Shown one piece after another: positions 1 through 64,000 of a DNA stretch of 64,000 nucleotides. Origin of the DNA: Sporomusa termitida (lineage in GTDB: Bacteria > Bacillota > Negativicutes > Sporomusales > Sporomusaceae); assembly GCF_007641255.1 (NCBI RefSeq), contig NZ_CP036259.1, positions 4,156,501-4,220,500 of the forward strand. The letters are read 5' to 3'. Position 1 is the stretch's first letter, and every line of letters starts with the position of its first letter. Under the pieces are notes generated by a model. It ran no database searches. It was not told the origin of the DNA and saw only the letters and a list, made by a program, of their open reading frames with translations. Position numbers and translations under genes: made by a program.

Positions 1-712
1 AACCAAAAAGCTCACTCTCAAACAGGCTTGGGGTTATCGCCGTACAATTTATATCCACAAAAGGCCCGGCATTCTGCATTTTGCCGTAGTGAACCATTCT
101 GGCAATGATTTCTTTCCCGGCCCCGGTTTCCCCCTGAATTAAAACAGGCAGCGAACGATCGGTATGGTATTTCTCAGCCTGTTGAACAATCCGCTTCATT
201 TGCTCAGAAAATATCCCTACCCTGGCAATGCCGGCTTGCTCGGCAGCCAATTTGGGGAGTTGCTCCAAGTGGCTATCTAACCCTGGTACCGGATGTTTGG
301 CCCTCTCTTCCAGGGTCTGGGTAACAATATATTTTTCCGGCATTGACGCCTGGTGTTCTTCCACCCGGCTTAGAACCGCCTTGAGCTCCTGCACATTAAT
401 CGGCTTAGTCAGATAGTCATAGGCCCCGGCTCTCAGGGCCCCGATTGCCAGTGCAATATCGATAAAGCCGGTATACAGTACAAGATCGGCTTCCCGCTGC
501 TGCTTAAGGGACTTTATCTCACGTATTAAGTCAATCCCCGAGATCCCGCCCATTTTAATATCAGACAAAACCATCTGGAAGTTATTACCTCGATAGAGTT
601 GCAGGGCCTCTTCGCCGGAAGAACTCTCGACCACCTGATGCCCAAGCAGTAATAAATAATCTGCCAGAAAAGACCTGCTTTCACTTTCATCATCAACAAG
701 TAGAATACGCAC
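1..712 (-). CDS. Sigma-54-dependent response regulator (NtrC family), C-terminus cut off by window edge
   Basis: My translation from a GTG at 712 gives a CheY-like receiver domain (first residues VRILLVDDE, phospho-acceptor in MVLSD at residue 51, TKP near residue 104), then a linker and the start of an AAA+ sigma-54 interaction domain with Walker A GETGAGKE. The frame is still open at base 1, just after FESELFG, so the GAFTGA loop, Walker B and DNA-binding helix lie outside. The GTG start is chosen because GGGAGGAGGG lies just upstream (718-727) and the receiver begins immediately. It follows a PAS histidine kinase on the same strand, so the two probably form a two-component pair; the target is not visible here. 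Confidence 0.93.
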   Translation of the reverse strand, partial: MRILLVDDESESRSFLADYLLLLGHQVVESSSGEEALQLYRGNNFQMVLSDIKMGGISGIDLIREIKSLKQQREADLVLYTGFIDIALAIGALRAGAYDYLTKPINVQELKAVLSRVEEHQASMPEKYIVTQTLEERAKHPVPGLDSHLEQLPKLAAEQAGIARVGIFSEQMKRIVQQAEKYHTDRSLPVLIQGETGAGKEIIARMVHYGKMQNAGPFVDINCTAITPSLFESELFG

Positions 713-729
713 TAATGCCCTCCTCCCTG

Positions 730-894
730 CTAGTACTTCATCTTTCTTACAATCAATAGAATAGTTTGCGTAGATTTTTTCGCAATGCAAGGCGGAGGAG
801 CCTTACATTCGGGAATATGCAAGGCGACGACAACGAAGCCGTGTGGGAAAAGCTGCGCAAATTATCATTGGTTTGGAGGTAGATAAAGTACTAG
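730..894. repeat. Inverted-repeat (MITE-like) element, copy 1
   Basis: The outer ends are CTAGTACTTCATCT (730-743) and, on the other strand, CTAGTACTTTATCT (881-894), 13 of 14 matching. Inside lie the imperfect repeats ATGCAAGGCGG (785) and ATGCAAGGCGA (817). The right end supplies the TAG stop (891-893) of the histidine kinase gene. The internal stretch with GACGACAACGAAGC recurs inverted in the 37107-37341 element. No ORF. It is probably a non-autonomous mobile or intercistronic element; it may also fold into RNA hairpins between the two cistrons. Confidence 0.7.
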
Positions 895-2765
895 GTCCCA
901 CAGTATACCGGGAATGACACCTTAATTGCAGCACCGCCGCAAGAGCTGTTGCCTACACTAATCAAGCCATTGCTGGCGATAATTATCGAATGAACGATGG
1001 ATAAGCCCAACCCCATCGAGTCGCCTGATTTGGTTGAAAAAAACGGCTCAAAAATCCGGTCTTTGATCTTATCATCAATACCAGGCCCGTTATCGCTCAC
1101 CTCCAGATAGACGTTATCCTCATCATAGGCAGTATGAATAATAAGTTCTCTGGCACTCGCATCAACGGCATCCAGGGCCTGCATTGAGTTCATTAACAGG
1201 TTGAGCAATACCTCTTCCAGACGAATCGTTGAGCCATAGACATAAGGCAAATTGGAAGCCAACTGTTTTTTTACCTCAATTTGCCGGGAGAACAGTTGAT
1301 TGCTTACTAGCGACAGTGCCTTTTCAATAATATCATTCAAATTGCAAGGTATATAATCATAATTTTGACTATTCCGCAGAAATGAGCGTAAATGATTCAC
1401 TATATTATCAATTCTATCTACTTGCTGGGAAATATTCAATATGCTTTTAATAACCTCTCCGGCCGGCAATTTACCTTTGGACTGATGACGCAAAAGAATT
1501 GTTTCCGCCAAAAGCCGGATGGCGTTTAAGGGCTGATTTATTTCATGGGCAATACCGCCGCCGATAATTGCCAGGGTTGTCACCCTTGCGGCCCGTTCGA
1601 TCGCGGCCCTCGCTTCAGCAATCCTGATTTCGGCTTCTTTCTGGGCGGTAATATCGCGCCCTACCGACTGGTACTCAACGATCTCCCCCTGCTCATTAAA
1701 AAGCGCGCGATTATTCCATTGTACCCAGCGATTACCCTGAGCAGTACCAAACTGGTATTCAGAAAAGGCCACCGGGTTTTCCGGCGTTAGCAGGTTAAAC
1801 ATCCGCAGAATCGACTCCCGGTGAGCAGGCGGTACAAAGTGAATAAAATTCTCACCAATAATCTCATTCATACTTTTGCCAAAATACCGGCAAAACGCAC
1901 TGTTCACAAAAGTTAATTTACCATCCGGCAAAATCCGGCGGATTAAATCCACCTGGTCCTCAACCACGACCCGATAGCGGGCCTCGCTTTCCGTGAGCTG
2001 CTGTTCCACCAGCTTTTGGGCGGTAATATCCCTGCCCACAGACTGAAACTCCAGCAGCCGGCCGCAGTCAGCAAAAATGGCCCGGTTTACCCACTGCTGC
2101 CACCGAACCTGAGAATCGCGGCCAACCAGCCTGCGCTCAGCCATTGCTACCGGGCTGTCAACTGTCAGCGAAAATATTTGCTCTTGAAACCGGTCCCGGT
2201 CATCCTCAGCAATAAGCTCCATCACATTGGTGCCGATAAGCTCGTCCATCGGCTTATTAAAATAACGGCAAAACGCGCTGTTGACAAAGGTCAGGCTGCC
2301 ATCAGGCAAAAACCGGCGAATTAAATCCACCTGATCCTCTACTACCGCCCGATAGCGCGCCTCACTTTTTTTCAGGGCTTCTTCCGCCTGCCGCCCGGTC
2401 GTAACATCGGAGGTAATAATCTGCAGGCATCCATCGGCAAATGCCGTTATGCTCAGTTCCACCGGCAAACCGGTGCCATCTGCCCGCAGGCAGGTTACCG
2501 TACCGGCTGCCGGTTGCCCCTGCCGGGCTGCCTTAATAAACCGCCTGGCCGGTGAAACATTGCCGGCAGCGATAAACTCATAGATGCTTCTGCCGGTCAT
2601 ACCGGCCGCAGTCTCGCCAAACATCCTTAACCCGCTTGGATTGACACTGACTAAACAGTCATCCGCATCAATACAGAGAACCCCGTTAGCGGTTTTCTCC
2701 ACCAGCAGCCTGTATTGCGCTTCAATGCCCTGCCTGTCCTTAGTGCATCGCTTCTTACTGCTCAT
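891..2765 (-). CDS. PAS-domain sensor histidine kinase
   Basis: A 624-residue protein without obvious membrane segments. It shows three PAS domains (about 14-115, 140-250 and 265-375); the second and third are near duplicates, each beginning SEARYR.VVEDQVDLIRR. A HisKA domain follows with phospho-acceptor His407 in GGGIAHEINQP, then a HATPase domain with N box (LLNLLMNSMQAL), DNGPGI and GLGLSIV. It probably senses a cytoplasmic redox or ligand signal through PAS and phosphorylates the regulator encoded just downstream. Its last codons and TAG stop overlap the inverted-repeat element at 730-894, so the original C-terminus may have been slightly altered. The ligand is unknown. Confidence 0.93.
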   Translation of the reverse strand: MSSKKRCTKDRQGIEAQYRLLVEKTANGVLCIDADDCLVSVNPSGLRMFGETAAGMTGRSIYEFIAAGNVSPARRFIKAARQGQPAAGTVTCLRADGTGLPVELSITAFADGCLQIITSDVTTGRQAEEALKKSEARYRAVVEDQVDLIRRFLPDGSLTFVNSAFCRYFNKPMDELIGTNVMELIAEDDRDRFQEQIFSLTVDSPVAMAERRLVGRDSQVRWQQWVNRAIFADCGRLLEFQSVGRDITAQKLVEQQLTESEARYRVVVEDQVDLIRRILPDGKLTFVNSAFCRYFGKSMNEIIGENFIHFVPPAHRESILRMFNLLTPENPVAFSEYQFGTAQGNRWVQWNNRALFNEQGEIVEYQSVGRDITAQKEAEIRIAEARAAIERAARVTTLAIIGGGIAHEINQPLNAIRLLAETILLRHQSKGKLPAGEVIKSILNISQQVDRIDNIVNHLRSFLRNSQNYDYIPCNLNDIIEKALSLVSNQLFSRQIEVKKQLASNLPYVYGSTIRLEEVLLNLLMNSMQALDAVDASARELIIHTAYDEDNVYLEVSDNGPGIDDKIKDRIFEPFFSTKSGDSMGLGLSIVHSIIIASNGLISVGNSSCGGAAIKVSFPVYCGT

Positions 2766-2816
2766 ACCAAATCTCCGATCTGTTTTATAAAGCTGCCTGG
2801 ACCGTCCCTGTAAAAC

Positions 2817-3095
2817 CTATTGGTTGATGATTCGCACCAGCCGTACTGCAAAGCACTGCTTTATTGCCGGTAAAAACCGGCTCAGCAGAATTGATCTGTA
2901 CATTTCCCGTTTCGTAATCAGCAATAACTGATCATCTACTTGCCGCAGCGAAACCAGGGTGTTAATGTACCTCTCAAAGTCAGCCTCTCCCATCACGCTC
3001 CGCAACTCTGCCAAGGCCGCCGCCAGTTGCGGCGCTTCCAGGGCAATCCGCTCGGTGAGGGGGGAAAAAGGAACCGAATATCTTACAGGCGCCAT
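2817..3095 (-). CDS. Small protein resembling DnaA N-terminal domain I
   Basis: A 92-residue protein, first gene of the kinase/regulator group (51 bp upstream of the kinase). The middle reads FERYINTLVSLRQVDDQLLL followed by a helix ending in RFLPAIKQCF. This follows the DnaA domain I pattern, in which FETWF and a short beta pair are followed by a helix ending in RYLPLI. No AAA+ or DNA-binding part is present, so it could only act by protein contacts. The resemblance is by eye and may reflect a general fold. Start ATG 3095 has GGTGG upstream. No membrane segment or signal peptide. Confidence 0.6.
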   Translation of the reverse strand: MAPVRYSVPFSPLTERIALEAPQLAAALAELRSVMGEADFERYINTLVSLRQVDDQLLLITKREMYRSILLSRFLPAIKQCFAVRLVRIINQ

Positions 3096-3459
3096 GTGAT
3101 CATTCCACCTTATTAATTGGTATTTTGTAAATTTTTTGCCATCAGAACAGGGGCATTTCTGCTTCCATAAACCCTGCGGATATAGGTTGCCAGCCTAACT
3201 TATGATAGAAATGCTCGCCATAGCTTTGTCAAACACTGAATCTAATACTTTTCATTCGCCATCACCAGGGCCTCTTCCTCTATAGCAGGCCGCCGGGCAA
3301 TCGGATATTTACAGCGCCCGGGAGATCAGCTAGTATTATAATCAATAAGCCCAAGCCAGAATAATGACTGATCGTAATTTTATTTTCCGGCGCCAGCTGC
3401 CGGCGGCTGTTCCCGGCTGCCGGCCCTGTCCCCATTCATGCCAGCAGAGGAGACGCTCT
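3096..3459. other. Intergenic region upstream of atoS
   Basis: Divergent gap between the small DnaA-N-like gene (minus) and atoS (plus). I see no credible gene. A TATAAT (3337-3342) could be a -10 box for atoS, but no well-spaced -35 is obvious. The last part (3364-3459) is open in the atoS frame but lacks a ribosome site, so I treat it as leader. Confidence 0.5.
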
Positions 3460-5301
3460 ATGAAACGTTTATTGCCCCAAACCTTACGCAATAAGATGAT
3501 TTTATTTGCTTTGATCATTGTCAGTATACCAATACTGCTCACCGGCTATGTCACCAAACTCGAAACCCAGGAGGCACTCCTGCTGGAAAAGCAGGCGAAA
3601 TTGTTTGGTATTGCTTTATTGCTGGATAACTACCTGGGCGAAGGCTATCAGGAGCTGTTACAGGCCCAAAACGCGCCCCCTGCCGACCGGGCAGCCCAAA
3701 TAAAAGTGTTGAATGATTCTTTAAAAAAGGTTACCGATACCGTGACCGGTGTTCACCCCGGCGTCGGCGCCGGTTATTACAGCAGGGAGCTTGACGCTAT
3801 TATTACCTATGGCCCCAGCAGCAATTACGCCGATAAGGTCGGGCTTGCCATCGACCCGGCTCATCCCGGCCGGGAGGTTATGAGTACCGGTGAACGCCTG
3901 GTGGCGTTTGCCCCCATGGTCAGAGGCGATATCATGAATGCCATGGTGCCGATTGTGCGTCACGGCGAAGTGATCGGCTATATCTGGGCTAACGAGCTGA
4001 CAGACGACATCCATGCCCAGATGGCAGCCATGGACTATAATATCTATCTTTCAGTAAGTCTCGGCATTATTGTCAGCCTGCTGCTGATCTTCTGGATGAC
4101 CGGGGGTTTTATTCACAATGTGGAGACAATCAAAAACAGCCTGGAACTGCTGCGATTTGATTTGCGCCACCGGATCGTACCCATGACCGGCGAAATGGGG
4201 CAGATCAGTGAGGCCATCAATTATATGGCCCACTCCTTGCTCAATGCCCAGACATTGAACGAAAATATCCTCCACAGCATTGCCGACGGCGTTATTACCG
4301 TGGATATTAACGGTACAATAACAAGTGCCAATAAATCGGCAGAAAACCTGACCGGTTTTATCTGTGCCGAGATTGTCGATAAGCCCTATAAGGAAATCTT
4401 TTGCGAAGGCCGGCATTTTAACAGCCTGCTGTTAGATACCCTGGCCACAGGCACCAACTATATCGGTATCGAAATGGATTACCCGGTCAAAAATAAGGAC
4501 ATTTATATCAGTATCAGCACCAGCCGCCTGAAAGACAGCAACGATAAAATCATTGGCGCCGTTGTCGTTTTCAAAGACCTGACCGAGCAACACCGCCTGC
4601 AGGCCCAGATGCTGCGCGCCGAACGCCTGGCCTCGCTGGGTGAGCTTATGGCCGGCGTCGCCCATGAGATCCGCAACCCGCTTACGGCGATTAAAGGCTT
4701 TGTGCAATATTTGCAGAGCGCCGACAATGAGGCCGAGCGGCAGGAATATATGCCGGTAATTATTAAAGAAGTTGACCGGATAAACCGGGTTATTGAGACC
4801 CTGCTGTACTTTGCCCGCCCCTGCAAAACCAATTATCAGCCAATGGACATCAACAGTTTGCTTGAGGAAACCCTGGTATTGGTCAAAAATACAGGCACTC
4901 AGCACAAGGTGGGCTTCAGGCTGCACCTTGACAGAACCTTGCCGCTCATAGAAGGCGATGCCGAACAGCTGAAACAGGTCTTTCTCAATCTGCTGATCAA
5001 TGCGGTCCAGGCTACTTTGGAGCAGGGAACCATTGAAATTGTGACCTGGCAGGAACACAGCGATTTTGTCCACATACGGATAACAGACACCGGGACCGGC
5101 ATTACCAGCGCCGATTTAGACAAGATATTTGATCCCTTTTTTACTACCAAAGCCACAGGCACCGGTTTAGGACTGGCCGTGGTCCAGCGGATTATTAACA
5201 CGCACTACGGACGCATTAACATTCAAAGTGAGCCTGGCAGCGGCACGGTGGTTACCCTGCAGCTGCCGGTCACCCATCAGGGAGGCGAGACTGATAAATA
5301 A
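3460..5301 (+). CDS. atoS: Sensor histidine kinase AtoS
   Basis: A 613-residue membrane sensor kinase from ATG 3460, which has AGAGGAG upstream; a longer open frame from 3364 lacks a ribosome site. An N-terminal membrane segment (about 13-30) and a second near 200-220 flank a periplasmic sensing region. A HAMP-like stretch, a PAS domain (about 265-375) and the kinase core follow, with His402 in AGVAHEIRNPLTAIKG, then TDTGTGI and TGLGLAVV. The H box closely matches the AtoS family. It overlaps the next regulator gene by about 10 bp and precedes atoDAEB, as in the E. coli atoSC-atoDAEB locus. It probably detects acetoacetate or a short-chain fatty acid, directly or through a periplasmic signal. 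Confidence 0.93.
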   Translation: MKRLLPQTLRNKMILFALIIVSIPILLTGYVTKLETQEALLLEKQAKLFGIALLLDNYLGEGYQELLQAQNAPPADRAAQIKVLNDSLKKVTDTVTGVHPGVGAGYYSRELDAIITYGPSSNYADKVGLAIDPAHPGREVMSTGERLVAFAPMVRGDIMNAMVPIVRHGEVIGYIWANELTDDIHAQMAAMDYNIYLSVSLGIIVSLLLIFWMTGGFIHNVETIKNSLELLRFDLRHRIVPMTGEMGQISEAINYMAHSLLNAQTLNENILHSIADGVITVDINGTITSANKSAENLTGFICAEIVDKPYKEIFCEGRHFNSLLLDTLATGTNYIGIEMDYPVKNKDIYISISTSRLKDSNDKIIGAVVVFKDLTEQHRLQAQMLRAERLASLGELMAGVAHEIRNPLTAIKGFVQYLQSADNEAERQEYMPVIIKEVDRINRVIETLLYFARPCKTNYQPMDINSLLEETLVLVKNTGTQHKVGFRLHLDRTLPLIEGDAEQLKQVFLNLLINAVQATLEQGTIEIVTWQEHSDFVHIRITDTGTGITSADLDKIFDPFFTTKATGTGLGLAVVQRIINTHYGRINIQSEPGSGTVVTLQLPVTHQGGETDK

Positions 5302-6673
5302 CAATTATACAATTATGGTTGTTGACGATGAAGACAGTGTGCGCAAATTATTGTCTGCTGTTTTGAAACGCGAAGGGTATCAGGTGGTGTGCGCTGAAAG
5401 CGGCGAAGAGGCGCTGCGCAAATTCAGGGCCCTCCCGCCTGATCTGATTATTATGGATATCCGGATGCCGAATATTGATGGCATCACCGCTTTTAAAGAA
5501 CTGCGAAAGCTAAGCCAGAATGTTACTGTCATATTGATGACAGCCTATGCGGCTGTAGAAACAGCTGTAGAAGCCATCAAGCTAGGGGCCTTCGATTATG
5601 TGATTAAGCCGTTTGACATTGAAGAGGTTAAATTACTGACTAACCGCGCCATTCAGTTACAGAAAATGACGGAAAAAATCTTTGATCTAAACCAGCAGCT
5701 GATTGACAGCTACCGGTTGGACAAAATTATTACCAACAGTCCCAAAATGCGGGAGTTATGCCAGAATATCGCGAAAATCGCCCAGAGTAACGCCACGGTG
5801 CTGATTACCGGTGAAAGCGGCACAGGCAAAGAGCTGATTGCCAATACCATCCATTATAACAGCCGGCGCAACAGCGGCCCTTTTATCAAGATCAACTGCG
5901 GGGCGCTGCCGGAAAGCCTGCTGGACAGTGAGTTGTTCGGCCATGAGAAAGGCGCCTTTACCGGTGCGGTCATGCGCCGTCCGGGCCGGTTCGAACAGGC
6001 CGATCACGGGACCCTGCTGCTGGATGAGATTGGTGAAATTTCGCCCAACCTGCAGGTAAAACTGCTCAGGGTATTGCAGGAGCGGGAATTTGAACGGGTC
6101 GGCGGCAATACAACAATTAAAACCGACATCCGCGTACTGGCGGCAACAAACCGGAATTTGGCGGAAATGGTCAAACAGGGCCGCTTCCGGCAGGACCTGT
6201 ATTACCGCCTGAATGTTGTCTCCCTGTCAGCCCCGCCCCTGCGGGAGCGGCGGGAGGACATTGAGCTGCTGGCCGGTTACTTTTTGCAGAAATTCACCGC
6301 CGAAAACGAAAAAGAGATTATGGATTTTGACCCTGATGTTGTCAAATTACTGGAAAACTACAACTGGCCGGGCAATGTGCGCGAATTGGCCAATGTTGTG
6401 GAGCGGGCTGTTATTATGAGTACAGGCAGCCGCATATTTCCGGAAGATCTGCCGGATAATCTCCGGTACAGCAGCGAAAGCGACCTCATCAGCACCCTGG
6501 GCCTGGAAAAGATTTCCGGCAAAACTTTAAAAGAAATGATTAAAAAAACGGAATGCCTGCTCATCAAGGAAGCATTACAGCGCAATCATGGCAATAAGGT
6601 AAAAACGGCCAAGGAACTGGGCGTAAGCCGGCGTTCTATTTTATACAAGATCCAGGAGTATGAGCTCGAATAA
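5291..6673 (+). CDS. atoC: Sigma-54 response regulator AtoC
   Basis: About 460 residues: receiver (VVDDE, phospho-acceptor Asp56 in [11 protein letters not shown]), AAA+ domain with Walker A GESGTGKE, sigma-54 contact motif GAFTGA and Walker B LLLDEIGE, and a Fis-type helix-turn-helix at the end ([15 protein letters not shown]). It should activate the sigma-54 promoter upstream of atoD when phosphorylated by AtoS. The start is unusual: the first ATG (5315) would cut into the first beta strand of the receiver, and the GTG at 5228 lies deep inside atoS without a ribosome site. CTG 5291 or ATA 5294, next to GGGAGGCGAG and overlapping the atoS stop, fit best. The length then matches E. coli AtoC. 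Confidence 0.93.
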
Positions 6674-6677
6674 GTGT

Positions 6678-6714
6678 GAAAAAAAATGCTCACTGCGCAA
6701 AAAAATGCGCATCT
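6678..6714. promoter_or_regulatory. Possible AtoC upstream activating site
   Basis: Two A-tract repeats, AAAAAATGCTCA and AAAAAATGCGCA, and two palindromic TGCGCA boxes (6694-6699, 6706-6711) lie about 125-140 bp upstream of the sigma-54 promoter, a usual distance for an enhancer-binding protein. The assignment to AtoC is inferred from position only. Confidence 0.4.
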
Positions 6715-6832
6715 TAGCCCTGTGAAAGCAGGTATTATTGTTTAGAGTACTCTGGTTACAGAAATCTTCAATCTAGTATTTGTAAGTATTCACAAGCTCT
6801 GTCGATTTTTCGGCAGACTTTTTTTTATTGTT

Positions 6833-6848
6833 TGGCACGGATTGTGCG
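6833..6848 (+). promoter_or_regulatory. Sigma-54 promoter of atoDAEB
   Basis: TGGCAC-N5-GTGC gives the invariant GG and GC of the -24/-12 elements at the correct 10 bp gap; only one base of the TTGC box differs. Transcription would start near 6860, about 185 bp before atoD. AtoC upstream is a sigma-54 activator, which supports the call. Confidence 0.78.
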
Positions 6849-6923
6849 TAATGTAGGGACAGCTTGAAATTCTTGTCGTTTAATATCGAATTTTGCAAGC
6901 ACCAGTGCCTTGCCCACATTATA

Positions 6924-6980
6924 TTTTTAGTTTGCTGACGGCCAAAATAGCCAATGGCGGCGTCAGCCCTAAAACTAAAA
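6924..6980 (+). other. Leader hairpin before atoD
   Basis: TTTTAGTTT-GCTGACG pairs with CGTCAGC and AAACTAAAA further on, giving a long stem in the predicted 5' leader. No T-tract follows, so it is not a terminator. It may protect the transcript or act in a way not evident from the sequence. Confidence 0.4.
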
Positions 6981-7045
6981 GCTAAATGGTCAAGACACGC
7001 GAACAGGCTGCATTGCACCTACAATTCATTCAGCAGGAGGTTAGT

Positions 7046-7705
7046 ATGACAAACAAGCAAGCAAGTATTGAGCAGGTTACGGGCTATGTAAAAGACGGCA
7101 TGACGATTATGGCCGGTGGCTTTTTAGCGGTCGGCACCCCGGACAACCTCATTCAGGCCCTTATTGATCAAAAAATTCAAAACCTGACCCTGATTGCCAA
7201 TGACACCGGCTTTCCCGACAAAGGGCTCGGCCGCCTTGTTGTCAGCCGTCAGGTCAGCAGGGTAATTGCCTCCCATATCGGCACCAATCCGGCAACAGGC
7301 CAACAGATGATTGCCCGGGAGCTGGCGGTTGAGCTGGTACCCCAGGGCACACTGGCCGAAAGAGTACGCTGCGGCGGGGCCGGTCTGGGCGGCGTCCTTA
7401 CCCCCACCGGTGTGGGCACGGTTGTCGAAGAGGGCAAGCAAAAGCTTAGTGTCGGCGGCGTGGAGTATTTGCTGGAAACACCCCTCCGGGCGGATGTGGC
7501 CCTGATCCGGGCCAAAAAAGCCGATAAAGCCGGCAATCTTGTCTATGATAAATCGGCCCGCAACTTTAATCCGCTGATGGCGCTGGCCGCCGACTTAGTC
7601 ATTGCGGAGGTGGATGAGCTGGTGGAAGTGGGAGAAATCGGCCCTGACGAGGTCATGACCCCGGGCGTGGTTGTCGATAAAATTGTTTTTTTAGGAGGTT
7701 GTTAG
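7046..7705 (+). CDS. atoD: Acetate/acetoacetate CoA-transferase, alpha subunit
   Basis: A 219-residue alpha subunit of a class I CoA-transferase. It carries CoA between acetyl-CoA (or another acyl-CoA) and acetoacetate or short-chain fatty acids. The N-terminus ([19 protein letters not shown]) shows the CoA-binding loop typical of AtoD/ScoA, and [11 protein letters not shown] near the end is typical of the family. ATG 7046 is preceded by CAGGAGG; the frame extends upstream to 6986 without a ribosome site. The beta subunit gene starts one base after this stop. First gene of the sigma-54-driven operon. Confidence 0.95.
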
Positions 7706-7706
7706 G

Positions 7707-8360
7707 ATGAACGCAAAAGAAATCATTGCCAGACGGGTTGCCCGGGAGCTGGAAAATGGTAATATTGTTAACCTCGGCATCGGCCTGCCGACAATGGTAG
7801 TTAATTACCTGCCGGCCGAAGTTGACGTAACTCTCCAGTCTGAGAACGGGTTCGTCGGCTTAGGTTCCCTCGCCGGGGAAATCGATCCCAATCTGACCAA
7901 TGCCGGCGGCCAGCCCTGCGGCCTGATCCCCGGGGCGGCAATGTTTGACAGTGCGACATCATTTATGCTGATCCGCGGCGGCCATGTCGACGTTACCGTG
8001 TTAGGTGGCCTGGAGGTGGATCAGGCCGGCAATCTGGCCAACTGGATGGTTCCCGGCAAAATGGTGCCCGGTATGGGCGGGGCCATGGACCTGGTAACAG
8101 GGGCCAAAAAAGTCATTATTGCTATGGAGCATTGCGCTAAAGACGGTTCGGCCAAACTGCTGCGCCAATGCCGCCTGCCCCTGACCGGCAAAGGTGTGGT
8201 TGACCTCATTGTGACCGAGCTGGGCGTATTCCGGGTAACCGGAGACAGTCTTGTCCTGGAGGAAATTGCCGCCGGTGTGGATGTTGAGTTCGTGCAGGCC
8301 CGCACCGAGGCGGCCCTGATCATCAGCCCGGATCTGAAACCGATGCAGAACATTTCGTAG
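7707..8360 (+). CDS. atoA: Acetate/acetoacetate CoA-transferase, beta subunit
   Basis: A 217-residue beta subunit carrying the catalytic glutamate: SENGFVGLG places it at Glu46, the residue that forms the enzyme-CoA thioester in this family. NLGIGLPTMV, GGHVDVTVLGGLEVD and the GGAMDLV region are also typical. It works with AtoD to activate acetoacetate or butyrate-type acids. A GGAGG ribosome site overlaps the end of atoD, so the two are probably made in equal amounts. Confidence 0.96.
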   Translation: MNAKEIIARRVARELENGNIVNLGIGLPTMVVNYLPAEVDVTLQSENGFVGLGSLAGEIDPNLTNAGGQPCGLIPGAAMFDSATSFMLIRGGHVDVTVLGGLEVDQAGNLANWMVPGKMVPGMGGAMDLVTGAKKVIIAMEHCAKDGSAKLLRQCRLPLTGKGVVDLIVTELGVFRVTGDSLVLEEIAAGVDVEFVQARTEAALIISPDLKPMQNIS

Positions 8361-8373
8361 GAGGAAAACAGCA

Positions 8374-9696
8374 ATGGTAGGAGTTATTTCCCGTTTTTTC
8401 ACCAGTATCGTTAATAAATATTTGCCTGACCCGTTAGTCTTTGCCATCCTGCTTACTATCATTACCTTCGTGCTTGGCATTACAATAACGCCGCATTCGG
8501 CCCTGGACATGGTCAATATGTGGGGCGACGGCTTCTGGAACCTATTGGCCTTTGCCATGCAAATGTCGCTGGTTCTCGTAACCGGCCATGCCCTGGCCAG
8601 CTCCGGTCCGGTAAAAAGAGGCATGACCGCGCTGGCGTCGGTGGCGAAAACCCCGGCCCAGGGGGTCATGCTGGTCGGGTTCTGTTCCGCCGTGGCCTGT
8701 GTCATTAACTGGGGTTTCGGCCTGGTAGTGGGAGCCATGTTTGCCCGGGAAGTGGCCCGCCGGATCCCGAAATCCGATTACCGCCTGCTCATCGCCACCG
8801 CTTATATGGGCTTTTTATCCTGGCATGGCGGCTTTTCCGCCTCGGTGCCGCTGGTAGCGGCCACCGCCGGCAACCCGATGGAAAAAATGGTGGGCCTGAT
8901 CCCCATCGCCGACACCATTTTTACCGGCTACAACCTGTTCATTACCGTGGGCCTGATCATTCTGGTGCCCCTGATTGCCCGCATGATGATGCCCAAAGAA
9001 CATGAGATCGTGGCTATTGATCCGGCCCTGCTGCAGGAAGAGGTTTCCGTCGCCAAAAAATTAGGCCCTGACGCCACCTGGGCGCAAAAGATCGAAGAAA
9101 GCCCGATACTGGCCTGGGTTGTCGGCCTGCTTGGCATTGTCTATCTGGGCACCTACTTTGTTCAGAAAGGGTTTAACCTCAATGTCAACACCGTAAACCT
9201 GATGTTCCTGACTGCCGGTATCCTGCTGCACAAAACCCCGATGGCTTATGTGCGGGCCGTCAGCGCCGCCGCCAAGGGCACAGCCGGCATCCTGATTCAG
9301 TTCCCGTTTTACGCCGGCATTCAGATTATGATGGAACACTCCGGCCTGGGCGGGATTATTACCAATTGGTTTGTTGATGTGGCCACAGCCGAGACCTTCC
9401 CCCTGATGGCCTTCTTCAGCTCGGCGCTTATTAACTTTGCCGTGCCCTCCGGCGGCGGCCACTGGGTTGTTCAGGGCCCCTTTGTCATGCCTGCCGCTCA
9501 GGCCTTAGGGGCTGATATGGGTAAAGCCGCGATGGCGATCGCCTATGGTGAAGCCTGGATGAATATGGCCCAGCCGTTCTGGGCGCTGCCGGCCCTGGCG
9601 ATTGCCGGCCTCGGTGTGCGTGACATCATGGGCTATTGCGTTACCGCCCTGTTATTTTCCGGCGTGATCTTTATTATTGGTCTGCATTTCTTCTAA
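8374..9696 (+). CDS. atoE: Short-chain fatty acid transporter AtoE
   Basis: A 440-residue integral membrane protein of the AtoE/short-chain fatty acid transporter family, hydrophobic along most of its length with about 10-12 membrane segments. Family-like stretches include NWGFGLVVGA, the FAVPSGGGHWVVQGP region and a C-terminal hydrophobic segment. It should import acetoacetate, butyrate or similar acids for activation by AtoDA. AGGAGG lies 10 bp before ATG 8374 and the gene follows atoA by 13 bp. Confidence 0.95.
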   Translation: MVGVISRFFTSIVNKYLPDPLVFAILLTIITFVLGITITPHSALDMVNMWGDGFWNLLAFAMQMSLVLVTGHALASSGPVKRGMTALASVAKTPAQGVMLVGFCSAVACVINWGFGLVVGAMFAREVARRIPKSDYRLLIATAYMGFLSWHGGFSASVPLVAATAGNPMEKMVGLIPIADTIFTGYNLFITVGLIILVPLIARMMMPKEHEIVAIDPALLQEEVSVAKKLGPDATWAQKIEESPILAWVVGLLGIVYLGTYFVQKGFNLNVNTVNLMFLTAGILLHKTPMAYVRAVSAAAKGTAGILIQFPFYAGIQIMMEHSGLGGIITNWFVDVATAETFPLMAFFSSALINFAVPSGGGHWVVQGPFVMPAAQALGADMGKAAMAIAYGEAWMNMAQPFWALPALAIAGLGVRDIMGYCVTALLFSGVIFIIGLHFF

Positions 9697-9742
9697 CCGT
9701 ATACGATAATCCACAATTTTGAACCATTGGAGGTAGATACAC

Positions 9743-10924
9743 ATGAGAGAAGTAGTGATTGCCAGTGCCGTCCGCACCGCGATCGGCAGTTTTAACGGGG
9801 CCCTGGCGCCGTTTTCAGCCGTCGAGCTGGGAGCCCATGTCATCAGCGAGGCCGTCGCCCGGGCCGGTATCGGCAAAGACAGTATCGATGAGGTCATATT
9901 CGGCAATGTGCTGCAGGCCGGTCTTGGGCAAAACCCGGCCCGCCAGGCGGCGGTCAAAGCCGGTCTGGCTGTGGCAACACCGGCCTATACCATCAATAAG
10001 GTCTGCGGTTCCGGCTTAAAAACCGTCAACCTGGCGGCCCAGGCCATTCTGGCCGGCGATGCCGATATTGTGGTTGCCGGCGGCATGGAAAGCATGACCA
10101 ATGCCCCCTATGTCCTGGACGCCAAAGCCCGCTGGGGTTATCGCATGGGCAACGGCAAGCTCACCGATGTCATGATTCAGGATGGCCTCTGGTGCGCCTT
10201 CAACGACTATCATATGGGCATTACCGCTGAAAACGTCGCGGAAAAATACGGTATCAGCCGCCAGGAGCAGGATCAGCTGGCCGCCGACTCCCAGCGCAAG
10301 GCCGTGGCCGCCATTGCTGCCGGTGCCTTTAAACAGGAGATTGCCCCCATTGCCGTCAAGACCAGAAAAGGCGAGGTTATCGTTGATACTGACGAATATC
10401 CCCGGGCCGGCACCACTTTTGAGGCTTTGAGCAAATTAAAACCGGCCTTTAAAAAAGACGGTACCGTAACCGCCGGCAACGCCTCCGGTATTAATGACGG
10501 CGGCGCGGCCCTTGTGATCATGGCCGGTGATAAAGCCCGGGCACTGGGCATTAAACCGCTGGCCCGGATTCGGGCCTATGCGGCCGGCGGCGTTGACCCC
10601 AGCCTCATGGGTGTCGGCCCGGTGCCGGCAACCCGTAAAGCCCTGGCTAAAGCCGGTTTAACCATTGATGACATTGATCTGATTGAAGCCAATGAAGCCT
10701 TTGCCGCCCAGTTTCTGGCCGTAGGCAAGGAACTGGGCTTCGCTCCGGCAAAAGTAAATATTTACGGTGGCGCCATTGCGCTGGGCCATCCAATCGGCGC
10801 CAGCGGTGCCCGTATCCTGGTCACCCTGCTGCACGCGCTGGAACACAACGATAAAAAACTGGGACTGGCTACCCTCTGCATCGGCGGCGGCCAGGGTGTC
10901 GCCACCATTGTAGAGAAAATATAA
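9743..10924 (+). CDS. atoB: Acetyl-CoA C-acetyltransferase (thiolase)
   Basis: A 393-residue thiolase, normal length for the biosynthetic/degradative acetoacetyl-CoA thiolases. Cys88 in NKVCGSGLK is the acyl-carrying nucleophile; [10 protein letters not shown] carries the catalytic His and CIGGGQG the second Cys near residue 379. It splits acetoacetyl-CoA into two acetyl-CoA, or condenses them. Starts at ATG 9743 with TTGGAGG upstream, 46 bp after atoE. Last gene of atoDAEB; a terminator follows. Confidence 0.97.
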
Positions 10925-10972
10925 TAGACTGTTGCCAATGAATAGTACCGGCAAATTATCGGCATAAAAAAA

Positions 10973-11009
10973 TGCTCTCCCTGGTCAGTCCGGGGGGAGC
11001 AATCTTTTT
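10973..11009. terminator. Intrinsic terminator, probably bidirectional
   Basis: TGCTCTCCCTGG pairs with CCGGGGGGAGCA, followed on the plus strand by a T-rich tract and preceded by a run of As that serves the minus strand. It lies between the convergent atoB and VWA genes. Confidence 0.85.
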
Positions 11010-11140
11010 ATACAGATAAGGCCGTCCTCCGCCAACAGGGGAACAGGGATCTTGTTGCATTATCAATTTACCGCTCCCCTTACCGTGCCGGAATAAAAAG
11101 AGAGTCCCCTCAAGCTTCCCGAATGCCGTGCCCTATTACC

Positions 11141-12520
11141 TCATAAAATTCCGGTAATAAAGCGCTCCAGTTGTTCGATATTGGCACATTGATACACACC
11201 GGTACAGCCAGGACGGTATTTTTCCATAATACAGTCACTGCGCCCCCATAACTCCCGGTCTAAAGGGTTAAGCCAATATAAAGCGTTGGCCTGATCCCTG
11301 ATTGCCGGTAACGTTTCACTACCATCTACCGCATTCCAGTTATTTTTGGCATCGCCCAGTATCAGGACGGTGGTGCTTTTACTTAAAACAGGGAGATACT
11401 GACCGGCAAATTGATGAAATACATTGCCGTAATGCGAAAAGCCTGTACGGTTAAAGCCTTTTAACCTGCCTATTGCTGCCAGGGCACTGTCTGCATCCTG
11501 TTCTTTAAAATAGTCGGTAACCTCCAGTAACGTATCAATGAACAGAAAGGACCGGATATTGCTGAATTTTTTCTGCAGGGTATACACAAACAGCAGCATA
11601 AAATAGCTGAATCTCCGGACCGAATTGGACATATCACACAATAGGCAAAGATCAGGCTTGGACGGTTTTCTGTTCATCCTGACCAGTGTAAAGGCTATAC
11701 CGCCGGTCTTCATAGCCGCTTTTATGCTCCGGTTGATGCTAATCCGGCCCCGGTTGGCCACCTGCCGGCGCCGGCCTCTTTTTACGGCCAGCCTTTGTGC
11801 CAGCTTTGCCACTTCCCGGGACATGACGGCCAGCTGGTCATCCGCACCAAGAAAGCTAACGTAAAAAGGGTTTTGTTGCTTCAGCAGCCGGCTCAAATAA
11901 TCCCGGCTCATCATTTTTACTTGCAAACGCTCTATTTCATCCATCAGCAGGTTCGTCCAGGCCGTCAGGCTGTTCTGGGCACACTGATATTCGCTGTCGG
12001 CAATCCCGCCCTCCCGGTAAGCCGCCTCGATGCGGCCGGCTACCTGAAACCAGCCGCTGCCCTGCCGGAGGGCCTGAAGAGCCTCCTCGCGCTTGTCGCT
12101 TATATACTCCAGACCATAGGTATGGCTTTTAACAATAGCATAGATTACGTCCATTTCCTGGTGTAATACCGCTTCTGTCAGCTGTTGCAGCAGGGCACCG
12201 CCGCCGCCGGTGCCGCCGGAACCGCCCTCCCCATAACCCGCTTCCCCGGCCGGACAGCCGGGAAGGGAAAGCACCCCGGTGCGGTCGGCCACAATTTCCG
12301 GGTCCGGTTCCAAAAAGAGTTCAACCAGCCGCTGCAAATAACCGGCGCCCCATTCGGTTTTCACCATTGTCGCATTTAATAATTGATATAGCCTATACTT
12401 ATCCAGTTGCTTGCCGTTTACCAGTTGCAGAGCCTGTATGCTGTCGGCGATTTCCCGGGTACTGACATTAACGCCCGCCTGCCGGAGTATCCTGGCAATA
12501 TCAAAGATTAGGTATTCCAC
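11141..12520 (-). CDS. VWA-domain protein, CoxE-like
   Basis: A 459-residue protein from a GTG start that overlaps the upstream ATPase gene by 20 bp. The C-terminal half is a von Willebrand A domain: LLCDMSNSVRRFSY has the DxSxS metal-site motif, followed by NRTGFSHYG and an ILGDAKNNW strand. The N-terminal half is helical with a Gly-rich linker (about residues 90-110). MoxR ATPase/VWA pairs usually work as chaperones that insert metals or remodel partner enzymes (CoxD/CoxE with CO dehydrogenase; MoxR with methanol dehydrogenase). No such partner enzyme is nearby, so the client is unknown. Confidence 0.85.
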   Translation of the reverse strand: MEYLIFDIARILRQAGVNVSTREIADSIQALQLVNGKQLDKYRLYQLLNATMVKTEWGAGYLQRLVELFLEPDPEIVADRTGVLSLPGCPAGEAGYGEGGSGGTGGGGALLQQLTEAVLHQEMDVIYAIVKSHTYGLEYISDKREEALQALRQGSGWFQVAGRIEAAYREGGIADSEYQCAQNSLTAWTNLLMDEIERLQVKMMSRDYLSRLLKQQNPFYVSFLGADDQLAVMSREVAKLAQRLAVKRGRRRQVANRGRISINRSIKAAMKTGGIAFTLVRMNRKPSKPDLCLLCDMSNSVRRFSYFMLLFVYTLQKKFSNIRSFLFIDTLLEVTDYFKEQDADSALAAIGRLKGFNRTGFSHYGNVFHQFAGQYLPVLSKSTTVLILGDAKNNWNAVDGSETLPAIRDQANALYWLNPLDRELWGRSDCIMEKYRPGCTGVYQCANIEQLERFITGIL

Positions 12521-13388
12521 GCAACCAGTCCTTTTGAGTGACTTTCTCGGTAATGGCCTGACAGTCTTCGCGGTACTTTAAAAGAATGTTTACCGTATTT
12601 ATAATCAAATCAGCGGAAAGCCCCGTCACGCGCAGATGACTGAGAACAGTTACCCAGTCAAGCACTTCACTGATACTGGGATGCTTTTTTAGCTTCTCCA
12701 GTCTTACCCGTCTGACAAAAGCCACCACTTGTTGACCCAATACCTCGTTAAGCGCCGGAAAGTACAGTTTCAGGATTTCAAGCTCCCGCTGCTCACTGGG
12801 ATAATCCAGGTATAGATATAAACAGCGGCGGCGCAGGGCATGGCTTAACCGGCGGGTATTATTGCTGGTAAGGATGACGGACGGGATGCTGGCAGCTGCT
12901 ATTGTTCCGGTCTCGGGAATGGATATTTGCCAGTCGGAAAGGACCTCCAGCAGGAAACTCTCAAATTCCTCATCGCTTTTGTCAATTTCATCAATAAGCA
13001 GAACGGCAGCAGTGGAACTGCTGATAGCCGCCAGCAGCGGTCTTGCCAGCAGAAACTCTCTGCCATAGATATTCTGACTCAGATTAGACCAGTCTTGCCG
13101 GTTTGCCGCCTGAGACTGGATATATAGCAATTGCTTCTGATAATTCCAGTCATACAGCGCTTTGGTTTCGTCAATCCCCTCATAACATTGCAGCCGGATA
13201 AGCCGGCGGCCCAGGTATTGGCTCCAGGCCTTTGCCAGTTCAGTTTTACCGGCTCCCGCCGGCCCTTCAATCAGTATCGGTTTGTTTAACAACACGGCTA
13301 TCCGGAGCAGCATTGCCGTATTATCATCGGCAATGTAGCCTTGCTCTTTCAATCCCTGCCGTAACTCTTCCTGTTCATTTACCATCAT
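12501..13388 (-). CDS. MoxR-family AAA+ ATPase
   Basis: A 295-residue AAA+ protein: Walker A EGPAGAGKTELAKA, Walker B VLLIDEIDKSD, sensor TSNNTRRLSHALRRRC and the arginine-finger region after it. Residues GIDETKALYDWNYQKQLL match the MoxR/CoxD group, which acts with VWA partners. Start ATG 13388 has ACAGGAA upstream; a GTG at 13409 in the same frame lacks a ribosome site. Upstream half of a two-gene operon with the VWA protein. Confidence 0.9.
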   Translation of the reverse strand: MMVNEQEELRQGLKEQGYIADDNTAMLLRIAVLLNKPILIEGPAGAGKTELAKAWSQYLGRRLIRLQCYEGIDETKALYDWNYQKQLLYIQSQAANRQDWSNLSQNIYGREFLLARPLLAAISSSTAAVLLIDEIDKSDEEFESFLLEVLSDWQISIPETGTIAAASIPSVILTSNNTRRLSHALRRRCLYLYLDYPSEQRELEILKLYFPALNEVLGQQVVAFVRRVRLEKLKKHPSISEVLDWVTVLSHLRVTGLSADLIINTVNILLKYREDCQAITEKVTQKDWLRGIPNL

Positions 13389-13503
13389 TTCCTGTCCCCT
13401 GCCCTGCACAAAATCTTTACGTCAGGCTTCCACTGCATTGGCCGTTTTTACCAGTATAGCAAATAATCTGCTGGTTGACCAATATACCTTGGTAAGCCAA
13501 AAA

Positions 13504-13626
13504 CGACACAGCGATGCGGGCAGGCTTGAGCTACGCGGGTGCCATTGACTACGCCTTGGCGCTGCGGCTCCAGGTAGCGGTCCAGGTTATTCGCAGCCTA
13601 TACCTGTGTCGCGAGAACCGTCCCCA
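13504..13626. repeat. REP-like inverted repeat
   Basis: CGACACAG (13504-13511) and CTGTGTCG (13604-13611) are inverted, and the right end continues into GCGAGAACCGTCCCC. Similar GGGACGTT/GGGACC-type words appear at 33617-33756. It is probably a degenerate intergenic repeat. No gene is seen in it. Confidence 0.35.
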
Positions 13627-13635
13627 TGACAAAAA

Positions 13636-14574
13636 TTAAAACTGCTCTGCATAGGTTTGTTCCATTATTTTAATCAGTTTATACAGCAACTCATTGTTTG
13701 GCGTCGAAACTCCCAGCCGCAAGCCTTCCCGATAAACAGCACCATTAATAAATTCCACCTCGGTCTGAGTTTTGTTTTTCATGTCCAGCGCAGTGGATGG
13801 CAGATGAGCATATAACTCAGGGTTAATCGGTGTTTTGCCCTTGTTCACGCTCAGTTGTTCATCGGTAAAACAAATTCCTTTCGCTTTGGCTACCGCAATA
13901 ACCTCATCTCTAACCGCCTGCATAACTTCGGCCATGCCTTCAGCCGCCAGGGCCTGCCCCATACTTAACCGTAGTAAACCAAACACGGCATTGGTGGAGT
14001 TGTTTCTTAGCTTGATCCATACTTCACTGTCAATATCTTCCTCTACAATGACCTTGATACCGCTGGCCCCGAACAAGCCGGCAATTTTCTTCATATCATC
14101 ATTAATAATTTTTTGGGCGGAGCCAAAACAAATCTTAGAATGATTGCTGATAAACGCCCGGATATGTCCGGCATCAACTGCCTTGCCGGCAAATTCCATA
14201 ATCCCGTAAAGGATCTTTTCCCGCCCATAGTAGTTAGCCAAAATCTCAACATTGCCGATCCCGTTTTGCAGGGTCATAATATATGTATTCTCTCCGGCAA
14301 TACATTGGGCTGATTGCGCCGCCGCTTCGGTACAACAACTTTTTACTAAAAACAGGATAACATCCATTGGCTCCTGAATCTCACCGGGTGACTGTACTAT
14401 GTTTATCTCGATATGCTCTTCTCTGTCATGACTGCTTATCTGTAAACCCTTATGCTGAATATGCCTGACGAGAGCCGGGTTAGAATCAACCAGCCACACG
14501 TCTGCACCGGCATTTTTCAGCATAGCGCCTGCCAGACAGCCCATGACCCCGGCGCCAATAATCGCAAATCGCAC
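13636..14574 (-). CDS. 2-dehydropantoate 2-reductase family protein (PanE/ApbA-like)
   Basis: A 312-residue NADPH-dependent ketoacid reductase. The N-terminal Rossmann motif is GAGVMGCLAGAMLKNAG with VDSNP at the end of the second strand; the central region LVKSCCTEAA and LQNGIGN are ketopantoate-reductase hallmarks. The C-terminal helical domain contains KLRNNSTNAVFGLL and the later NKTQTEVEFINGAV. The reaction could be ketopantoate to pantoate for CoA biosynthesis, but paralogues act on other 2-keto acids and no pantothenate gene is adjacent. ATG 14574 with AGGAGG upstream. Confidence 0.88.
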   Translation of the reverse strand: MRFAIIGAGVMGCLAGAMLKNAGADVWLVDSNPALVRHIQHKGLQISSHDREEHIEINIVQSPGEIQEPMDVILFLVKSCCTEAAAQSAQCIAGENTYIMTLQNGIGNVEILANYYGREKILYGIMEFAGKAVDAGHIRAFISNHSKICFGSAQKIINDDMKKIAGLFGASGIKVIVEEDIDSEVWIKLRNNSTNAVFGLLRLSMGQALAAEGMAEVMQAVRDEVIAVAKAKGICFTDEQLSVNKGKTPINPELYAHLPSTALDMKNKTQTEVEFINGAVYREGLRLGVSTPNNELLYKLIKIMEQTYAEQF

Positions 14575-14615
14575 CTGAATCCCTCCTAAATGCTCCGATT
14601 GACCCTGCCAGTCTG

Positions 14616-15209
14616 CTAACAGGCATTTTTTTGCGTGGCCGCAGCAATTCGGCCTTTAAAATAGCTGATAATGGCTGAGGTTATGAGAACGGACAAAATC
14701 GAATACAGACCCTTCTCCGCCCCAACCGAATAGAAATAGGCAACCACAATGCTGCCATCAACCCAAAAGGTTACTCTGCCCGGATCACAGCCGAATCTTT
14801 TTTGCAGGTAAAGGGCTAATACATTAACCCCCCCTAACGATGCCCCATTCCAAAATAACAGGGATAACCCCAGGCCTAATAAGCCACCGCCGGCAATGGC
14901 CCCCATGTAGCCCGGCAAAATAAAATCCGGTAGCCAGCGATTAATTTCCGTAAAAAGAGCAAGCGTTAACACCGCAAAAAATGTCGATAGCGTAAACTGC
15001 CAGCCCATACGGAAAATAGACAGCAGATAAAAAGGGATACTGGTCACCAGTAAGGCAACAGCGAATGTGGTATGAAACAAATAAGTGATACCAAGGGCAA
15101 TGCCTGTTGTTCCCCCGGTTACCAGCTGGGAATGACTGAGAAATATGACCCCGCCGCAAACAATCCCACAGCCCAGAATTACGTTCAGGATTTTCCGGAA
15201 AATATGCAT
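14616..15209 (-). CDS. YitT-family membrane protein (short form)
   Basis: A 197-residue membrane protein with about five transmembrane segments. GGTTGIALGITYLF near residue 32 and the GASLGGVNVLALYLQKRFG segment match the YitT/DUF161 family. The C-terminal soluble domain of longer members is absent, so this is the membrane-only form. It is probably a transporter of unknown substrate. It lies 41 bp upstream of the PanE-like gene on the same strand and may be co-transcribed with it. Confidence 0.8.
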   Translation of the reverse strand: MHIFRKILNVILGCGIVCGGVIFLSHSQLVTGGTTGIALGITYLFHTTFAVALLVTSIPFYLLSIFRMGWQFTLSTFFAVLTLALFTEINRWLPDFILPGYMGAIAGGGLLGLGLSLLFWNGASLGGVNVLALYLQKRFGCDPGRVTFWVDGSIVVAYFYSVGAEKGLYSILSVLITSAIISYFKGRIAAATQKNAC

Positions 15210-15251
15210 CCCTCCTTCCGTCAGCCCTTTTCCCTATGATATAGCCTCCAG

Positions 15252-16088
15252 TTACTGGAGAGTCAATAGTTTAACAGGAATCTGAATCTCTGTAACATGC
15301 AGGTGTTTCTCGGCCGTAATATAGTCATCAATCAGTGTACATTCGATGGCATGGCCGGCAATCTCATAACCGCTATTGTTAATAAAGGCTAATAATATAT
15401 CGTAATATCTGGAGGACTGGCTATGATTTCCCCGATAATAAATACAGGCATACTCCCCTTCTGCCAAATACCGGACAAATGCATGATTATGACCGGCCAG
15501 AGAATCTTCCCAGAATATAAAGACCGAGCTGTATTCCTGAAATCTCCCGGCCTTTAGGTTTACCCCCGCTACAGTCAGGCCGACCCTGCCGATAAATAAC
15601 GAAGGGGTAATGCCGGTTTCATTCTCCAGTTTGCGTAAAGCAAGCTCCCATTCCGGTTCTGTACAGATATATTCATCAATACATATAATTCGCCGCTTGG
15701 TAATATTTTTCAGGAAAGGCTGCTCTACTGCCTCAATAGCTAAGGCTTGTTCAAGATCATCAATTCTATTGGCGAACTGGCTGCTGACTGCATTGAGGCT
15801 CCTTATCCGGTCGTGGGTAATGCGCTGCCGGTGTTTTAATAGCTTGATAAAAGACTGAATGTCCCTGCTGCCCAGGTGCTTTTGGATTTCTTTTAAAGAA
15901 AATCCCAGAAATTTAAGGTACTTAATTGTATTTAATTGTTCAAACTGTTCGGTTGAATAATAGCGATAACCATTATTTTGATCCACTTCAATCGCCTTAA
16001 ATAATCCTATCTCATCATAATAACGCAGCGTTTTTACCGGGATATTATGCAATTTTGACATTTCGCCGATTGTAAACCTGTTTTTCAT
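15252..16088 (-). CDS. MerR-family regulator with effector-binding domain
   Basis: A 278-residue protein: MerR helix-turn-helix (FTIGEMSKLHNIPVKTLRYYDEIGLF at residues 4-29), a coiled dimerization helix around 75-125, then a GyrI/BmrR-like domain that probably binds a hydrophobic ligand. This layout is typical of BmrR-type activators of efflux genes. It lies 42 bp upstream of the YitT-like gene and may control it. The ligand is not visible. Confidence 0.88.
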   Translation of the reverse strand: MKNRFTIGEMSKLHNIPVKTLRYYDEIGLFKAIEVDQNNGYRYYSTEQFEQLNTIKYLKFLGFSLKEIQKHLGSRDIQSFIKLLKHRQRITHDRIRSLNAVSSQFANRIDDLEQALAIEAVEQPFLKNITKRRIICIDEYICTEPEWELALRKLENETGITPSLFIGRVGLTVAGVNLKAGRFQEYSSVFIFWEDSLAGHNHAFVRYLAEGEYACIYYRGNHSQSSRYYDILLAFINNSGYEIAGHAIECTLIDDYITAEKHLHVTEIQIPVKLLTLQ

Positions 16089-16269
16089 TTTCTGCCCCCT
16101 TCTCTATAACTGAACCTGCACGGCTAAGAGATTTGTCACCCTAAATAAAGCACAACTTCGGTGCAAGTTGTGCCTTATTTTCTCTACAGCATTCATTTGT
16201 CCTGCAAAAATTGCTAATATGACAAACCTCTGTCATATTTAGTGTTATAATTACCTGGGGTGATAAAGT

Positions 16270-17184
16270 ATGAAAATAAACCGGCTATTTGAGATAACAA
16301 CCATTTTACTTAATAAAGGAAGTGTTACTGCCCAGGAACTTGCTGATCGGTTTGGCGTCTCAACCAGAACAATTTACCGGGATATTGATGTGCTATCGTC
16401 GGCAGGCGTGCCGGTGTATATGAATAAGGGAAATGGCGGCGGCATTCATTTACTTGAAAACTACGCGCTAAGCAGAACGCTTATTTCTGAGCAGGAAAGT
16501 GAAAGCTTACTGCTGACAATTAAAACACTGCAGGCAACTCATTATCCTGAACTTGATAGAGTGCTCGAAAAACTTGGGTCCATATTTAAAAATACACCGG
16601 TTTATGATTGGGTAGAAATCGACTTTTCGCCCTGGAGCAGTTCGCCCAATGAAAACCATAAGTTTAATCACATCAAACAGGCCCTGCTGCAGAGCAAAGT
16701 CATTCGCTTTGACTATGTAAACGGTGAAGGGAGGAAAAGTAATCGTCTGGCAGAACCGGAAAAATTGATTTTCAAAAACAATGCCTGGTATTTAGCCGCC
16801 TATTGCCGGCAGCGCCAGGAACAACGGACCTTCCGGATTTCCCGGCTGAAAAACTTAACCGTAATGTCTGCAACATTTGCCCGCAGGCTTTTGCCTGCAC
16901 AAAACCCCAAAGAGTCAAATAACAATGCTGCTCCAACGCTTATTCCATTAAAACTCCGCGTTCAGGCCAAGGCCCTCAACCGGCTCTATGACTATTTTGA
17001 TGATTCCTATTTTATGCCCAACGCTGACGGCAGTTTTACGCTGGCGGCAGCACTGCCTGCGGGTGAGTGGCTATTCAGCTATATTCTGTCCTTTGGCAGC
17101 TTCGTTGAGGTGCTTGAGCCGGAACAGGTCAGACAAACAGTCGTCAAGCGAATGAAGCAAACGTTACAGATTTATGAATTGTAA
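16270..17184 (+). CDS. WYL-domain transcriptional regulator (YafY-like)
   Basis: A 304-residue protein with an N-terminal DeoR-type winged helix (SVTAQELADRFGVSTRTIYRDIDVL) and a C-terminal WYL domain (IRFDYVNGEGR then the WYLAAYCRQRQEQRTFRISR stretch). WYL proteins sense small ligands or nucleic acid signals. It is divergent from the MerR gene, with the shared region 16089-16269 holding the probable promoters. No dedicated target is apparent. Confidence 0.9.
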   Translation: MKINRLFEITTILLNKGSVTAQELADRFGVSTRTIYRDIDVLSSAGVPVYMNKGNGGGIHLLENYALSRTLISEQESESLLLTIKTLQATHYPELDRVLEKLGSIFKNTPVYDWVEIDFSPWSSSPNENHKFNHIKQALLQSKVIRFDYVNGEGRKSNRLAEPEKLIFKNNAWYLAAYCRQRQEQRTFRISRLKNLTVMSATFARRLLPAQNPKESNNNAAPTLIPLKLRVQAKALNRLYDYFDDSYFMPNADGSFTLAAALPAGEWLFSYILSFGSFVEVLEPEQVRQTVVKRMKQTLQIYEL

Positions 17185-17528
17185 AGGGAATGGGGTACTG
17201 CTTGATAACAAGACAGTACCACCGTTCCTCCGTCTTTCCTTTTTTCTTATTTGGCTGAGTCTATGCTCATACAGGGAGTGTTCAGGCCCTGGCAATAACG
17301 CCTGCATTATAGAACAGTAGTATGTGTTACCAAATACTGCCGGTGAAAGCCGCACCTCGCAAGATCTAAGCCCTAAAAAAATATAGGGATGTAAATCTTC
17401 CGTGTTTTATATTAAAATAGAATTAACCGGGTAGTCCCTTCTGCCTAGCTGTAAGTGAAACAAAACTATTAAAATCAGCAACTGAGTTGCAAATCACTTC
17501 AGCATAATATTTTGAGAGGAGATAAGAT
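17185..17528. other. Intergenic region before the lipid A acyltransferase gene
   Basis: No credible gene. A hairpin GTACTG-N-CTTG/CAAG-N-CAGTAC (about 17192-17216) follows the WYL gene, with a C/T-rich tail that could aid termination. A second weak hairpin around CCTAAAAAAATATAGG (about 17372) lies before the promoter region of the next gene. Confidence 0.4.
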
Positions 17529-18437
17529 ATGCGAGGAAATTTACAGTATTTCTTCTTAAAAATGCTCAGTCGACTGATTTGCTTATTGCCATATCGTTTG
17601 GTATGCTGGCTTGGCCGGCAACTGGGGATTATCGTCTATGTAGCCGCCAAGCGGCAGCGGGAGCGGGGCATAATGCAGGTGACCGACAGCCTGAAGCTTA
17701 CCCAGGCGGAAGCAAGCGCTCTGATTCGCCGCATGTTCTGTAATCTGGGGCAAACGGTAATGGAAGTGCTGTACACACCTGCGTTAACTCCGCAAAACAT
17801 CCGGCAGTATGTATCCATTTCTGGCTTGGAACATCTGCAAAAAGCGTTAAGCCAAGGACATGGGGTAGTTTTTCTGACCGCTCATATGGGTAACTGGGAA
17901 TGGATGGCCGCCGCATTGTGTTATGCAGGTTTTCCCATAACTACAATAGCCAAACCACAACCCAATCCGCAGCACACCCGTATTTTAAATGAATTCCGGA
18001 CTATGGTTGGACTGGAAGTATTCAACCGGGGAACATCGGACATGATTAAGGCGGCCCGGGCCCTAAAAAAAGGCAAGGTTTTGGGGTTCCTGGCTGATCA
18101 GGATGGCGGCACTGATGGCGTATTCTTTGATTTCCTCGGCAAAAATGCCTCGTCGCCTGTTGGCCCGGCCTATTTCGCCAAAACCTTTAAGTCTGTTATT
18201 GTCCCGGCCTTTACCTATCATCGGCCCCAGGGCGGCCACCATGTGGTTATTAAGCCGCCTGTGGCCTATCAGCATTACGATGATCCTGACCAGGAAATCT
18301 ACCATAACACGCTGCAAATGACTAAAGTCATTGAAGAGGCCATACTAGCATATCCTGACGAATGGATATGGTTCATGAGACGCTGGAATACACAAAAGCC
18401 CGCGGCCTCTTCCGAGGTACATGACAGATTTGCTTAA
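17529..18437 (+). CDS. Lipid A biosynthesis acyltransferase (LpxL/HtrB family)
   Basis: A 302-residue inner-membrane acyltransferase that adds a secondary acyl chain to lipid A. An N-terminal hydrophobic segment is present, and the catalytic HX4E motif is at His119-Glu124 (HMGNWE). Other family stretches are GKVLGFLADQDGG and the final EWIWFMRRWNTQKP. Its presence indicates an outer membrane with lipopolysaccharide, unusual for Firmicutes except Negativicutes and a few others. GAGAGGAG precedes ATG 17529. Confidence 0.94.
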   Translation: MRGNLQYFFLKMLSRLICLLPYRLVCWLGRQLGIIVYVAAKRQRERGIMQVTDSLKLTQAEASALIRRMFCNLGQTVMEVLYTPALTPQNIRQYVSISGLEHLQKALSQGHGVVFLTAHMGNWEWMAAALCYAGFPITTIAKPQPNPQHTRILNEFRTMVGLEVFNRGTSDMIKAARALKKGKVLGFLADQDGGTDGVFFDFLGKNASSPVGPAYFAKTFKSVIVPAFTYHRPQGGHHVVIKPPVAYQHYDDPDQEIYHNTLQMTKVIEEAILAYPDEWIWFMRRWNTQKPAASSEVHDRFA

Positions 18438-18445
18438 AAAACTTT

Positions 18446-18478
18446 AGCGAGGCCCGGACTGCTTGTCCGGGCCTCGCT
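18446..18478. terminator. Strong hairpin terminator between convergent genes
   Basis: AGCGAGGCCCGGAC pairs perfectly with GTCCGGGCCTCGCT around a 5 base loop. The minus strand continues into AAAGTTTTTT, giving a good terminator for the OmpH gene; the plus strand T-run is short. Confidence 0.85.
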
Positions 18479-18591
18479 GTTTCAAGCTGCCGCATTAGGC
18501 ACATGCTCTGCCTTACTAAGGAGCGTACCGGGAGAGATCTCCTCTACAGGAAAAATGCAGGGGTTGTCAGCCCATGGGATAATGGCAGGTT

Positions 18592-19056
18592 TTAGCGGCT
18601 CACTTTAGTGATAACGTCGGCAGTGATATCTGTGCCGCCATAGATGACAATCGCAGCATCAAGGATTACATGCAAGCCCTTCGCTGCCGCTATCGCCTTG
18701 ATGGCCGCCTCAATCTTAGCTCTCACCGGGTCCATCAGCTCATCTTCGCGCTGAGCCTGCTGCAGCGCCAGCCTGTCGCTGTAAGCTTTCTTGTCTGCCA
18801 CCGGCAGGTCTTTGGTATTGGTGTCATAATCTTTTTGGGCCTCAGCCCTCAAGTCCTGGATACGCTGCATGATCTCCTGGATGCCGGGATAGCCGGAAAA
18901 AACTTGCTGTCTGTCGACATAGCCAATTGTTTGCTCGTTTTTGGCTTTGGCGGCCAATACCGGCGCCGGCGTTAAAACACCAAACATACCGAAGGCGAAA
19001 AACGCAGCAATACTTATGGTTATCTGCTTACATATTTTGCTGTTTGCCTGTTTCAT
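18592..19056 (-). CDS. OmpH/Skp-family periplasmic chaperone
   Basis: A 154-residue secreted protein: signal peptide (hydrophobic AAFFAFGMFGVL ending near VLAAKA), then IGYVDRQQVFSGYPGIQEI typical of OmpH/Skp, a central coiled coil rich in Glu, Lys and Ala, and a C-terminal ILDAAIVIYGGTDITADVI strand. Skp carries unfolded outer-membrane proteins across the periplasm. ATG 19056 is chosen because the signal peptide begins there; the frame extends 9 codons upstream without a good ribosome site. Further evidence for an outer membrane. Confidence 0.87.
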   Translation of the reverse strand: MKQANSKICKQITISIAAFFAFGMFGVLTPAPVLAAKAKNEQTIGYVDRQQVFSGYPGIQEIMQRIQDLRAEAQKDYDTNTKDLPVADKKAYSDRLALQQAQREDELMDPVRAKIEAAIKAIAAAKGLHVILDAAIVIYGGTDITADVITKVSR

Positions 19057-19285
19057 AATAAATACACTCCAATCTCTATTCATTTAGCTTTGCGGTCGTC
19101 CCGCCCGCTGCAGCAATCAGCAAAACTTGGCTTGTGCCAAGTCCTGCAGGACGCCGGCAGCAAATCTGTCTATATTTGTTCCTTTATTTGGCTAAATTCT
19201 ATCATAGCCGCTTCCTGTTGTCGAGTTGTTTGTTGCTTTTTGGGAAGTAAGCATCGACAAGTGCTAAGCTCACTGCATCTTGAAT

Positions 19286-20902
19286 CTAATTCCTGATTAA
19301 CGGAAGTTTTTTTTGCTCATCCGAATTTTTACTTAGTTCGGTAATTTTTAGTCTCTTCGGCTGGCCAAATTCGTCATAATCTTCTTTAAAGGTATCATAT
19401 TTATAAGGATTCCAAGCCACTTTCATCAAGGCATAAGTTACAAACGCCAACAAGATTAATGTGGGAATACCTCCCAAATTAGATAATGCCTTTAGTCCGT
19501 CCAGGCCGGCGAAACTCATGGTGATCCAGGCAACTGTACCCAGGATAGCACCCCAGATGATTTTCAAAATGGCCGGTGGCTCCGGACTGTCCGGAGAAAT
19601 ACCGAAGGTGCTTAATCCGGCTAAAGTAGCACACATAGCATCGGCCCCGGCAACATAGGTCAAATACGCAGTAGCAACAAAAATTGCACTGATCAAAGCA
19701 CCGAGGGGTAAATGACTAAAGAAAGCATAATTGACCATTTCCGCCCCCTTGTTGGCCAGGATATCTCCCAGTCCGGCTTTCTGGAAAATTTGCATATGAA
19801 TGGCGGTACCACTGAAAAACGTAAACCAAATCACATTAAACAAGCTCGCAAAAAATACATTGACAGTTACTACCGCCCGGACAGAATATCCATAGGAAAC
19901 TCGGCCTAAAAACACAGCGCTGATAGGTGCCCAGGCCATCCAAGCCGCGAAATACCAAATAGTCCACCAAATTGGCCACTGATCTTCTGCTACTACTCCG
20001 GTAAATAAACTTTTGGAGAAGAAATTGTCCAGCATGTGGGCAAAGGACTCTATCCCCAGGTTGATATTAAAGAGCGTCGATCCAAATAGAATAACCCATG
20101 CGATAAAGAAAAAGAACACCCATAGGTTAATTTCAGCCAGTTTCTTCACACCATTAGACAGGCCTGTAATAGCGGAAATAACAAAAGCCACCACAATCGC
20201 ACTCATGACAATCAACCATACAAACATGTTGCTGGGAACACCCCAAATATAATTAAGTCCCCCGGAAATCAATAGTGTACCGACACCTAATGAATTAGCA
20301 ACTCCTAAAACCAAGGATAAAACAATAGCGGAATCTACTATATCGCCAATAATACCTTCGGTTCTGTTACCAAAAATAGGAGCAAGCATAGATGATACAG
20401 CAAAGGGCTTTTTCATGTTGTAGTAAGCAAAGGCAAACATAACGATAGGTATGCCATAAATGGCATATGGTAAAAAACTCCAGTGCATATATACGGTAGA
20501 AAGAGCAAAAATAGCGGCTGCAGGTGAGTTGGGTTCAATACCCAGAGAGGCCGGAGGCTGGGTTACATGATATACGGGTTCCAGAGCGGCCCAAAATAGG
20601 AGAGCGGTTGCTACTGTGACGGCTAAGCTGACGGCAAACCAGGAAAAAGGCTTTAATAGCGGTTTAGCATTGGAGCCACCGATTTTAACTCTGCCAAAGG
20701 GCATTACAACAACAGCAATGCAGCCAAAAAACATAATTACAGTAAGCACTTCATATCCTGCTCCGAAGAAACCCATTGACCAAACAGTAACCTTTGAAAT
20801 CGTGGAAGAAAAGGTTTCTAAATTAACTAAGCTTAAAACTGTTGCAATAACTAGGATAATAAAAGATGGCCAAAATACCACTGATTTAAGTTTAATTGTC
20901 AT
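19286..20902 (-). CDS. BCCT-family betaine transporter
   Basis: A 538-residue transporter with about 12 membrane segments. The aromatic signature WTIWYFAAWMAWAPISAVFL followed by GRVSYG is the BCCT core motif (betaine/choline/carnitine transporters). These carriers move compounds with a trimethylammonium group. It lies 78 bp downstream of a MIO-less HAL-type lyase on the same strand and is probably in the same operon, so its cargo is likely the lyase substrate (ergothioneine or hercynine by inference). It has no long C-terminal osmosensing tail, consistent with a catabolic rather than osmoprotective role. Confidence 0.92.
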   Translation of the reverse strand: MTIKLKSVVFWPSFIILVIATVLSLVNLETFSSTISKVTVWSMGFFGAGYEVLTVIMFFGCIAVVVMPFGRVKIGGSNAKPLLKPFSWFAVSLAVTVATALLFWAALEPVYHVTQPPASLGIEPNSPAAAIFALSTVYMHWSFLPYAIYGIPIVMFAFAYYNMKKPFAVSSMLAPIFGNRTEGIIGDIVDSAIVLSLVLGVANSLGVGTLLISGGLNYIWGVPSNMFVWLIVMSAIVVAFVISAITGLSNGVKKLAEINLWVFFFFIAWVILFGSTLFNINLGIESFAHMLDNFFSKSLFTGVVAEDQWPIWWTIWYFAAWMAWAPISAVFLGRVSYGYSVRAVVTVNVFFASLFNVIWFTFFSGTAIHMQIFQKAGLGDILANKGAEMVNYAFFSHLPLGALISAIFVATAYLTYVAGADAMCATLAGLSTFGISPDSPEPPAILKIIWGAILGTVAWITMSFAGLDGLKALSNLGGIPTLILLAFVTYALMKVAWNPYKYDTFKEDYDEFGQPKRLKITELSKNSDEQKKLPLIRN

Positions 20903-20980
20903 GCTATCCCTCCTTAATCTAATCTTAAATTAGCAATGAATCAGAACTTTTGGATAATTCAGCAAGAACTAAGAACTGGT

Positions 20981-22507
20981 TTAAAATAGTATTTTACCGA
21001 TTTTTTCTTCCACATTTCTTATATAATCGCAATCAATAACTTGTTTAGCTACCATTTCAATATAAGGTTCCAAAGGTGAATCGCATTCCATTACAGGAAC
21101 AACTTTTCTTACCAGATTATAAACAGCCTTTGTTCCGGTAGCAGGTCCGATATTCTCGTAGCAGTCCAAAGCCTGTGCCCCGCAGATTAATTCAATTGCA
21201 CAAATATACTTCGCCAGTTGAACGCTGTCATACGCTTTTTTTGCTGCATTATAGCCCATATTGACATAGTCTTCTTGATTAGCACAGGTAGCCAGATTAT
21301 CGACAACCGCCGGATGAGATAAAATTCTAAGTTCACCCATGAGACCTGCTGCAGTATACTGAATCATCATTAAGCCGTTATTATAAGCAGCATTTTTATT
21401 CAGAAAGGCCGGTAGCTCACTAACCAGATGGTTCAGCATACGGTCAATACGACAGGCTGACATTTTGCATAAATCTGTAATGGCGATGGCTAAAACATCA
21501 GCGGCCATCCCTACGTAAGTACCGTCTGCATTACACCCCATTAGGGCAATGGCGGTGCCATCTGCCTGTTCGAATATTAACGGGTTATCTACCGCTGAGT
21601 TAAGTTCAATTTCTAAAACATCGAGACCGGCTTTAATAAATTTTTTTACGGCTCCATGGAGCTGTGGAACACAACGCAGTGAAAGCGCGTCTTGTACGCG
21701 GTGTCCTTTATATTTTTCGATAATTGCACTATCTTTTAATAGAGCGCGGATATTGGAAGCTGTCCGTTCCTGGTCAGGATGGGGGCGGACCTTCATAATT
21801 CGTTCATCCATTGACATTAACGTACCTTTTAGAACCTCCAGGGTCAACGATGCTGCAATATCCTCTGTTTTAGCAAGTGTTACTGCGTCGTACAAGGCAA
21901 GAGCTGTAAATGCAGTTACCGACGTAGTGCCGGAAACAATAGTAAGGCCTTCTTTTGATGATAAAACCGTTGGCTTAAGTCCGGCACTTGCTAATGCTTT
22001 TTTTCCGGCCAGGAGCTTTCCCTTGTACCAGGCTTTCCCTTCTCCGATTAGAACCATTCCGATATGGGCTTCTAAAGAGACATAGCCTACTGAGCCGTGC
22101 CCAGGCACTCTTGGTACTATATTATTATTTAACATATCCCGCAGCAAATTTAAAGTTTCAAGACGGATTCCCGTATAACCACAACCAAAATGTACCAGCA
22201 TGATAAACATGATCGCCCGGGTGCACTCCTCATTAATTGGCTCGCCAACTGAACAGGTATGGGCCAGAATATGATTTCTCTGAATGATTTCTCGATCCTT
22301 TTCTGGTACGAATTTCCTGCAGTTATCCCCTAATCCGGTTGTCAAACCGTAGATGGCCTGACCTTCTTTGCTGAATTGTTCGACATAGCTCCGGCATTTG
22401 TTTACCCGATTGCAATATTCATCAGAAAATTCTACCTGCGCATATCCACGCGCTACACATATAACGTCTTCCATTGTAACTTTTTTTCCAAGAATAATTT
22501 TTTCCAC
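20981..22507 (-). CDS. HAL-fold lyase without MIO tripeptide; ergothionase-like
   Basis: A 508-residue member of the histidine/phenylalanine ammonia-lyase superfamily. The HutH-like order is intact: IYGLTTGLGDN (tyrosine loop), GSVG at 138-141, LIGEGKAWYKGK, SSKEGLTIVSGT. Where HutH has GSVG-ASG-DLAPLAH, forming the MIO electrophile, this protein has GSVG-YVS-LEAHIGM, so Ala-Ser-Gly is missing and the segment is three residues shorter. The ergothionase from Treponema denticola is known to be a HAL relative that eliminates trimethylamine from ergothioneine without MIO. The adjacent BCCT transporter fits a betaine substrate. Probable reaction: ergothioneine (or hercynine) to thiourocanate (or urocanate) plus trimethylamine. 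A sigma-54 promoter lies upstream. Confidence 0.85.
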   Translation of the reverse strand: MEKIILGKKVTMEDVICVARGYAQVEFSDEYCNRVNKCRSYVEQFSKEGQAIYGLTTGLGDNCRKFVPEKDREIIQRNHILAHTCSVGEPINEECTRAIMFIMLVHFGCGYTGIRLETLNLLRDMLNNNIVPRVPGHGSVGYVSLEAHIGMVLIGEGKAWYKGKLLAGKKALASAGLKPTVLSSKEGLTIVSGTTSVTAFTALALYDAVTLAKTEDIAASLTLEVLKGTLMSMDERIMKVRPHPDQERTASNIRALLKDSAIIEKYKGHRVQDALSLRCVPQLHGAVKKFIKAGLDVLEIELNSAVDNPLIFEQADGTAIALMGCNADGTYVGMAADVLAIAITDLCKMSACRIDRMLNHLVSELPAFLNKNAAYNNGLMMIQYTAAGLMGELRILSHPAVVDNLATCANQEDYVNMGYNAAKKAYDSVQLAKYICAIELICGAQALDCYENIGPATGTKAVYNLVRKVVPVMECDSPLEPYIEMVAKQVIDCDYIRNVEEKIGKILF

Positions 22508-22563
22508 TTGCTTCCCCCTTTTTTACTGTTTCATTTAATATAAAGGCCTTTACATGTATTAAT

Positions 22564-22579
22564 AGCAATTATAGTGCCA
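22564..22579 (-). promoter_or_regulatory. Sigma-54 promoter of the lyase/BCCT operon
   Basis: On the minus strand TGGCAC-N5-TTGCT is a full match to the -24/-12 consensus. It lies about 58 bp before the lyase start codon. The neighbouring divergent gene encodes a sigma-54 activator. Confidence 0.9.
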
Positions 22580-22638
22580 ACCATTAAAAGACCGTCTTTA
22601 TAGGAAAGTAAAACAAACGGCTGCATTTTTGCTGTTAA

Positions 22639-22672
22639 TTTTTTTTGCATTATGTTATTTTTTTTTGCATTT
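22639..22672. promoter_or_regulatory. Probable activator-binding repeats
   Basis: Two copies of TTTTTTTTGCATTW (near 22639-22652 and 22659-22672) repeat at an exact 20 bp spacing, about two helical turns. A weaker TGCATTTTTGC lies at 22622. They sit 60-90 bp upstream of the sigma-54 promoter, as expected for an enhancer-binding protein site. Confidence 0.6.
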
Positions 22673-22755
22673 ACATTGAATTTCCATGTGGTTGTGATAA
22701 GCTAAATATAAAGAAAAGTGAGTGAGTGGCAGGAAGGTTAAGGAGGGAGCGGCTT

Positions 22756-24408
22756 GTGAATTTATTCGATTTTGCGTTTGTTATTGGAGAAATGCAGGAA
22801 ATAAAAGAGATTATTTGGAAGAATTCGTCAATTAAAAAAAAGTACCATTATAGCTGGTCGCTGAAAAAAGGCAGTCAAATGAGTGATATACTGCCGGATA
22901 TTTCGCCGGATGAACAGGGAAAGATCATGCTTGATAGCGATGTTTATTTGTATGAAAGACTTTCTTTGTCTCCGGCTATGACCGTCTATCTTTTTTCCTT
23001 GAAAAATCAAAGGGAAATTTTCTTTGAGCAGGTATTGGAACTACTTACGGAAGGAATACAGATATATGACAAAAAAGGATATATGATTTATTGCAATAAA
23101 ACAAGCCGTTGCATTTCCACAATACCGGACTCTATGAAAATAATCGGTAACCATATGCTTGACATATGGAATGTTAAAGAGGAGCGAAGTGCCACTCTTT
23201 CCTGTTTGAAAAAAAAAGCGCCTGTTAAAAACAGGGTAGACACATTTTCCTCTATTTCAGCCGGAGAGGTAACTACTATCAATACGGCCTATCCACTTTC
23301 CCAGAATGGCAAGATCACAGGAGCTGTCCTTTTTGAACGTGATATTTTGACAATTCAAAAGCAAAAAAGCGAGCTTGACACCAGCTTGAAAGCCTTAAAG
23401 GAATATACTGCTACCAATCCTTCGATAGAGCTTTCGAGTTATACTTTTGAACATATTATCGGCAATAGTGCTCCTTTACGTTCAGCAGTAGAATTAGCCC
23501 ACAAATTCGCCTCGCTTGATTTCCATATTCTTTTAATTGGAGAAACCGGAACCGGTAAAGAAATGTTTGCCCAAAGTATTCACCGTGAAAGTGCCCGCAG
23601 CCGACAAAATTTTGTTGCGATTAACTGTGCAGCATTACCGGATACGCTTATCGAAAGTATATTGTTTGGAACTACTAAAGGAGCTTTTACCGGTAGTGAA
23701 AATAAAGCGGGGTTATTTGAAGAAGCTGATGGTGGAACACTTTTTCTAGACGAATTGAACTCTATGAGCCTGGCGATGCAGTCTAAAATTCTTCGTGTTG
23801 TTCAGGAAGGTACCTTTCGAAGAATAGGGGGGAACAAAGACTTAATAACTGATGTACGTATTATCTCATCTTGTAATGAAGATCCTTTTTTATTAGTGGA
23901 AAACAGCAAGATGAGGAGAGACTTATTTTATAGATTGTCCTCTGTACAAATTCAAATTCCTCCGCTAAGGGAACGACTGGTCGATTTAGAGCTGCTAATT
24001 GAGCGGTACATTAACTTAAAAAAATACCAGTTTGCAAAAGCTATTGATTATGTTGACCCGGAAGTATTAAAACTCTTTTGCAGTTATGATTGGCCCGGAA
24101 ATGTACGCGAATTATTTCATGTACTCGATTATGCAATGAATGTAATGGCAGGAGGCGTTATTGATATATCTTGTCTCCCTTCCTACATTACGGAGAAGAG
24201 TTCCTCAAAAACAATACCATTATTACCAACTTCTGACATTGATATTTTTCATTCCAAACTGGAAAACATAATCGGAGATTATGAAGCTGAACTGCTAAAA
24301 CAAGTGTTAGAATACTATGGAAACAATATCTCACATGCTGCAAAGTCTTTGGGAATATGTCGTCAGAGTCTCTCCTACCGCCTTCATAAGTATGGAATCG
24401 TTGTCTGA
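22756..24408 (+). CDS. PAS-sensing sigma-54 activator for the lyase/BCCT operon
   Basis: A 550-residue protein from GTG 22756, which has AAGGAGGG upstream. Residues 1-90 are unassigned, then a PAS domain (about 95-205, ILEL LTEGIQIYDKKGYMIYCN), an AAA+ domain with Walker A GETGTGKE near residue 262, GAFTGS in the sigma-54 contact loop (usually GAFTGA), Walker B LFLDELN, and a Fis-type helix-turn-helix at the end (AAKSLGICRQSLSYRLHKYG). No receiver, so it probably responds to a ligand directly. Divergent from the lyase gene and most likely its activator. Confidence 0.92.
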   Translation: MNLFDFAFVIGEMQEIKEIIWKNSSIKKKYHYSWSLKKGSQMSDILPDISPDEQGKIMLDSDVYLYERLSLSPAMTVYLFSLKNQREIFFEQVLELLTEGIQIYDKKGYMIYCNKTSRCISTIPDSMKIIGNHMLDIWNVKEERSATLSCLKKKAPVKNRVDTFSSISAGEVTTINTAYPLSQNGKITGAVLFERDILTIQKQKSELDTSLKALKEYTATNPSIELSSYTFEHIIGNSAPLRSAVELAHKFASLDFHILLIGETGTGKEMFAQSIHRESARSRQNFVAINCAALPDTLIESILFGTTKGAFTGSENKAGLFEEADGGTLFLDELNSMSLAMQSKILRVVQEGTFRRIGGNKDLITDVRIISSCNEDPFLLVENSKMRRDLFYRLSSVQIQIPPLRERLVDLELLIERYINLKKYQFAKAIDYVDPEVLKLFCSYDWPGNVRELFHVLDYAMNVMAGGVIDISCLPSYITEKSSSKTIPLLPTSDIDIFHSKLENIIGDYEAELLKQVLEYYGNNISHAAKSLGICRQSLSYRLHKYGIVV

Positions 24409-24587
24409 TCGTAGCCTCTTTCCCTATTAAAGGAGGTTCTTGCTCCGTTCTTCCAGCGGCGTCTTGCTTTTGCCCTTACTTATGTGGACAGCCGGCGCAC
24501 TCGGTGCAGGCCTAGACCGCTGTCACAATGGCGTTCATGTTTTCTCTAGTTGTAATTTCTTGATTTCCACAAATACGATGCTGCAGC

Positions 24588-24632
24588 AAAAGACGACTTC
24601 CGGCTACTGCCGGTTTGCCGTCTTTGTTTTTA
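24588..24632 (+). terminator. Intrinsic terminator after the sigma-54 activator gene
   Basis: AAAGACG...CGTCTTT with an inner CCGG/CCGG stem is followed by GTTTTTA. It lies about 180 bp after the stop codon. A second small hairpin, GGGCTG/CAGCCC, follows directly. I see no gene in 24409-24678. Confidence 0.65.
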
Positions 24633-24678
24633 GGGCTGGCTTAGTGCGACAGCCCTTTGGTTCTTTAAATAATATTTT

Positions 24679-25518
24679 TTATAAGCAGCTGCCCCTTACA
24701 TATATATTTAGGTCGGTATGCTGTTCCGGTAGGGTCGACTGAAAAGTCAGGCAGGCAAATCTGGCGATTACACCGGGGACAAAGGTTTTCATGACTCCCG
24801 GAGCAATAATCTGCTGAGGTACGTCTGTCATCCAGTTTATGCCGTCAGGGCTAAGTTCAAGAGCAACACTGGCACTCTGCGTACCAGTGTTAATTACATA
24901 ATAGGTATAATTAAAATGTTGGACGTTGAGTTTCGCTGTTGTCCGCACATTGTTGCCGGTTGTTACTCTTGCGTCGGTATCCAGTGTGTGGCCATTGTTA
25001 TCACCAGGTAGCGGCTCCAAGAATGTTACTTGTAAAAAAGGCCAGCACCGCGAATCAAACGCTCTATTGCTACAAAAGCCTATTAATCCAGGCTCTTGCT
25101 GATTTCTTAGTTGTAAAAGCACCCCCAGGTTTGCGCTGACACCGGTATACCAATCGGTAACCAGTGATGTAAGGTCAAAAGTTAAGCAGCCGGCATTGGC
25201 CGCAGGTGCAACCGCGCTGGCCGCAGGTTCAGTGTTAAACAGGATTGCTTTTCTTTTACACCAGGCTGAAAATATCTGATGCGCATCAATGGTCGTCTCC
25301 TCCTGGAAGCAGGTATTCTTAACCACAAAAACATTGAGAGTACCGCGCAAAATAGTCAGACAAGGCGGCAAAGCGGTAATGTCAAAATCAATAAGCGACT
25401 GAAACACCCGTTTCTTACGACCTATTGTCAATATCTTATTGCTAAAGCGCCGTTGCCGGCAGCGGCTATTCACCAGCGTTATATTCTTAACAGGAGGCTT
25501 AATGGTTTTCTCCCCCAC
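24679..25518 (-). CDS. DNRLRE-type surface protein with DUF6385-like C-terminus
   Basis: A 279-residue protein from GTG 25518, which has AGGAGGGG 8 bases upstream; the frame extends to 25626 but lacks a ribosome site. The N-terminal part (SNKILTIGRKKRVFQSLIDFDITALP and the LTFDLTSLVTDWYTG block) resembles DNRLRE carbohydrate-surface domains. The C-terminal about 90 residues (VALELSPDGINW, IARFACLTFQS, LNIYVRGSC) match the C-terminus of the adjacent repeat protein (VQLQLSPDGVVW, LKYARVYYAA, LTIFFQGQS), probably DUF6385. No signal peptide is evident, which suits a protein assembled on a spore surface inside the mother cell. Confidence 0.75.
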   Translation of the reverse strand: MGEKTIKPPVKNITLVNSRCRQRRFSNKILTIGRKKRVFQSLIDFDITALPPCLTILRGTLNVFVVKNTCFQEETTIDAHQIFSAWCKRKAILFNTEPAASAVAPAANAGCLTFDLTSLVTDWYTGVSANLGVLLQLRNQQEPGLIGFCSNRAFDSRCWPFLQVTFLEPLPGDNNGHTLDTDARVTTGNNVRTTAKLNVQHFNYTYYVINTGTQSASVALELSPDGINWMTDVPQQIIAPGVMKTFVPGVIARFACLTFQSTLPEQHTDLNIYVRGSCL

Positions 25519-25630
25519 CTGCTCCGCCCCTCCTTTTTGCCATAGACCCCGCAATTTGATATTATGTACAATTTGCCTCCAAACTGGTCGGAGACAAATT
25601 AAGCAGGGCTGAAATCCATAAATCAATAGC

Positions 25631-26698
25631 TTACGACGATTGCCCCTGGAAGAAGATCGTAAGGTCTACGGCGCTGGCGGCATTAACAGCGGCGTAGTAT
25701 ACTCTGGCATATTTAAGAAAAATACCGGAAACTAACCCGGTGGCAGTATTGGGGCTGAGGGTAACGGCCGCACTGTCGTTAAACCACACCACCCCGTCAG
25801 GACTAAGCTGCAACTGAACCGTGGCCTGGGCATCGGGGTCAGATGTAGCTTCGTTCACCAACCCGAACGAATATGTTGCCACCCCCAAGACGGTATATGT
25901 TTCGGACGGTGAACCGGCGATATCAATAAGGCCGGTTTTAGCTTCGGCTACATCAGTGGTCGACAAGGTGGAGACAACGGCTAAACCATCGCTGGTGATC
26001 AATAAGCCTCCGGTTGGCGGCGTTACACTCAGGCCGGAAGATGGGGCCGTGACAATCAGCCCATTGGCGGGGCCGGTTACGCTCAGGCCTTCCGTCGGCG
26101 CCGTCACTAAGAGACCGTTGACAGGGGCCGTTACACTCAGGCCGGACGCCGGCGCCGTGACAATCAGCCCATTGGCGGGGCCGGTTACGCTCAGGCCTTC
26201 CGTCGACGCCGTTACTAAGAGACCGTTGACAGGGGCCGTTACACTCAGGCCGGACGCCGGCGCCGTGACAATCAGCCCATTGGCGGGGCCGGTTACGCTC
26301 AGGCCTTCCGTCGACGCCGTCACTAAGAGGCCGTTGACAGGGGCCGTTACACTCAGGCCGGACGCCGGCGCTGTGACAATCAGCCCATTGGCGGGACCGG
26401 TTACGCTCAGGCCTTCTGTCGACGCCGTTACTAAAAGGCCGTTGACAGGGGCCGTTACACTCAGGCCGGACGCCGGCGCTGTGACAATCAACCCATTAGC
26501 GGGACCGGTTACGCTCAGGCCTTCCGTCGACGCCGTCACTAAGAGGCCGTTGACAGGGGCCGTAATACTAAAACCGCCGACTGGAGCTGTTACAGACAAA
26601 TAACCGCCGTTTTCTGTGATCAGAGCAGCGTTTTCCGAACCATAGATTTTAATTCGCGCCTGATCGGGAACGTCCTGGATAATCTTAAAATTTGGCAT
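25631..26698 (-). CDS. Nine-residue-repeat surface protein with DUF6385-like C-terminus
   Basis: A 355-residue protein. A short head (MPNFKIIQDVPDQARIKIYG) is followed by 22 nine-residue repeats of the form T-(A/G)-P-x-x-G-L-x-V, arranged as five 36-residue blocks, then a C-terminal domain shared with the neighbouring gene. The regular repeats suggest a beta-solenoid or fibre; many Thr/Ser residues could be glycan sites. No signal peptide. Start ATG 26698 has AAGGAAGTGA upstream. A CATANNNTA-type promoter lies before it, and four glycosyltransferase genes are transcribed divergently. No function is known to me. Confidence 0.8.
   Translation of the reverse strand: MPNFKIIQDVPDQARIKIYGSENAALITENGGYLSVTAPVGGFSITAPVNGLLVTASTEGLSVTGPANGLIVTAPASGLSVTAPVNGLLVTASTEGLSVTGPANGLIVTAPASGLSVTAPVNGLLVTASTEGLSVTGPANGLIVTAPASGLSVTAPVNGLLVTASTEGLSVTGPANGLIVTAPASGLSVTAPVNGLLVTAPTEGLSVTGPANGLIVTAPSSGLSVTPPTGGLLITSDGLAVVSTLSTTDVAEAKTGLIDIAGSPSETYTVLGVATYSFGLVNEATSDPDAQATVQLQLSPDGVVWFNDSAAVTLSPNTATGLVSGIFLKYARVYYAAVNAASAVDLTIFFQGQSS
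26001..26590. repeat. 108 bp tandem repeat coding for 36-residue blocks
   Basis: Five near-identical 108 bp units, each made of four 27 bp subunits (9 residues), lie inside the repeat-protein gene. Differences between units are single bases, so copy number may change by recombination or slippage. The length is a multiple of three, so the opposite strand also stays open without being a gene. Confidence 0.93.
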
Positions 26699-26752
26699 TA
26701 TTGCGTCACTTCCTTTCAAATAATAGCTTTTTGTAGATTTCTCTACCCAACG

Positions 26753-26783
26753 TATAATATGTCGTGCCAATAACTTATGTGAC
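26753..26783 (-). promoter_or_regulatory. SigK/SigE-like promoter for the repeat protein
   Basis: On the minus strand CATATTATA (26753-26761) fits CATANNNTA, with GTCACATA (26776-26783) 14 bp upstream resembling mother-cell -35 boxes. Transcription would begin about 48 bp before the ATG. Based on Bacillus consensus sequences, so tentative. Confidence 0.45.
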
Positions 26784-26839
26784 GGCTTTTTCCTTCTTAT
26801 GTAAATCTGATCCGGAACGAACGCCGGCCAGCCCCCAGA

Positions 26840-26848
26840 CATATACTA
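26840..26848 (+). promoter_or_regulatory. SigK-like -10 box for the glycosyltransferase operon
   Basis: CATATACTA fits CATANNNTA and lies 26 bp before the first glycosyltransferase start codon. A weak AACG lies about 16 bp upstream. Paired with the similar box on the opposite strand. Confidence 0.4.
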
Positions 26849-26874
26849 ATAATAAAAAATAATGGGGTATGGCT

Positions 26875-28845
26875 ATGAGCAATAAAATCAGCCTGTGCAT
26901 GATTGTAAAAAATGAAGAGATTAATCTGGCACGTTGTTTGCAGAGCGTGACCGGCACCGTTGATGAAATTATTATTGTCGACACAGGCTCTACAGATCAA
27001 ACCATCCAGGTAGCCGAACAGGCCGGAGCCCAGGTTGTCTCCTATCTTTGGCAGGATGATTTCAGCGCCGCCCGCAATGTGTCCTTAGAATTAGCTACCG
27101 GCGACTGGATCCTCTTCCTGGATGCCGATGAAGCGCTGGAGCCGGGAAGCGCCGGCGGGCTAAGGCAAGCGGCAGCAGCGGACAATGAGGGCTATTTTGT
27201 AAAAATCATTAATCTGATTGGTGTGGACGGTAATTATGAAGCCTGCCCGGATTTGGTATTTCGTCTATTCCGCAACAAACCGGAGTATCGGTTCCGCGGG
27301 GCCATTCATGAACAGATTGTCGATGTTATTCTCGAGCATAACCGGCAGGCAGCCTTTCAGATCGCTGAAAACATTGTGCTGCGTCATTATGGTTATTTAG
27401 ACCGGCAGGTTAGCGAAAAAAATAAAAAAAACCGGAACCTGGCCATTATCAAAAAGCAAATAGAATGTGAGCCCAACAACCAGGCGCTGCGTTACCACTA
27501 CGGCGTGGAGCTGTACCGCATCGACAACTTTGCCGAAGCCGCGGCAGAACTGACCAGGGCGGCTAACAATACTGATCCGGGTACAATATATTATCCCAAA
27601 CTGCTGCGCTACATTGCCTTAGCCCACTATGGAGCCCGGCAGTATGACCGCGCCCTGGAGGCCATTGCTCTGGGCTTAAAGTTCTTCCCCAATTATGCTG
27701 ATCTATATTATTATGGCGGCTTAATCCAGCTTGAGCTTAATAATTACGCCGGTGCCTTCGACTGCTTCCAGCATGCAATCTCCATGCCGGAGCAGCCGGC
27801 TTACTACGCCCCCTTCAGCGGCAGCCGCGGTTTTCGGGCTTATTATCAGTTGGCCCGGTTAGCAGAGGTTTTTGGTAATGAAGAAGAAGCGCTGCGGTAT
27901 TACATTCTCAGCCTGCAGGATAATGCGGCTTTCACCCTCCCCTTACCGGCCATTGTCCGGATATTAAACCCCCGGGAAGACCCGGACTATACCAGACAGG
28001 CGCTGGAAAAACTGTGTGATTTCTGTACAGGTGATGCCAAACGGCTCATTGGTACTGTATACTTTACCGAAGGAGCGTACCGGCTGGCATTCGAGTATTT
28101 CGAACAGCTTGAACCAGCTGCGCTTGATGATTATACCACTATGCTGAAAGCAATATGTCTGATCCAGCAAAAAAGAATACTGGAAGCACTGCGTTTATTA
28201 GACGCCATTCCCCTGAATCACCCGCAATACCCGTTAGCAAGAATGAATGAAATTCTCTGCTTCTGGCTAAACAAAAACCGTACAAAAGTTCGCAGGCTGT
28301 GTGAGGATTTCCTGGCTGTCGGCCTGTCTGCCGATACCGGTGCTGTTGTCACAATGCTGAAGGATTCTTTATATAAACGAGGCTCGGCCCCGCCTGCGCT
28401 CCTTGGACCGGAGGGCATGTCGCTCGTACAGGATATAGTATTACGGGCACTTGATCTGCAGGAATTACAGCTTGCCGAAAGCTTACTTAGCAAAGTTGCC
28501 CCAGAAACCAAAAAAGAATATGCCCTGGATATTGCCCGGATTTTTGCCCACTACGAATATTGGGAACAGGCCCGACGGTATGCCGAGCTATACTTGGAAG
28601 AACAGCCGGAGGATGCAGCCGCCTGGTGCCAGTTAGGCGAGGCACTGCAGCATAGCCGGCAAACAGCAGAGGCTGGCCTCTGCTACCGGCGGGCCCTATC
28701 GCTTGCGCCCCAACAGCCGCAGTATTATGTTAAATTAATACGCCTGTACCAGGCTATGCGCCAGGAACTGCTGGCTGAAGCGGCCCGGAGATATCCGGAT
28801 ATACCCCTGTTTCGCGAGCTACAGGAGGAGGCTGCAAAACAATGA
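26875..28845 (+). CDS. Glycosyltransferase family 2 with TPR repeats
   Basis: A 656-residue cytoplasmic protein: GT-A domain (residues 1-230) with ISLCMIVKNEE, IIIVDTGSTD, SAARN and the metal-binding LDADEAL, then TPR-like helices (QALRYHYGVELYR, YYYGGLIQLELNNYAGAFDC and others). This layout is found in protein glycosyltransferases such as SunS and in TPR-linked enzymes that modify surface proteins. ATG 26875 is chosen because GGGG lies 7 bp upstream; ATG 26869 is too close. First gene of four overlapping genes divergent from the repeat protein, its likely acceptor. Confidence 0.9.
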   Translation: MSNKISLCMIVKNEEINLARCLQSVTGTVDEIIIVDTGSTDQTIQVAEQAGAQVVSYLWQDDFSAARNVSLELATGDWILFLDADEALEPGSAGGLRQAAAADNEGYFVKIINLIGVDGNYEACPDLVFRLFRNKPEYRFRGAIHEQIVDVILEHNRQAAFQIAENIVLRHYGYLDRQVSEKNKKNRNLAIIKKQIECEPNNQALRYHYGVELYRIDNFAEAAAELTRAANNTDPGTIYYPKLLRYIALAHYGARQYDRALEAIALGLKFFPNYADLYYYGGLIQLELNNYAGAFDCFQHAISMPEQPAYYAPFSGSRGFRAYYQLARLAEVFGNEEEALRYYILSLQDNAAFTLPLPAIVRILNPREDPDYTRQALEKLCDFCTGDAKRLIGTVYFTEGAYRLAFEYFEQLEPAALDDYTTMLKAICLIQQKRILEALRLLDAIPLNHPQYPLARMNEILCFWLNKNRTKVRRLCEDFLAVGLSADTGAVVTMLKDSLYKRGSAPPALLGPEGMSLVQDIVLRALDLQELQLAESLLSKVAPETKKEYALDIARIFAHYEYWEQARRYAELYLEEQPEDAAAWCQLGEALQHSRQTAEAGLCYRRALSLAPQQPQYYVKLIRLYQAMRQELLAEAARRYPDIPLFRELQEEAAKQ

Positions 28846-30575
28846 CCCAGCCGCGTATTTCTTTGGCGATGATTGTCCGCAATGAAGCCTCCCGTCTTGC
28901 CGGGTGCCTGGAATGCGTCAGACAGGCAGTTGATGAAATTGTCATTGTCGATACCGGTTCGTCTGATGCTACGCTGCAGATTGCCCGGACCTATACGCCA
29001 AAGGTCTATTCGTACCGGTGGCAGGACGACTTTGCTGCCGCCCGCAATTATGCAATCGAACAAACAACCGGCGACTGGGTACTGTCATTAGATGCCGATG
29101 AGCAGCTATCGGTTGCGCCCGGAGATCTGCAGGCATTAATCAGCCGGCCCGGGTATACTGCGTTTTGCCTGCCGCTGCATGCATTAAAGGCCGGCAATGA
29201 GGGTTATGAATATGACCGCTATATTGTGCTGCGGCTATTCCGCCAACACTATCGCTTTACCGGTCCTGTTCACGAATATGTGCTTATAGACACCCCTCAG
29301 ACGATCGGCCATGCCTGGTCGCCGGTAATCTGGCATCAGGCAGTGCCTGCCTCTGAACGAAATTCCCGCCGGGGCCGAAATATTCGTCTGTTAAAGACGG
29401 CGCTGGCCCGGACCAGCCCTGCCCCCTGTTTACATTATTATTTAGGGGCCGAATGGCTGGGTCTAAACCGTATAGAGCTGGCGATTCCCGCCTTGCAAAC
29501 AGCCTTGCGTCAGTTATCGGCCACTCAGGTTATGTTTCGCTCGCCGGCTGTCCGTCATCTCATCAGCTGTTACCGGCAGTCTGCGAAACTGGCGGCGGCG
29601 ACCCGGCTTTGCCTGGAAGAAAGTGAAAGGTATCCTGAGTATGGCGATCTCTTTTTTGATGGCGCCGTTCTCTTTGAACTACAGGGTGAATACACGCTGG
29701 CAATGAAATGGCTCCAGGAGGCAATTCGCTTAGGTCCGCCGCCGCTGGCCTTTTTTCATACCGAAGGAACAGATACCTATCTGGCTTATTATCATCTTGG
29801 TTACTGCGCCGAGAAACTGGGATTAGTAAAAGAGGCGCAAACGTACTATGAACAGGCTGTAAATGCCAGTCAAAATTACTATTATCCTTTATATCCATTA
29901 ATCATGTTAAAGCTGATCCGGCAGCCGGCCGGTGAGGTATTAGCGTTTCTCCGGGAACAGGGTTATCTAACTGTTGGCAGCGTTGCCGAAGAAATGGCGG
30001 AACTTTTCCGGACTGCAGGTTTACCCGATATCGGGCTGCAGTGCTTAACCCCTGATCAGACCGGCAACACACCCGTTTCAGAGATACTGATTACCTGTCG
30101 GCTGTACAGCGGCGACATCACCGGTGCTTTACAGTCAATTCAACAAATGCGGCGGCTGGGACTGGCGCTTTCCACCACTGCCGCCGTAGATGAAATAATC
30201 GCTCTTATGCTTGTACACCGTTTTGAAGCAGCTCGCCAACAGCTTTGGCACCTCCGGCAAACGCCGGACAATCAGCATGTATTCCGGGCAGTATTTTGCC
30301 TTTATAAACAATTGTGCCACAATACCACCCTGCCGCTGGCTAATCCCCGGGCAGCTTCTAGCCTGCTGGAGATCAGCAACCGTTGCCTGCAGGTCCGGAC
30401 AAAAAAAATTTCCGGGCAGCCTGGTTTTGCCGCTATACTGACAGCGATTAAAGACATCCTCGCCGCTGAGGCTGACTCCTTTGCTTTATTTATTCGCAAT
30501 CTCACGCTCAAAGAACAGGGTGTGAAACAAAGCCTGGCTTACACCTTTTCCCATCTGCGAGGCTTATATCCATGA
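28842..30575 (+). CDS. Glycosyltransferase family 2 with TPR repeats
   Basis: A 577-residue homologue of the previous gene: ISLAMIVRNEA, IVIVDTGSSD, AARNYAIEQ and LDADEQL in the GT-A domain, followed by TPR-like helices (LHYYLGAEWLGL, AYYHLGYCAEKLGLVKEAQ). It overlaps the preceding gene by the 4 bases ATGA, indicating translational coupling. Divergence from its neighbours suggests a different sugar or position in the glycan rather than redundancy. Confidence 0.88.
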   Translation: MTQPRISLAMIVRNEASRLAGCLECVRQAVDEIVIVDTGSSDATLQIARTYTPKVYSYRWQDDFAAARNYAIEQTTGDWVLSLDADEQLSVAPGDLQALISRPGYTAFCLPLHALKAGNEGYEYDRYIVLRLFRQHYRFTGPVHEYVLIDTPQTIGHAWSPVIWHQAVPASERNSRRGRNIRLLKTALARTSPAPCLHYYLGAEWLGLNRIELAIPALQTALRQLSATQVMFRSPAVRHLISCYRQSAKLAAATRLCLEESERYPEYGDLFFDGAVLFELQGEYTLAMKWLQEAIRLGPPPLAFFHTEGTDTYLAYYHLGYCAEKLGLVKEAQTYYEQAVNASQNYYYPLYPLIMLKLIRQPAGEVLAFLREQGYLTVGSVAEEMAELFRTAGLPDIGLQCLTPDQTGNTPVSEILITCRLYSGDITGALQSIQQMRRLGLALSTTAAVDEIIALMLVHRFEAARQQLWHLRQTPDNQHVFRAVFCLYKQLCHNTTLPLANPRAASSLLEISNRCLQVRTKKISGQPGFAAILTAIKDILAAEADSFALFIRNLTLKEQGVKQSLAYTFSHLRGLYP

Positions 30576-32122
30576 ATAAAACAACTTCTATTTCTTTATG
30601 CCTTATTGCTAAAAACGAGGCTCATTGCCTCACTCATTGCCTGACCAGTGTCCGGCAGCTTGTGGATGAGATTATTGTGGTTGATACAGGTTCAACAGAT
30701 GCCACAGCAGCAATTGCGGCCGACTATGGTGCCGCCGTATTTCAGTTTTCCTGGACAGACGACTTTTCCGCCGCCCGTAATTATGCGATCAGCCAAGCCC
30801 GGGGGCAGTGGATACTGGTGTTGGATGCCGATGAAGTATTAGAACCGTTATCCCGGCACGAACTGGTCAGTTACCTGCAACGAACCCCGGCAGAGGGATA
30901 TTACTTTGAGATTATCAGCTATTTGGACGGCGATAATAAGACAGTTAACGATTATGTAGTCCGTCTGTTTAAAAATAAGCCGGCCTATCGCTTTAGCGGT
31001 TCGATCCATGAACAGGTAGCCGGCAGTATTCAAACCAGCCAATTGCTGCTTGCGCCTTATACCATCCACCACTATGGCTATCTGCCCCAGGAATCAGCCA
31101 TTAAACATAAATTCGAGCGCAATACGGCCATTATTCAAAAAGCCCTGCGGCACAATCCTCAGGACCCTTTTTTGCACTATAGCCTGGCCATTGAGCATTT
31201 ACAGCGCAAAGACTTCCGTCAGGCCGGCGTATTACTGGAAAGCACCCTGTCCCGGCTGCAGGGGACGGAAGGCTACATCCCCCAGGTTTTAGCGGCATTA
31301 TTGCTGACAAAATTGGCCCAACCCGACGACGCTGGCGCTGAGGCCTTATTTGGCAACTGCCTGCAGGCGCTGCCTGACCAGGGTGACTTGTACTGCCTGT
31401 ACGGGGTATGGCTCATGCAGCATAATCGGTGGCCCGAGGCAGCCCCGATGTTGGCAGGTGCATTATCAGGAAAACTGACCATGGTAACTCCCGGGCAGGT
31501 CCATTGCTGCCTGGGGGATGTTTACTTTTTTATCGGTCTGTTTGCGCAGGCCAGTGAGCATTATATCACGGCCTTTACCGAAACAACGGTGGGCTTATAT
31601 CCATTGCGCAGATTATTAGCCATGTTGAGCGACCGGGCTGCTCTGCAGGCCTGTGAACCGGCGCTGACTAAAGTTCCCCCGGCGGCGGTAACAGGATTAT
31701 TAGCGCAGATAATCCAGGCCGGCCAGTCCGATCTGGCCATTGCCGTTCTTTTGCTGTCTATCCTGGAAAGCATCAGTGCCCGGGATCTCCCGCGGATTAT
31801 TTCCGCCTGCGGCACCTATGCGCAGTATTTGGCAACACTGTCCCCGGCGCATTGGCCACAGCCTGAGATTTATGTTCTCCTGGAGCAAAGCAGCAGCAAG
31901 CTGCTGCTTCAAAGCCGGCTGCTGGCCTTGTCCGGCGGCTATGCACCCAATCTGCGGCAGGCATTAACGGCGGACGCGCTGCAAAGTTTGCTGCTGCTTG
32001 CAGCAGTTGTTCAGCCCAGCGTCCCCACTACTGACCCATTAACATTCTGGGAGGGGGTATTTATCGGTGAAACGCATTTTGCTGGCCAGCCCGATCAGGC
32101 AGAAACCAGCCATACTGACTGA
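30572..32122 (+). CDS. Glycosyltransferase family 2 with TPR repeats
   Basis: A 516-residue member of the same group: ISLCLIAKNEA, IIVVDTGSTD, SAARNYAISQARG and LDADEVL. A conserved KPAYRFSGSIHEQV block also occurs in the first gene of the set (KPEYRFRGAIHEQI). The C-terminal TPR-like region (PFLHYSLAIEHLQR, DQGDLYCLYGVWLM) is shorter. Coupled to the previous gene by a 4 base overlap. Confidence 0.88.
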   Translation: MNKTTSISLCLIAKNEAHCLTHCLTSVRQLVDEIIVVDTGSTDATAAIAADYGAAVFQFSWTDDFSAARNYAISQARGQWILVLDADEVLEPLSRHELVSYLQRTPAEGYYFEIISYLDGDNKTVNDYVVRLFKNKPAYRFSGSIHEQVAGSIQTSQLLLAPYTIHHYGYLPQESAIKHKFERNTAIIQKALRHNPQDPFLHYSLAIEHLQRKDFRQAGVLLESTLSRLQGTEGYIPQVLAALLLTKLAQPDDAGAEALFGNCLQALPDQGDLYCLYGVWLMQHNRWPEAAPMLAGALSGKLTMVTPGQVHCCLGDVYFFIGLFAQASEHYITAFTETTVGLYPLRRLLAMLSDRAALQACEPALTKVPPAAVTGLLAQIIQAGQSDLAIAVLLLSILESISARDLPRIISACGTYAQYLATLSPAHWPQPEIYVLLEQSSSKLLLQSRLLALSGGYAPNLRQALTADALQSLLLLAAVVQPSVPTTDPLTFWEGVFIGETHFAGQPDQAETSHTD

Positions 32123-33575
32123 GTTTCTTGCTTGCCTGCAACTGCTGGACCAGACAGGTTTTACCCTGGAATTTATGTTTATCGATGATCATGATTCTCC
32201 GAGCGTTGAACTGCAGCAGTTTGCTGCCGCCAATGCCGGCGTTACTGTTTTCCAGGGAGCAGAGCAGTCGCAAGCGTATCGTTGCGACGAACAGACCCAT
32301 TACTGGCAGGAAGATATTGTGTGGAAAGTTGCCAAATATAAGGACTATTTCATCCGCTTGGCCCGGGAGCGGCAATATGACTATCTGTTCCTGGTTGATT
32401 CGGACTTAGCGTTGCATCCAAAAACCATTACCCATCTGGTCAGCCTCGGTAAAGACCTTGTCGCTGAGGTTTACTGGACCCAATGGGAGAAGGAACTGAT
32501 CCCGCTGCCGCAGGTCTGGCTGGGCGGTCAGTATCGCCTGCATGAAACCGGTGACGGCCGGCCGCTGAGTGAAGAGGAAACCGGCCGGCGCCAGCGGGAT
32601 TTCATTAGCAGTCTCCGCTGCCCCGGAATCTATAAAGTCGGCGGCCTGGGGGCCTGCACCCTGCTTAGCAAAGCAGCACTGGCTGCCGGTATTGCTTTCC
32701 GCAAAATCGAAAATCTGGACTTAACCGGCGAAGACCGGCATTTCTGTGTCCGGGCCGCGGTACTGGGCCTTGAACTCTATGCCGATACCTGTTATCCCCC
32801 CTACCATATGTACCGGGAATCAGAGCTGGCCGGACTTGTAACGCATAAAGAGCAATATGATTATCGGCAAAATACTCCGCCGCCCCGCCTGACACTGGCC
32901 ATGCTTGTCCGCAATGAGGAAAACCGCTATCTGGAACAAGTACTGCAACAGGCCGTGGGCTATGCCGATCATGTGATCATTCTCGACGATGCCAGCACCG
33001 ATAATACAGTTCAGGTTTGCCGCCGCTGCCTGGCTGCTGTGCCGCACCGGATTGTGGTCAACAATGAGGCCGGTTTTCATAACGAGATTGCCCTGCGCAA
33101 GCAGCTCTGGTCTTTAGCCGCAGCTACCAACCCGGACTGGATACTCATTCTCGATGCGGACGAAATCTTCGAAGACAGTATTGTCCGCTGGCTGCCGTTT
33201 TTGCTGCGCAACCCTCAGGCAGACATCTATCATTTCCGCCTGTATGACATGTGGAACAAAACCCAATACCGGGAAGACAACTGCTGGCAGGCGCATCTGC
33301 ATTACCGGCCGTTCCTGGTGCGCTATCAGGCCGGTTATGAATATATCTGGCAGGAAACCCCCCAGCACTGCGGCCGGCTGCCCCTGAATCCGGGTCATTT
33401 GCGGGCAGTTCCCTGTCAAATCCGGCTGCAGCACTGGGGCTGGTCCCGGCCGGCTGACCGGCTTGACAAATATTACCGCTACAAGCAATTAGATCCGAAG
33501 GCCCTGTACGGCAGCAAAGAACAGTATCAGTCGATCCTGGACCCTAAGCCCAATCTGATTACCTGGCAGGACTAA
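32067..33575 (+). CDS. Two-domain glycosyltransferase fusion (Anp1-like plus GT2)
   Basis: A 502-residue protein from a GTG that overlaps the preceding gene by 56 bp. The N-terminal half (1-270) is a separate GT-like domain with YLFLVDSDLALHP carrying the metal-binding DSD. The C-terminal half is a second GT2 domain (LTLAMLVRNEEN, VIILDDASTDNT, WILILDADEIF) like the other three genes but without TPRs, ending in a Trp-rich region (LQHWGWSRPADRLDKYYRYK). Two catalytic centres could add two sugars in sequence. Last gene of the four-gene set. Confidence 0.85.
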   Translation: MKRILLASPIRQKPAILTEFLACLQLLDQTGFTLEFMFIDDHDSPSVELQQFAAANAGVTVFQGAEQSQAYRCDEQTHYWQEDIVWKVAKYKDYFIRLARERQYDYLFLVDSDLALHPKTITHLVSLGKDLVAEVYWTQWEKELIPLPQVWLGGQYRLHETGDGRPLSEEETGRRQRDFISSLRCPGIYKVGGLGACTLLSKAALAAGIAFRKIENLDLTGEDRHFCVRAAVLGLELYADTCYPPYHMYRESELAGLVTHKEQYDYRQNTPPPRLTLAMLVRNEENRYLEQVLQQAVGYADHVIILDDASTDNTVQVCRRCLAAVPHRIVVNNEAGFHNEIALRKQLWSLAAATNPDWILILDADEIFEDSIVRWLPFLLRNPQADIYHFRLYDMWNKTQYREDNCWQAHLHYRPFLVRYQAGYEYIWQETPQHCGRLPLNPGHLRAVPCQIRLQHWGWSRPADRLDKYYRYKQLDPKALYGSKEQYQSILDPKPNLITWQD

Positions 33576-33616
33576 TACATACCTGCAGCCCCCCGAATAA
33601 TTAGGTCAAAGTGACA

Positions 33617-33756
33617 GCCAGCCGGCAGACAGGAAGCGAAGCAAAATGAACGTCCCCCTGCTTCTCCCTAGGTTTTGTCGATATCTGATTGGTTAACAAA
33701 ATAATCAGGCCTGATAGGTCCGGCAGCCAGAAGCGAAGCAAAGGGACCCTGTTCTC
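33617..33756. repeat. Degenerate REP-like direct repeat
   Basis: CCGGCAGACAGGAAGCGAAG and CCGGCAGCCAGAAGCGAAG, each followed by CAAA and GTCCC/GGACC words, recur about 100 bp apart between convergent genes. Related words occur at 13504-13626. No gene is seen in 33576-33804. Confidence 0.35.
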
Positions 33757-33764
33757 GAAGCAAA

Positions 33765-33787
33765 GAGCCTGCCCGGTGGGCAGGCTC
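33765..33787. terminator. Hairpin between convergent genes
   Basis: GAGCCTGCCC pairs with GGGCAGGCTC around a 3 base loop. The minus strand continues into a T-rich tract, so it probably ends the PTS operon; it may also stop the glycosyltransferase transcript. Confidence 0.7.
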
Positions 33788-33804
33788 GCTATGTGTCATT
33801 TACT

Positions 33805-35079
33805 TTAAGGCCGCTTGAAACCTTCAGGCCAGTTTTTCAGCAGGTATTGCTCTGCTTCTGCGCACCATAGGCCTTTGTTGCGGCCTGTTATTGCCGCCAG
33901 TGTGGCAAAATGGGGATTGGCGGCCCCCAGTTTGGCAAAATCCTCAATGGCCGTCAGTTCCATATCAATACCGGTATAAATCAGTTTTTTTCCGCCCGGC
34001 AGCTGCGGCAGGGTTAAGGTTGCGCCGGCCGCACTGTCGAGGCCGCCGATGTGGGTGACCATGACAGCCGGATTGATGAGTTTCTTTTCCGTCAGCCGCA
34101 GTGACTCAAGCATATCACTGGTATTGCCGCCGGTCGTGCCCATTACATGGGCGGCATTATAATGAACATTATAATAGTTAAGCAAACCGGCAAAGGCCGG
34201 ATCGGTCGGGCCGGCAAAAAAGTTCAGGCAGCCGTCCCGCCCCAGAATTTGATCAGCCTGCTCTACCACTGCCTTTACCGGTGCATACACATGCACATCA
34301 TCAAACCCGGTACCGCCGGTAAGTTCCCGCAAATAGGCAGCCCCATCGCGGATCGCCGTAGTGTTGACAAAAATAAGCTCAATGCCGGCTTGCTTAACCT
34401 CAGCCGGCGGAAAGATAGCCTTGGCCCGCGCTAGTTTAGCCTCGTCAACATCAGTAACCACAATCATTGCCGGCCGCCGGTCGCTATGCAGGGCATAATC
34501 AATGGCTCCCAGCCCCATCGGCCCGGCACCGGCCAGAATAGCCAGTTTGCCGCCGGCAGCGATGCCCATCCGGTGTTCATAAGACCCCATATCAGTATGA
34601 TAACTGGCATGGAAGGAACCAATAATGCAGGACATAGGCTCGGCCAGCGAGGCATCATAATAGGCCTCCCCCTCGTATTTTAACAAACACCCCAGTTCCA
34701 TGACCTCCTGCGGTAAGATGGCATAGGTGGCCGCGCCCCCGCAATAGCGGTAAGAGTACCCTGGCGAATCCATACGGCCCTGATAGTTTAGGGCCGGCTG
34801 CAGGGCAAACTTCTCCCCCGGCGTAAACCGGGACTGCCATTTGGCCCCCACTGCCACAATATTGCCGGCCATTTCATGGCCGATAATAACCGGATGTTCA
34901 GCAACGTCCCGGGGCACGCGTTTGTGCTCAGGCCCGAGCACGGCCGCCTTATAACTGGACATGCAGATGCTGTCGGATATAATCTGAACCAAAATTTCAT
35001 CCGCTTTTAGTGCCGGCAGCGCGAAGGTTTCCAGACGCAAATCCTTTTTCCCGTATAGTCTTACTGCCCGTGTTTGCAT
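33805..35079 (-). CDS. Zinc-dependent polyol/ketose-phosphate dehydrogenase, SorE-like
   Basis: A 424-residue medium-chain dehydrogenase. Zinc ligands are likely in SICMSSYK and PVIIGHEMAG; the NAD-binding site is LAGAGPMGLGAIDYA. The opening (TRAVRLYGKKDLRLE) and length resemble L-sorbose-1-phosphate reductase (SorE). ATG 35079 has AGAGGTGG upstream. In a PTS operon it would interconvert a sugar- or polyol-phosphate and a ketose phosphate. The exact sugar is not determined. Confidence 0.78.
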   Translation of the reverse strand: MQTRAVRLYGKKDLRLETFALPALKADEILVQIISDSICMSSYKAAVLGPEHKRVPRDVAEHPVIIGHEMAGNIVAVGAKWQSRFTPGEKFALQPALNYQGRMDSPGYSYRYCGGAATYAILPQEVMELGCLLKYEGEAYYDASLAEPMSCIIGSFHASYHTDMGSYEHRMGIAAGGKLAILAGAGPMGLGAIDYALHSDRRPAMIVVTDVDEAKLARAKAIFPPAEVKQAGIELIFVNTTAIRDGAAYLRELTGGTGFDDVHVYAPVKAVVEQADQILGRDGCLNFFAGPTDPAFAGLLNYYNVHYNAAHVMGTTGGNTSDMLESLRLTEKKLINPAVMVTHIGGLDSAAGATLTLPQLPGGKKLIYTGIDMELTAIEDFAKLGAANPHFATLAAITGRNKGLWCAEAEQYLLKNWPEGFKRP

Positions 35080-35099
35080 TCTTACCACCTCTTAAGCCC

Positions 35100-36809
35100 C
35101 TATTTGGTATAGCCTGTCAACAGGTCGGTTACTTCCGCCGCTGTTGCACAGGCAAGAATTTTTTCAACAAAACCTTCGCCGGCAATTTTGTCCTGGTCAA
35201 GCCCGGCCAAGGCCTGACGCATTTCCGGCAATAATCCCGGCGACATACTCAATTCATCAATCCCCAGCCCGGCAAAGAAAGGCGCCAATACAGGATCGCC
35301 GCCGGCCTCGCCGCAGATGCCGGTCCAGATACCGGCGGCCCGGCCGGCCCGGACCACCTGGGCAATCATGCCCAGCACCGCCGGATGGTAGGCCTGATAT
35401 AAATGGGCAACAGCACTATTCTCCCGGTCAACAGCTACTGCATACTGAATCAGGTCGTTGGTGCCAATGCTAAAGAAATCCACCTCTGACGCCAGCTTGG
35501 CGGCCAGCCAGACCGCGGCGGGAACCTCAATCATCATTCCCACCTGCAGAGAGCCAACCGGATAGCCCTGACTGACAACAGCCTCGCGCGCGGTTTCCAG
35601 ATACTGTTTGGCCTGCCGCAGCTCCTCCAGGGTTGCTATCATCGGGAACATCACGGCAGCCGGCCCGGCCGCCGAAGCCCGCCAGATAGCCCGCAGCTGG
35701 GCGGCAAAAAGTTCCGGCCTGTTGAAACACAACCGCAGGGCGCGAACCCCCAGAAAAGGATTTTTTTCTGCAGGCAGCGCCAGCGCCGGCGCCCTTTTAT
35801 CGCCGCCAATATCAAGTGTCCTGATCACAGTCAGCTGGGGGGCGCAGGCGCTGATTACCCCGGTATAAGCCGCAGCCTGCTCTGCTTCCGTAGGCAAAGC
35901 GGTCCCCATAAATAAAAACTCGGTGCGGTACAGGCCCACCCCCTGTGCCTGGAAACGCCGGACCAAAGCAAGGTCAGACGGGTTGCCAATATTGGCAGCC
36001 AGCGTTATGGCGGTATAAGCCGGGGCTGGTTCTGCCGGCGTTGATTCAGCAGGTTTTCCCGCTGCTCCCGGCAGCGCGGCCAGGTCGGCCAGCGCCAGCG
36101 CACCGATCCACCCCTGCTCACCGTCAAGCTCCACTGCCTCAACCCCGGTCAGTTCTTCCCAGCCGGCCGTTACGCCGACCACCGCCGGAATTCCGTAGGT
36201 GCGGGCCAGAATCGCCGCATGGGACGTTTTGCCGCCATTGCGGACAATAAAGGCAGCCACCCGGTCTTTAGGCAGCGTAATAGTTTGGGCCGGTGTTAAC
36301 TCCTCAGCCATAACTACCCAGCTGCCGGCCGGGGGAAACCGGCTGGCACCGGTACCCTGGCCGTGCAAATGCTGCAGCAGCTGCTGCGAGACATCCTGAA
36401 TATCAACAGCCCGCTCCCGGAAATAGGCGTCTTCCAAGGCCGCCAGCAGTGTCACCGCTTCGGTCGTTACCTGCTGTACCGCCTGCTCGGCCGGCAGGCC
36501 TTTATCCTGAATCCGCAGTGCCATTTCACCGGTGAAGGCCGGATCACTCAATAACAGCCGGTGAGCGGCAAAAATCTGGGCCAGCTCTTCCCCCTGCTCG
36601 CGTCTGACCTGGTCTTCCAGCTGCAGAAGCGCCCCGTTTGTCATCACCATGGCCTGTTGCAGCCGGGCCAGCTGACTGGGGCTGTCGATAAGGCCGGGAT
36701 CAGCAGCCGCCGTTTCGGCAGTTGCCCCGGCCGCTGGCCCGAGCAGCCAGATCCGGCCGGCGGCCAGACCGGCTGAGGCGCCAATTCCCTGCCAGCTTTT
36801 TTTATTCAT
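35100..36809 (-). CDS. ptsI: PTS enzyme I
   Basis: A 569-residue phosphoenolpyruvate-protein phosphotransferase. The phospho-histidine is in GGKTSHAAILART; the PEP-binding C-terminal domain has GTNDLIQYAVAVDRE and the catalytic Cys region GICGEAGGDP. It takes phosphate from PEP to HPr. The gene overlaps the HPr gene by 8 bp and precedes the dehydrogenase by 20 bp. Carrying its own EI and HPr inside a sugar operon is uncommon; the housekeeping copies may be elsewhere or these may be the only ones. Confidence 0.95.
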   Translation of the reverse strand: MNKKSWQGIGASAGLAAGRIWLLGPAAGATAETAAADPGLIDSPSQLARLQQAMVMTNGALLQLEDQVRREQGEELAQIFAAHRLLLSDPAFTGEMALRIQDKGLPAEQAVQQVTTEAVTLLAALEDAYFRERAVDIQDVSQQLLQHLHGQGTGASRFPPAGSWVVMAEELTPAQTITLPKDRVAAFIVRNGGKTSHAAILARTYGIPAVVGVTAGWEELTGVEAVELDGEQGWIGALALADLAALPGAAGKPAESTPAEPAPAYTAITLAANIGNPSDLALVRRFQAQGVGLYRTEFLFMGTALPTEAEQAAAYTGVISACAPQLTVIRTLDIGGDKRAPALALPAEKNPFLGVRALRLCFNRPELFAAQLRAIWRASAAGPAAVMFPMIATLEELRQAKQYLETAREAVVSQGYPVGSLQVGMMIEVPAAVWLAAKLASEVDFFSIGTNDLIQYAVAVDRENSAVAHLYQAYHPAVLGMIAQVVRAGRAAGIWTGICGEAGGDPVLAPFFAGLGIDELSMSPGLLPEMRQALAGLDQDKIAGEGFVEKILACATAAEVTDLLTGYTK

Positions 36810-37086
36810 GCCCTGCCTGCTCTCCCGCTGCCGCCAACTCAGCGATCAGCTTCATCAGTTCATTGTCGGCGGCCGTTTCATCAGGTCCGTCCAGCGTCAC
36901 CTGGACACTGCTGCCTGCTGTCAACCCGAGCGAGAGGACCGCCAGCAGGCTTTTGCCGTCTACTTCCCGGTTGTCTTTTTTAAGCCTGATACTGCTTTGA
37001 TACCGGCCGGCAGTCTGAACCCACAGGGCAGCAGGCCGTGCATGCAACCCGCTTTTATTATTAATTACGAATTCATGGACAATCAT
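36802..37086 (-). CDS. ptsH: HPr phosphocarrier protein
   Basis: A 94-residue HPr. With ATG 37086 as start, His15 falls in GLHARPAA and Ser46 in GKSLLAVLSLG, exactly the canonical phosphorylation sites; Ser46 allows control by HPr kinase as in Firmicutes. An upstream GTG (37095) would shift the numbering. The C-terminus is a few residues longer than usual. AGGTGGAG serves as ribosome site. Confidence 0.93.
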   Translation of the reverse strand: MIVHEFVINNKSGLHARPAALWVQTAGRYQSSIRLKKDNREVDGKSLLAVLSLGLTAGSSVQVTLDGPDETAADNELMKLIAELAAAGEQAGHE

Positions 37087-37106
37087 TTTCTCCACCTGCC
37101 TTGTAA

Positions 37107-37341
37107 TTAGTAGTCCACCACGCCTAAATCTACAGTGTTCTTGGCGCGATATTTCCCGTCCAGCTTCGTTGTCGTCACCTTACATATGTCCGATATGCGC
37201 GGCCCGTGCAAGTAACAAGAGATCCATCACCTACCGGCTTCATTAAAGCAGATCTTACTGAATCAGTTAGCGTCTCCGCCTTGCTGGGCGAAAAATCTCG
37301 CGGCAATTCAGCCTATAGCTTTAGACATGGCGGACTACTAG
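37107..37341. repeat. Inverted-repeat (MITE-like) element, copy 2
   Basis: The ends are TTAGTAGTCCACC (37107) and, on the other strand, CTAGTAGTCCGCC (ending 37341); the similarity continues inward for about 60 bp (GCGCGATATTTCCCGTCCAGC against GCGAGATTTTTCGCCCAGC, with gaps). Its left half, read on the minus strand, carries ATATGTAAGGTGACGACAAC, matching the 817-836 part of copy 1. It abuts the stop codon of the PfkB gene and lies just before HPr. No gene inside. Confidence 0.7.
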
Positions 37342-37343
37342 GC

Positions 37344-38303
37344 TTATTTAAAAACCACTGCTTCCCGGCTGACCTGAACCCGGGACAGTAATTTCTCCAC
37401 TTCCTGGACCGGACCGGCCTGGGTACCGGGCTGAACGACCGAGGCCGTGGCCGCCGCCGTTCCCAGGCGGGCGCAATCGGCTAACGGCAAGCCCTGGATC
37501 TTGCCGACAACAAAACCGGCAGCCATAGCATCGCCGGCCCCGACGGTACTGTTAGCGACAACAGCCGGCGGTGTAACCTGCAGCATTTCTGTTTTGTCGG
37601 CCACAATGGCGCCGCGGGCCCCGATAGTCACAATGACTTCCTGGATTCCCCCGGCCAGCAAGTCGGCAACCGCGCTTTTAACCTCAGCTTCCGTTGCCAG
37701 CGTCCGGCCGACCAGTTGTCCCAGTTCTTCCAGATTGGGCTTAATGGCATGGGGAACGGCCTTAATCCCCTCACGCAAAGCCGGGCCGCTGCTGTCGAGG
37801 AGTACCCTGGCCCCCTGCTGCCGCAGCAGTCCGGTCAACCGGCCATACATGTCGGGCGGCGCGCCCTGCGGCAGACTGCCGGCAATAACGAACCATTGGT
37901 ACTCTCCGGCCAGGTTCCGGATGACCGCTTCCAGCTCTTCCCGGTCCCGGCCGCCGCAGCTTAAACCGGGGAAATTAATTTCAGTTACCCGGCCGCTGTG
38001 GTCGTCAACAATCTTGATGTTGACCCTGGCGGCGCCGGCAACCTCCACAAAGCAGTCAGTAATCACCTGCTGCTGAAAGTACTCATGGAATCTCTTGCTA
38101 TTATCCTGTCCGAGAAAGCCGGTGACACAAGCCGGGTGGCCCAGGGCCCTGACTACCTTGGCAACATTTATGCCTTTGCCGCCGGGATCAATACGGTGCT
38201 CTTGGACACGATTGACCTCTCCCTCCTGAAAATTGGGTATATATACGGTTTGGTCAAGGGCCGGGTTCAGAGTAATTGTCACGATTTGCGGCTGTCTGTT
38301 CAT
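37344..38303 (-). CDS. 1-phosphofructokinase family kinase (PfkB/FruK/LacC)
   Basis: A 319-residue PfkB-type sugar kinase. ITLNPALDQTVYIPNF, GGKGINVAKVVRALG and the C-terminal signature NSTVGAGDAMAAGF with the catalytic Asp are complete. It would phosphorylate a ketohexose-1- or 6-phosphate to the bisphosphate. Located after the DeoR gene (18 bp) and before the inverted-repeat element. Fructose-1-phosphate or tagatose-6-phosphate are the most common substrates of this subgroup. Confidence 0.92.
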   Translation of the reverse strand: MNRQPQIVTITLNPALDQTVYIPNFQEGEVNRVQEHRIDPGGKGINVAKVVRALGHPACVTGFLGQDNSKRFHEYFQQQVITDCFVEVAGAARVNIKIVDDHSGRVTEINFPGLSCGGRDREELEAVIRNLAGEYQWFVIAGSLPQGAPPDMYGRLTGLLRQQGARVLLDSSGPALREGIKAVPHAIKPNLEELGQLVGRTLATEAEVKSAVADLLAGGIQEVIVTIGARGAIVADKTEMLQVTPPAVVANSTVGAGDAMAAGFVVGKIQGLPLADCARLGTAAATASVVQPGTQAGPVQEVEKLLSRVQVSREAVVFK

Positions 38304-38321
38304 AGCCGGTCACCTCTCCTG

Positions 38322-39083
38322 CTAGCATATTGTCGGGATCAAGACATTGGTCAACGCTGCCAGTTGTTGCCTGTCGGTGTCTGTAAGGCCGGTGTCAGTA
38401 ATTAATAACTCAATATCCTCAAGACCGCAAACCCGGGACAGGCTGCGCCGGCCGATTTTGGAATTGTCGGCAACCAGAATTTTTTGTTTGCCGGCGTGGA
38501 GCATATAGCGTTTGGTCTCGGCTTCCGTCAGGTTGGGCGTAGTAATCCCAAATTCAGGATCAATACCATTGATGGCCAGAAATACTTTATCAAAATACAT
38601 CTTGCGCAACGCATCATTGGTCAGATACCCTACTAAAGCCCGCGTGTTTTTCCGCAGCGTCCCGCCCAGCAATACAGTCTCAACAGCCGCATCATCACTA
38701 AACACCTGGGCAATATCCATACTATTGGTGGCGACAGTAATTCTTTTAGTACGTAATAAGCGCGCAATTTCCAGGGTGGTTGTGCCTGAATCAAGCAGGA
38801 CCGTCTCGCCATCATTGACCAGCCCGGCAGCCAGGGTGGCAATCTGTTGTTTTTCGGCGAGAAAGCGAACTTCCTTTTCCTGAAAACTCATTTCAAAACC
38901 GGTTTGTACTGAAATGGCTCCCCCGTGGGTCCGCTGGATGAGGCCGTTGTCCTCCAGTTCCTGCAGATCACGGCGCACGGTAGACTCGGAAACGCCGAAA
39001 CGCTGGCTTAAGCTGCTTACCGTTACCGGGTTGCCTATTCTGATAAGTTGTAAAATCTCCGTTTTTCGTTCTTCGGCAAACAT
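38322..39083 (-). CDS. DeoR-family regulator of the PTS operon
   Basis: A 253-residue DeoR/FruR-type repressor: helix-turn-helix at residues 20-45 (SSLSQRFGVSESTVRRDLQEL) and a sugar-phosphate-binding domain with DGETVLLDSGTTTLEIARLL. Start ATG 39083 has GGAGG upstream; the frame extends 14 codons further without a ribosome site. It probably binds the three 10 bp repeats at 41209-41238 and senses a phosphorylated sugar. Confidence 0.93.
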   Translation of the reverse strand: MFAEERKTEILQLIRIGNPVTVSSLSQRFGVSESTVRRDLQELEDNGLIQRTHGGAISVQTGFEMSFQEKEVRFLAEKQQIATLAAGLVNDGETVLLDSGTTTLEIARLLRTKRITVATNSMDIAQVFSDDAAVETVLLGGTLRKNTRALVGYLTNDALRKMYFDKVFLAINGIDPEFGITTPNLTEAETKRYMLHAGKQKILVADNSKIGRRSLSRVCGLEDIELLITDTGLTDTDRQQLAALTNVLIPTIC

Positions 39084-39186
39084 AAATTCCTCCAGTCCCA
39101 CTCTAAAGCATTTACAAGCAGCCATAATCCGCTAAAGTTCTTTGGCCAAGCGCCGGCGGGGTGTTGCAGCAGCTAACGGCGCCGAT

Positions 39187-39618
39187 TTATGTGATATTTT
39201 CTTCAAGGTAGGTGAATAACTCCTCTTCACTGCCCGCGGCCATAAGCTGCTCTTTTTGGCCGGCATCCATCAGCAGGCCGGCCAGCCCGCCCAGCAGGGC
39301 AACATGCTCGTCATTATTGCCGGCAATGCCGAAGGCCAGATATACTTTTTTGCCGTCAATCCATTCAATCCCCCCGGGAATCTTAACGATGGCAATGGCG
39401 GTTTTATTTACCAGGCTGCGGCTCTCCTCGGTACCATGGGGTATCGCGACCCCCTCCGTAATATAAGTGCCGGTATCCTGCTCACGTTTATGCATAGCTG
39501 TTATATAGTCAGGCTGCACAGCCCCGGCCGCTACCAGCTGACGGCCTAAAAACTCGACAATCTCGTCCCTGCTGCGCAGGTCAGACTTTATAAAAACCAG
39601 GTTACGGTCAAAACGCAT
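39187..39618 (-). CDS. PTS EIIA component, mannitol/fructose type
   Basis: A 143-residue EIIA with phospho-His61 in GVAIPHGTEESR. It accepts phosphate from HPr and passes it to the IIB domain of the permease encoded 70 bp upstream. In many mannitol systems EIIA is fused or separate; here it is separate. Confidence 0.94.
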   Translation of the reverse strand: MRFDRNLVFIKSDLRSRDEIVEFLGRQLVAAGAVQPDYITAMHKREQDTGTYITEGVAIPHGTEESRSLVNKTAIAIVKIPGGIEWIDGKKVYLAFGIAGNNDEHVALLGGLAGLLMDAGQKEQLMAAGSEEELFTYLEENIT

Positions 39619-39688
39619 GTTTTTCGCTCTCCTTAGCTATCGGTATCGGCAGAATAAACCCAGACAAGTTATACGCACAGGCAAAGTC

Positions 39689-41101
39689 TCAGCACTGCTT
39701 GATGACTTCGTCATAAACCGGGGTATTAATAAAGTCCTGCACCCCGTACACCCGGGTTCCCGGAGCTGCCACTTTTCTGGCACTTTCGACCAAACCCGCC
39801 GCCGTCAGCACAATGTCCGCGTCCTGGGGGATTTGATTAACCGGGCTGTGGACAACCTCAATTTCCTTTTTTCCGGCCTGGGCAAGTTTTTTCTTCAGCA
39901 CGGAAACAGCCATGACCGACGACCCCATTCCCGCCTCACAGGCGAACACAATCTTTTTCACCAGACCGGCCTCTTTAGTTGCCAGTGTCTGGCTGTTCGC
40001 CGACTGCTGGACTTGCTCCCCTGCCTTCGCCGGTTTCATCGCTTGCACCAGCTGCCGGGCGCTAATCAGATCCGCGCCGCCCTGTTCGTCAACATTGCCG
40101 CTATAGGCCCGGACAAAGATGCTGGAGACCAGGAAAGAGACAACCGTACCTACAATAATACCCGCCAGCACCCCGATCAGGCCCCCTTTTGGCGTCATCG
40201 CCAGCAGGGCAAAGATGCTGCCCGGTGAGGGAGTGGCAACCAGACCGGCATTAAACAGCAGGAAGGTTAAATCCGCTGCCATGCCACCGGCAATAACCCC
40301 AATAATACACAGAGGATTCATCAATACATAAGGGAAATAGATTTCATGAATACCGCCAAAAAAATGAATGATGATAGCACCTGGTGCGGACTGTTTTCCC
40401 AGGCCTTTCCCAAATACCCAGTACGCCAGCAGCAAGCCCAGGCCGGGGCCGGGATTTGTTTCCAGCAGGAAAAAGATAGACTGCCCGAATTCCTTGACCT
40501 CGGCAATGCCGATGGGGGAAAATACGCCGTGATTAATCGCATTGTTCAAAAACAGCACCTTGCCCGGCTCAATCAGCAGGGCTAACAGCGGCAGCAGTTT
40601 GGCTTCAGCAATAACCTTCGCGGCACTGCCAAGCAGGGTGGCAATGCCTGCAACCACCGGCCCGATAATGTTGTAGGCCAGGATCACCAGGATCATTCCC
40701 AGAATCCCGGCTGAGAAATTATTAACCAGCATTTCAAACCCGGTGGGAATTTTGTGCTCAATCATCGCATCGCATTTTTTTATAACCCAGCCGCCAAAGG
40801 GCCCCATAACCATAGCCCCCAAAAACATCGGAATGTCGCTGCCAACAATAACGCCCATCGTGGCGGTAGCACCAATGACTCCGCCCCGCAGGCCGTAAAC
40901 CAGGCGGCCGCCGGCAAAACCAATCAGGATGGGTAACAGGTATTGAATCATCGGCCCGACAAGTTTGGCCAGGTTCTCATCAGGAACCCACCCGGTGGGG
41001 ATAAAGAATGCTGTAATTAACCCCCAGCAAATGATTGCCGCAATATTGGGTATAACCATGCCTGCCAGAAAACCACCAAATTTTTGCAGACTTTCTCTCA
41101 T
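39689..41101 (-). CDS. PTS EIICB component, mannitol type
   Basis: A 470-residue permease: an N-terminal IIC domain of about 8 membrane segments with the substrate-site GGIHEIYFPYVLMNP motif of MtlA-type permeases, and a C-terminal IIB domain with phospho-Cys388 in IVFACEAGMGSS. It imports a hexitol or related sugar and phosphorylates it. Because no mannitol-1-phosphate dehydrogenase (MtlD) follows, the substrate may not be mannitol. First gene of the operon; ATG 41101 after GGAGGGAG. Confidence 0.93.
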   Translation of the reverse strand: MRESLQKFGGFLAGMVIPNIAAIICWGLITAFFIPTGWVPDENLAKLVGPMIQYLLPILIGFAGGRLVYGLRGGVIGATATMGVIVGSDIPMFLGAMVMGPFGGWVIKKCDAMIEHKIPTGFEMLVNNFSAGILGMILVILAYNIIGPVVAGIATLLGSAAKVIAEAKLLPLLALLIEPGKVLFLNNAINHGVFSPIGIAEVKEFGQSIFFLLETNPGPGLGLLLAYWVFGKGLGKQSAPGAIIIHFFGGIHEIYFPYVLMNPLCIIGVIAGGMAADLTFLLFNAGLVATPSPGSIFALLAMTPKGGLIGVLAGIIVGTVVSFLVSSIFVRAYSGNVDEQGGADLISARQLVQAMKPAKAGEQVQQSANSQTLATKEAGLVKKIVFACEAGMGSSVMAVSVLKKKLAQAGKKEIEVVHSPVNQIPQDADIVLTAAGLVESARKVAAPGTRVYGVQDFINTPVYDEVIKQC

Positions 41102-41208
41102 TTTTCTCCCTCCTCAATATCTGATCTCAGGTAAGTCCGGTTATCAATCTTCCCCCTCACCTCGCTTTTGTAATCAAATTTGATCGATTTCTAAGTATAT
41201 TGTGATGT

Positions 41209-41238
41209 TTTATGATCATTTATTATCGTTTATGCTCA
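41209..41238. promoter_or_regulatory. Tandem 10 bp DeoR-type operator
   Basis: Three head-to-tail 10 bp units, TTTATGATCA, TTTATTATCG and TTTATGCTCA, in phase with one helical turn, about 110 bp upstream of the EIICB start. A weaker fourth unit (TTATAATCTT) follows. DeoR-type repressors are known to bind such phased direct repeats. Confidence 0.65.
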
Positions 41239-41297
41239 TTATAATCTTGCATTTAATCATTGTCAATACATTTAGAAAATACAGATATTTGTGCAAT

Positions 41298-41333
41298 AAA
41301 AAACAATCTGCCACCGGTGGCAGATTGTTTTTT
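41298..41333 (-). terminator. Intrinsic terminator after the nudC-like gene
   Basis: AAAAAACAATCTGCCACC pairs perfectly with GGTGGCAGATTGTTTTTT. It lies 25 bp past the stop codon of the minus-strand NADH pyrophosphatase and separates it from the PTS operon promoter; it can act in both directions. Confidence 0.9.
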
Positions 41334-41357
41334 ATTGACTGAAGGACCTGTTAGTCA

Positions 41358-42197
41358 TCACTTTTTGTTTTGCAGCACCGCTTCTATCAATTTGCCGGCA
41401 ATTGTATAATTACCGGGACAAGGCGGCAGGTTTTCGCTGCCAAACCAGGCTGCGGCATCGATTTCTTCACCATCGACCTGGATTTTCCCGCTTTCATATT
41501 CGGCCGTAAAACCAACCATCAGGGAATCGGGAAAAGGCCAGGGCTGACTGCCAAAGTATTTGATATTCCGGACCTTGAGGCCGACCTCCTCCATAACTTC
41601 CCTGGCCACACACTCCTCAAAGGTCTCGCCCGGTTCCACAAAGCCGGCAATAACACTGTACCAGTTACGCCTGAAGTTTCTATTATGAGCGAGCAACACC
41701 CTGCCACCGCGGGTAACGGCAACGATAACGGCCGGTGAAATACGGGGGTAATATACAGTTTCACAGCCCGGGCACAGCCTCGCCAGCTCACCGGGCTTCA
41801 GTTTTGTCGGCCGGCCGCATTGGCCGCAAAACCGGCTTAGCCGGTGCCAGTTTATGATTTGAAACGCCCGGCCGGCCAGCAGGAACAGATCTTCTTCCAC
41901 CTGCTCCAGTAAGGCCCGCAACTCTTTAAAGACTAAGCCGGGCGGAAGAACGGCCGTGTCATTGATCTCCATGCAATAACAGGGCCGCCCCTTCAGTTCA
42001 CCCAAATACTGCCTGCCGCTTAACTGCGGCCCTATTTGTTTAACCTCCTCACCGGTCGGAATAACCGGCTGCTCTAAACCGTCCCGCAGCAGGATTTGAG
42101 ACGCTTTAAAAATAAACAGCCAGGCCGGTCCGGTCGCTGCCCCGGCCGGAGCAACAACAGCCGGTCGATAGTTTTTATATAAGCCCTGCTCAGCCAT
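41358..42197 (-). CDS. nudC: NADH pyrophosphatase (NudC-type Nudix hydrolase)
   Basis: A 279-residue NAD(H) or capped-RNA pyrophosphatase. A four-Cys zinc ribbon (FCGQCGRPTKL...LCPGCETVYYP) precedes the Nudix box GFVEPGETFEECVA-REVMEEVGL and the NADH-specific SQPWPFPDS. ATG 42197 overlaps the upstream amidohydrolase stop by 8 bp with AGGGG before it; ATG 42215 is an alternative. It trims NADH to NMNH and AMP and may remove NAD caps from RNA. Confidence 0.93.
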   Translation of the reverse strand: MAEQGLYKNYRPAVVAPAGAATGPAWLFIFKASQILLRDGLEQPVIPTGEEVKQIGPQLSGRQYLGELKGRPCYCMEINDTAVLPPGLVFKELRALLEQVEEDLFLLAGRAFQIINWHRLSRFCGQCGRPTKLKPGELARLCPGCETVYYPRISPAVIVAVTRGGRVLLAHNRNFRRNWYSVIAGFVEPGETFEECVAREVMEEVGLKVRNIKYFGSQPWPFPDSLMVGFTAEYESGKIQVDGEEIDAAAWFGSENLPPCPGNYTIAGKLIEAVLQNKK

Positions 42198-43932
42198 AAA
42201 CCCCTGTCGCCTCATGGCTTTCCCCTGTTGCTGCGCGCTGGTAGACCAGCCTGCCGGCAAAGTAAGTCCGCAATACCTTCACCTTGTCAATAGCAATAGG
42301 ATTGATGGCCAACAAATTTTGCGCAAGCACGACCATGTCAGCCTGCTTGCCGGCCTCCAGCGAGCCGGTCTCGTGCTCAATAAATAATGAATAGGCGCCG
42401 TTAATCGTAAAGCTTCTGAGCATGGCCGCCACCGTAACCCGCTCGGCCTTATTCAGCAAATACCGCTCATCTTCCCTGTCGGTTATATCTTCGACGCCAT
42501 AGACCCGGCCGTCGAAGATATTGCGGGTAACCCCGGTTTCAATGGCAAACAGCGGATTAGGCACCGGGGTAATCGGATAGTCGGAGGAGGAGATGATCGG
42601 CACACCGGCGGCGACAAAGGCTTGCAGCGGATATTCGTATTCAGCCCTGGCCCCCAGGAGCCGGTAGTCAACATTGTGCCACCAGTTGGGCCCTTTAAAA
42701 TGCCAGTAAGGCTGAACGCTGGCAAGTACCTGCAGTTGTTTAAACCGCATGATATCATCAGGAGCAACAAGCTGCAGGTGGGTAATCGTATTGCGGAAAT
42801 CACCGGCAGGCACCAGCTGCCGGGCTGCCGCCAACGCATCAAGAACCTTGCGGGTGGCCCCATCGCCGATTGAGTGGACATGAATCTGCAGCCCCCGCCG
42901 GTTGGCGGCCGCAAACGCCGCGTCAAGCCCGCCCCCGTCCCATAGAAACCGGCCGTAATAATCAGGGCCTTTGCCTGTCGCCAGGGTATAGGGCGCCAGC
43001 AAATAGCCTGTGCCCCCCTCCACAACCCCATCGGCAAAAAACTTCGCCGTGGTAATCCGGAAATTAGAGGAATGATATTCGGCCTGCAGGTCGCCAATGG
43101 CCTCAAGCTGGCTGTGCAGGTCCGCCTGCGGCCGGACCATAATGGCGCCCCGGACATGAAGCGACAACTGCCCTTGCCGGGCCAAGTGCTGCAGGGCCTG
43201 CAGGATCAGCGGCATAAACCGCCCCAGAATCGCCAGTATGCCGGTAATGCCAAAGCTGTGCATCCGGCTTTGAAAGGCTGCCATCGCCTGTATATATTGT
43301 TCGAGGGTGTACTGCGGCTGCATAACCAGTGATATGGCACTTTCCTTCACTGTTCCCCACAGCTCGCCGCTGACCGTGTCTTTCTCAATGACGCCGCCCT
43401 CAGGCGCCTGGGTTGCAGTAGTTATACCGCTAACTGCCAGCGCCTTGGAGTTAACCCACCAGCTATGGCCGTCCATGGCCCGCAGAATGACAGGAATATC
43501 GGGCGCCACCGCATCCAGATACTCCTTCCGGGGGCCTTTGTTCAGATCCTCACCGGTAAAGGCGCTCCATAACCAGCCCTGGCCAAAGACCGCTTTGATG
43601 TCCGGCTGCTGCCGGATAAAATCCCGGACGGCCGCGAGGTAGCCTTCCAGGGTGTTAATCCCGAACAACTGCACCTCATAGAGTTCGGTCAGGGCAATGC
43701 CCGGCGGGTGAATATGGCTGTCAATCAAGCCGGGAATGACCATCTTCCCCTGAAGATCAATTGTTTCCGTGGCGTCATCAATATAAGCCGTTATTTGCTC
43801 ATTACTGCCAACAAAGAGTATCTTTTCCCCCTTGACGGCGATTGCCTGATGAACAGTATCATGAGGATCGGCAGTATATATTACGCCATTCATCATGACC
43901 ATGTCGGCCAAACGTCCTGTGGTCATTCTCAT
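42190..43932 (-). CDS. Amidohydrolase family protein (YtcJ-like)
   Basis: A 580-residue metal-dependent hydrolase of the amidohydrolase-3 group. IPGLIDSHIHPPGIALTE carries the HxH metal ligands; QIHVHSIGDGATRKVLDA and the late SSSDYPITPVPNP supply other ligands. About 40 residues at each end form the beta-sandwich. The substrate is not predictable; the family often acts on N-acyl or cyclic amides. ATG 43932 (or 43926) follows AAGGCAGG. It lies between a MarR gene and nudC. Confidence 0.85.
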   Translation of the reverse strand: MRMTTGRLADMVMMNGVIYTADPHDTVHQAIAVKGEKILFVGSNEQITAYIDDATETIDLQGKMVIPGLIDSHIHPPGIALTELYEVQLFGINTLEGYLAAVRDFIRQQPDIKAVFGQGWLWSAFTGEDLNKGPRKEYLDAVAPDIPVILRAMDGHSWWVNSKALAVSGITTATQAPEGGVIEKDTVSGELWGTVKESAISLVMQPQYTLEQYIQAMAAFQSRMHSFGITGILAILGRFMPLILQALQHLARQGQLSLHVRGAIMVRPQADLHSQLEAIGDLQAEYHSSNFRITTAKFFADGVVEGGTGYLLAPYTLATGKGPDYYGRFLWDGGGLDAAFAAANRRGLQIHVHSIGDGATRKVLDALAAARQLVPAGDFRNTITHLQLVAPDDIMRFKQLQVLASVQPYWHFKGPNWWHNVDYRLLGARAEYEYPLQAFVAAGVPIISSSDYPITPVPNPLFAIETGVTRNIFDGRVYGVEDITDREDERYLLNKAERVTVAAMLRSFTINGAYSLFIEHETGSLEAGKQADMVVLAQNLLAINPIAIDKVKVLRTYFAGRLVYQRAATGESHEATGVYG

Positions 43933-43974
43933 CACCTGCCTTGTTTTTTATTCAAGTACTGTCACTGCGTTTTT

Positions 43975-44490
43975 TTAAGACTCACTGTCTGGCCTTTCCA
44001 TTCTAGACTGAAAGGCGGCAATGAGATCATCGACAAATTTGCCGGCAACCCTTAATTCCTCCGGCCTGTAAGCGCTAAAAAGCCGGATAAAGCCGGCCTG
44101 AGCCTGCTCATGCAGGCTTGCATGAATCCGGAATACTTTTTGCCCCCGCGGCGTCAATCTATAATATGTTTCTTTTTGGTTGTTCGCCAGCCGCCGGACT
44201 TCGATCATATCCTTTTTGATTAATTTTGCCGTTATTTTTGAAATTCCGCCTTTGGTTATATTCAGGCGTTTGGCAATGGCGGTCGCATTGAGTAAGGCAT
44301 TTCTTTCAATACAGTCGATGACATGGCATTCTGCCAGGGTCAGTCTCACCTGCCGGAGCTCTTCGTAGTCCTGCTCCTGCAACATCGCCTGCAGTATTTT
44401 TTCCTCGTAATCCTCAATACTGTTTGCATAATAAATAAGGGCTTCCAGCTTACGCATCAGCGCCTGAACCGCCAATTCCCTGCTTTGCAT
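43975..44490 (-). CDS. MarR-family transcriptional regulator
   Basis: A 171-residue winged-helix regulator: ATAIAKRLNITKGGISKITAKLIKKDMI is the recognition region and RRLANNQKETYYRLTPRG the wing. ATG 44490 is chosen by family length; the frame extends upstream with a hydrophobic stretch unlike MarR proteins. Upstream on the minus strand is a TATAAT (near 44545). It probably controls itself and the amidohydrolase/nudC genes that follow. Confidence 0.88.
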   Translation of the reverse strand: MQSRELAVQALMRKLEALIYYANSIEDYEEKILQAMLQEQDYEELRQVRLTLAECHVIDCIERNALLNATAIAKRLNITKGGISKITAKLIKKDMIEVRRLANNQKETYYRLTPRGQKVFRIHASLHEQAQAGFIRLFSAYRPEELRVAGKFVDDLIAAFQSRMERPDSES

Positions 44491-44587
44491 GCTAATCAAC
44501 CTAACTTTAGCCAGTGTTGTGACATAAGAGCCACTTTCATTATACAGTATGTGATAAAAAAATAAAATCAGTCCTGCCGAATTGTAA

Positions 44588-44630
44588 ATAACCGGCCCCA
44601 ACCGCAGTTATGCAGGCTGGGGCCGGTTAT
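44588..44630. terminator. Hairpin after the racemase gene
   Basis: ATAACCGGCCCCA pairs with TGGGGCCGGTTAT. It lies 15 bp past the stop of the minus-strand LarA-like gene. The T-run is broken (TTATTTACAAT), so termination may be partial. Confidence 0.65.
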
Positions 44631-44644
44631 GATTTTTACTCCTG

Positions 44645-45916
44645 TCAGCCCAGCAGATTGCCGGCCTCATCAAAAATCATCGCGGCCGGCTCGCCGCGCA
44701 CTTCAATCGCAGGATTGGCCATTGCCGCCGGCAAGAGGGCCTCGGAGATAAGAATCTCGCCCAGATGCAGGGTGTCTTTAATTCTGACCAGCCGGACTTT
44801 GGACAGATCCCGGGCATTGCAGGTCTTGACCGCAGCCAGCAGGGCCTCCCGGTCATCGGCCATAACCAGCGGCAGGCGGGCCGGGGCGGGGGTGGTGTTG
44901 GTAATGCAATTGGCATAGGTGTAATCAAAATCAATCTTATTAAACAGTTTGCGGGTGGTATAATCGCCGACACCAACGCCGCAGGCGTTGCCATTGGTCG
45001 CTTCTGTCAGATCAAGGACTACCAGTTTGTTGACGTCCGGACCGCCGCTGGCATAAGGGGTGGGGTACCGTCCGGTTATGTTCGGGTCCATCCCGTCGCC
45101 GGATATTTCCTTGCCGATCCGGTCGACAACAAGCACATCCAGCTCGTCAAACAGGATCCGCGGCATTTTGGCTTTGGCCTCAAGCAGCAGTTGCTGGTCC
45201 GCTTCCATGATCTTTTCCGCCGGCACCGCGACCAGTGTTGATATTTTGTCATAGGCGTTTTCCACAGTGCCGATAGCAAACAGCACCTTGCAGCAGGCAA
45301 GCTTGACCTGCGCCATGGCCAAAACATGCTCGGCCATATGCTTAAAGCCGTACATATGGCAGGTCTCTGCCCCTTTTTGCTTGCCCAGGCCGATGGTCAG
45401 CATTTTAGCCAGGCCGCTTTCGCAGGGACCCCGGTAGGCGGTATGGGGTTTAACCCGGTTAATGATTACAATCCCGTCGGCCTCATAGGCATATTTATCC
45501 ATATGGACAGCGAGGCCATTGCCGATTTTGCCAACCTCCACAACCTCCATCGAGGAGCATACCTGGCAGCCGACGCTTTCCTCGGTAACCCCGAGATTGG
45601 CTAATACGCTGGCCTGGCCGGCGGCAGTTGCGCCGCCGTGGCTGCCCATCGCCGGCACAACGAAAGGCCGGCCGCCGCGCTGCCGTATCTCCGCCACGGT
45701 AAGCCGGACCAGTTCCGGCAGTCGGTCCAGCCCCCGGCTGCCAACGGCAACGGCAATATCCATGCCGTCCTTAATCTGTTCGCCGATCCCGGCTTTGGCA
45801 AACTCCTGCCTAATCACCGACGGTATGTCCTGCACCTCTGTTACCTTAAAATTCTGGTGGATTTTAACCATGCGCGGCAGCTCGGTCCCGGCCAGCAGTT
45901 CCTGTATAATACCCAT
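44645..45916 (-). CDS. LarA-like (lactate racemase/DUF2088 family) protein
   Basis: A 423-residue protein, normal LarA length. VAVGSRGLDRLPELV, AMGSHGGATAAGQ and IINRVKPHTAYRGPCESGLAKM fit LarA relatives. LarA uses a nickel-pincer cofactor made by LarB, LarC and LarE, none of which is in the window. The family contains racemases and epimerases of various 2-hydroxy acids as well as uncharacterized members. Next to a two-subunit UxaA-type lyase, so it may supply the correct stereoisomer of that lyase's substrate. Confidence 0.8.
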   Translation of the reverse strand: MGIIQELLAGTELPRMVKIHQNFKVTEVQDIPSVIRQEFAKAGIGEQIKDGMDIAVAVGSRGLDRLPELVRLTVAEIRQRGGRPFVVPAMGSHGGATAAGQASVLANLGVTEESVGCQVCSSMEVVEVGKIGNGLAVHMDKYAYEADGIVIINRVKPHTAYRGPCESGLAKMLTIGLGKQKGAETCHMYGFKHMAEHVLAMAQVKLACCKVLFAIGTVENAYDKISTLVAVPAEKIMEADQQLLLEAKAKMPRILFDELDVLVVDRIGKEISGDGMDPNITGRYPTPYASGGPDVNKLVVLDLTEATNGNACGVGVGDYTTRKLFNKIDFDYTYANCITNTTPAPARLPLVMADDREALLAAVKTCNARDLSKVRLVRIKDTLHLGEILISEALLPAAMANPAIEVRGEPAAMIFDEAGNLLG

Positions 45917-45945
45917 AAAAATCCCCTCCCAGCCTTTATATTTGA

Positions 45946-47109
45946 CTACATTGACGGCCCAATGCGCATAATGGCGAAATCATTTTGTCCCAGAACCTCC
46001 GCTTTGGTCAGTTTCCCGGAGGCAACGGCCAGCATTTCGGCAAATATGCGTTGCCCGACCTGGGCTACCGTTTCCTCGCCGGTTATGATGGTGCCGGCGT
46101 TCAGGTCCATATTGTCCCGCATTCTCTGGAACATTGCCGTATTTGTTGCTACTTTGATGGTTGGTGCTATCGGCGAGCCGGTAGGCGTGCCCCGCCCGGT
46201 AGTGAATACGCAGATATGGCAGCCGCCGGCCACCATGCCTGTCAGCTGTTCAATATCATTGCCGGGGGTATCCATAAAAACCAGGCCCTTGGCGCTTATC
46301 CTTTCCGCCCAGCCGATAACGGCCTGCAGCGGCTTTGTCCCTCCCTTATACACACAGCCCAGGGACTTTTCCTCAATCGAGGATAGGCCGCCCTCAATAT
46401 TACCGGGGGTGGGATTACTGCCCCGCATATCCACGCCCATTGTCTTGGCCGAGTCCTCAAAGGCCCTGATCGTTGCGTAGCACTGCTCCCGGACGGCCGC
46501 ATTCACGGCCCGTTCGGCGATAATATGCTCGGCCCCGATCAGTTCGGCTGTCTCGGCCAGGATGGCAGTGCCGCCGGCATCGATCAGCAGGTCACTGGCC
46601 GTCCCCAGCGCCGGATTGCCGGACAGCCCGGAACAGGCATCAGAGCCGCCGCATTCGGTTCCCAGGATCAGCGCGCCGGCATCAATAGCCTCCCGCTGCA
46701 GGGCCGACGCAGCGATCATCATCGCCTGCGCGGCGGCGGTACCGGCCCGGATAGCCTTATTGGAGCCGCCCTCGTCCTGGATAATAATCGTATGGACCGG
46801 CTTATAGGGGCAGTGCCGCCGGATTGCGGCCGCCACGTCCTGGGCCCGGATCACTTCACAGCCTAAACCGGCGACAACAATTCCGTAGACATTGGGGTGA
46901 ATCCCATGGCCGATAAAGGCCCGGGCTGTCTGCTGCGCATCCTCCCCCAGCTGGGAACAGCCATGCTGATGCTCAACCCAGACAGCGCCCCTCACATTTG
47001 TTGCAATCCCTCTGGCCACCTGGTTGGCACAGTTTACGGTCGGCAATACCAGTACATGATTGCGGATGCCGGCCGTGCCGTCCGGACGGCGATAGCCCAT
47101 AAAATTCAT
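45946..47109 (-). CDS. UxaA/SuyB-family lyase, large subunit
   Basis: A 387-residue catalytic subunit of the altronate/galactarate dehydratase superfamily. Signature regions are YRRPDGTAGIRNHV, HQHGCSQLGED, TECGGSDACSGLSGNPALG and GNIEGGLSSIEEKSLGCV. Members dehydrate sugar acids or cleave sulfolactate (SuyB). ATG 47109 is chosen because CAGGAG lies 9 bp before and the small-subunit gene stops 7 bp upstream. The substrate is not determined. Confidence 0.88.
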   Translation of the reverse strand: MNFMGYRRPDGTAGIRNHVLVLPTVNCANQVARGIATNVRGAVWVEHQHGCSQLGEDAQQTARAFIGHGIHPNVYGIVVAGLGCEVIRAQDVAAAIRRHCPYKPVHTIIIQDEGGSNKAIRAGTAAAQAMMIAASALQREAIDAGALILGTECGGSDACSGLSGNPALGTASDLLIDAGGTAILAETAELIGAEHIIAERAVNAAVREQCYATIRAFEDSAKTMGVDMRGSNPTPGNIEGGLSSIEEKSLGCVYKGGTKPLQAVIGWAERISAKGLVFMDTPGNDIEQLTGMVAGGCHICVFTTGRGTPTGSPIAPTIKVATNTAMFQRMRDNMDLNAGTIITGEETVAQVGQRIFAEMLAVASGKLTKAEVLGQNDFAIMRIGPSM

Positions 47110-47116
47110 CTTATTA

Positions 47117-47425
47117 TCACTCCTGTGTTCCATTCTCTAAATCACCGCGGCCCCGGCAGCCGCCCAGATTATGCACATGGATATGCCGGCCGGCAGCAAT
47201 CGGCGCCGTTGCCACCCCGATTACCTCCCCATATTTGATGATCCTGTCATCCTTGGCAATATCTCTGATCGCTACCTTATGCCCAAACGGGATGTTGTCG
47301 ATCACCTGCAGGTCAATGCTGTTACCTTCAATATTGATCTCAATATCACACCCGGCAGCAATATCCTCAATTACGGTGGCAACATTATCCTGGGGTTTCA
47401 TAATAATCGCTTTGAACTTATTCAC
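47117..47425 (-). CDS. UxaA/SuyA-family lyase, small (SAF-domain) subunit
   Basis: A 102-residue SAF domain: FGHKVAIRDIAKDDRIIKYGEVIGVATAPIAAGRHIHVHN is typical of the N-terminal part of UxaA and of the separate SuyA subunit of sulfolactate sulfo-lyase. It is the first gene of the operon and works with the large subunit immediately downstream. Confidence 0.88.
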   Translation of the reverse strand: MNKFKAIIMKPQDNVATVIEDIAAGCDIEINIEGNSIDLQVIDNIPFGHKVAIRDIAKDDRIIKYGEVIGVATAPIAAGRHIHVHNLGGCRGRGDLENGTQE

Positions 47426-47486
47426 AACTTCGCCTCCGGCTTTAATTTAAATAGCAACGTCAATTTATAATATTAAAAAAATTCAT

Positions 47487-47501
47487 GCCAGGCAGGTGCC
47501 G
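47487..47501 (-). promoter_or_regulatory. Weak sigma-54 promoter candidate
   Basis: On the minus strand CGGCAC-N5-TGGC keeps the GG and GC of a -24/-12 promoter at the correct spacing but departs at other positions. It lies about 60 bp before the small-subunit gene. The nearby sigma-54 activator remnant makes it plausible. Confidence 0.4.
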
Positions 47502-47622
47502 GCCCTCCTGTCCGGGATAATGCCTGCAGCCATCACCGCTATGATAGCCCAGACCGCAATAGGTCGCGGTATTTTAAAACAAATAGTGCATCAAAACATT
47601 TTGTTTCATTCTTCTGTTTCGT

Positions 47623-47803
47623 TTACTTTTTACCAGACCGGAGTTTCCGCCAGAGAGTGGTTCTGCTAATCCCCCGCCGTCTGGCAGCCGGCCCGGGTAT
47701 AATTATATTTTACTTCAAACAGTATTTGCTCAATCTGCTTCGCTCCAATACCTGATATAGCTTGACCTACAATCCCTGTTGCCTGGCGTTTTTCCTGCTC
47801 CAT
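47623..47803 (-). pseudogene. Remnant of a sigma-54 activator (Fis-type C-terminus)
   Basis: Reading from ATG 47803 gives MEQEKRQATGIVGQAISGIG and a helix up to YNYTRA; moving to the next frame restores AARRRGISRTTLWRKL and a few more residues before a stop at 47623. This is the end of a PrpR/NtrC-type activator with a one-base shift in the middle of the helix-turn-helix. The AAA+ part is absent upstream (stops in frame). The rest of 47426-47919 holds TGTTTCATT and TGTTTCGTT repeats (47603, 47615) and a CAAAACATTTTG palindrome (about 47592-47603) that could be its old operator. Confidence 0.75.
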
Positions 47804-47855
47804 CTTCATTATACCGGCGAATGCCGCCAACGGAAAGGTTTACCGTTAAATATTA

Positions 47856-47902
47856 CTGAAAAAACGCAGGCCGGTACCGTTAAAAACGATACCGGCCTGC
47901 GT
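47856..47902 (-). terminator. Intrinsic terminator of the RND operon
   Basis: On the minus strand ACGCAGGCCGGTA pairs with TACCGGCCTGCGT and is followed by TTTTTC. It lies directly past the efflux pump stop codon. Confidence 0.93.
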
Positions 47903-47919
47903 ACCAGGCTGTCCTGTTA

Positions 47920-50900
47920 CTAGCCCTTGCGAAAAATTCGTTTAATATTGAATCTGCCGTTTTGCATATCATCAAACAGTGTATAGACAACAGGCACAAC
48001 CACCAAGGTAAGGATGGTTGAGGTGATCAGACCGCCGATGATTGCATGGGCCATCGGCGCCCGGGCTTCAGCCCCCGGTCCGATGCCCAGGGCTAATGGC
48101 ATCATCCCGACAATCATGGCCGCTGTAGTCATGATAATCGGCCGCATCCGCTGCACCGCCGCCTCTACCAGGGCCTGGTTGCGTTCTATCCCGGCAGCCC
48201 GGCGCTGTTTGGCAAAGTCGATGAGCAAAATGGCATTCTTCGTTACCAGACCCATGAGCATAATGATCCCAATCAGAGACATAATACTCAGTTCACTGCC
48301 CATAATCAGGAGACCAACGATCGCCCCGATGATCGCCAGCGGTAAAGCCAGCATAATCGCAAAGGGATCGATATAGCTCTCAAACTGGGCAGCCAGCACG
48401 AAGAAGATAAACAGGACCGCCATCGCCAGCGCCATAATCATGCCGGAAAAGGCATCATTCATGGACTGGGTCTGACCGGTGGTCACAAATTTATAGCCTT
48501 CCGGCATAGTTACTGCCGTGACCCGCTTATTAAACTCGGTGTTAAAGTCGCCCAGCGTCGTGCCGCTTAGGTTAGCAGAGATTGTAATCTGCTGCTGGTT
48601 GTCATAACGCTTAATCTGCGCCGGGCTTGTGGCGTACACGGTGTCGGTTACCTGCGACAGCGGCACCATCACGGCCTGCCCGTTGGCCCGGGCCGTGCTC
48701 GACAGATATACCTTGTTGACGTCCGCTAAACTGCGGCGGGCTTCCGGATCCAGAATGACCCTTACATCATAAGCGTCATCCCCTTCTTTAAAGTCTGTCA
48801 CAATTTTACCGTTAAACATGGTCTGCAGCGTATCGGCAATGTTGGCCGCCGAGATGCCAAGGTCAGAAGCCCGGTCCCGGTTGACCACAATTTGGGCGTC
48901 AGGGTTGCCGGCTTCATAGCTGGAGGTTACCTCAACAGTACCCGGCACGCTGGCGATAATTTGCTGCACCTGCTCGGCAATATCGGCTAAAATATCCAGC
49001 GATTGCCCCTGAATCACAATCGATACAGGCTTGCCGCTTGACATGCCCGATTGTTTCGACACACTGATTTCAGCGCCGGGGATCACACTGAATTTTTGCC
49101 GGAGATCGGCGATAATCTCATTATCACTCACACTGCGCTCATTTTTCGCCGACAGCTGCACTAAAATATTAATATTATTGGTTTTAGTTACACTATAGGT
49201 CATTTTAGCCTCAGGTACCTCACGGATTGTTTGGGCCATGGCATCAGCCATTTCGCTGACCGCCAGCACACTCATGCCGGGGTCGACAACCGCCGTCACC
49301 GTGATTTCCCCGTTATCGGCCTCAGGTACAAACGTGGAGCCGAGCAGCGGCATAAGCGCCAGGCTGCCGACAAACAGCCCAACCGCCAAGAGCATAACCT
49401 TACGGCGATGACCCAAAGCCAGCTGTAAGAATTCACCGTATTTTGCGGTTATCTTATCAAACCAGTTACTCCAGGTAAGCCAGGCCTTACTTAACTTGGT
49501 AGTGCCTTTAATCTCGGCATGGTCCAGATATTTGGCAGATAACATCGGGGTTAAGGTAATGGCCACAAACAGGGAAACCAGTACGCTGGCCGCTACGGTT
49601 ATACCAAACTCTTTAAAGAACTGGCCGACCATTCCGCTCATCATGCCGACAGGCACGAACACGGCTACCAGCGTAAACGTCGTGGCCATAACGGCAAGGC
49701 CAATCTCGGAGGTCCCGTCAAATGCGGCGCTTACCTTATCCTTGCCCATCTCCAGATGGCGCACAATGTTTTCAATAACAACAATCGCGTCGTCAATCAG
49801 CAGACCGACTGCCAAGGACAGGGCCAGCAGCGACATGGTGTTGAGGGTAAAGCCCATAACCTTCATCGCCAGAAAGGAAGTAATAACAGATACAGGAATG
49901 GCAAGGCCGGCAATAATGGTACTCCGCCAGTTGCCCAGAAACAAAAATACAATCGCTACTGCCAGCAAACCGCCAACAACCAGATTAAACTGGACGTCCT
50001 CCACCGATTCATGGATGTGTACGGAATTGTCGCGCACGACAACCAGCTCCACCCCCGGCGGCAGCTCGCTTTGAATGCTTGCCAGCTGCTTATTGACATT
50101 ATCGACAACATTGATTGTGTTGCTGCCTGATTGCTTCATGATCTCCAGACCAAGCGCCGGCTTGCCGTCCAGCTTGGTAATCGAGGTGACATCAGCCGTG
50201 GTGTCTTTAATTGTAGCGATATTTTTCACATACAGCTGGACACCGTCCCGCTGGCCGACAGGAATATTCAGAAACTGGTCGGTTGACGTAATACTGCCTA
50301 CGGCCCGCAGATCTGTTTCCCGCTGACCGTCGGTGACTTTACCGCCGGGAGACTCAATATTCTCATTGCTCAGACCATTGATAACCTCCGGCACAGTCAG
50401 GCCATAGGCTGCCATCTGGTTGCTGTCCAGACGGATTTGGATTTCCCGGTCCAGGCCCCCCTGAACATCAACCGAGGCTACCCCGTTAATTGCTTTTAAC
50501 CGGTCTGTCAGCGTATCTTCGGCAAACACCGTCAGTTCCCGCTGATTGAGATCGCCGGTCAGGGCAATCGTCATAATGGGTGTATCATCAGGGTCAAAGC
50601 GGATAATGGTAGGTGCTTTGGCATCCTGCGGCAGCAAGGCCTGGATGCTGCCGACCTTATCGCGCACATCCTGTGCGGCCGTATCGGCATTGGTTTCCAT
50701 GGTAAACTGAATAACAGTTGTTGACAAACCTTCGCTGGCCGTTGAGGTGATATGTTCCACACCTGCCACCACATTAACGGCTTCTTCAACCTTTTTCGTC
50801 ACCTTTGATTCTACCTGTTCCGGTGAAGCGCCGGGGTACTGCACGGTAATGGCGACGACTGGCAATTCAATGCTGGGGTATTGATCCACATTTAAGGACA

Positions 50901-50988
50901 TATAACTAACCAAGCCTAAAACTACCAGCGCCAAAATTATTACGGTGGAAAATACCGGACGCTTAATACTAATCTCAGTAAGTTTCAT
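47920..50988 (-). CDS. RND efflux pump inner-membrane subunit (HAE1 family)
   Basis: A 1022-residue AcrB/MexB-type proton-driven exporter with 12 membrane segments and two large periplasmic loops (FVPEADNGEI precedes the second). Membrane segment 4 contains GLLIDDAIVVIENI with the paired Asp residues of the proton relay. It works with the adjacent membrane-fusion protein and an outer-membrane channel not encoded here. Multidrug or lipid export is likely; the substrate is unknown. Under control of the upstream TetR gene. Confidence 0.96.
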   Translation of the reverse strand: MKLTEISIKRPVFSTVIILALVVLGLVSYMSLNVDQYPSIELPVVAITVQYPGASPEQVESKVTKKVEEAVNVVAGVEHITSTASEGLSTTVIQFTMETNADTAAQDVRDKVGSIQALLPQDAKAPTIIRFDPDDTPIMTIALTGDLNQRELTVFAEDTLTDRLKAINGVASVDVQGGLDREIQIRLDSNQMAAYGLTVPEVINGLSNENIESPGGKVTDGQRETDLRAVGSITSTDQFLNIPVGQRDGVQLYVKNIATIKDTTADVTSITKLDGKPALGLEIMKQSGSNTINVVDNVNKQLASIQSELPPGVELVVVRDNSVHIHESVEDVQFNLVVGGLLAVAIVFLFLGNWRSTIIAGLAIPVSVITSFLAMKVMGFTLNTMSLLALSLAVGLLIDDAIVVIENIVRHLEMGKDKVSAAFDGTSEIGLAVMATTFTLVAVFVPVGMMSGMVGQFFKEFGITVAASVLVSLFVAITLTPMLSAKYLDHAEIKGTTKLSKAWLTWSNWFDKITAKYGEFLQLALGHRRKVMLLAVGLFVGSLALMPLLGSTFVPEADNGEITVTAVVDPGMSVLAVSEMADAMAQTIREVPEAKMTYSVTKTNNINILVQLSAKNERSVSDNEIIADLRQKFSVIPGAEISVSKQSGMSSGKPVSIVIQGQSLDILADIAEQVQQIIASVPGTVEVTSSYEAGNPDAQIVVNRDRASDLGISAANIADTLQTMFNGKIVTDFKEGDDAYDVRVILDPEARRSLADVNKVYLSSTARANGQAVMVPLSQVTDTVYATSPAQIKRYDNQQQITISANLSGTTLGDFNTEFNKRVTAVTMPEGYKFVTTGQTQSMNDAFSGMIMALAMAVLFIFFVLAAQFESYIDPFAIMLALPLAIIGAIVGLLIMGSELSIMSLIGIIMLMGLVTKNAILLIDFAKQRRAAGIERNQALVEAAVQRMRPIIMTTAAMIVGMMPLALGIGPGAEARAPMAHAIIGGLITSTILTLVVVPVVYTLFDDMQNGRFNIKRIFRKG

Positions 50989-51003
50989 GACCTCTCCCCT
51001 ACT

Positions 51004-52098
51004 CTATTGCGTTACTCTCACAGTATCTCCGTCTTTAAGGCGGTTGACACTGCTGATAATCACTTGCGTTTCAGGCTGCAGACCGTCTGTGACGGTAATT
51101 GTGCTGCCACTAACGTCACCAATCTCAATCTGACGGCGGACGGCTTTATCGTTTTCGACAACGAAAACATAATATAAGCCTTGTTTTTGCACAACTGCGG
51201 CTTGCGGTACAGTAAGTACCTGGACACTATCGCCTGTTGTCAGCTGTATATTGGCAAACATGCCTGGTTTCAGCTCACCGCCGGTATTATCTACTTTAAT
51301 CTTGGTGCGGAACATCCGGCTGGCCGCGCCTGCTTCCGGATTCATAACCTCGACTACCCCCGGGAATACCTGGCCGGCATAGGCATCGACAGTGATATTG
51401 GCGTTCTGTCCGATTTTAATGCGGCCCAGATCTTTTTGTTCAACATTGATTACGGCGTATACCTGATTAATGTCCTGTACCACCATCAATGCCGCCCCAG
51501 GTGAAACCACCTGGCCAATAGTGGCTGTTTTATTCGCAATCACACCGTCAACCGGTGAAGTAATTACGCCATAACTGTATTGTTGCTGAGCGCTGCTCTG
51601 GTTGGAAGCAGCACTTGATAAATCAGCCTCAGCGGTTTTCAGTTTGGCCCGGGCATTATCCAGCTGTTGCTCGGAAACAGCCCCTTTATCGAACAGCATC
51701 TGATAACGGTTAAAGTCGTTTAATGCCAGTTCATAGCCAACCTGGGCTTTTCGCACAGCATCACCGGCCTGGCGGGCAGAGTTAGCCAGTTCAACTGACT
51801 CCATCCTGACCAGCGGCTCACCGGCTTTGACCTGCTGTCCTTCCTGGACAAGCACCTCTTCAATCCGCCCGGAAATTTTAGCGCTCACCGTGGCTGAGGT
51901 CTGCCCCTCCAGTGTACCATTCAAAGTCAGGCTGGGAATAACCTCAGTGTATTCGGTCTGAGCAACTTTTACACTCAGCACATTCTCGGTGGTATTGGCT
52001 TGTTGTTTATTGGCAAATACACCTGTACCTATAGCCAGGGTAATTCCCACTACTAAAATCAGGGGAATAATCCAGTGCTTAGCTTTCAATCTATTCAT
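51004..52098 (-). CDS. RND periplasmic adaptor (membrane-fusion protein)
   Basis: A 364-residue HlyD/AcrA-type adaptor: N-terminal membrane anchor (HWIIPLILVVGITLAIGTG), lipoyl halves (SATVSAKISGRIEEVLVQEGQQVKAGE and GVITSPVDGVIANKTATIGQVV) around an alpha-hairpin coiled coil (about 120-170), then beta-barrel and membrane-proximal domains. It links the RND pump to the outer-membrane channel. 15 bp upstream of the pump gene; a TetR operator lies in front. Confidence 0.95.
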   Translation of the reverse strand: MNRLKAKHWIIPLILVVGITLAIGTGVFANKQQANTTENVLSVKVAQTEYTEVIPSLTLNGTLEGQTSATVSAKISGRIEEVLVQEGQQVKAGEPLVRMESVELANSARQAGDAVRKAQVGYELALNDFNRYQMLFDKGAVSEQQLDNARAKLKTAEADLSSAASNQSSAQQQYSYGVITSPVDGVIANKTATIGQVVSPGAALMVVQDINQVYAVINVEQKDLGRIKIGQNANITVDAYAGQVFPGVVEVMNPEAGAASRMFRTKIKVDNTGGELKPGMFANIQLTTGDSVQVLTVPQAAVVQKQGLYYVFVVENDKAVRRQIEIGDVSGSTITVTDGLQPETQVIISSVNRLKDGDTVRVTQ

Positions 52099-52131
52099 TC
52101 AGACAATCCTCCATTTCAATTAGCAACATTT

Positions 52132-52155
52132 GACATACCTACCAGTCGGTATGTC
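52132..52155. promoter_or_regulatory. TetR operator before the efflux genes
   Basis: GACATACC-N8-GGTATGTC, an imperfect palindrome with inner TACC/GGT symmetry. The 22 bp core is identical to the site at 52843-52864. It lies between tetR and the adaptor gene. Confidence 0.88.
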
Positions 52156-52185
52156 AAGTTCAAAAATAGTAGCGCTTGGCAGGCG

Positions 52186-52809
52186 CTAGTACCTTGACAG
52201 CTCTAAAACAGTATTCACTGGATTAGGGCTAGTATTCATCAACGACCACATATTGTTCATCATTCGCTGACGCAGTTCCGGGTGTCTAAATTGGCTTCCC
52301 AATGACTTCTGGCCGTTAACTGTTGCCAAAATAGTAGCTGCCAAGGCATAACTGTCAAGACTACTCTTAAGTTCGCCGTTGTCCACCGCTGTCTGAATCC
52401 GTCTGGCCAACGCCTCGCAAATCCACAGCTGAATTCGCTGAATCCTTTCCTGAATATCAGGAAACAGCTGCATAATATCAATCACAAAATGAACGTGATC
52501 GACACAGATCTCCCGGTCCAGCCCAAACAGCTCCCTGGAATATTCCTCAAACGCATCGTCAACCATGAGCGACTGCAAAATCTCCTGAATGCTTTTTTGG
52601 TCACTGAGCAAATCCGTATATTTTGCTTCAAACCGTTCAAAGAAAAATGTAAGCGCAGTGCGCAGCAAATCCTCCTTGCTGGCGAAATAGTGATAGATCC
52701 CGCCTTTGGTAATACCAAGCTCATTAGCAACATCTATCAGCGAAACCGATTTGTAGCCATGCCGTAAAAACAGGCGTATTGCTGCAATAATAATGCTCTC
52801 CTTGGTCAT
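52186..52809 (-). CDS. TetR-family repressor of the RND pump
   Basis: A 207-residue regulator with the N-terminal helix-turn-helix (VANELGITKGGIYHYFASKEDLL). The C-terminal domain is ligand-binding. ATG 52809 is preceded by AAAGGCGA; a GTG at 52827 is less likely. Two identical operators flank the gene, so it probably represses itself and the efflux operon and releases in the presence of a pump substrate. Confidence 0.93.
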   Translation of the reverse strand: MTKESIIIAAIRLFLRHGYKSVSLIDVANELGITKGGIYHYFASKEDLLRTALTFFFERFEAKYTDLLSDQKSIQEILQSLMVDDAFEEYSRELFGLDREICVDHVHFVIDIMQLFPDIQERIQRIQLWICEALARRIQTAVDNGELKSSLDSYALAATILATVNGQKSLGSQFRHPELRQRMMNNMWSLMNTSPNPVNTVLELSRY

Positions 52810-52842
52810 CTTATCGTCGCCTTTCACAAAGTATGCATCTTT

Positions 52843-52864
52843 ACATACCTACCAGTCGGTATGT
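52843..52864. promoter_or_regulatory. TetR operator before tetR
   Basis: ACATACC-N8-GGTATGT, identical over 22 bp to the site at 52132-52155. It lies about 34 bp upstream of the tetR start codon and suggests autoregulation. Confidence 0.88.
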
Positions 52865-52955
52865 TGTTATTATCCCCTAAAATCGTGCTACTGTCAATAG
52901 CGCGCAGGCAAAAATAACGGCACAGCCAAAAGAAGAATATTACCGGCCGGCGGTA

Positions 52956-52998
52956 CTAAAAAGGGAATGAGACCTGTAAATTACAGAACTCATTCCCT
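52956..52998 (-). terminator. Intrinsic terminator of the metal importer operon
   Basis: On the minus strand AGGGAATGAG pairs with CTCATTCCCT, followed by TTTTTAG. It lies about 42 bp past the last ATPase gene. Confidence 0.88.
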
Positions 52999-53039
52999 GA
53001 AAACTGCCTGCTGCAGTTTAATCTGACTTTTGGGGTCTT

Positions 53040-54023
53040 TTAAGCTGGGCGGCCTGAGGGTTGCTGCGCCTTCAATAAATGACAGGCAGCACTGTGTCCA
53101 GGCGCAATCTCCTCAAGAGCCGGCTTTTCCTGACTGCATATTTCCCTGCTCTCCGGACATCTGGTTTGAAATGGACAACCTGGCGGCAAGTCGAGAGGGC
53201 TGGGGATCTCTCCGGCCAGCGTTCGCACCGCTGTCCCGCCCTTTTTCTTCACCGGAAAAACGGACTGCAACAACGCCTTTGTATAAGGGTGCTGCGCCTT
53301 ATTCAGCTCGCTGCCCGCCAGCACCTCCACGATATTGCCGAGATACATCACGGCGATGCGATGGCTAATCTGCGATATCAGGGCCAAATCATGACAGATA
53401 AAGATCATGGACAGATTTTTTTCCTGTTGTATTCTGACCAGAAGCTCCACAATTTTTTTCTGCACAGACACATCCAGCGCACTGGTCGCCTCATCGCAAA
53501 CGAGAATGTCGGGGCCGAGCGCCAGCGCCCGGGCAATGCCAACGCGCTGGCGCTGCCCGCCGCTCATATTGCCGGGATAACGGTCAGCAAATTGCTCCGG
53601 TAATTCAACCATGCGCAAAAGCGCTTCGGCCTTTTCCCCCGCCTCACTGTCTTTTATCAGCTTGAAATTGCGCAACGGCTCGCAAAGGATATCCTTTATC
53701 TTCATTTTCGGATTGAAAGCCTGCGCCGGGTCCTGAAATACCATCTGCACATGCCGACGGCTCTGCCGCATACGCTCGCCCTTAAGTCGCGTGAGATCCT
53801 CGCCCCGATAGCAAATAGCCCCGCTCGTCGGCGCATAGAGCTGCATAATAAGTTTTACAAGCGTGCTTTTACCGCAGCCGCTCTCGCCAACAACGCCAAG
53901 TGTTTCGCCCCGGTAAAGCGACAGCGACACATCATTGCAGGCTGTCAGCATGCGCCCGCCAGCTGCCGGGAAGCGTTTTACGATATGCTCGATTGTCAGG
54001 ATCGCTTCCTTTTCAGCCAACAT
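53040..54023 (-). CDS. ABC importer ATPase 2 (NikE/OppF type), probably cobalt
   Basis: A 327-residue ATPase: Walker A GVVGESGCGKSTL, signature MSGGQRQRVGIARAL, Walker B ILVCDEATSALD and the Cys-containing C-terminal oligopeptide/nickel extension (FQTRCPESREIC). ATG 54023 has GGAGGGG upstream and overlaps the preceding ATPase gene by 11 bp. Partner of the other ATPase in powering the importer. Cobalt rather than nickel or peptides is inferred from the cobalamin riboswitch. Confidence 0.9.
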   Translation of the reverse strand: MLAEKEAILTIEHIVKRFPAAGGRMLTACNDVSLSLYRGETLGVVGESGCGKSTLVKLIMQLYAPTSGAICYRGEDLTRLKGERMRQSRRHVQMVFQDPAQAFNPKMKIKDILCEPLRNFKLIKDSEAGEKAEALLRMVELPEQFADRYPGNMSGGQRQRVGIARALALGPDILVCDEATSALDVSVQKKIVELLVRIQQEKNLSMIFICHDLALISQISHRIAVMYLGNIVEVLAGSELNKAQHPYTKALLQSVFPVKKKGGTAVRTLAGEIPSPLDLPPGCPFQTRCPESREICSQEKPALEEIAPGHSAACHLLKAQQPSGRPA

Positions 54024-54801
54024 ATCTTTCCCCTCCGACCTGCGGCACCGCATCTAACAGTTCTTTCGTATACGCCGACTGCGGCCGGGCAATAATATCA
54101 TCCGTTTCGCCGGACTCTACGATCCGGCCTTCTTGCATGACGACCAGCTTATCCGACATATAGGCGGCTACACCGATATTATGGGTAACAATGATGATTG
54201 CCGTTTTATCCTTCTGGCAGATTTCCATCATTTCTTTTACCACTTGCGCCTGCGTTGTCACATCCAGGGCCGAAGTCGGCTCATCCGCCAGCAGCAGGCG
54301 CGGTGTAAAAAACATGGCCATGGCCACGCCGACGCGCTGGCGCATGCCGCCGCTCAGTTCAAACGGGTAGCCTTTCATAATATTTTCCGGATTGGGCAAG
54401 TGCATTTTCCTCAGCATATCCTCTGCCGCCCTGGCGGCTTCTCTTTTCGTCATCGGCGAGTGCTCGCAGATATACTCAATAAATTGGCTGCCGATACGCC
54501 GGATGGGATCCAGCATGCTCCCGCTGTCCTGAAAAACCATGGCGGCCTTGGTTCCGCAGAGGCGACTCCACTCGTCAGGCGTATTTTCCAATAGATTTTT
54601 ACCTTCAAAGAGGATCCTCCCGCCGCTTACACGGCCCTCATGCGGCAGGCAGCCCATGATTGCGCGGATAACCGTTGTCTTGCCGCTGCCGCTTTCGCCG
54701 ACAATCGCCAGGACTTCCCCCTCAGCAAGCGATAAATTCACATCCCGGACGATTGCACGTTCCGCATAGGATACCGAAAGTTCTGATACCTCTAGCAACA
54801 T
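54013..54801 (-). CDS. ABC importer ATPase 1 (NikD/OppD type), probably cobalt
   Basis: A 262-residue ATPase: Walker A AIVGESGSGKTTV, signature LSGGMRQRVGVAMAMF, Walker B LLLADEPTSALDVTTQ and an H-loop (IIVTHNIGVAA). Shorter than OppD, as in NikD. Located 22 bp after the binding-protein gene. Confidence 0.9.
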   Translation of the reverse strand: MLLEVSELSVSYAERAIVRDVNLSLAEGEVLAIVGESGSGKTTVIRAIMGCLPHEGRVSGGRILFEGKNLLENTPDEWSRLCGTKAAMVFQDSGSMLDPIRRIGSQFIEYICEHSPMTKREAARAAEDMLRKMHLPNPENIMKGYPFELSGGMRQRVGVAMAMFFTPRLLLADEPTSALDVTTQAQVVKEMMEICQKDKTAIIIVTHNIGVAAYMSDKLVVMQEGRIVESGETDDIIARPQSAYTKELLDAVPQVGGERYVG

Positions 54802-54823
54802 TCCAATTCCCCTTCGTGCAACA

Positions 54824-56395
54824 TTATTTTTTCGCCGGTTTAATCTTATTGGTCAGCCAGTAATAATCGGACGGATACATCCGCGCCCCTTCAAGCGAAA
54901 CCGAGCTGATGATGTTGGTTTCCGGATAGCCCAGGAACAGAGCCGCGCCATCGTTCATAATGATCTGCTGAATATCGATGATGAGCTGACGGCGCTTTTG
55001 ATGTTCAAACTCTGCGGACAGTTCCGCAAACTTCGCATCCAGTGCAGGATTGCTGTAGCCGGAGCCGTTCTGCGGATTATCGCCGTTCTTGTTGGTCCGC
55101 CAGTACCAGTTCAGGAAGATTTCCGGATCGCCGGTATTGGCCGTCGTAATATTCGAAATTAGCAAGTCATACTCGCCGTTAATCCCCATCTTATCAATCA
55201 GATTATAGTCCACCGTCTTGATTTTTACATCAAAGCCCACTTTTTTCGCATCTGATTGCGCCGCCTCGGCGTAGATCGGCAGTTCCGCGCGGCTGTTATA
55301 CACAACAAAATCCACCGTCAGCTTCTTGCCGTCCTTTTCCAGTATACCGTCACCGTCGGCGTCCTTCCAGCCGGCTTCCGCCAATAGCTGTTTGGCGCGG
55401 TCAATATTATAGCTGTTGGGATCCGTAAGCTGATCGAAGCCGTAATCCATCGATGGAGGTACAGGAGCCTTGCCCTCAATAAAGGTTCCTTTCAAAATAA
55501 CTTCATTATATACCTTTCTGTCGCAGGCGCTGATGAATGCCGCGCGAACCTTCTGATCGCCTAAAACGCCTTTTTGGTTAATTCGCGCCAGGACGGTGCG
55601 CAGTGAGGGAATTCTGTCGATATGGAACTTTTCCTTGTCGTTAAAGAGGCTAATATCACCGGCTGCAATATTGACCGCCATGTCCACCTCGCCGGACTGC
55701 AGAGCCATTGCCCGGGTATTCGGATCGTCTATAGACGGAATTTCAACTGTTTCATAAGGCACTTCGCCGTCCCAGTAATGCGAATTTTTCACCATAACCG
55801 CTTTATCCTTGACGAAAGACTTGCACATATAGGGACCGGTGCCAATCGGACCTTCCTTGGCGAAGTTGCGTTCCGGTTCAGCCGATACATCTACAATCAA
55901 AAAGAGCGGATCGGCCAAAAAGCCCGGCATATTCGGCTCCGGCTTTTCCGTCAGGATCGTAAGCGTTTGACCGTCAGCCTTCATTTCCTTATACTTAAAA
56001 AATGTTACCGACCGTTTATTTTTCGCAAAGGCTCTTTCCAGCGAGGCCTTAACAGCGGCCGCGTCTAACGGCTTGCCGTTGGAGAACTTCACTCCGTCTC
56101 TGATTTTAAAGGTCCAGCTCATGTGGTCGGCACTAATCTGCCAGCTTTCAGCCAGCCACGGCTGCACATTCATCTTTTCATCAAATTTTGCAAGACTTTC
56201 CCCCAGGCCATAACGCATAACGACCCAGCCAAAATAATTCTCCGTTGGTTCCAGTGAATCCGCAAAATTTGTTACACCAATTCTCAGCGTCGTTGGGTCA
56301 GCTTCCTTTGTACCGCTGCCGCCGCAGCCCGCTATAAGAGTCGCTGCCATACAAATCAGCAGCAGCAGGCAGGTAAATCTTCCCAGTCTCTTCAT
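54824..56395 (-). CDS. Extracellular binding protein (SBP_bac_5), probably cobalt
   Basis: A 523-residue lipoprotein: signal peptide with lipobox LIAGC (Cys at residue 24), then the family-5 solute-binding fold found in NikA, OppA and DppA (GVTNFADSLEPTEN near the start, WTFKIRDGVKFSNGKPLDAAAVK). Anchored outside the inner membrane; presents the ligand to the permeases. NikA-type proteins bind metal through chelators, so the ligand may be a Co complex. Confidence 0.9.
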   Translation of the reverse strand: MKRLGRFTCLLLLICMAATLIAGCGGSGTKEADPTTLRIGVTNFADSLEPTENYFGWVVMRYGLGESLAKFDEKMNVQPWLAESWQISADHMSWTFKIRDGVKFSNGKPLDAAAVKASLERAFAKNKRSVTFFKYKEMKADGQTLTILTEKPEPNMPGFLADPLFLIVDVSAEPERNFAKEGPIGTGPYMCKSFVKDKAVMVKNSHYWDGEVPYETVEIPSIDDPNTRAMALQSGEVDMAVNIAAGDISLFNDKEKFHIDRIPSLRTVLARINQKGVLGDQKVRAAFISACDRKVYNEVILKGTFIEGKAPVPPSMDYGFDQLTDPNSYNIDRAKQLLAEAGWKDADGDGILEKDGKKLTVDFVVYNSRAELPIYAEAAQSDAKKVGFDVKIKTVDYNLIDKMGINGEYDLLISNITTANTGDPEIFLNWYWRTNKNGDNPQNGSGYSNPALDAKFAELSAEFEHQKRRQLIIDIQQIIMNDGAALFLGYPETNIISSVSLEGARMYPSDYYWLTNKIKPAKK

Positions 56396-56420
56396 AACCT
56401 CATCCCTTCCATATGTTTAT

Positions 56421-57242
56421 TCAGTTTGTCCGCTGTGGGTCCATAATATCGCGCAGGCTGTCTCCCCATAGGTTGAAAATCGCTACAACAATCAGTATGG
56501 CCGCTCCCGGATACAGCATCAGCCAGGGAGCCGTTTGGATATGCTGTCTTCCCTCATTGAGCATAAGTCCCCATTCCGGTGTCGGCGGCTGCGCGCCAAA
56601 GCCCAAAAACGACAAGCCTGCCAATTCCATAATCATCACACCGATGTCCATGGCGGCCGTTATAACAATGATCGGCAGAATATTGGGCAGAATATGACGC
56701 CATAAAAGATGCAGCGGCCTTGTCCCATTGGTTACGGCCGCTGCGATAAAATCACGCTCGCGCAGCTTCAGCGTAAGGCTGCGCCCCAAACGCGCGTACT
56801 TGGTCCAGTTCACCGCCGCCAGCGCCAAAATTGCATTTACGATATTGCCGCCCAGCATACCGGCAATGGCAATAGCCAGCACGATCCCCGGAAAAGCCAG
56901 CATCATGTCCACAATGCGCATGAGCACAGTATCCACTTTGCCGCCCGAATAGCCGGCCACCACGCCGATAAAAGTTCCTCCTACCGTAATAATAGAAACC
57001 ACCATCATCGTCATGATCAACGAGGTGCGCATCCCGTAAAGAATACGCGAAAAACAGTCCCGCCCCAGCTTGTCCGTGCCGAATATGTGCTCCGCCGACG
57101 GCGCCTGCAGCGACTGCCGCATTACCGCGTCATACGGATCATAAGGAGCCAGCCAGGGCGCAAAGAGCGCAAAGCCGACAACCACAAGGACAAAAAACGT
57201 GTACAGCCCAAACAAAAACTTGTCCTTTGTCCAAAACGCCAC
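56421..57242 (-). CDS. ABC importer permease (NikC/OppC type)
   Basis: A 273-residue permease with about six membrane segments. It carries HIFGTDKLGRDCFSRILYG and ITVGGTFIGVVAGYSGG, typical of DppC/NikC, and an EAA loop (AAAVTNGTRPLHLLWRHILPN). It starts at a GTG directly after the previous stop codon. Confidence 0.92.
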   Translation of the reverse strand: MAFWTKDKFLFGLYTFFVLVVVGFALFAPWLAPYDPYDAVMRQSLQAPSAEHIFGTDKLGRDCFSRILYGMRTSLIMTMMVVSIITVGGTFIGVVAGYSGGKVDTVLMRIVDMMLAFPGIVLAIAIAGMLGGNIVNAILALAAVNWTKYARLGRSLTLKLRERDFIAAAVTNGTRPLHLLWRHILPNILPIIVITAAMDIGVMIMELAGLSFLGFGAQPPTPEWGLMLNEGRQHIQTAPWLMLYPGAAILIVVAIFNLWGDSLRDIMDPQRTN

Positions 57243-58184
57243 TCAGCCTCCTCCTTTCTTCAGCCGCGGATCAAGATAGGTATAGGAAATATCGACTAAC
57301 AGATTTATTGCCATATATAAAACGGCAATCCAGAGGACAACCCCCTGCACCAGCGGATAATCACGCATCGCAATGGCCTGCACCGCCATTTTGCCAAGAC
57401 CGGGCCAGGAAAAGACCATCTCAATAACAGCCGCGCCGCCTAGCAGCCAGCCGATCGACAAACCCAAGAGCGTGATCAGCGGCAAACACGCATTTGGCAG
57501 CACATGCCGCCAGAGAATCTTCTGCATGGGCAAGCCCCGCATCCGGGCGCCAATGATATAATCCTGTCCCAGTTCCTCCAAAATTGCCGTACGCACCTGC
57601 CGCGTATATTTAGCCGACATCGCAATAGCCAGCGTCAGCGCCGGCAGCACCATCCGGTCAAACGACACCACGCCGCCCGCTATCGGGAACAAACCCAGCT
57701 TCAGCCCAAAAACATACAGCAGAATAAGCCCTACCCAGAAGCTCGGCATGGATACACCTAAAAACGTAATGCCGCGAATTAGATAATCAACAGCGCGGTT
57801 TCGATACACCGCCGCCAGTATCCCGCACGGCACCGAGATCAGCAGCATCATGACAATCGACGCGGCGGCGAGCACTATAGTGCCCGGCAGACACTGCCAG
57901 AGACGGTCGGCTACCGGCATCTTCGCCGAATACGCCATGCCCATATCCCCCTGCAAAACACCGGTAAGCCAGCGAAGGTACTGCACATGAAACGGCTGGT
58001 CCAGGCCCAGCTGCGCCCGCGTTTCGGCAATCGTTTCCTCCGAAACAATGGTATCGCCTACCTCCAGCAACATCTCCACCGGGTCCCCCGGCGACAGATA
58101 CATCAGAGAAAACGTCAGCAGGCTCACACCGAAAAGCGTAATAAGCATCTGCGCCAAACGATGCAAAAGCTCTTTTCTCTTCAA
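57243..58184 (-). CDS. ABC importer permease (NikB/OppB type)
   Basis: A 313-residue permease with about six membrane segments: FGVSLLTFSLMYLSPGDPV at the N-terminus and an EAA-type loop (GARMRGLPMQKILWRHVLPNA). The start appears to be TTG 58184 with GGAGAAGG upstream. First gene of the operon, directly behind a riboswitch-controlled terminator. Confidence 0.92.
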   Translation of the reverse strand: MKRKELLHRLAQMLITLFGVSLLTFSLMYLSPGDPVEMLLEVGDTIVSEETIAETRAQLGLDQPFHVQYLRWLTGVLQGDMGMAYSAKMPVADRLWQCLPGTIVLAAASIVMMLLISVPCGILAAVYRNRAVDYLIRGITFLGVSMPSFWVGLILLYVFGLKLGLFPIAGGVVSFDRMVLPALTLAIAMSAKYTRQVRTAILEELGQDYIIGARMRGLPMQKILWRHVLPNACLPLITLLGLSIGWLLGGAAVIEMVFSWPGLGKMAVQAIAMRDYPLVQGVVLWIAVLYMAINLLVDISYTYLDPRLKKGGG

Positions 58185-58206
58185 GGCACCTTCTCCTCTC
58201 TGTTCA

Positions 58207-58263
58207 ACAAAAATCCGGCTAGAATCATTTTCTTAACGAGAAGAAAAGGATTCTAGCCGGATT
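58207..58263 (-). terminator. Riboswitch-controlled intrinsic terminator
   Basis: On the minus strand AATCCGGCTAGAATC pairs perfectly with GATTCTAGCCGGATT, followed by TTTTTGTT. It lies between the cobalamin riboswitch and the first permease gene, so it is the expected off-switch at high cobalamin. Confidence 0.88.
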
Positions 58264-58380
58264 AAACAACTGCCCAGGCAGTCGTACTGCGGTCATATGC
58301 AGAAAATCAGACAAGAGCGCTGATTGGCACACACGCACACATCCATTTCCTTATCACGCGTAAGTCAACAATGAATCTTA

Positions 58381-58549
58381 TTATAAGCAGGCTTTCTGGC
58401 TCATAGATCATAACCTTGCTTCCGTCTTCCCAGAGTTTCTCCAGTGACGATCTTCGAAGCAGGCTCCCTATTTACAGCTGCGGGACAGCACGGGATTTTC
58501 ACCCGTTTTCCTCTCATCGTTCAGCAGTGAATGCTGCTGACACTTATAA
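58381..58549 (-). ncRNA. Cobalamin (B12) riboswitch
   Basis: Read on the minus strand the element has a P1 stem (TTATAAG near 58543 with CTTATAA at 58381), GGGTGAAAATCCCGTGCTGT, CCCGCAGCTGTAA, GGGAGCC, CACTGG, CTGGGAAG and the 3' box GAGCCAGAAAGCCTGC, in the order known for B12 riboswitches (B12 box usually GCCAGGAGACCTGC). High coenzyme B12 should switch off the importer operon downstream. Rodionov and co-workers predicted that NikABCDE-like systems under B12 riboswitches import cobalt. Confidence 0.95.
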
Positions 58550-58607
58550 CGTTCTGTATAAAATTGTCATTAATAATAAAAATTTGGCTATTTGTATTGT
58601 TTTTATT

Positions 58608-58637
58608 ATTATATAAATACGCGACAATGATTGTCAA
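58608..58637 (-). promoter_or_regulatory. SigA promoter of the riboswitch leader with overlapping palindrome
   Basis: On the minus strand TTGACA-N18-TATAAT. The -35 overlaps GACAAT-G-ATTGTC (58623-58635), a perfect palindrome resembling Fur-family operators, so a metal repressor may also act here. Confidence 0.8.
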
Positions 58638-58822
58638 CCATTATTTTACTGATAAGTATTCCTCACAGGTATAATTGTACTAAAAAGGAAATATTACTAT
58701 ATTCACCGAATTAACCAGTCTGTTAACTATTCCTTTTGATTCTCGTAAAACCTGCAATCAGCATCATTTATGGTTGATATTTCAATATTGATTGGGCATC
58801 CCGGCCTTCTCCCAAAGGTGAA
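58638..58822. other. Intergenic region, no gene seen
   Basis: A+T-rich stretch between the importer promoter and the terminator of the taurine operon. No ORF with a ribosome site or known motif was recognized. Confidence 0.4.
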
Positions 58823-58855
58823 GCCGGCGAGCATTCTTATGCTTGCCGGCCTTTT
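58823..58855. terminator. Hairpin after the taurine operon
   Basis: GCCGGCGAGCAT pairs with ATGCTTGCCGGC. On the plus strand a TTTT follows; on the minus strand TTCACCTTT. It probably ends the taurine operon, whose last gene stops about 90 bp away. Confidence 0.65.
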
Positions 58856-58944
58856 GCGCCGTTGCGAGTAGAAATTAGCTGCCGATTAAGAATACGCCTC
58901 TCAGCTCCAGCTCTTACACCAGATGCGCTAATGTCGTGCTAAGG

Positions 58945-59766
58945 TTATATAATATAGCTAATCTCCTGCCGGTTAATCAATTCGAGGATTTCTTCGCGCG
59001 CCTGTAAAAATTGCGCTGTATAGCGTACCCGGTTAGAATTCTCCCCGGAGATTGCATAAGTGAAGGAGGTTTTAAATTCTTTCACAATGCGCCCCGGCCG
59101 CTTGGACATAACCAGCACCCTGGTTCCCAGGGCCAGCGCTTCATCCACATCATGGGTAATAAATAAAATCGTGCATTTCGATTCCCACCATATGTTGCGC
59201 AACAGGCTTTGCATCTGCTCGCGGGTCAGGGCGTCCAGGGCCCCGAAAGGCTCATCCATCAACAGTACGCGGGGTTTATTAACCAATGACCGGGCAATAG
59301 CTACCCGTTGTTTCATACCGCCCGATAATTCGTACGGCTTATGATTACCGAACTCCTCCAAACCCACTTTCCGCAGATATTCTTCGGTAAGCTGCCGGCT
59401 CTCACTTTCAGGGATATTGCGCATTCTTAGCCCAAACCGGACATTATCCCGGGTGGTCAGCCAGGGATACAGGGGCGGCTGCTGAAACACAACCCCCCGA
59501 TGCCAGTCGGCCCCTTGGATTGCTGCCCCGTCCATAACAGCCTGGCCGGCCGACGGGCTGATAAAACCGGCAACAATTTTTAACAAAGTGCTTTTTCCGC
59601 AGCCCGAAGGTCCCAGCAGGCAGACAAACTCGCCTTCGTGCAGGCTAAGATCAATGTTTGCCAATGCATATATGTCAGAGTCCGCCTGATAAGTCAACGA
59701 CACATTCTTCAGGACCACCACCGCATCAGCCTGCTCCTCAGCCCACCCGGGCTCACTTAACACCAT
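58945..59766 (-). CDS. tauB: Taurine-type ABC importer ATPase
   Basis: A 273-residue ATPase of the TauB/SsuB group: Walker A LLGPSGCGKSTLLK, signature LSGGMKQRVAIARSL, Walker B VLLMDEPFGALD and ILFITHDVDEAL. ATG 59766. Last gene of the aminotransferase/importer operon; it powers uptake through the permease and binding protein upstream. Confidence 0.93.
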   Translation of the reverse strand: MVLSEPGWAEEQADAVVVLKNVSLTYQADSDIYALANIDLSLHEGEFVCLLGPSGCGKSTLLKIVAGFISPSAGQAVMDGAAIQGADWHRGVVFQQPPLYPWLTTRDNVRFGLRMRNIPESESRQLTEEYLRKVGLEEFGNHKPYELSGGMKQRVAIARSLVNKPRVLLMDEPFGALDALTREQMQSLLRNIWWESKCTILFITHDVDEALALGTRVLVMSKRPGRIVKEFKTSFTYAISGENSNRVRYTAQFLQAREEILELINRQEISYII

Positions 59767-59787
59767 ACTGCAGCCTCCTGCTTACAT

Positions 59788-60822
59788 TTACTTTAACGTA
59801 GTTTCAATATATTGGGGGTTAACGGCTTTCTCAAAAGCCTCCAGGTCCGGGGCGGTTTCGATTGCTTTTTGCTCAACCAGGAAGTCGGCGGTAGCCTTTA
59901 ATACTTTAGCCAGATTACCCTTATTGGTGCTTGAGCCAAAGTATTTGTCAGCCACCTGCTCCCGGCCGGACAGCCAAATCAGTTCCCTGGTCTGCTTTAA
60001 CGCCTCGGCTTTATCAATATTCAGTCCTTGCGCCAAAGCTGCGGCCGCCTCATCAGGATTGTTTTTGTAAAGGTCATGGGCTTTTTGCTGGACTTTTATA
60101 TATTGAGCGACAACCTCCGGATATTTCCGGGCAAATTCTTTGCTGACAACCCCAAGATCGGCCGTTATTATGCCTTTCTCCGCTAATTTGCCACTGTCGG
60201 TGATCACCTTGCCATCGGCCAGCAATTTGCCTAAAACAGGATTCCAGACATAAGCGGCGTCAATATCGCCACGCTGCCAGGCCGCAAAAATATCAGGCGG
60301 CTGCATATCCAATATCTTAACTTCAGCCTGATTGACACCCTCCACCTTCAGGGCATTCAGCAGGCTGTAGTGAGCCGTGGAGCTAAACGGCACCGCCACT
60401 TTTTTACCTTTCAGGTCCTGAACTGAATTAATATTGGCAGTGTTCTTTACCGCCAGCGACTCGGCCGCCCCGATAACATCATGAATCCAGAAAACCTCAT
60501 AGCCAAGCCCCTGGGAGATGCCGACAGCAGCGGGCGTACTCCCCATTAACCCAATATCAATACTGTTTGAGGCAAAGGCGTTGTTGACATCCCGGCCGGA
60601 ATCAAATTTTTTGAAATTAACCTTTACTCCCAGCTCACTCTCATAAAAACCTTTCACCTTGGCTACGATTTCGTCATTGGGTATATCCTGAAAACCAATA
60701 GTGACCACTTCCGGCTTCGCCGGTGTACCAGCCTGGTTGCTCTGGCCGCAGCCGGTCAATTGCAGGGCCACAGCCAGTATCAGCCCGCCTGCCACCAACA
60801 ATTTTTTCCATTTTTTTCTCAT
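59788..60822 (-). CDS. tauA: Taurine-type binding lipoprotein
   Basis: A 344-residue lipoprotein with lipobox LQLTGC. The mature protein (VVTIGFQDIPNDEIVAK, IGLMGSTPAAVGIS, KKVAVPFSSTAHYSLL, DIDAAYVWNPVLGKL) follows TauA. ATG 60822 has GGGAGAGG upstream and the signal peptide starts there. Binds taurine or a related sulfonate in the periplasm. Confidence 0.9.
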   Translation of the reverse strand: MRKKWKKLLVAGGLILAVALQLTGCGQSNQAGTPAKPEVVTIGFQDIPNDEIVAKVKGFYESELGVKVNFKKFDSGRDVNNAFASNSIDIGLMGSTPAAVGISQGLGYEVFWIHDVIGAAESLAVKNTANINSVQDLKGKKVAVPFSSTAHYSLLNALKVEGVNQAEVKILDMQPPDIFAAWQRGDIDAAYVWNPVLGKLLADGKVITDSGKLAEKGIITADLGVVSKEFARKYPEVVAQYIKVQQKAHDLYKNNPDEAAAALAQGLNIDKAEALKQTRELIWLSGREQVADKYFGSSTNKGNLAKVLKATADFLVEQKAIETAPDLEAFEKAVNPQYIETTLK

Positions 60823-60844
60823 TAACAACCTCTCCCTTTTCTGT

Positions 60845-61657
60845 TTATTCTTTTCCTTTCCAAGGTACGATCCTTTGCTCGGCAAACCTTATTATCCTGT
60901 CAATCATAATACCGGTTATGCCCATAATAATAATGCCGAGAAAAATAATATCGCTTCTTAGAAATTTACTGGCATCAAGTACCATCCAGCCGATACCGGT
61001 CACAGCCGCAACCATCTCGGCCGCAACTAAAGTTGTATAAGCAACACCAATTGCGGTCCGTAAACCGACAAATATATCAGGCAGGCAGGCCGGAAAAATC
61101 ACATGCAGGAAGACCTGCCTGCTGTTGGCCCCCAGTGTATAAGCGCCATCAATATAGTCATTTCTGATCTTCAGTACCCCCGCTACACAGGCAATATAAA
61201 CAGGGGCAAAGCCTGCCAGATATAACAACGCAATCTTGGATGAATTCTCTATCCCCATCCATAACACCAGCAGGGTATAATAGGCCAGCGGCGGCAGCGG
61301 CCGGTAAAATTCAATCAGCGGATCCACAATAGCGCGGATTTTTGAATTGTAGCCGCTGGCTAACCCCAGCGGAATAGCCGTAATGACCACCAGCAAGAAT
61401 GAAGCGATAAGGCGGAGCATGCTGTCCCCCAGGTGTGTGAGCAGGCCATTTTCTTTATAACCGTTCCTGGCAATTTCCAGAAAGCTGTTCATAACTTTGT
61501 GCGGCGAAGGCACCAGAATGTCTGACACAAGCTTTAACTCGGTAACTATAAACCACAGCAACAGCACGATACCGACTGTGCTGAACGTCAATAAGCGCTC
61601 TGTGGTAATATGCCTGCCGGCAGTGCGGCATACACTCCCAACCTCAACCCTGATCAT
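60845..61657 (-). CDS. tauC: Taurine-type ABC importer permease
   Basis: A 270-residue permease with about six membrane segments. LPPLAYYTLLVLWMGIENSSK and the EAA-type loop TLGANSRQVFLHVIFPACLP match TauC/SsuC. It passes the sulfonate from the binding protein to the cytoplasm. Lies 57 bp after the aminotransferase gene. Confidence 0.93.
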   Translation of the reverse strand: MIRVEVGSVCRTAGRHITTERLLTFSTVGIVLLLWFIVTELKLVSDILVPSPHKVMNSFLEIARNGYKENGLLTHLGDSMLRLIASFLLVVITAIPLGLASGYNSKIRAIVDPLIEFYRPLPPLAYYTLLVLWMGIENSSKIALLYLAGFAPVYIACVAGVLKIRNDYIDGAYTLGANSRQVFLHVIFPACLPDIFVGLRTAIGVAYTTLVAAEMVAAVTGIGWMVLDASKFLRSDIIFLGIIIMGITGIMIDRIIRFAEQRIVPWKGKE

Positions 61658-61714
61658 GCCATTCCTCCTGTCCCGGCCTTACTTTCATATAACCTCACTC
61701 CCTCTGCCGCAGGG

Positions 61715-63103
61715 CTAAACCCGCAGCTTGCCCAGTGCTCCCCGCAGGGCAGCGGTAATTTTATCAATACCCGCTTTGTCGATAATCAGCGGCGGCGCCG
61801 TATATAAGACATTATTAAGCTCAGGGACACTGCGCACCATTCTGCCGATAATAACCCCTTCTGCTTTAGCGGCCGCCACCACCTGGGCCAGATATTTCTC
61901 AGGCAGCGGGCTCTGGGATTTTTTGTCGGCCACTAATTCAATGCCCACTAATAACCCTTTGCCCCTAACCTCGCCGACAACCGGCAGCCCGGCCAGCTCT
62001 TGCAGGCTCGCCATTAAATATGTACCCATGGCCGCACTCTGCTCCGCCAGTCGCTCCTCCTCAATGATCCTGATATTCTCCAGCGCCGCCGCCGAGCAGC
62101 CGGTACAGCCGCCAAAGGTGCTGATATCCCGGAAGTAGCCGCTTGTATCCTCCGGTTCAGCCAGAAACCTGTCAAAGATACTTTTCCTCGCAACTGTGGC
62201 CGATATCGGCATATAACCGCTTGCCAGACCTTTGGCCATGGTAATAATATCCGGATCAACGCCATAGTGCTGATGGCCAAACATTAAGCCGGTTCTGCCA
62301 AAGCCGGTAACCACCTCATCCATAATCAGCAGCACCTCATAGCGGCGGCAGATCTCCTGCACAAGCGGATAATACTCGGCAACCGGCGGAATAATCCCGC
62401 CGCCGGCGGTAATCGGCTCGACAATAACAGCAGCAACCGAGTCTTCACCTTCTGTTTGTATGACAGTCTCGAGGGCCCGGGCACAGTCAATATTACAGCC
62501 GGGATAACGCTTGCCAAATTCGCACCGGTAACAAAGAGCATGAGGGATTTCAACAAAGCCGGCCGGCAACGGCCCGAATTTCAGTTTTCGTTCTGTCTGC
62601 CCGCTGCTGGCCAGCGCCGCCAAAGTAGTACCGTGATAATCCCGGTTGCGGTAAATAATCTTATATTTGTCTCGTCGGGGATATTGCTCGCGAAAATATT
62701 GTCTGGCAATCTTAAACGCCTTTTCGTTAGCTTCGGAGCCGCTATTGGAAATATATACTTTCGGCAGCCTAGGCAATAAGGCCGCCAGCTTCTGGGCCAG
62801 CAAAATATAAGGGGGTGTCGCCAGTGAACCGGCATAATAAGGCAGCCGCCGTAATTGCTCGCTGATTGCCTTGACCATGGTTTCCCGGCCATAGCCGACA
62901 TTAACAGCCCAAACCCCGCCGGACAAGCCATCCACATATTCCCGGCCCAAGGCATCTTTAATGATAAAGCCATTGCCCTCGACCATAATCGGCGGCTCCT
63001 GGTGATCAAACTGCCTGTGATTTGTAAGGTGCAGCCACAAGTGCTCCCGGTGGAGACGTGCCAATTCATCGGCATCGAGTCCGCCTGCCACTTCTTTATT
63101 CAT
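61715..63103 (-). CDS. tpa: Taurine:pyruvate aminotransferase
   Basis: A 462-residue class III PLP aminotransferase. YVDGLSGGVWAVNVGYGRE is very similar to Tpa from taurine-degrading bacteria. MDEVVTGFGRTG and the PLP-binding Lys in TMAKGLASGYMP are present, and RDYHGTTLAALASSG fits class III. It converts taurine and pyruvate to sulfoacetaldehyde and alanine. Its operon with a TauABC-type importer supports taurine as substrate. Enzymes for sulfoacetaldehyde (reductase, isethionate sulfo-lyase or Xsc) are not in the window. Confidence 0.9.
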   Translation of the reverse strand: MNKEVAGGLDADELARLHREHLWLHLTNHRQFDHQEPPIMVEGNGFIIKDALGREYVDGLSGGVWAVNVGYGRETMVKAISEQLRRLPYYAGSLATPPYILLAQKLAALLPRLPKVYISNSGSEANEKAFKIARQYFREQYPRRDKYKIIYRNRDYHGTTLAALASSGQTERKLKFGPLPAGFVEIPHALCYRCEFGKRYPGCNIDCARALETVIQTEGEDSVAAVIVEPITAGGGIIPPVAEYYPLVQEICRRYEVLLIMDEVVTGFGRTGLMFGHQHYGVDPDIITMAKGLASGYMPISATVARKSIFDRFLAEPEDTSGYFRDISTFGGCTGCSAAALENIRIIEEERLAEQSAAMGTYLMASLQELAGLPVVGEVRGKGLLVGIELVADKKSQSPLPEKYLAQVVAAAKAEGVIIGRMVRSVPELNNVLYTAPPLIIDKAGIDKITAALRGALGKLRV

Positions 63104-63259
63104 ACTCTAACCTCCCAGCGATAAGTTCCCCGTTGTCCGGTAATCAATCGACCGACTTGAGAAGACAAACACCCTCTCCCGCTCTGCCGTCACACCGGCA
63201 GATAAGTTATCGTATGGTCATCATGATGTACGGACAATATAAGTCATAAATAACACTGA

Positions 63260-63312
63260 TAAAATAAAAAGGCTAAGATTCAGTTCCCCACAGGGATATT
63301 GATCTTAGCCTT
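63260..63312 (-). terminator. Leader terminator before tpa
   Basis: On the minus strand AAGGCTAAGAT pairs with ATCTTAGCCTT, followed by TTTTATTTTAT. It lies about 160 bp upstream of the tpa start codon but downstream of its best promoter, so it may attenuate the operon. Confidence 0.65.
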
Positions 63313-63352
63313 CAGTTATTCTGATCAGCCTGCTCGCAATTAAGTTATATAT

Positions 63353-63382
63353 TTTATATCATATAAAACTGTACGTTGTCAA
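63353..63382 (-). promoter_or_regulatory. SigA promoter candidate for tpa
   Basis: TTGACA-N18-TATAAA on the minus strand. Transcription would start near 63346, upstream of the leader terminator. A CATCATGATG palindrome (about 63218-63227) nearer tpa, with a weaker TTGTCC-N17-TACGAT, could be a second regulated start. The rest of 63104-63560 has no gene. Confidence 0.6.
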
Positions 63383-63560
63383 TGACTTAAGGGTAATGAT
63401 TCCTGACTTTTGGCAAATTAAATAATTTATAGCAAGAAAAGCAAAAAACAGGTTGTCCGAACATCCGTATAATGGTATAATGAACAGCAAATTGATTAAA
63501 TATGGCGTAAGCTCTTATAACAGGAGAGACCGGTTCCACCTGAGGAAGGATGTACAGGCT

Positions 63561-64000
63561 GTGTTAGATCGAAAAAATTCTATGCCGCTGCATTTGCAAG
63601 TGCGAAATTGCCTGCATAACGAAATTTTAAAGGGGACTTTTACCGATAAGATCCCGGCCGAATACGATCTTATGGCTAGATTTGCCGTAAGCCGGGCCAC
63701 AATCCGCCGGGCCATCCGGAGTTTAATTGAGGAAGGTATCCTCGAATCACGGCAAGGGCTGGGAACATTTGTTGCCGTCAGGCCGATTGAGGAGTGGCTG
63801 GGCAACTTAAGCACCTTTTTTGAGATTGTTGATGAAATGGGAATGAATCCTAATATCCGGGTGCTAAGTCAGGGAATGGTTACCGCCCCCCAGGATGCAG
63901 CCAAGATTTTCGGTGTAAAAGATGTCTACGAAACAATCAGGCTGCGCTTAGCCAATGACACCCCGGTGGTCCTGGAAACCCAGTATTATCCGTTGGCGAT
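63561..64000 (+). CDS. GntR/HutC-family regulator, C-terminus cut off by window edge
   Basis: My translation from GTG 63561 gives an N-terminal winged helix (MPLHLQVRNCLHNEILKGTF, EYDLMARFAVSRATIRRAIR, GILESRQGLGTFVAV) and the start of a UTRA ligand-binding domain, still open at base 64000. AGGAAGGA lies 10 bp before the GTG. Divergent from the taurine operon and probably its regulator; the ligand could be taurine or sulfoacetaldehyde (inference). Confidence 0.9.
   Translation, partial: MLDRKNSMPLHLQVRNCLHNEILKGTFTDKIPAEYDLMARFAVSRATIRRAIRSLIEEGILESRQGLGTFVAVRPIEEWLGNLSTFFEIVDEMGMNPNIRVLSQGMVTAPQDAAKIFGVKDVYETIRLRLANDTPVVLETQYYPLA

Follow-up and report, generated by a model that had tools for sequence, protein, structure and literature searches.

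A putative sporulation cassette for a glycosylated repeat protein in Sporomusa termitida

The 64,000-nucleotide stretch of Sporomusa termitida DNA analysed here (the window) contains a gene cluster that is probably a cassette for making a glycoprotein of the spore surface during sporulation. The case is built on the domains of the encoded proteins, a nine-residue amino acid repeat, the conservation of genes and promoter boxes, the restriction to spore-formers and the link of one glycosyltransferase family to collagen-like proteins. To our knowledge, hardly anything has been described of the outer spore surface in Negativicutes, spore-formers that possess an outer membrane, or in Peptococcia, and the cassette provides a testable candidate spore glycoprotein for both.

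Two minus-strand proteins with a common C-terminal domain face four overlapping glycosyltransferase genes of the GT2 family, as a sequence-only reading of this DNA had claimed. The common domain is DUF6385 (PF19912), found by Pfam in both proteins (9.8e-21 and 1.2e-19; 74 and 70.5 bits against a gathering cut-off of 26.8). The proximal protein, REP (25631..26698, minus strand; 355 aa), consists of nonapeptide repeats and a C-terminal DUF6385. Homologues and a ribosome binding site (ggaagtga) led us to move its start from 26842 to 26698 (MPNFKIIQD...). The distal protein (24679..25518, minus strand; 279 aa) combines a CBM-like DNRLRE domain (NCBIfam NF033679; 51 bits, cut-off 34) with DUF6385. 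Its start is probably the GTG at 25518 rather than the TTG at 25626, since homologues begin at the same point. A Pfam assignment of the DNRLRE domain to "TGFb_propeptide" was rejected as a below-cut-off fold echo.

The repeat protein and its DUF6385 head

The predicted nine-residue repeat proved to be exact: REP contains 22 perfect tandem nonapeptides, G-L-x-V-T-x-P-x-x, with a period of exactly 9 (25982..26575, minus strand), Gly1 and Thr5 being invariant in all 22 units. The DNA is organized as 5.0 copies (95%) of a 108-bp higher-order unit. Ser and Thr make up 25% of the repeat region, in agreement with the richness claimed for it, and 6 of its 198 residues are charged; REP as a whole contains no Cys. 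A Pfam match of the repeats to "Adeno_E1B_55K_N" was discarded as a repeat/low-complexity artefact. REP lacks a signal peptide, as anticipated, and so do its homologues; its leader, MPNFKIIQDVPDQARIKIYGS, is conserved among them as MPNFK(I/V)(I/F)QD.

In the AF2 model the repeats form a 3-residue strand per approximately 9 residues, a weak prediction (pLDDT about 60-70). The DUF6385 domain of REP (25637..25882, minus strand; Pfam 1e-19) is modelled with higher confidence as jelly-roll-like (pLDDT about 90-96). Fold search with the REP model returned PirA, endospore-appendage (ENA) subunits and XepA as neighbours; ENA subunits (9i0y, 8pdz) account for three of the best five matches (E about 1e-3, TM to target 0.53-0.54) and a further ENA entry, 7a02, ranks tenth. 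The model of the distal protein (pLDDT 85) matches the CBM structures 8wab and 7vbo and, again, 7a02. ENA entries thus figure among the top matches of both models (E about 1e-3, TM 0.53-0.58 to target), in a fold that is generic, PirA, XepA and viral coats scoring like ENA subunits. By prediction, DUF6385 is a jelly roll that resembles ENA subunits. Comparison of the REP profile with the sequences of solved structures gave no credible match (best 0.075), and our literature search found no paper naming DUF6385; the present analysis proposes a role for this hitherto unnamed family.

Glycosyltransferases and their partner proteins

GT1 (26869..28845), GT2 (28842..30575), GT3 (30572..32122) and GT4 (32067..33575) lie on the plus strand and overlap at 28842/28845, 30572/30575 and 32067/32122. 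GT1, GT2 and GT3 each carry a GT-A domain of the GT2 family with a DxD-like motif (LDADE), followed by TPRs. The TPRs, claimed earlier for all three, exceed the Pfam cut-off in GT1 and GT2 but are weak in GT3. GT4 lacks TPRs and has two GT-A domains (motifs VDSD and LDADE). Its description as a double-domain enzyme stands: the C-terminal GT2-family domain is clear, and the N-terminal half, only weakly GT-like in Pfam, has a profile match to a glycosyltransferase (below).

The nearest solved structures to GT1 are GmaR (6e-37) and SunS (6e-25), which suggests a GmaR/SunS-like protein glycosyltransferase. Against the SunS equivalog TIGR04195 the score is 97 bits, below the cut-off of 350. GmaR of Listeria shares the GT+TPR layout (PMC3150276) and the size of the present enzymes. 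Both GmaR and SunS (B. subtilis SPbeta) have sequence-related GT-A domains and act on proteins in the cytosol; their substrates, however, are flagellin and sublancin, and GmaR is also an anti-repressor. The N-terminal domain of GT4 has a profile match to procollagen galactosyltransferase 1 (COLGALT1; 6e-6), a distant relative, whereas its C-terminal domain resembles SunS/GmaR.

Homologues of GT4, with roughly 45-70% identity, occur across Bacillota. In 21 other loci, mostly from Bacilli, collagen-like genes adjoin these homologues, at 30-1375 bp from them or from their GT neighbours. The partner type, collagen-like or DUF6385-capped, has switched several times within the GT4 family, in one case between sister genes within a single genome. 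The association with collagen-like genes and the repeated switching are new; the cassette itself looks to have been exchanged horizontally. The proposal that the system functionally parallels exosporium BclA is strengthened by these GT4 neighbourhoods.

Resemblance to BclA systems extends to gene order and architecture. In C. difficile, SgtA, composed of GT-A and TPRs, adds O-GlcNAc to Thr of the BclA3 repeats and is encoded just upstream of bclA3 (PMC7157674). Here too, GT-A precedes the TPRs and the gene adjoins that of a Thr-rich repeat protein; an O-linked sugar on the repeat Thr of a spore-surface protein, as in SgtA-BclA3, is predicted for the present locus. BclA3 differs in being collagen-like and in having a single GT neighbour, against nonapeptide repeats, a DUF6385 head and four GTs, one of them double-domain, in the Sporomusa locus. 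Like BclA and F-BclA of Bacillus, REP comprises a leader, a Thr-rich tandem repeat of variable length and a C-terminal beta domain, with GT genes nearby. Unlike them, it has 22 nonapeptides in place of a Gly-X-Y collagen run, no BclA-C/C1q domain (Pfam gives DUF6385 only, and the fold search is topped by PirA, ENA and XepA) and its own conserved leader instead of an exosporium leader motif, for which NCBIfam gave no match.

Promoter boxes and distribution in relatives

Boxes had been claimed upstream of both divergent transcripts, and both were located. CATATTATA, the putative mother-cell sigma-type -10 box of REP, lies 63 bp before the ATG (26753..26761, minus strand), with a CAC about 16 bp further upstream; CATATACTA, the corresponding candidate for the GT operon, lies at 26840..26848 on the plus strand. 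The REP box also overlaps a sigma-70-like site, which is weak (9/12). The CATANNNTA motif is not enriched in the window (25 found, 29.7 expected) and was rejected as evidence by itself; its significance comes from conservation at comparable positions across relatives. A CATANNNT(A/G) box precedes GT1 at -20 to -60 in 35 of 40 loci, against 57 of 915 control ORFs (6%), and REP in 20 of 39 loci, against 72 of 915 (8%). Fisher tests on dereplicated loci give 1e-30 for GT1 and 1.5e-9 for REP. About half of the REP genes, mostly from Peptococcia, lack a strict box, several showing only AATANNATG-like sequences. In the S. termitida genome itself, yabG has CATAGTATG at -52 and spoIVA has CATATATTT at -46.

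The -35 element is AC for sigma K and ATA for sigma E. In the loci compared this element is variable: an AC-like sequence stands at 14-17 bp in most loci of Negativicutes, the element is not AC-like in Peptococcia, and so the two sigma factors are not separated by it.

Joint recurrence of the genes, suggested earlier as a check, was confirmed in several families of two classes: the linkage of REP, the DNRLRE-DUF6385 gene and GT1-GT4 is kept across Negativicutes and Peptococcia, usually in divergent arrangement. DUF6385 exceeds the cut-off in 22 of 380 Negativicutes genomes, and all 22 are among the 52 SpoIVA-positive ones, a co-occurrence confounded by phylogeny. At the phylum level, 52 of 54 DUF6385 genomes are SpoIVA-positive, the two exceptions being 75-80% complete. 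Restriction of DUF6385, within Negativicutes, to SpoIVA-positive genomes, together with boxes conserved at fixed positions and resembling those of spoIVA and yabG, supports the proposed link to sporulation. Among the titles listed in the literature search, none dealt with the spore proteome of a close relative.

Proposed pathway, alternatives and minor features

The two divergent promoters would become active late in sporulation under one of the mother-cell sigma factors, E or K. REP, lacking a signal peptide, would be made in the mother-cell cytoplasm and form a rigid stalk whose nine-residue repeats expose one invariant Thr each and whose cap is the DUF6385 head. The co-transcribed GmaR/SunS/SgtA-type enzymes may use their TPRs to hold the acceptor; the first sugar, probably a HexNAc, would be placed on the repeat Thr by one of GT1-GT3, and the remaining GTs and the double-domain GT4 would extend the glycan. 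Once glycosylated, REP would use its conserved leader to assemble on the outside of the forespore, the CBM-like DNRLRE-DUF6385 protein being a minor partner that might bind the glycan or the REP head. The choice of sigma factor, the timing, the location on the spore, the glycosylation of REP, the sugar, the acceptor residue and the order of the enzymes are what we infer.

It is unlikely, in our estimate, that REP is instead the subunit of a true ENA-like appendage whose DUF6385 heads polymerise, the repeats serving as stalks or ruffles and glycosylation being secondary. The rank of ENA subunits in the REP fold search and the match of the DNRLRE-DUF6385 model to 7a02 fit such a structure, and in F-ENA systems head domains are combined with stalks of repeats and with putative GTs (PMC11952670). 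ENA systems share with this locus the specificity for spore-formers. Yet jelly rolls are common, with PirA, XepA and viral coats scoring similarly, and REP has neither the Cys-bearing N-terminal connector of S/L-ENA nor a Pfam match to DUF3992 (S/L-ENA) or DUF4183 (F-ENA). We regard as rather improbable a scheme in which the GTs build some other spore or cell-surface glycan and have only regulon and locus in common with REP, a beta-rod or appendage protein that would carry no sugar. Acceptor specificity is not readable from sequence, and the strand weakly predicted in each nonapeptide, with the ENA-like folds of DUF6385, could make a bare fibre. Against this, GT1-GT3 resemble soluble protein or peptide glycosyltransferases with TPRs rather than enzymes of lipid-linked polysaccharides, the flanking genes to which Pfam gives a name include no sugar-nucleotide, flippase or polymerase gene, and the GT4 family accompanies two unrelated kinds of Ser/Thr-rich repeat protein.

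A vegetative locus, encoding an S-layer-like or adhesin glycoprotein under sigma A with no tie to sporulation, appears very unlikely. The sigma-70-like match at the REP box would suit it, and GmaR, which modifies vegetative flagellin, illustrates that such enzymes are not bound to spores. However, REP and its homologues have no signal peptide, the SpoIVA-negative Negativicutes sampled have no DUF6385 above cut-off, the conserved CATANNNTA-type boxes resemble those of yabG and spoIVA, and the collagen-like proteins next to GT4 homologues are of the Bacilli spore-surface-filament type.

Our preferred reading remains a cassette that makes a glycoprotein of the spore surface during sporulation, and this reading suggests that sugar decoration of the spore surface is a swappable module, with one enzyme family and differing protein backbones. 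More tentatively, and with somewhat less than even confidence, such modular glycosylation might extend across spore-forming Bacillota: the GT4 family would serve collagen-like and DUF6385-capped short-repeat rods, with stalks swapped and cassettes exchanged between lineages, DUF6385 would form a new ENA-like head family and many non-Bacillus spores would own a glycosylated nap or appendage. This raises the question of whether one glycosylation machine can modify both collagen-like and non-collagen repeats.

As to minor features, a long plus-strand ORF (25821-26603) was rejected as a gene; it is a mechanical antisense frame through the tandem repeats, present in relatives too. No tRNA was found in the window and an Rfam search gave no match. 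A hairpin with a 13-bp stem (25570..25600, minus strand; by folding, z -1.3) separates REP from the DNRLRE gene, and strong hairpins occupy the matching gap in all four relatives folded (z -3.9 to -9.9).

Organisation of the cassette and its distribution

Two minus-strand proteins had been predicted from the sequence to share a C-terminal domain; they do, and it is DUF6385. One of them (REP, 25631-26698, 355 aa) is the nonapeptide-repeat protein proposed to coat the spore; its start was set at 26698 because homologues begin MPNFK(I/V)(I/F)QD and a good ribosome-binding site precedes this position. The second (24679-25518) carries a carbohydrate-binding-module (CBM)-like DNRLRE domain ahead of DUF6385. 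Facing REP on the plus strand, four GT2-family glycosyltransferase genes (GT1-GT4, 26869-33575) indeed overlap, successively by 4, 4 and 56 bp. The nine-residue, Thr/Ser-rich repeat likewise holds: REP contains 22 nonapeptides in perfect register, every one starting with Gly and bearing Thr as its fifth residue; Ser and Thr make up 25% of the region, and 6 of its 198 residues are charged. Its DNA consists of 108-bp units 95% identical to each other and has therefore been recently homogenised. A 260-aa frame open antisense to the repeats (25821-26603, plus strand), and open also in some relatives, was judged mechanical.

A search of relatives for the same gene set found REP, DNRLRE-DUF6385 and GT1-GT4 genes co-located, mostly divergently, in many families. 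A GT4-profile scan of named genomes placed the operon next to DUF6385 proteins in Sporomusa, Anaerospora, Lucifera, Desulfosporosinus, Desulfotomaculum, Desulforamulus, Desulfofundulus and Desulfovirgula. DUF6385 exceeded the cut-off in 22 of 380 Negativicutes genomes, all 22 among the 52 that are SpoIVA-positive, and in 54 of 398 genomes sampled across Bacillota. SpoIVA was called in 52 of the latter, the other two being only 75-80% complete. None of 14 control genomes, B. subtilis included, had DUF6385. The window covers positions 4156501-4220500 in the host genome, which measures 5.3 Mb and encodes SpoIVA and YabG.

REP homologues keep the leader and DUF6385 and exchange the repeat between them (GLxVTAPxx, SITPPxxGL, LPICTT, ALPISATTITP, VTFGAITGA, VSITGTPTITGT, VTIPEA). 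Many of the REP genes sit where a contig stops, which long repeats would lead one to expect. The Sporomusa-type LPICTT repeats (L033, L035, L065, L077) have one Cys per unit, possibly allowing disulfide cross-linking; the window REP has no Cys. In four Peptococcia loci (L060, L061, L066, L090), an apparent transmembrane helix replaces the DNRLRE domain of the second DUF6385 protein, suggesting a membrane-tethered head.

Host and two congeners (G297, L033; G301, L035) share 94% identity in SpoIVA but only 39-43% in GT1; with G076 (L047), from another order, the values are 86.4% and 85.3%. GT1 identity is thus at odds with SpoIVA identity and the cassette does not track the genome tree, a departure usual for surface-structure loci. 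These comparisons make horizontal replacement likely.

Promoter boxes and the intergenic hairpin

Conservation bore out the boxes reported ahead of both divergent transcripts. Ahead of GT1, 35/40 loci have a CATANNNT(A/G) box between -20 and -60, against 57/915 control ORFs from the same loci; ahead of REP, 20/39 have it between -30 and -80, against 72/915 control ORFs. Fisher tests on dereplicated loci gave p = 1e-30 for GT1 and 1.5e-9 for REP (the latter from 17/36, a slight undercount), values that are not strict probabilities as the loci are related, though most of the intergenic sequence around the boxes has diverged. At most Negativicutes loci an AC-containing motif occurs 14-17 bp upstream of the box, the spacing seen in B. 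subtilis sigma-K promoters. Similar boxes in the host are CATAGTATG (yabG, -52) and CATATATTT (spoIVA, -46). Sigma K takes part in controlling YabG in C. difficile. Control of the same protein by sigma E and another mother-cell regulator is described for that species (PMC10681294). The boxes are best read as mother-cell type, a reading that fits sigma E and sigma K alike.

Upstream of the DNRLRE gene a box was not found, and a hairpin (25570-25600) separates this gene from REP; strong hairpins occupy the same place in all four relatives folded. Together these suggest that REP is probably made in excess and the DNRLRE gene reached by read-through.

Glycosyltransferases and their partners

The solved structures nearest to GT1 are those of the protein glycosyltransferases GmaR (6e-37) and SunS (6e-25). 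GmaR has the GT domain-TPR-C-terminal layout of GT1 (PMC3150276). C. difficile SgtA, which carries four TPRs behind its GT-A domain, puts GlcNAc on Thr of the BclA3 repeats, and sgtA lies directly upstream of bclA3 (PMC7157674). DxD-like motifs are kept in GT1-GT4 (LDADE; VDSD in the first domain of GT4). The N-terminal domain of GT4 matches procollagen galactosyltransferase 1 (6e-6), its C-terminal domain SunS/GmaR.

Among 80 GT4 loci, the partner is a DUF6385 protein in 31, collagen-like in 21, both in 1 and neither in 27, several of which end at contig ends (L065 and L092 carry a truncated REP there). Distances between the collagen-like genes and a GT gene range from 30 to 1375 bp. In the GT4 tree, the two genes of Lucifera butyrica (L076, L087) are sisters, yet one neighbours a DUF6385 repeat protein and the other a collagen-like protein; two collagen-partnered Desulfosporosinus nest in a DUF6385 clade and three DUF6385-partnered Paenibacillus in a collagen-rich clade. 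The tree's topology shows that partner type has switched. Since the family tracks Ser/Thr-rich repeat proteins of unrelated design, this switching provides the strongest argument that the enzymes would modify the adjoining repeat protein. GT4 homologues, some beside collagen-like genes, also occur on metagenome contigs labelled Verrucomicrobia or Chlamydiae (L084, L089, L116, L122), reflecting either misbinning or transfer.

Predicted structures and a possible assembly pathway

In the REP model (pLDDT 72), DUF6385 is a confident beta-sandwich (about 90-96), and the repeats, weakly predicted, show short strands of 3 residues at intervals of roughly 9 residues. Fold neighbours of DUF6385 include PirA, ENA2A, ENA3A, XepA and ENA1B. 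The DNRLRE protein model (pLDDT 85) matches chondroitin-/alginate-binding carbohydrate-binding modules, TGF-beta prodomains and ENA1B. The predicted likeness to endospore appendage (ENA) proteins is suggestive only.

The gene set, the boxes and the family relationships are observed directly. As to timing, location and chemistry, we infer that the cassette would be transcribed in the mother cell and REP, which lacks a signal peptide, synthesised in the cytosol. Its repeat Thr residues would be glycosylated under the guidance of the TPRs, and the resulting rods assembled onto the developing spore through leader and head, with the CBM-like DNRLRE partner binding glycan or head. The parallel to BclA drawn in the sequence-only reading stands at the level of the general plan: like BclA/SgtA, the cassette combines a variable Thr-rich stalk, a head and a dedicated cytosolic glycosyltransferase. 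It differs in its non-collagen stalk, DUF6385 head, four-enzyme operon and evident modularity.

Beside the cassette (20981-24408), a histidine/aromatic amino-acid ammonia-lyase gene and a divergent sigma-54-dependent PrdR-like regulator look unrelated to it.
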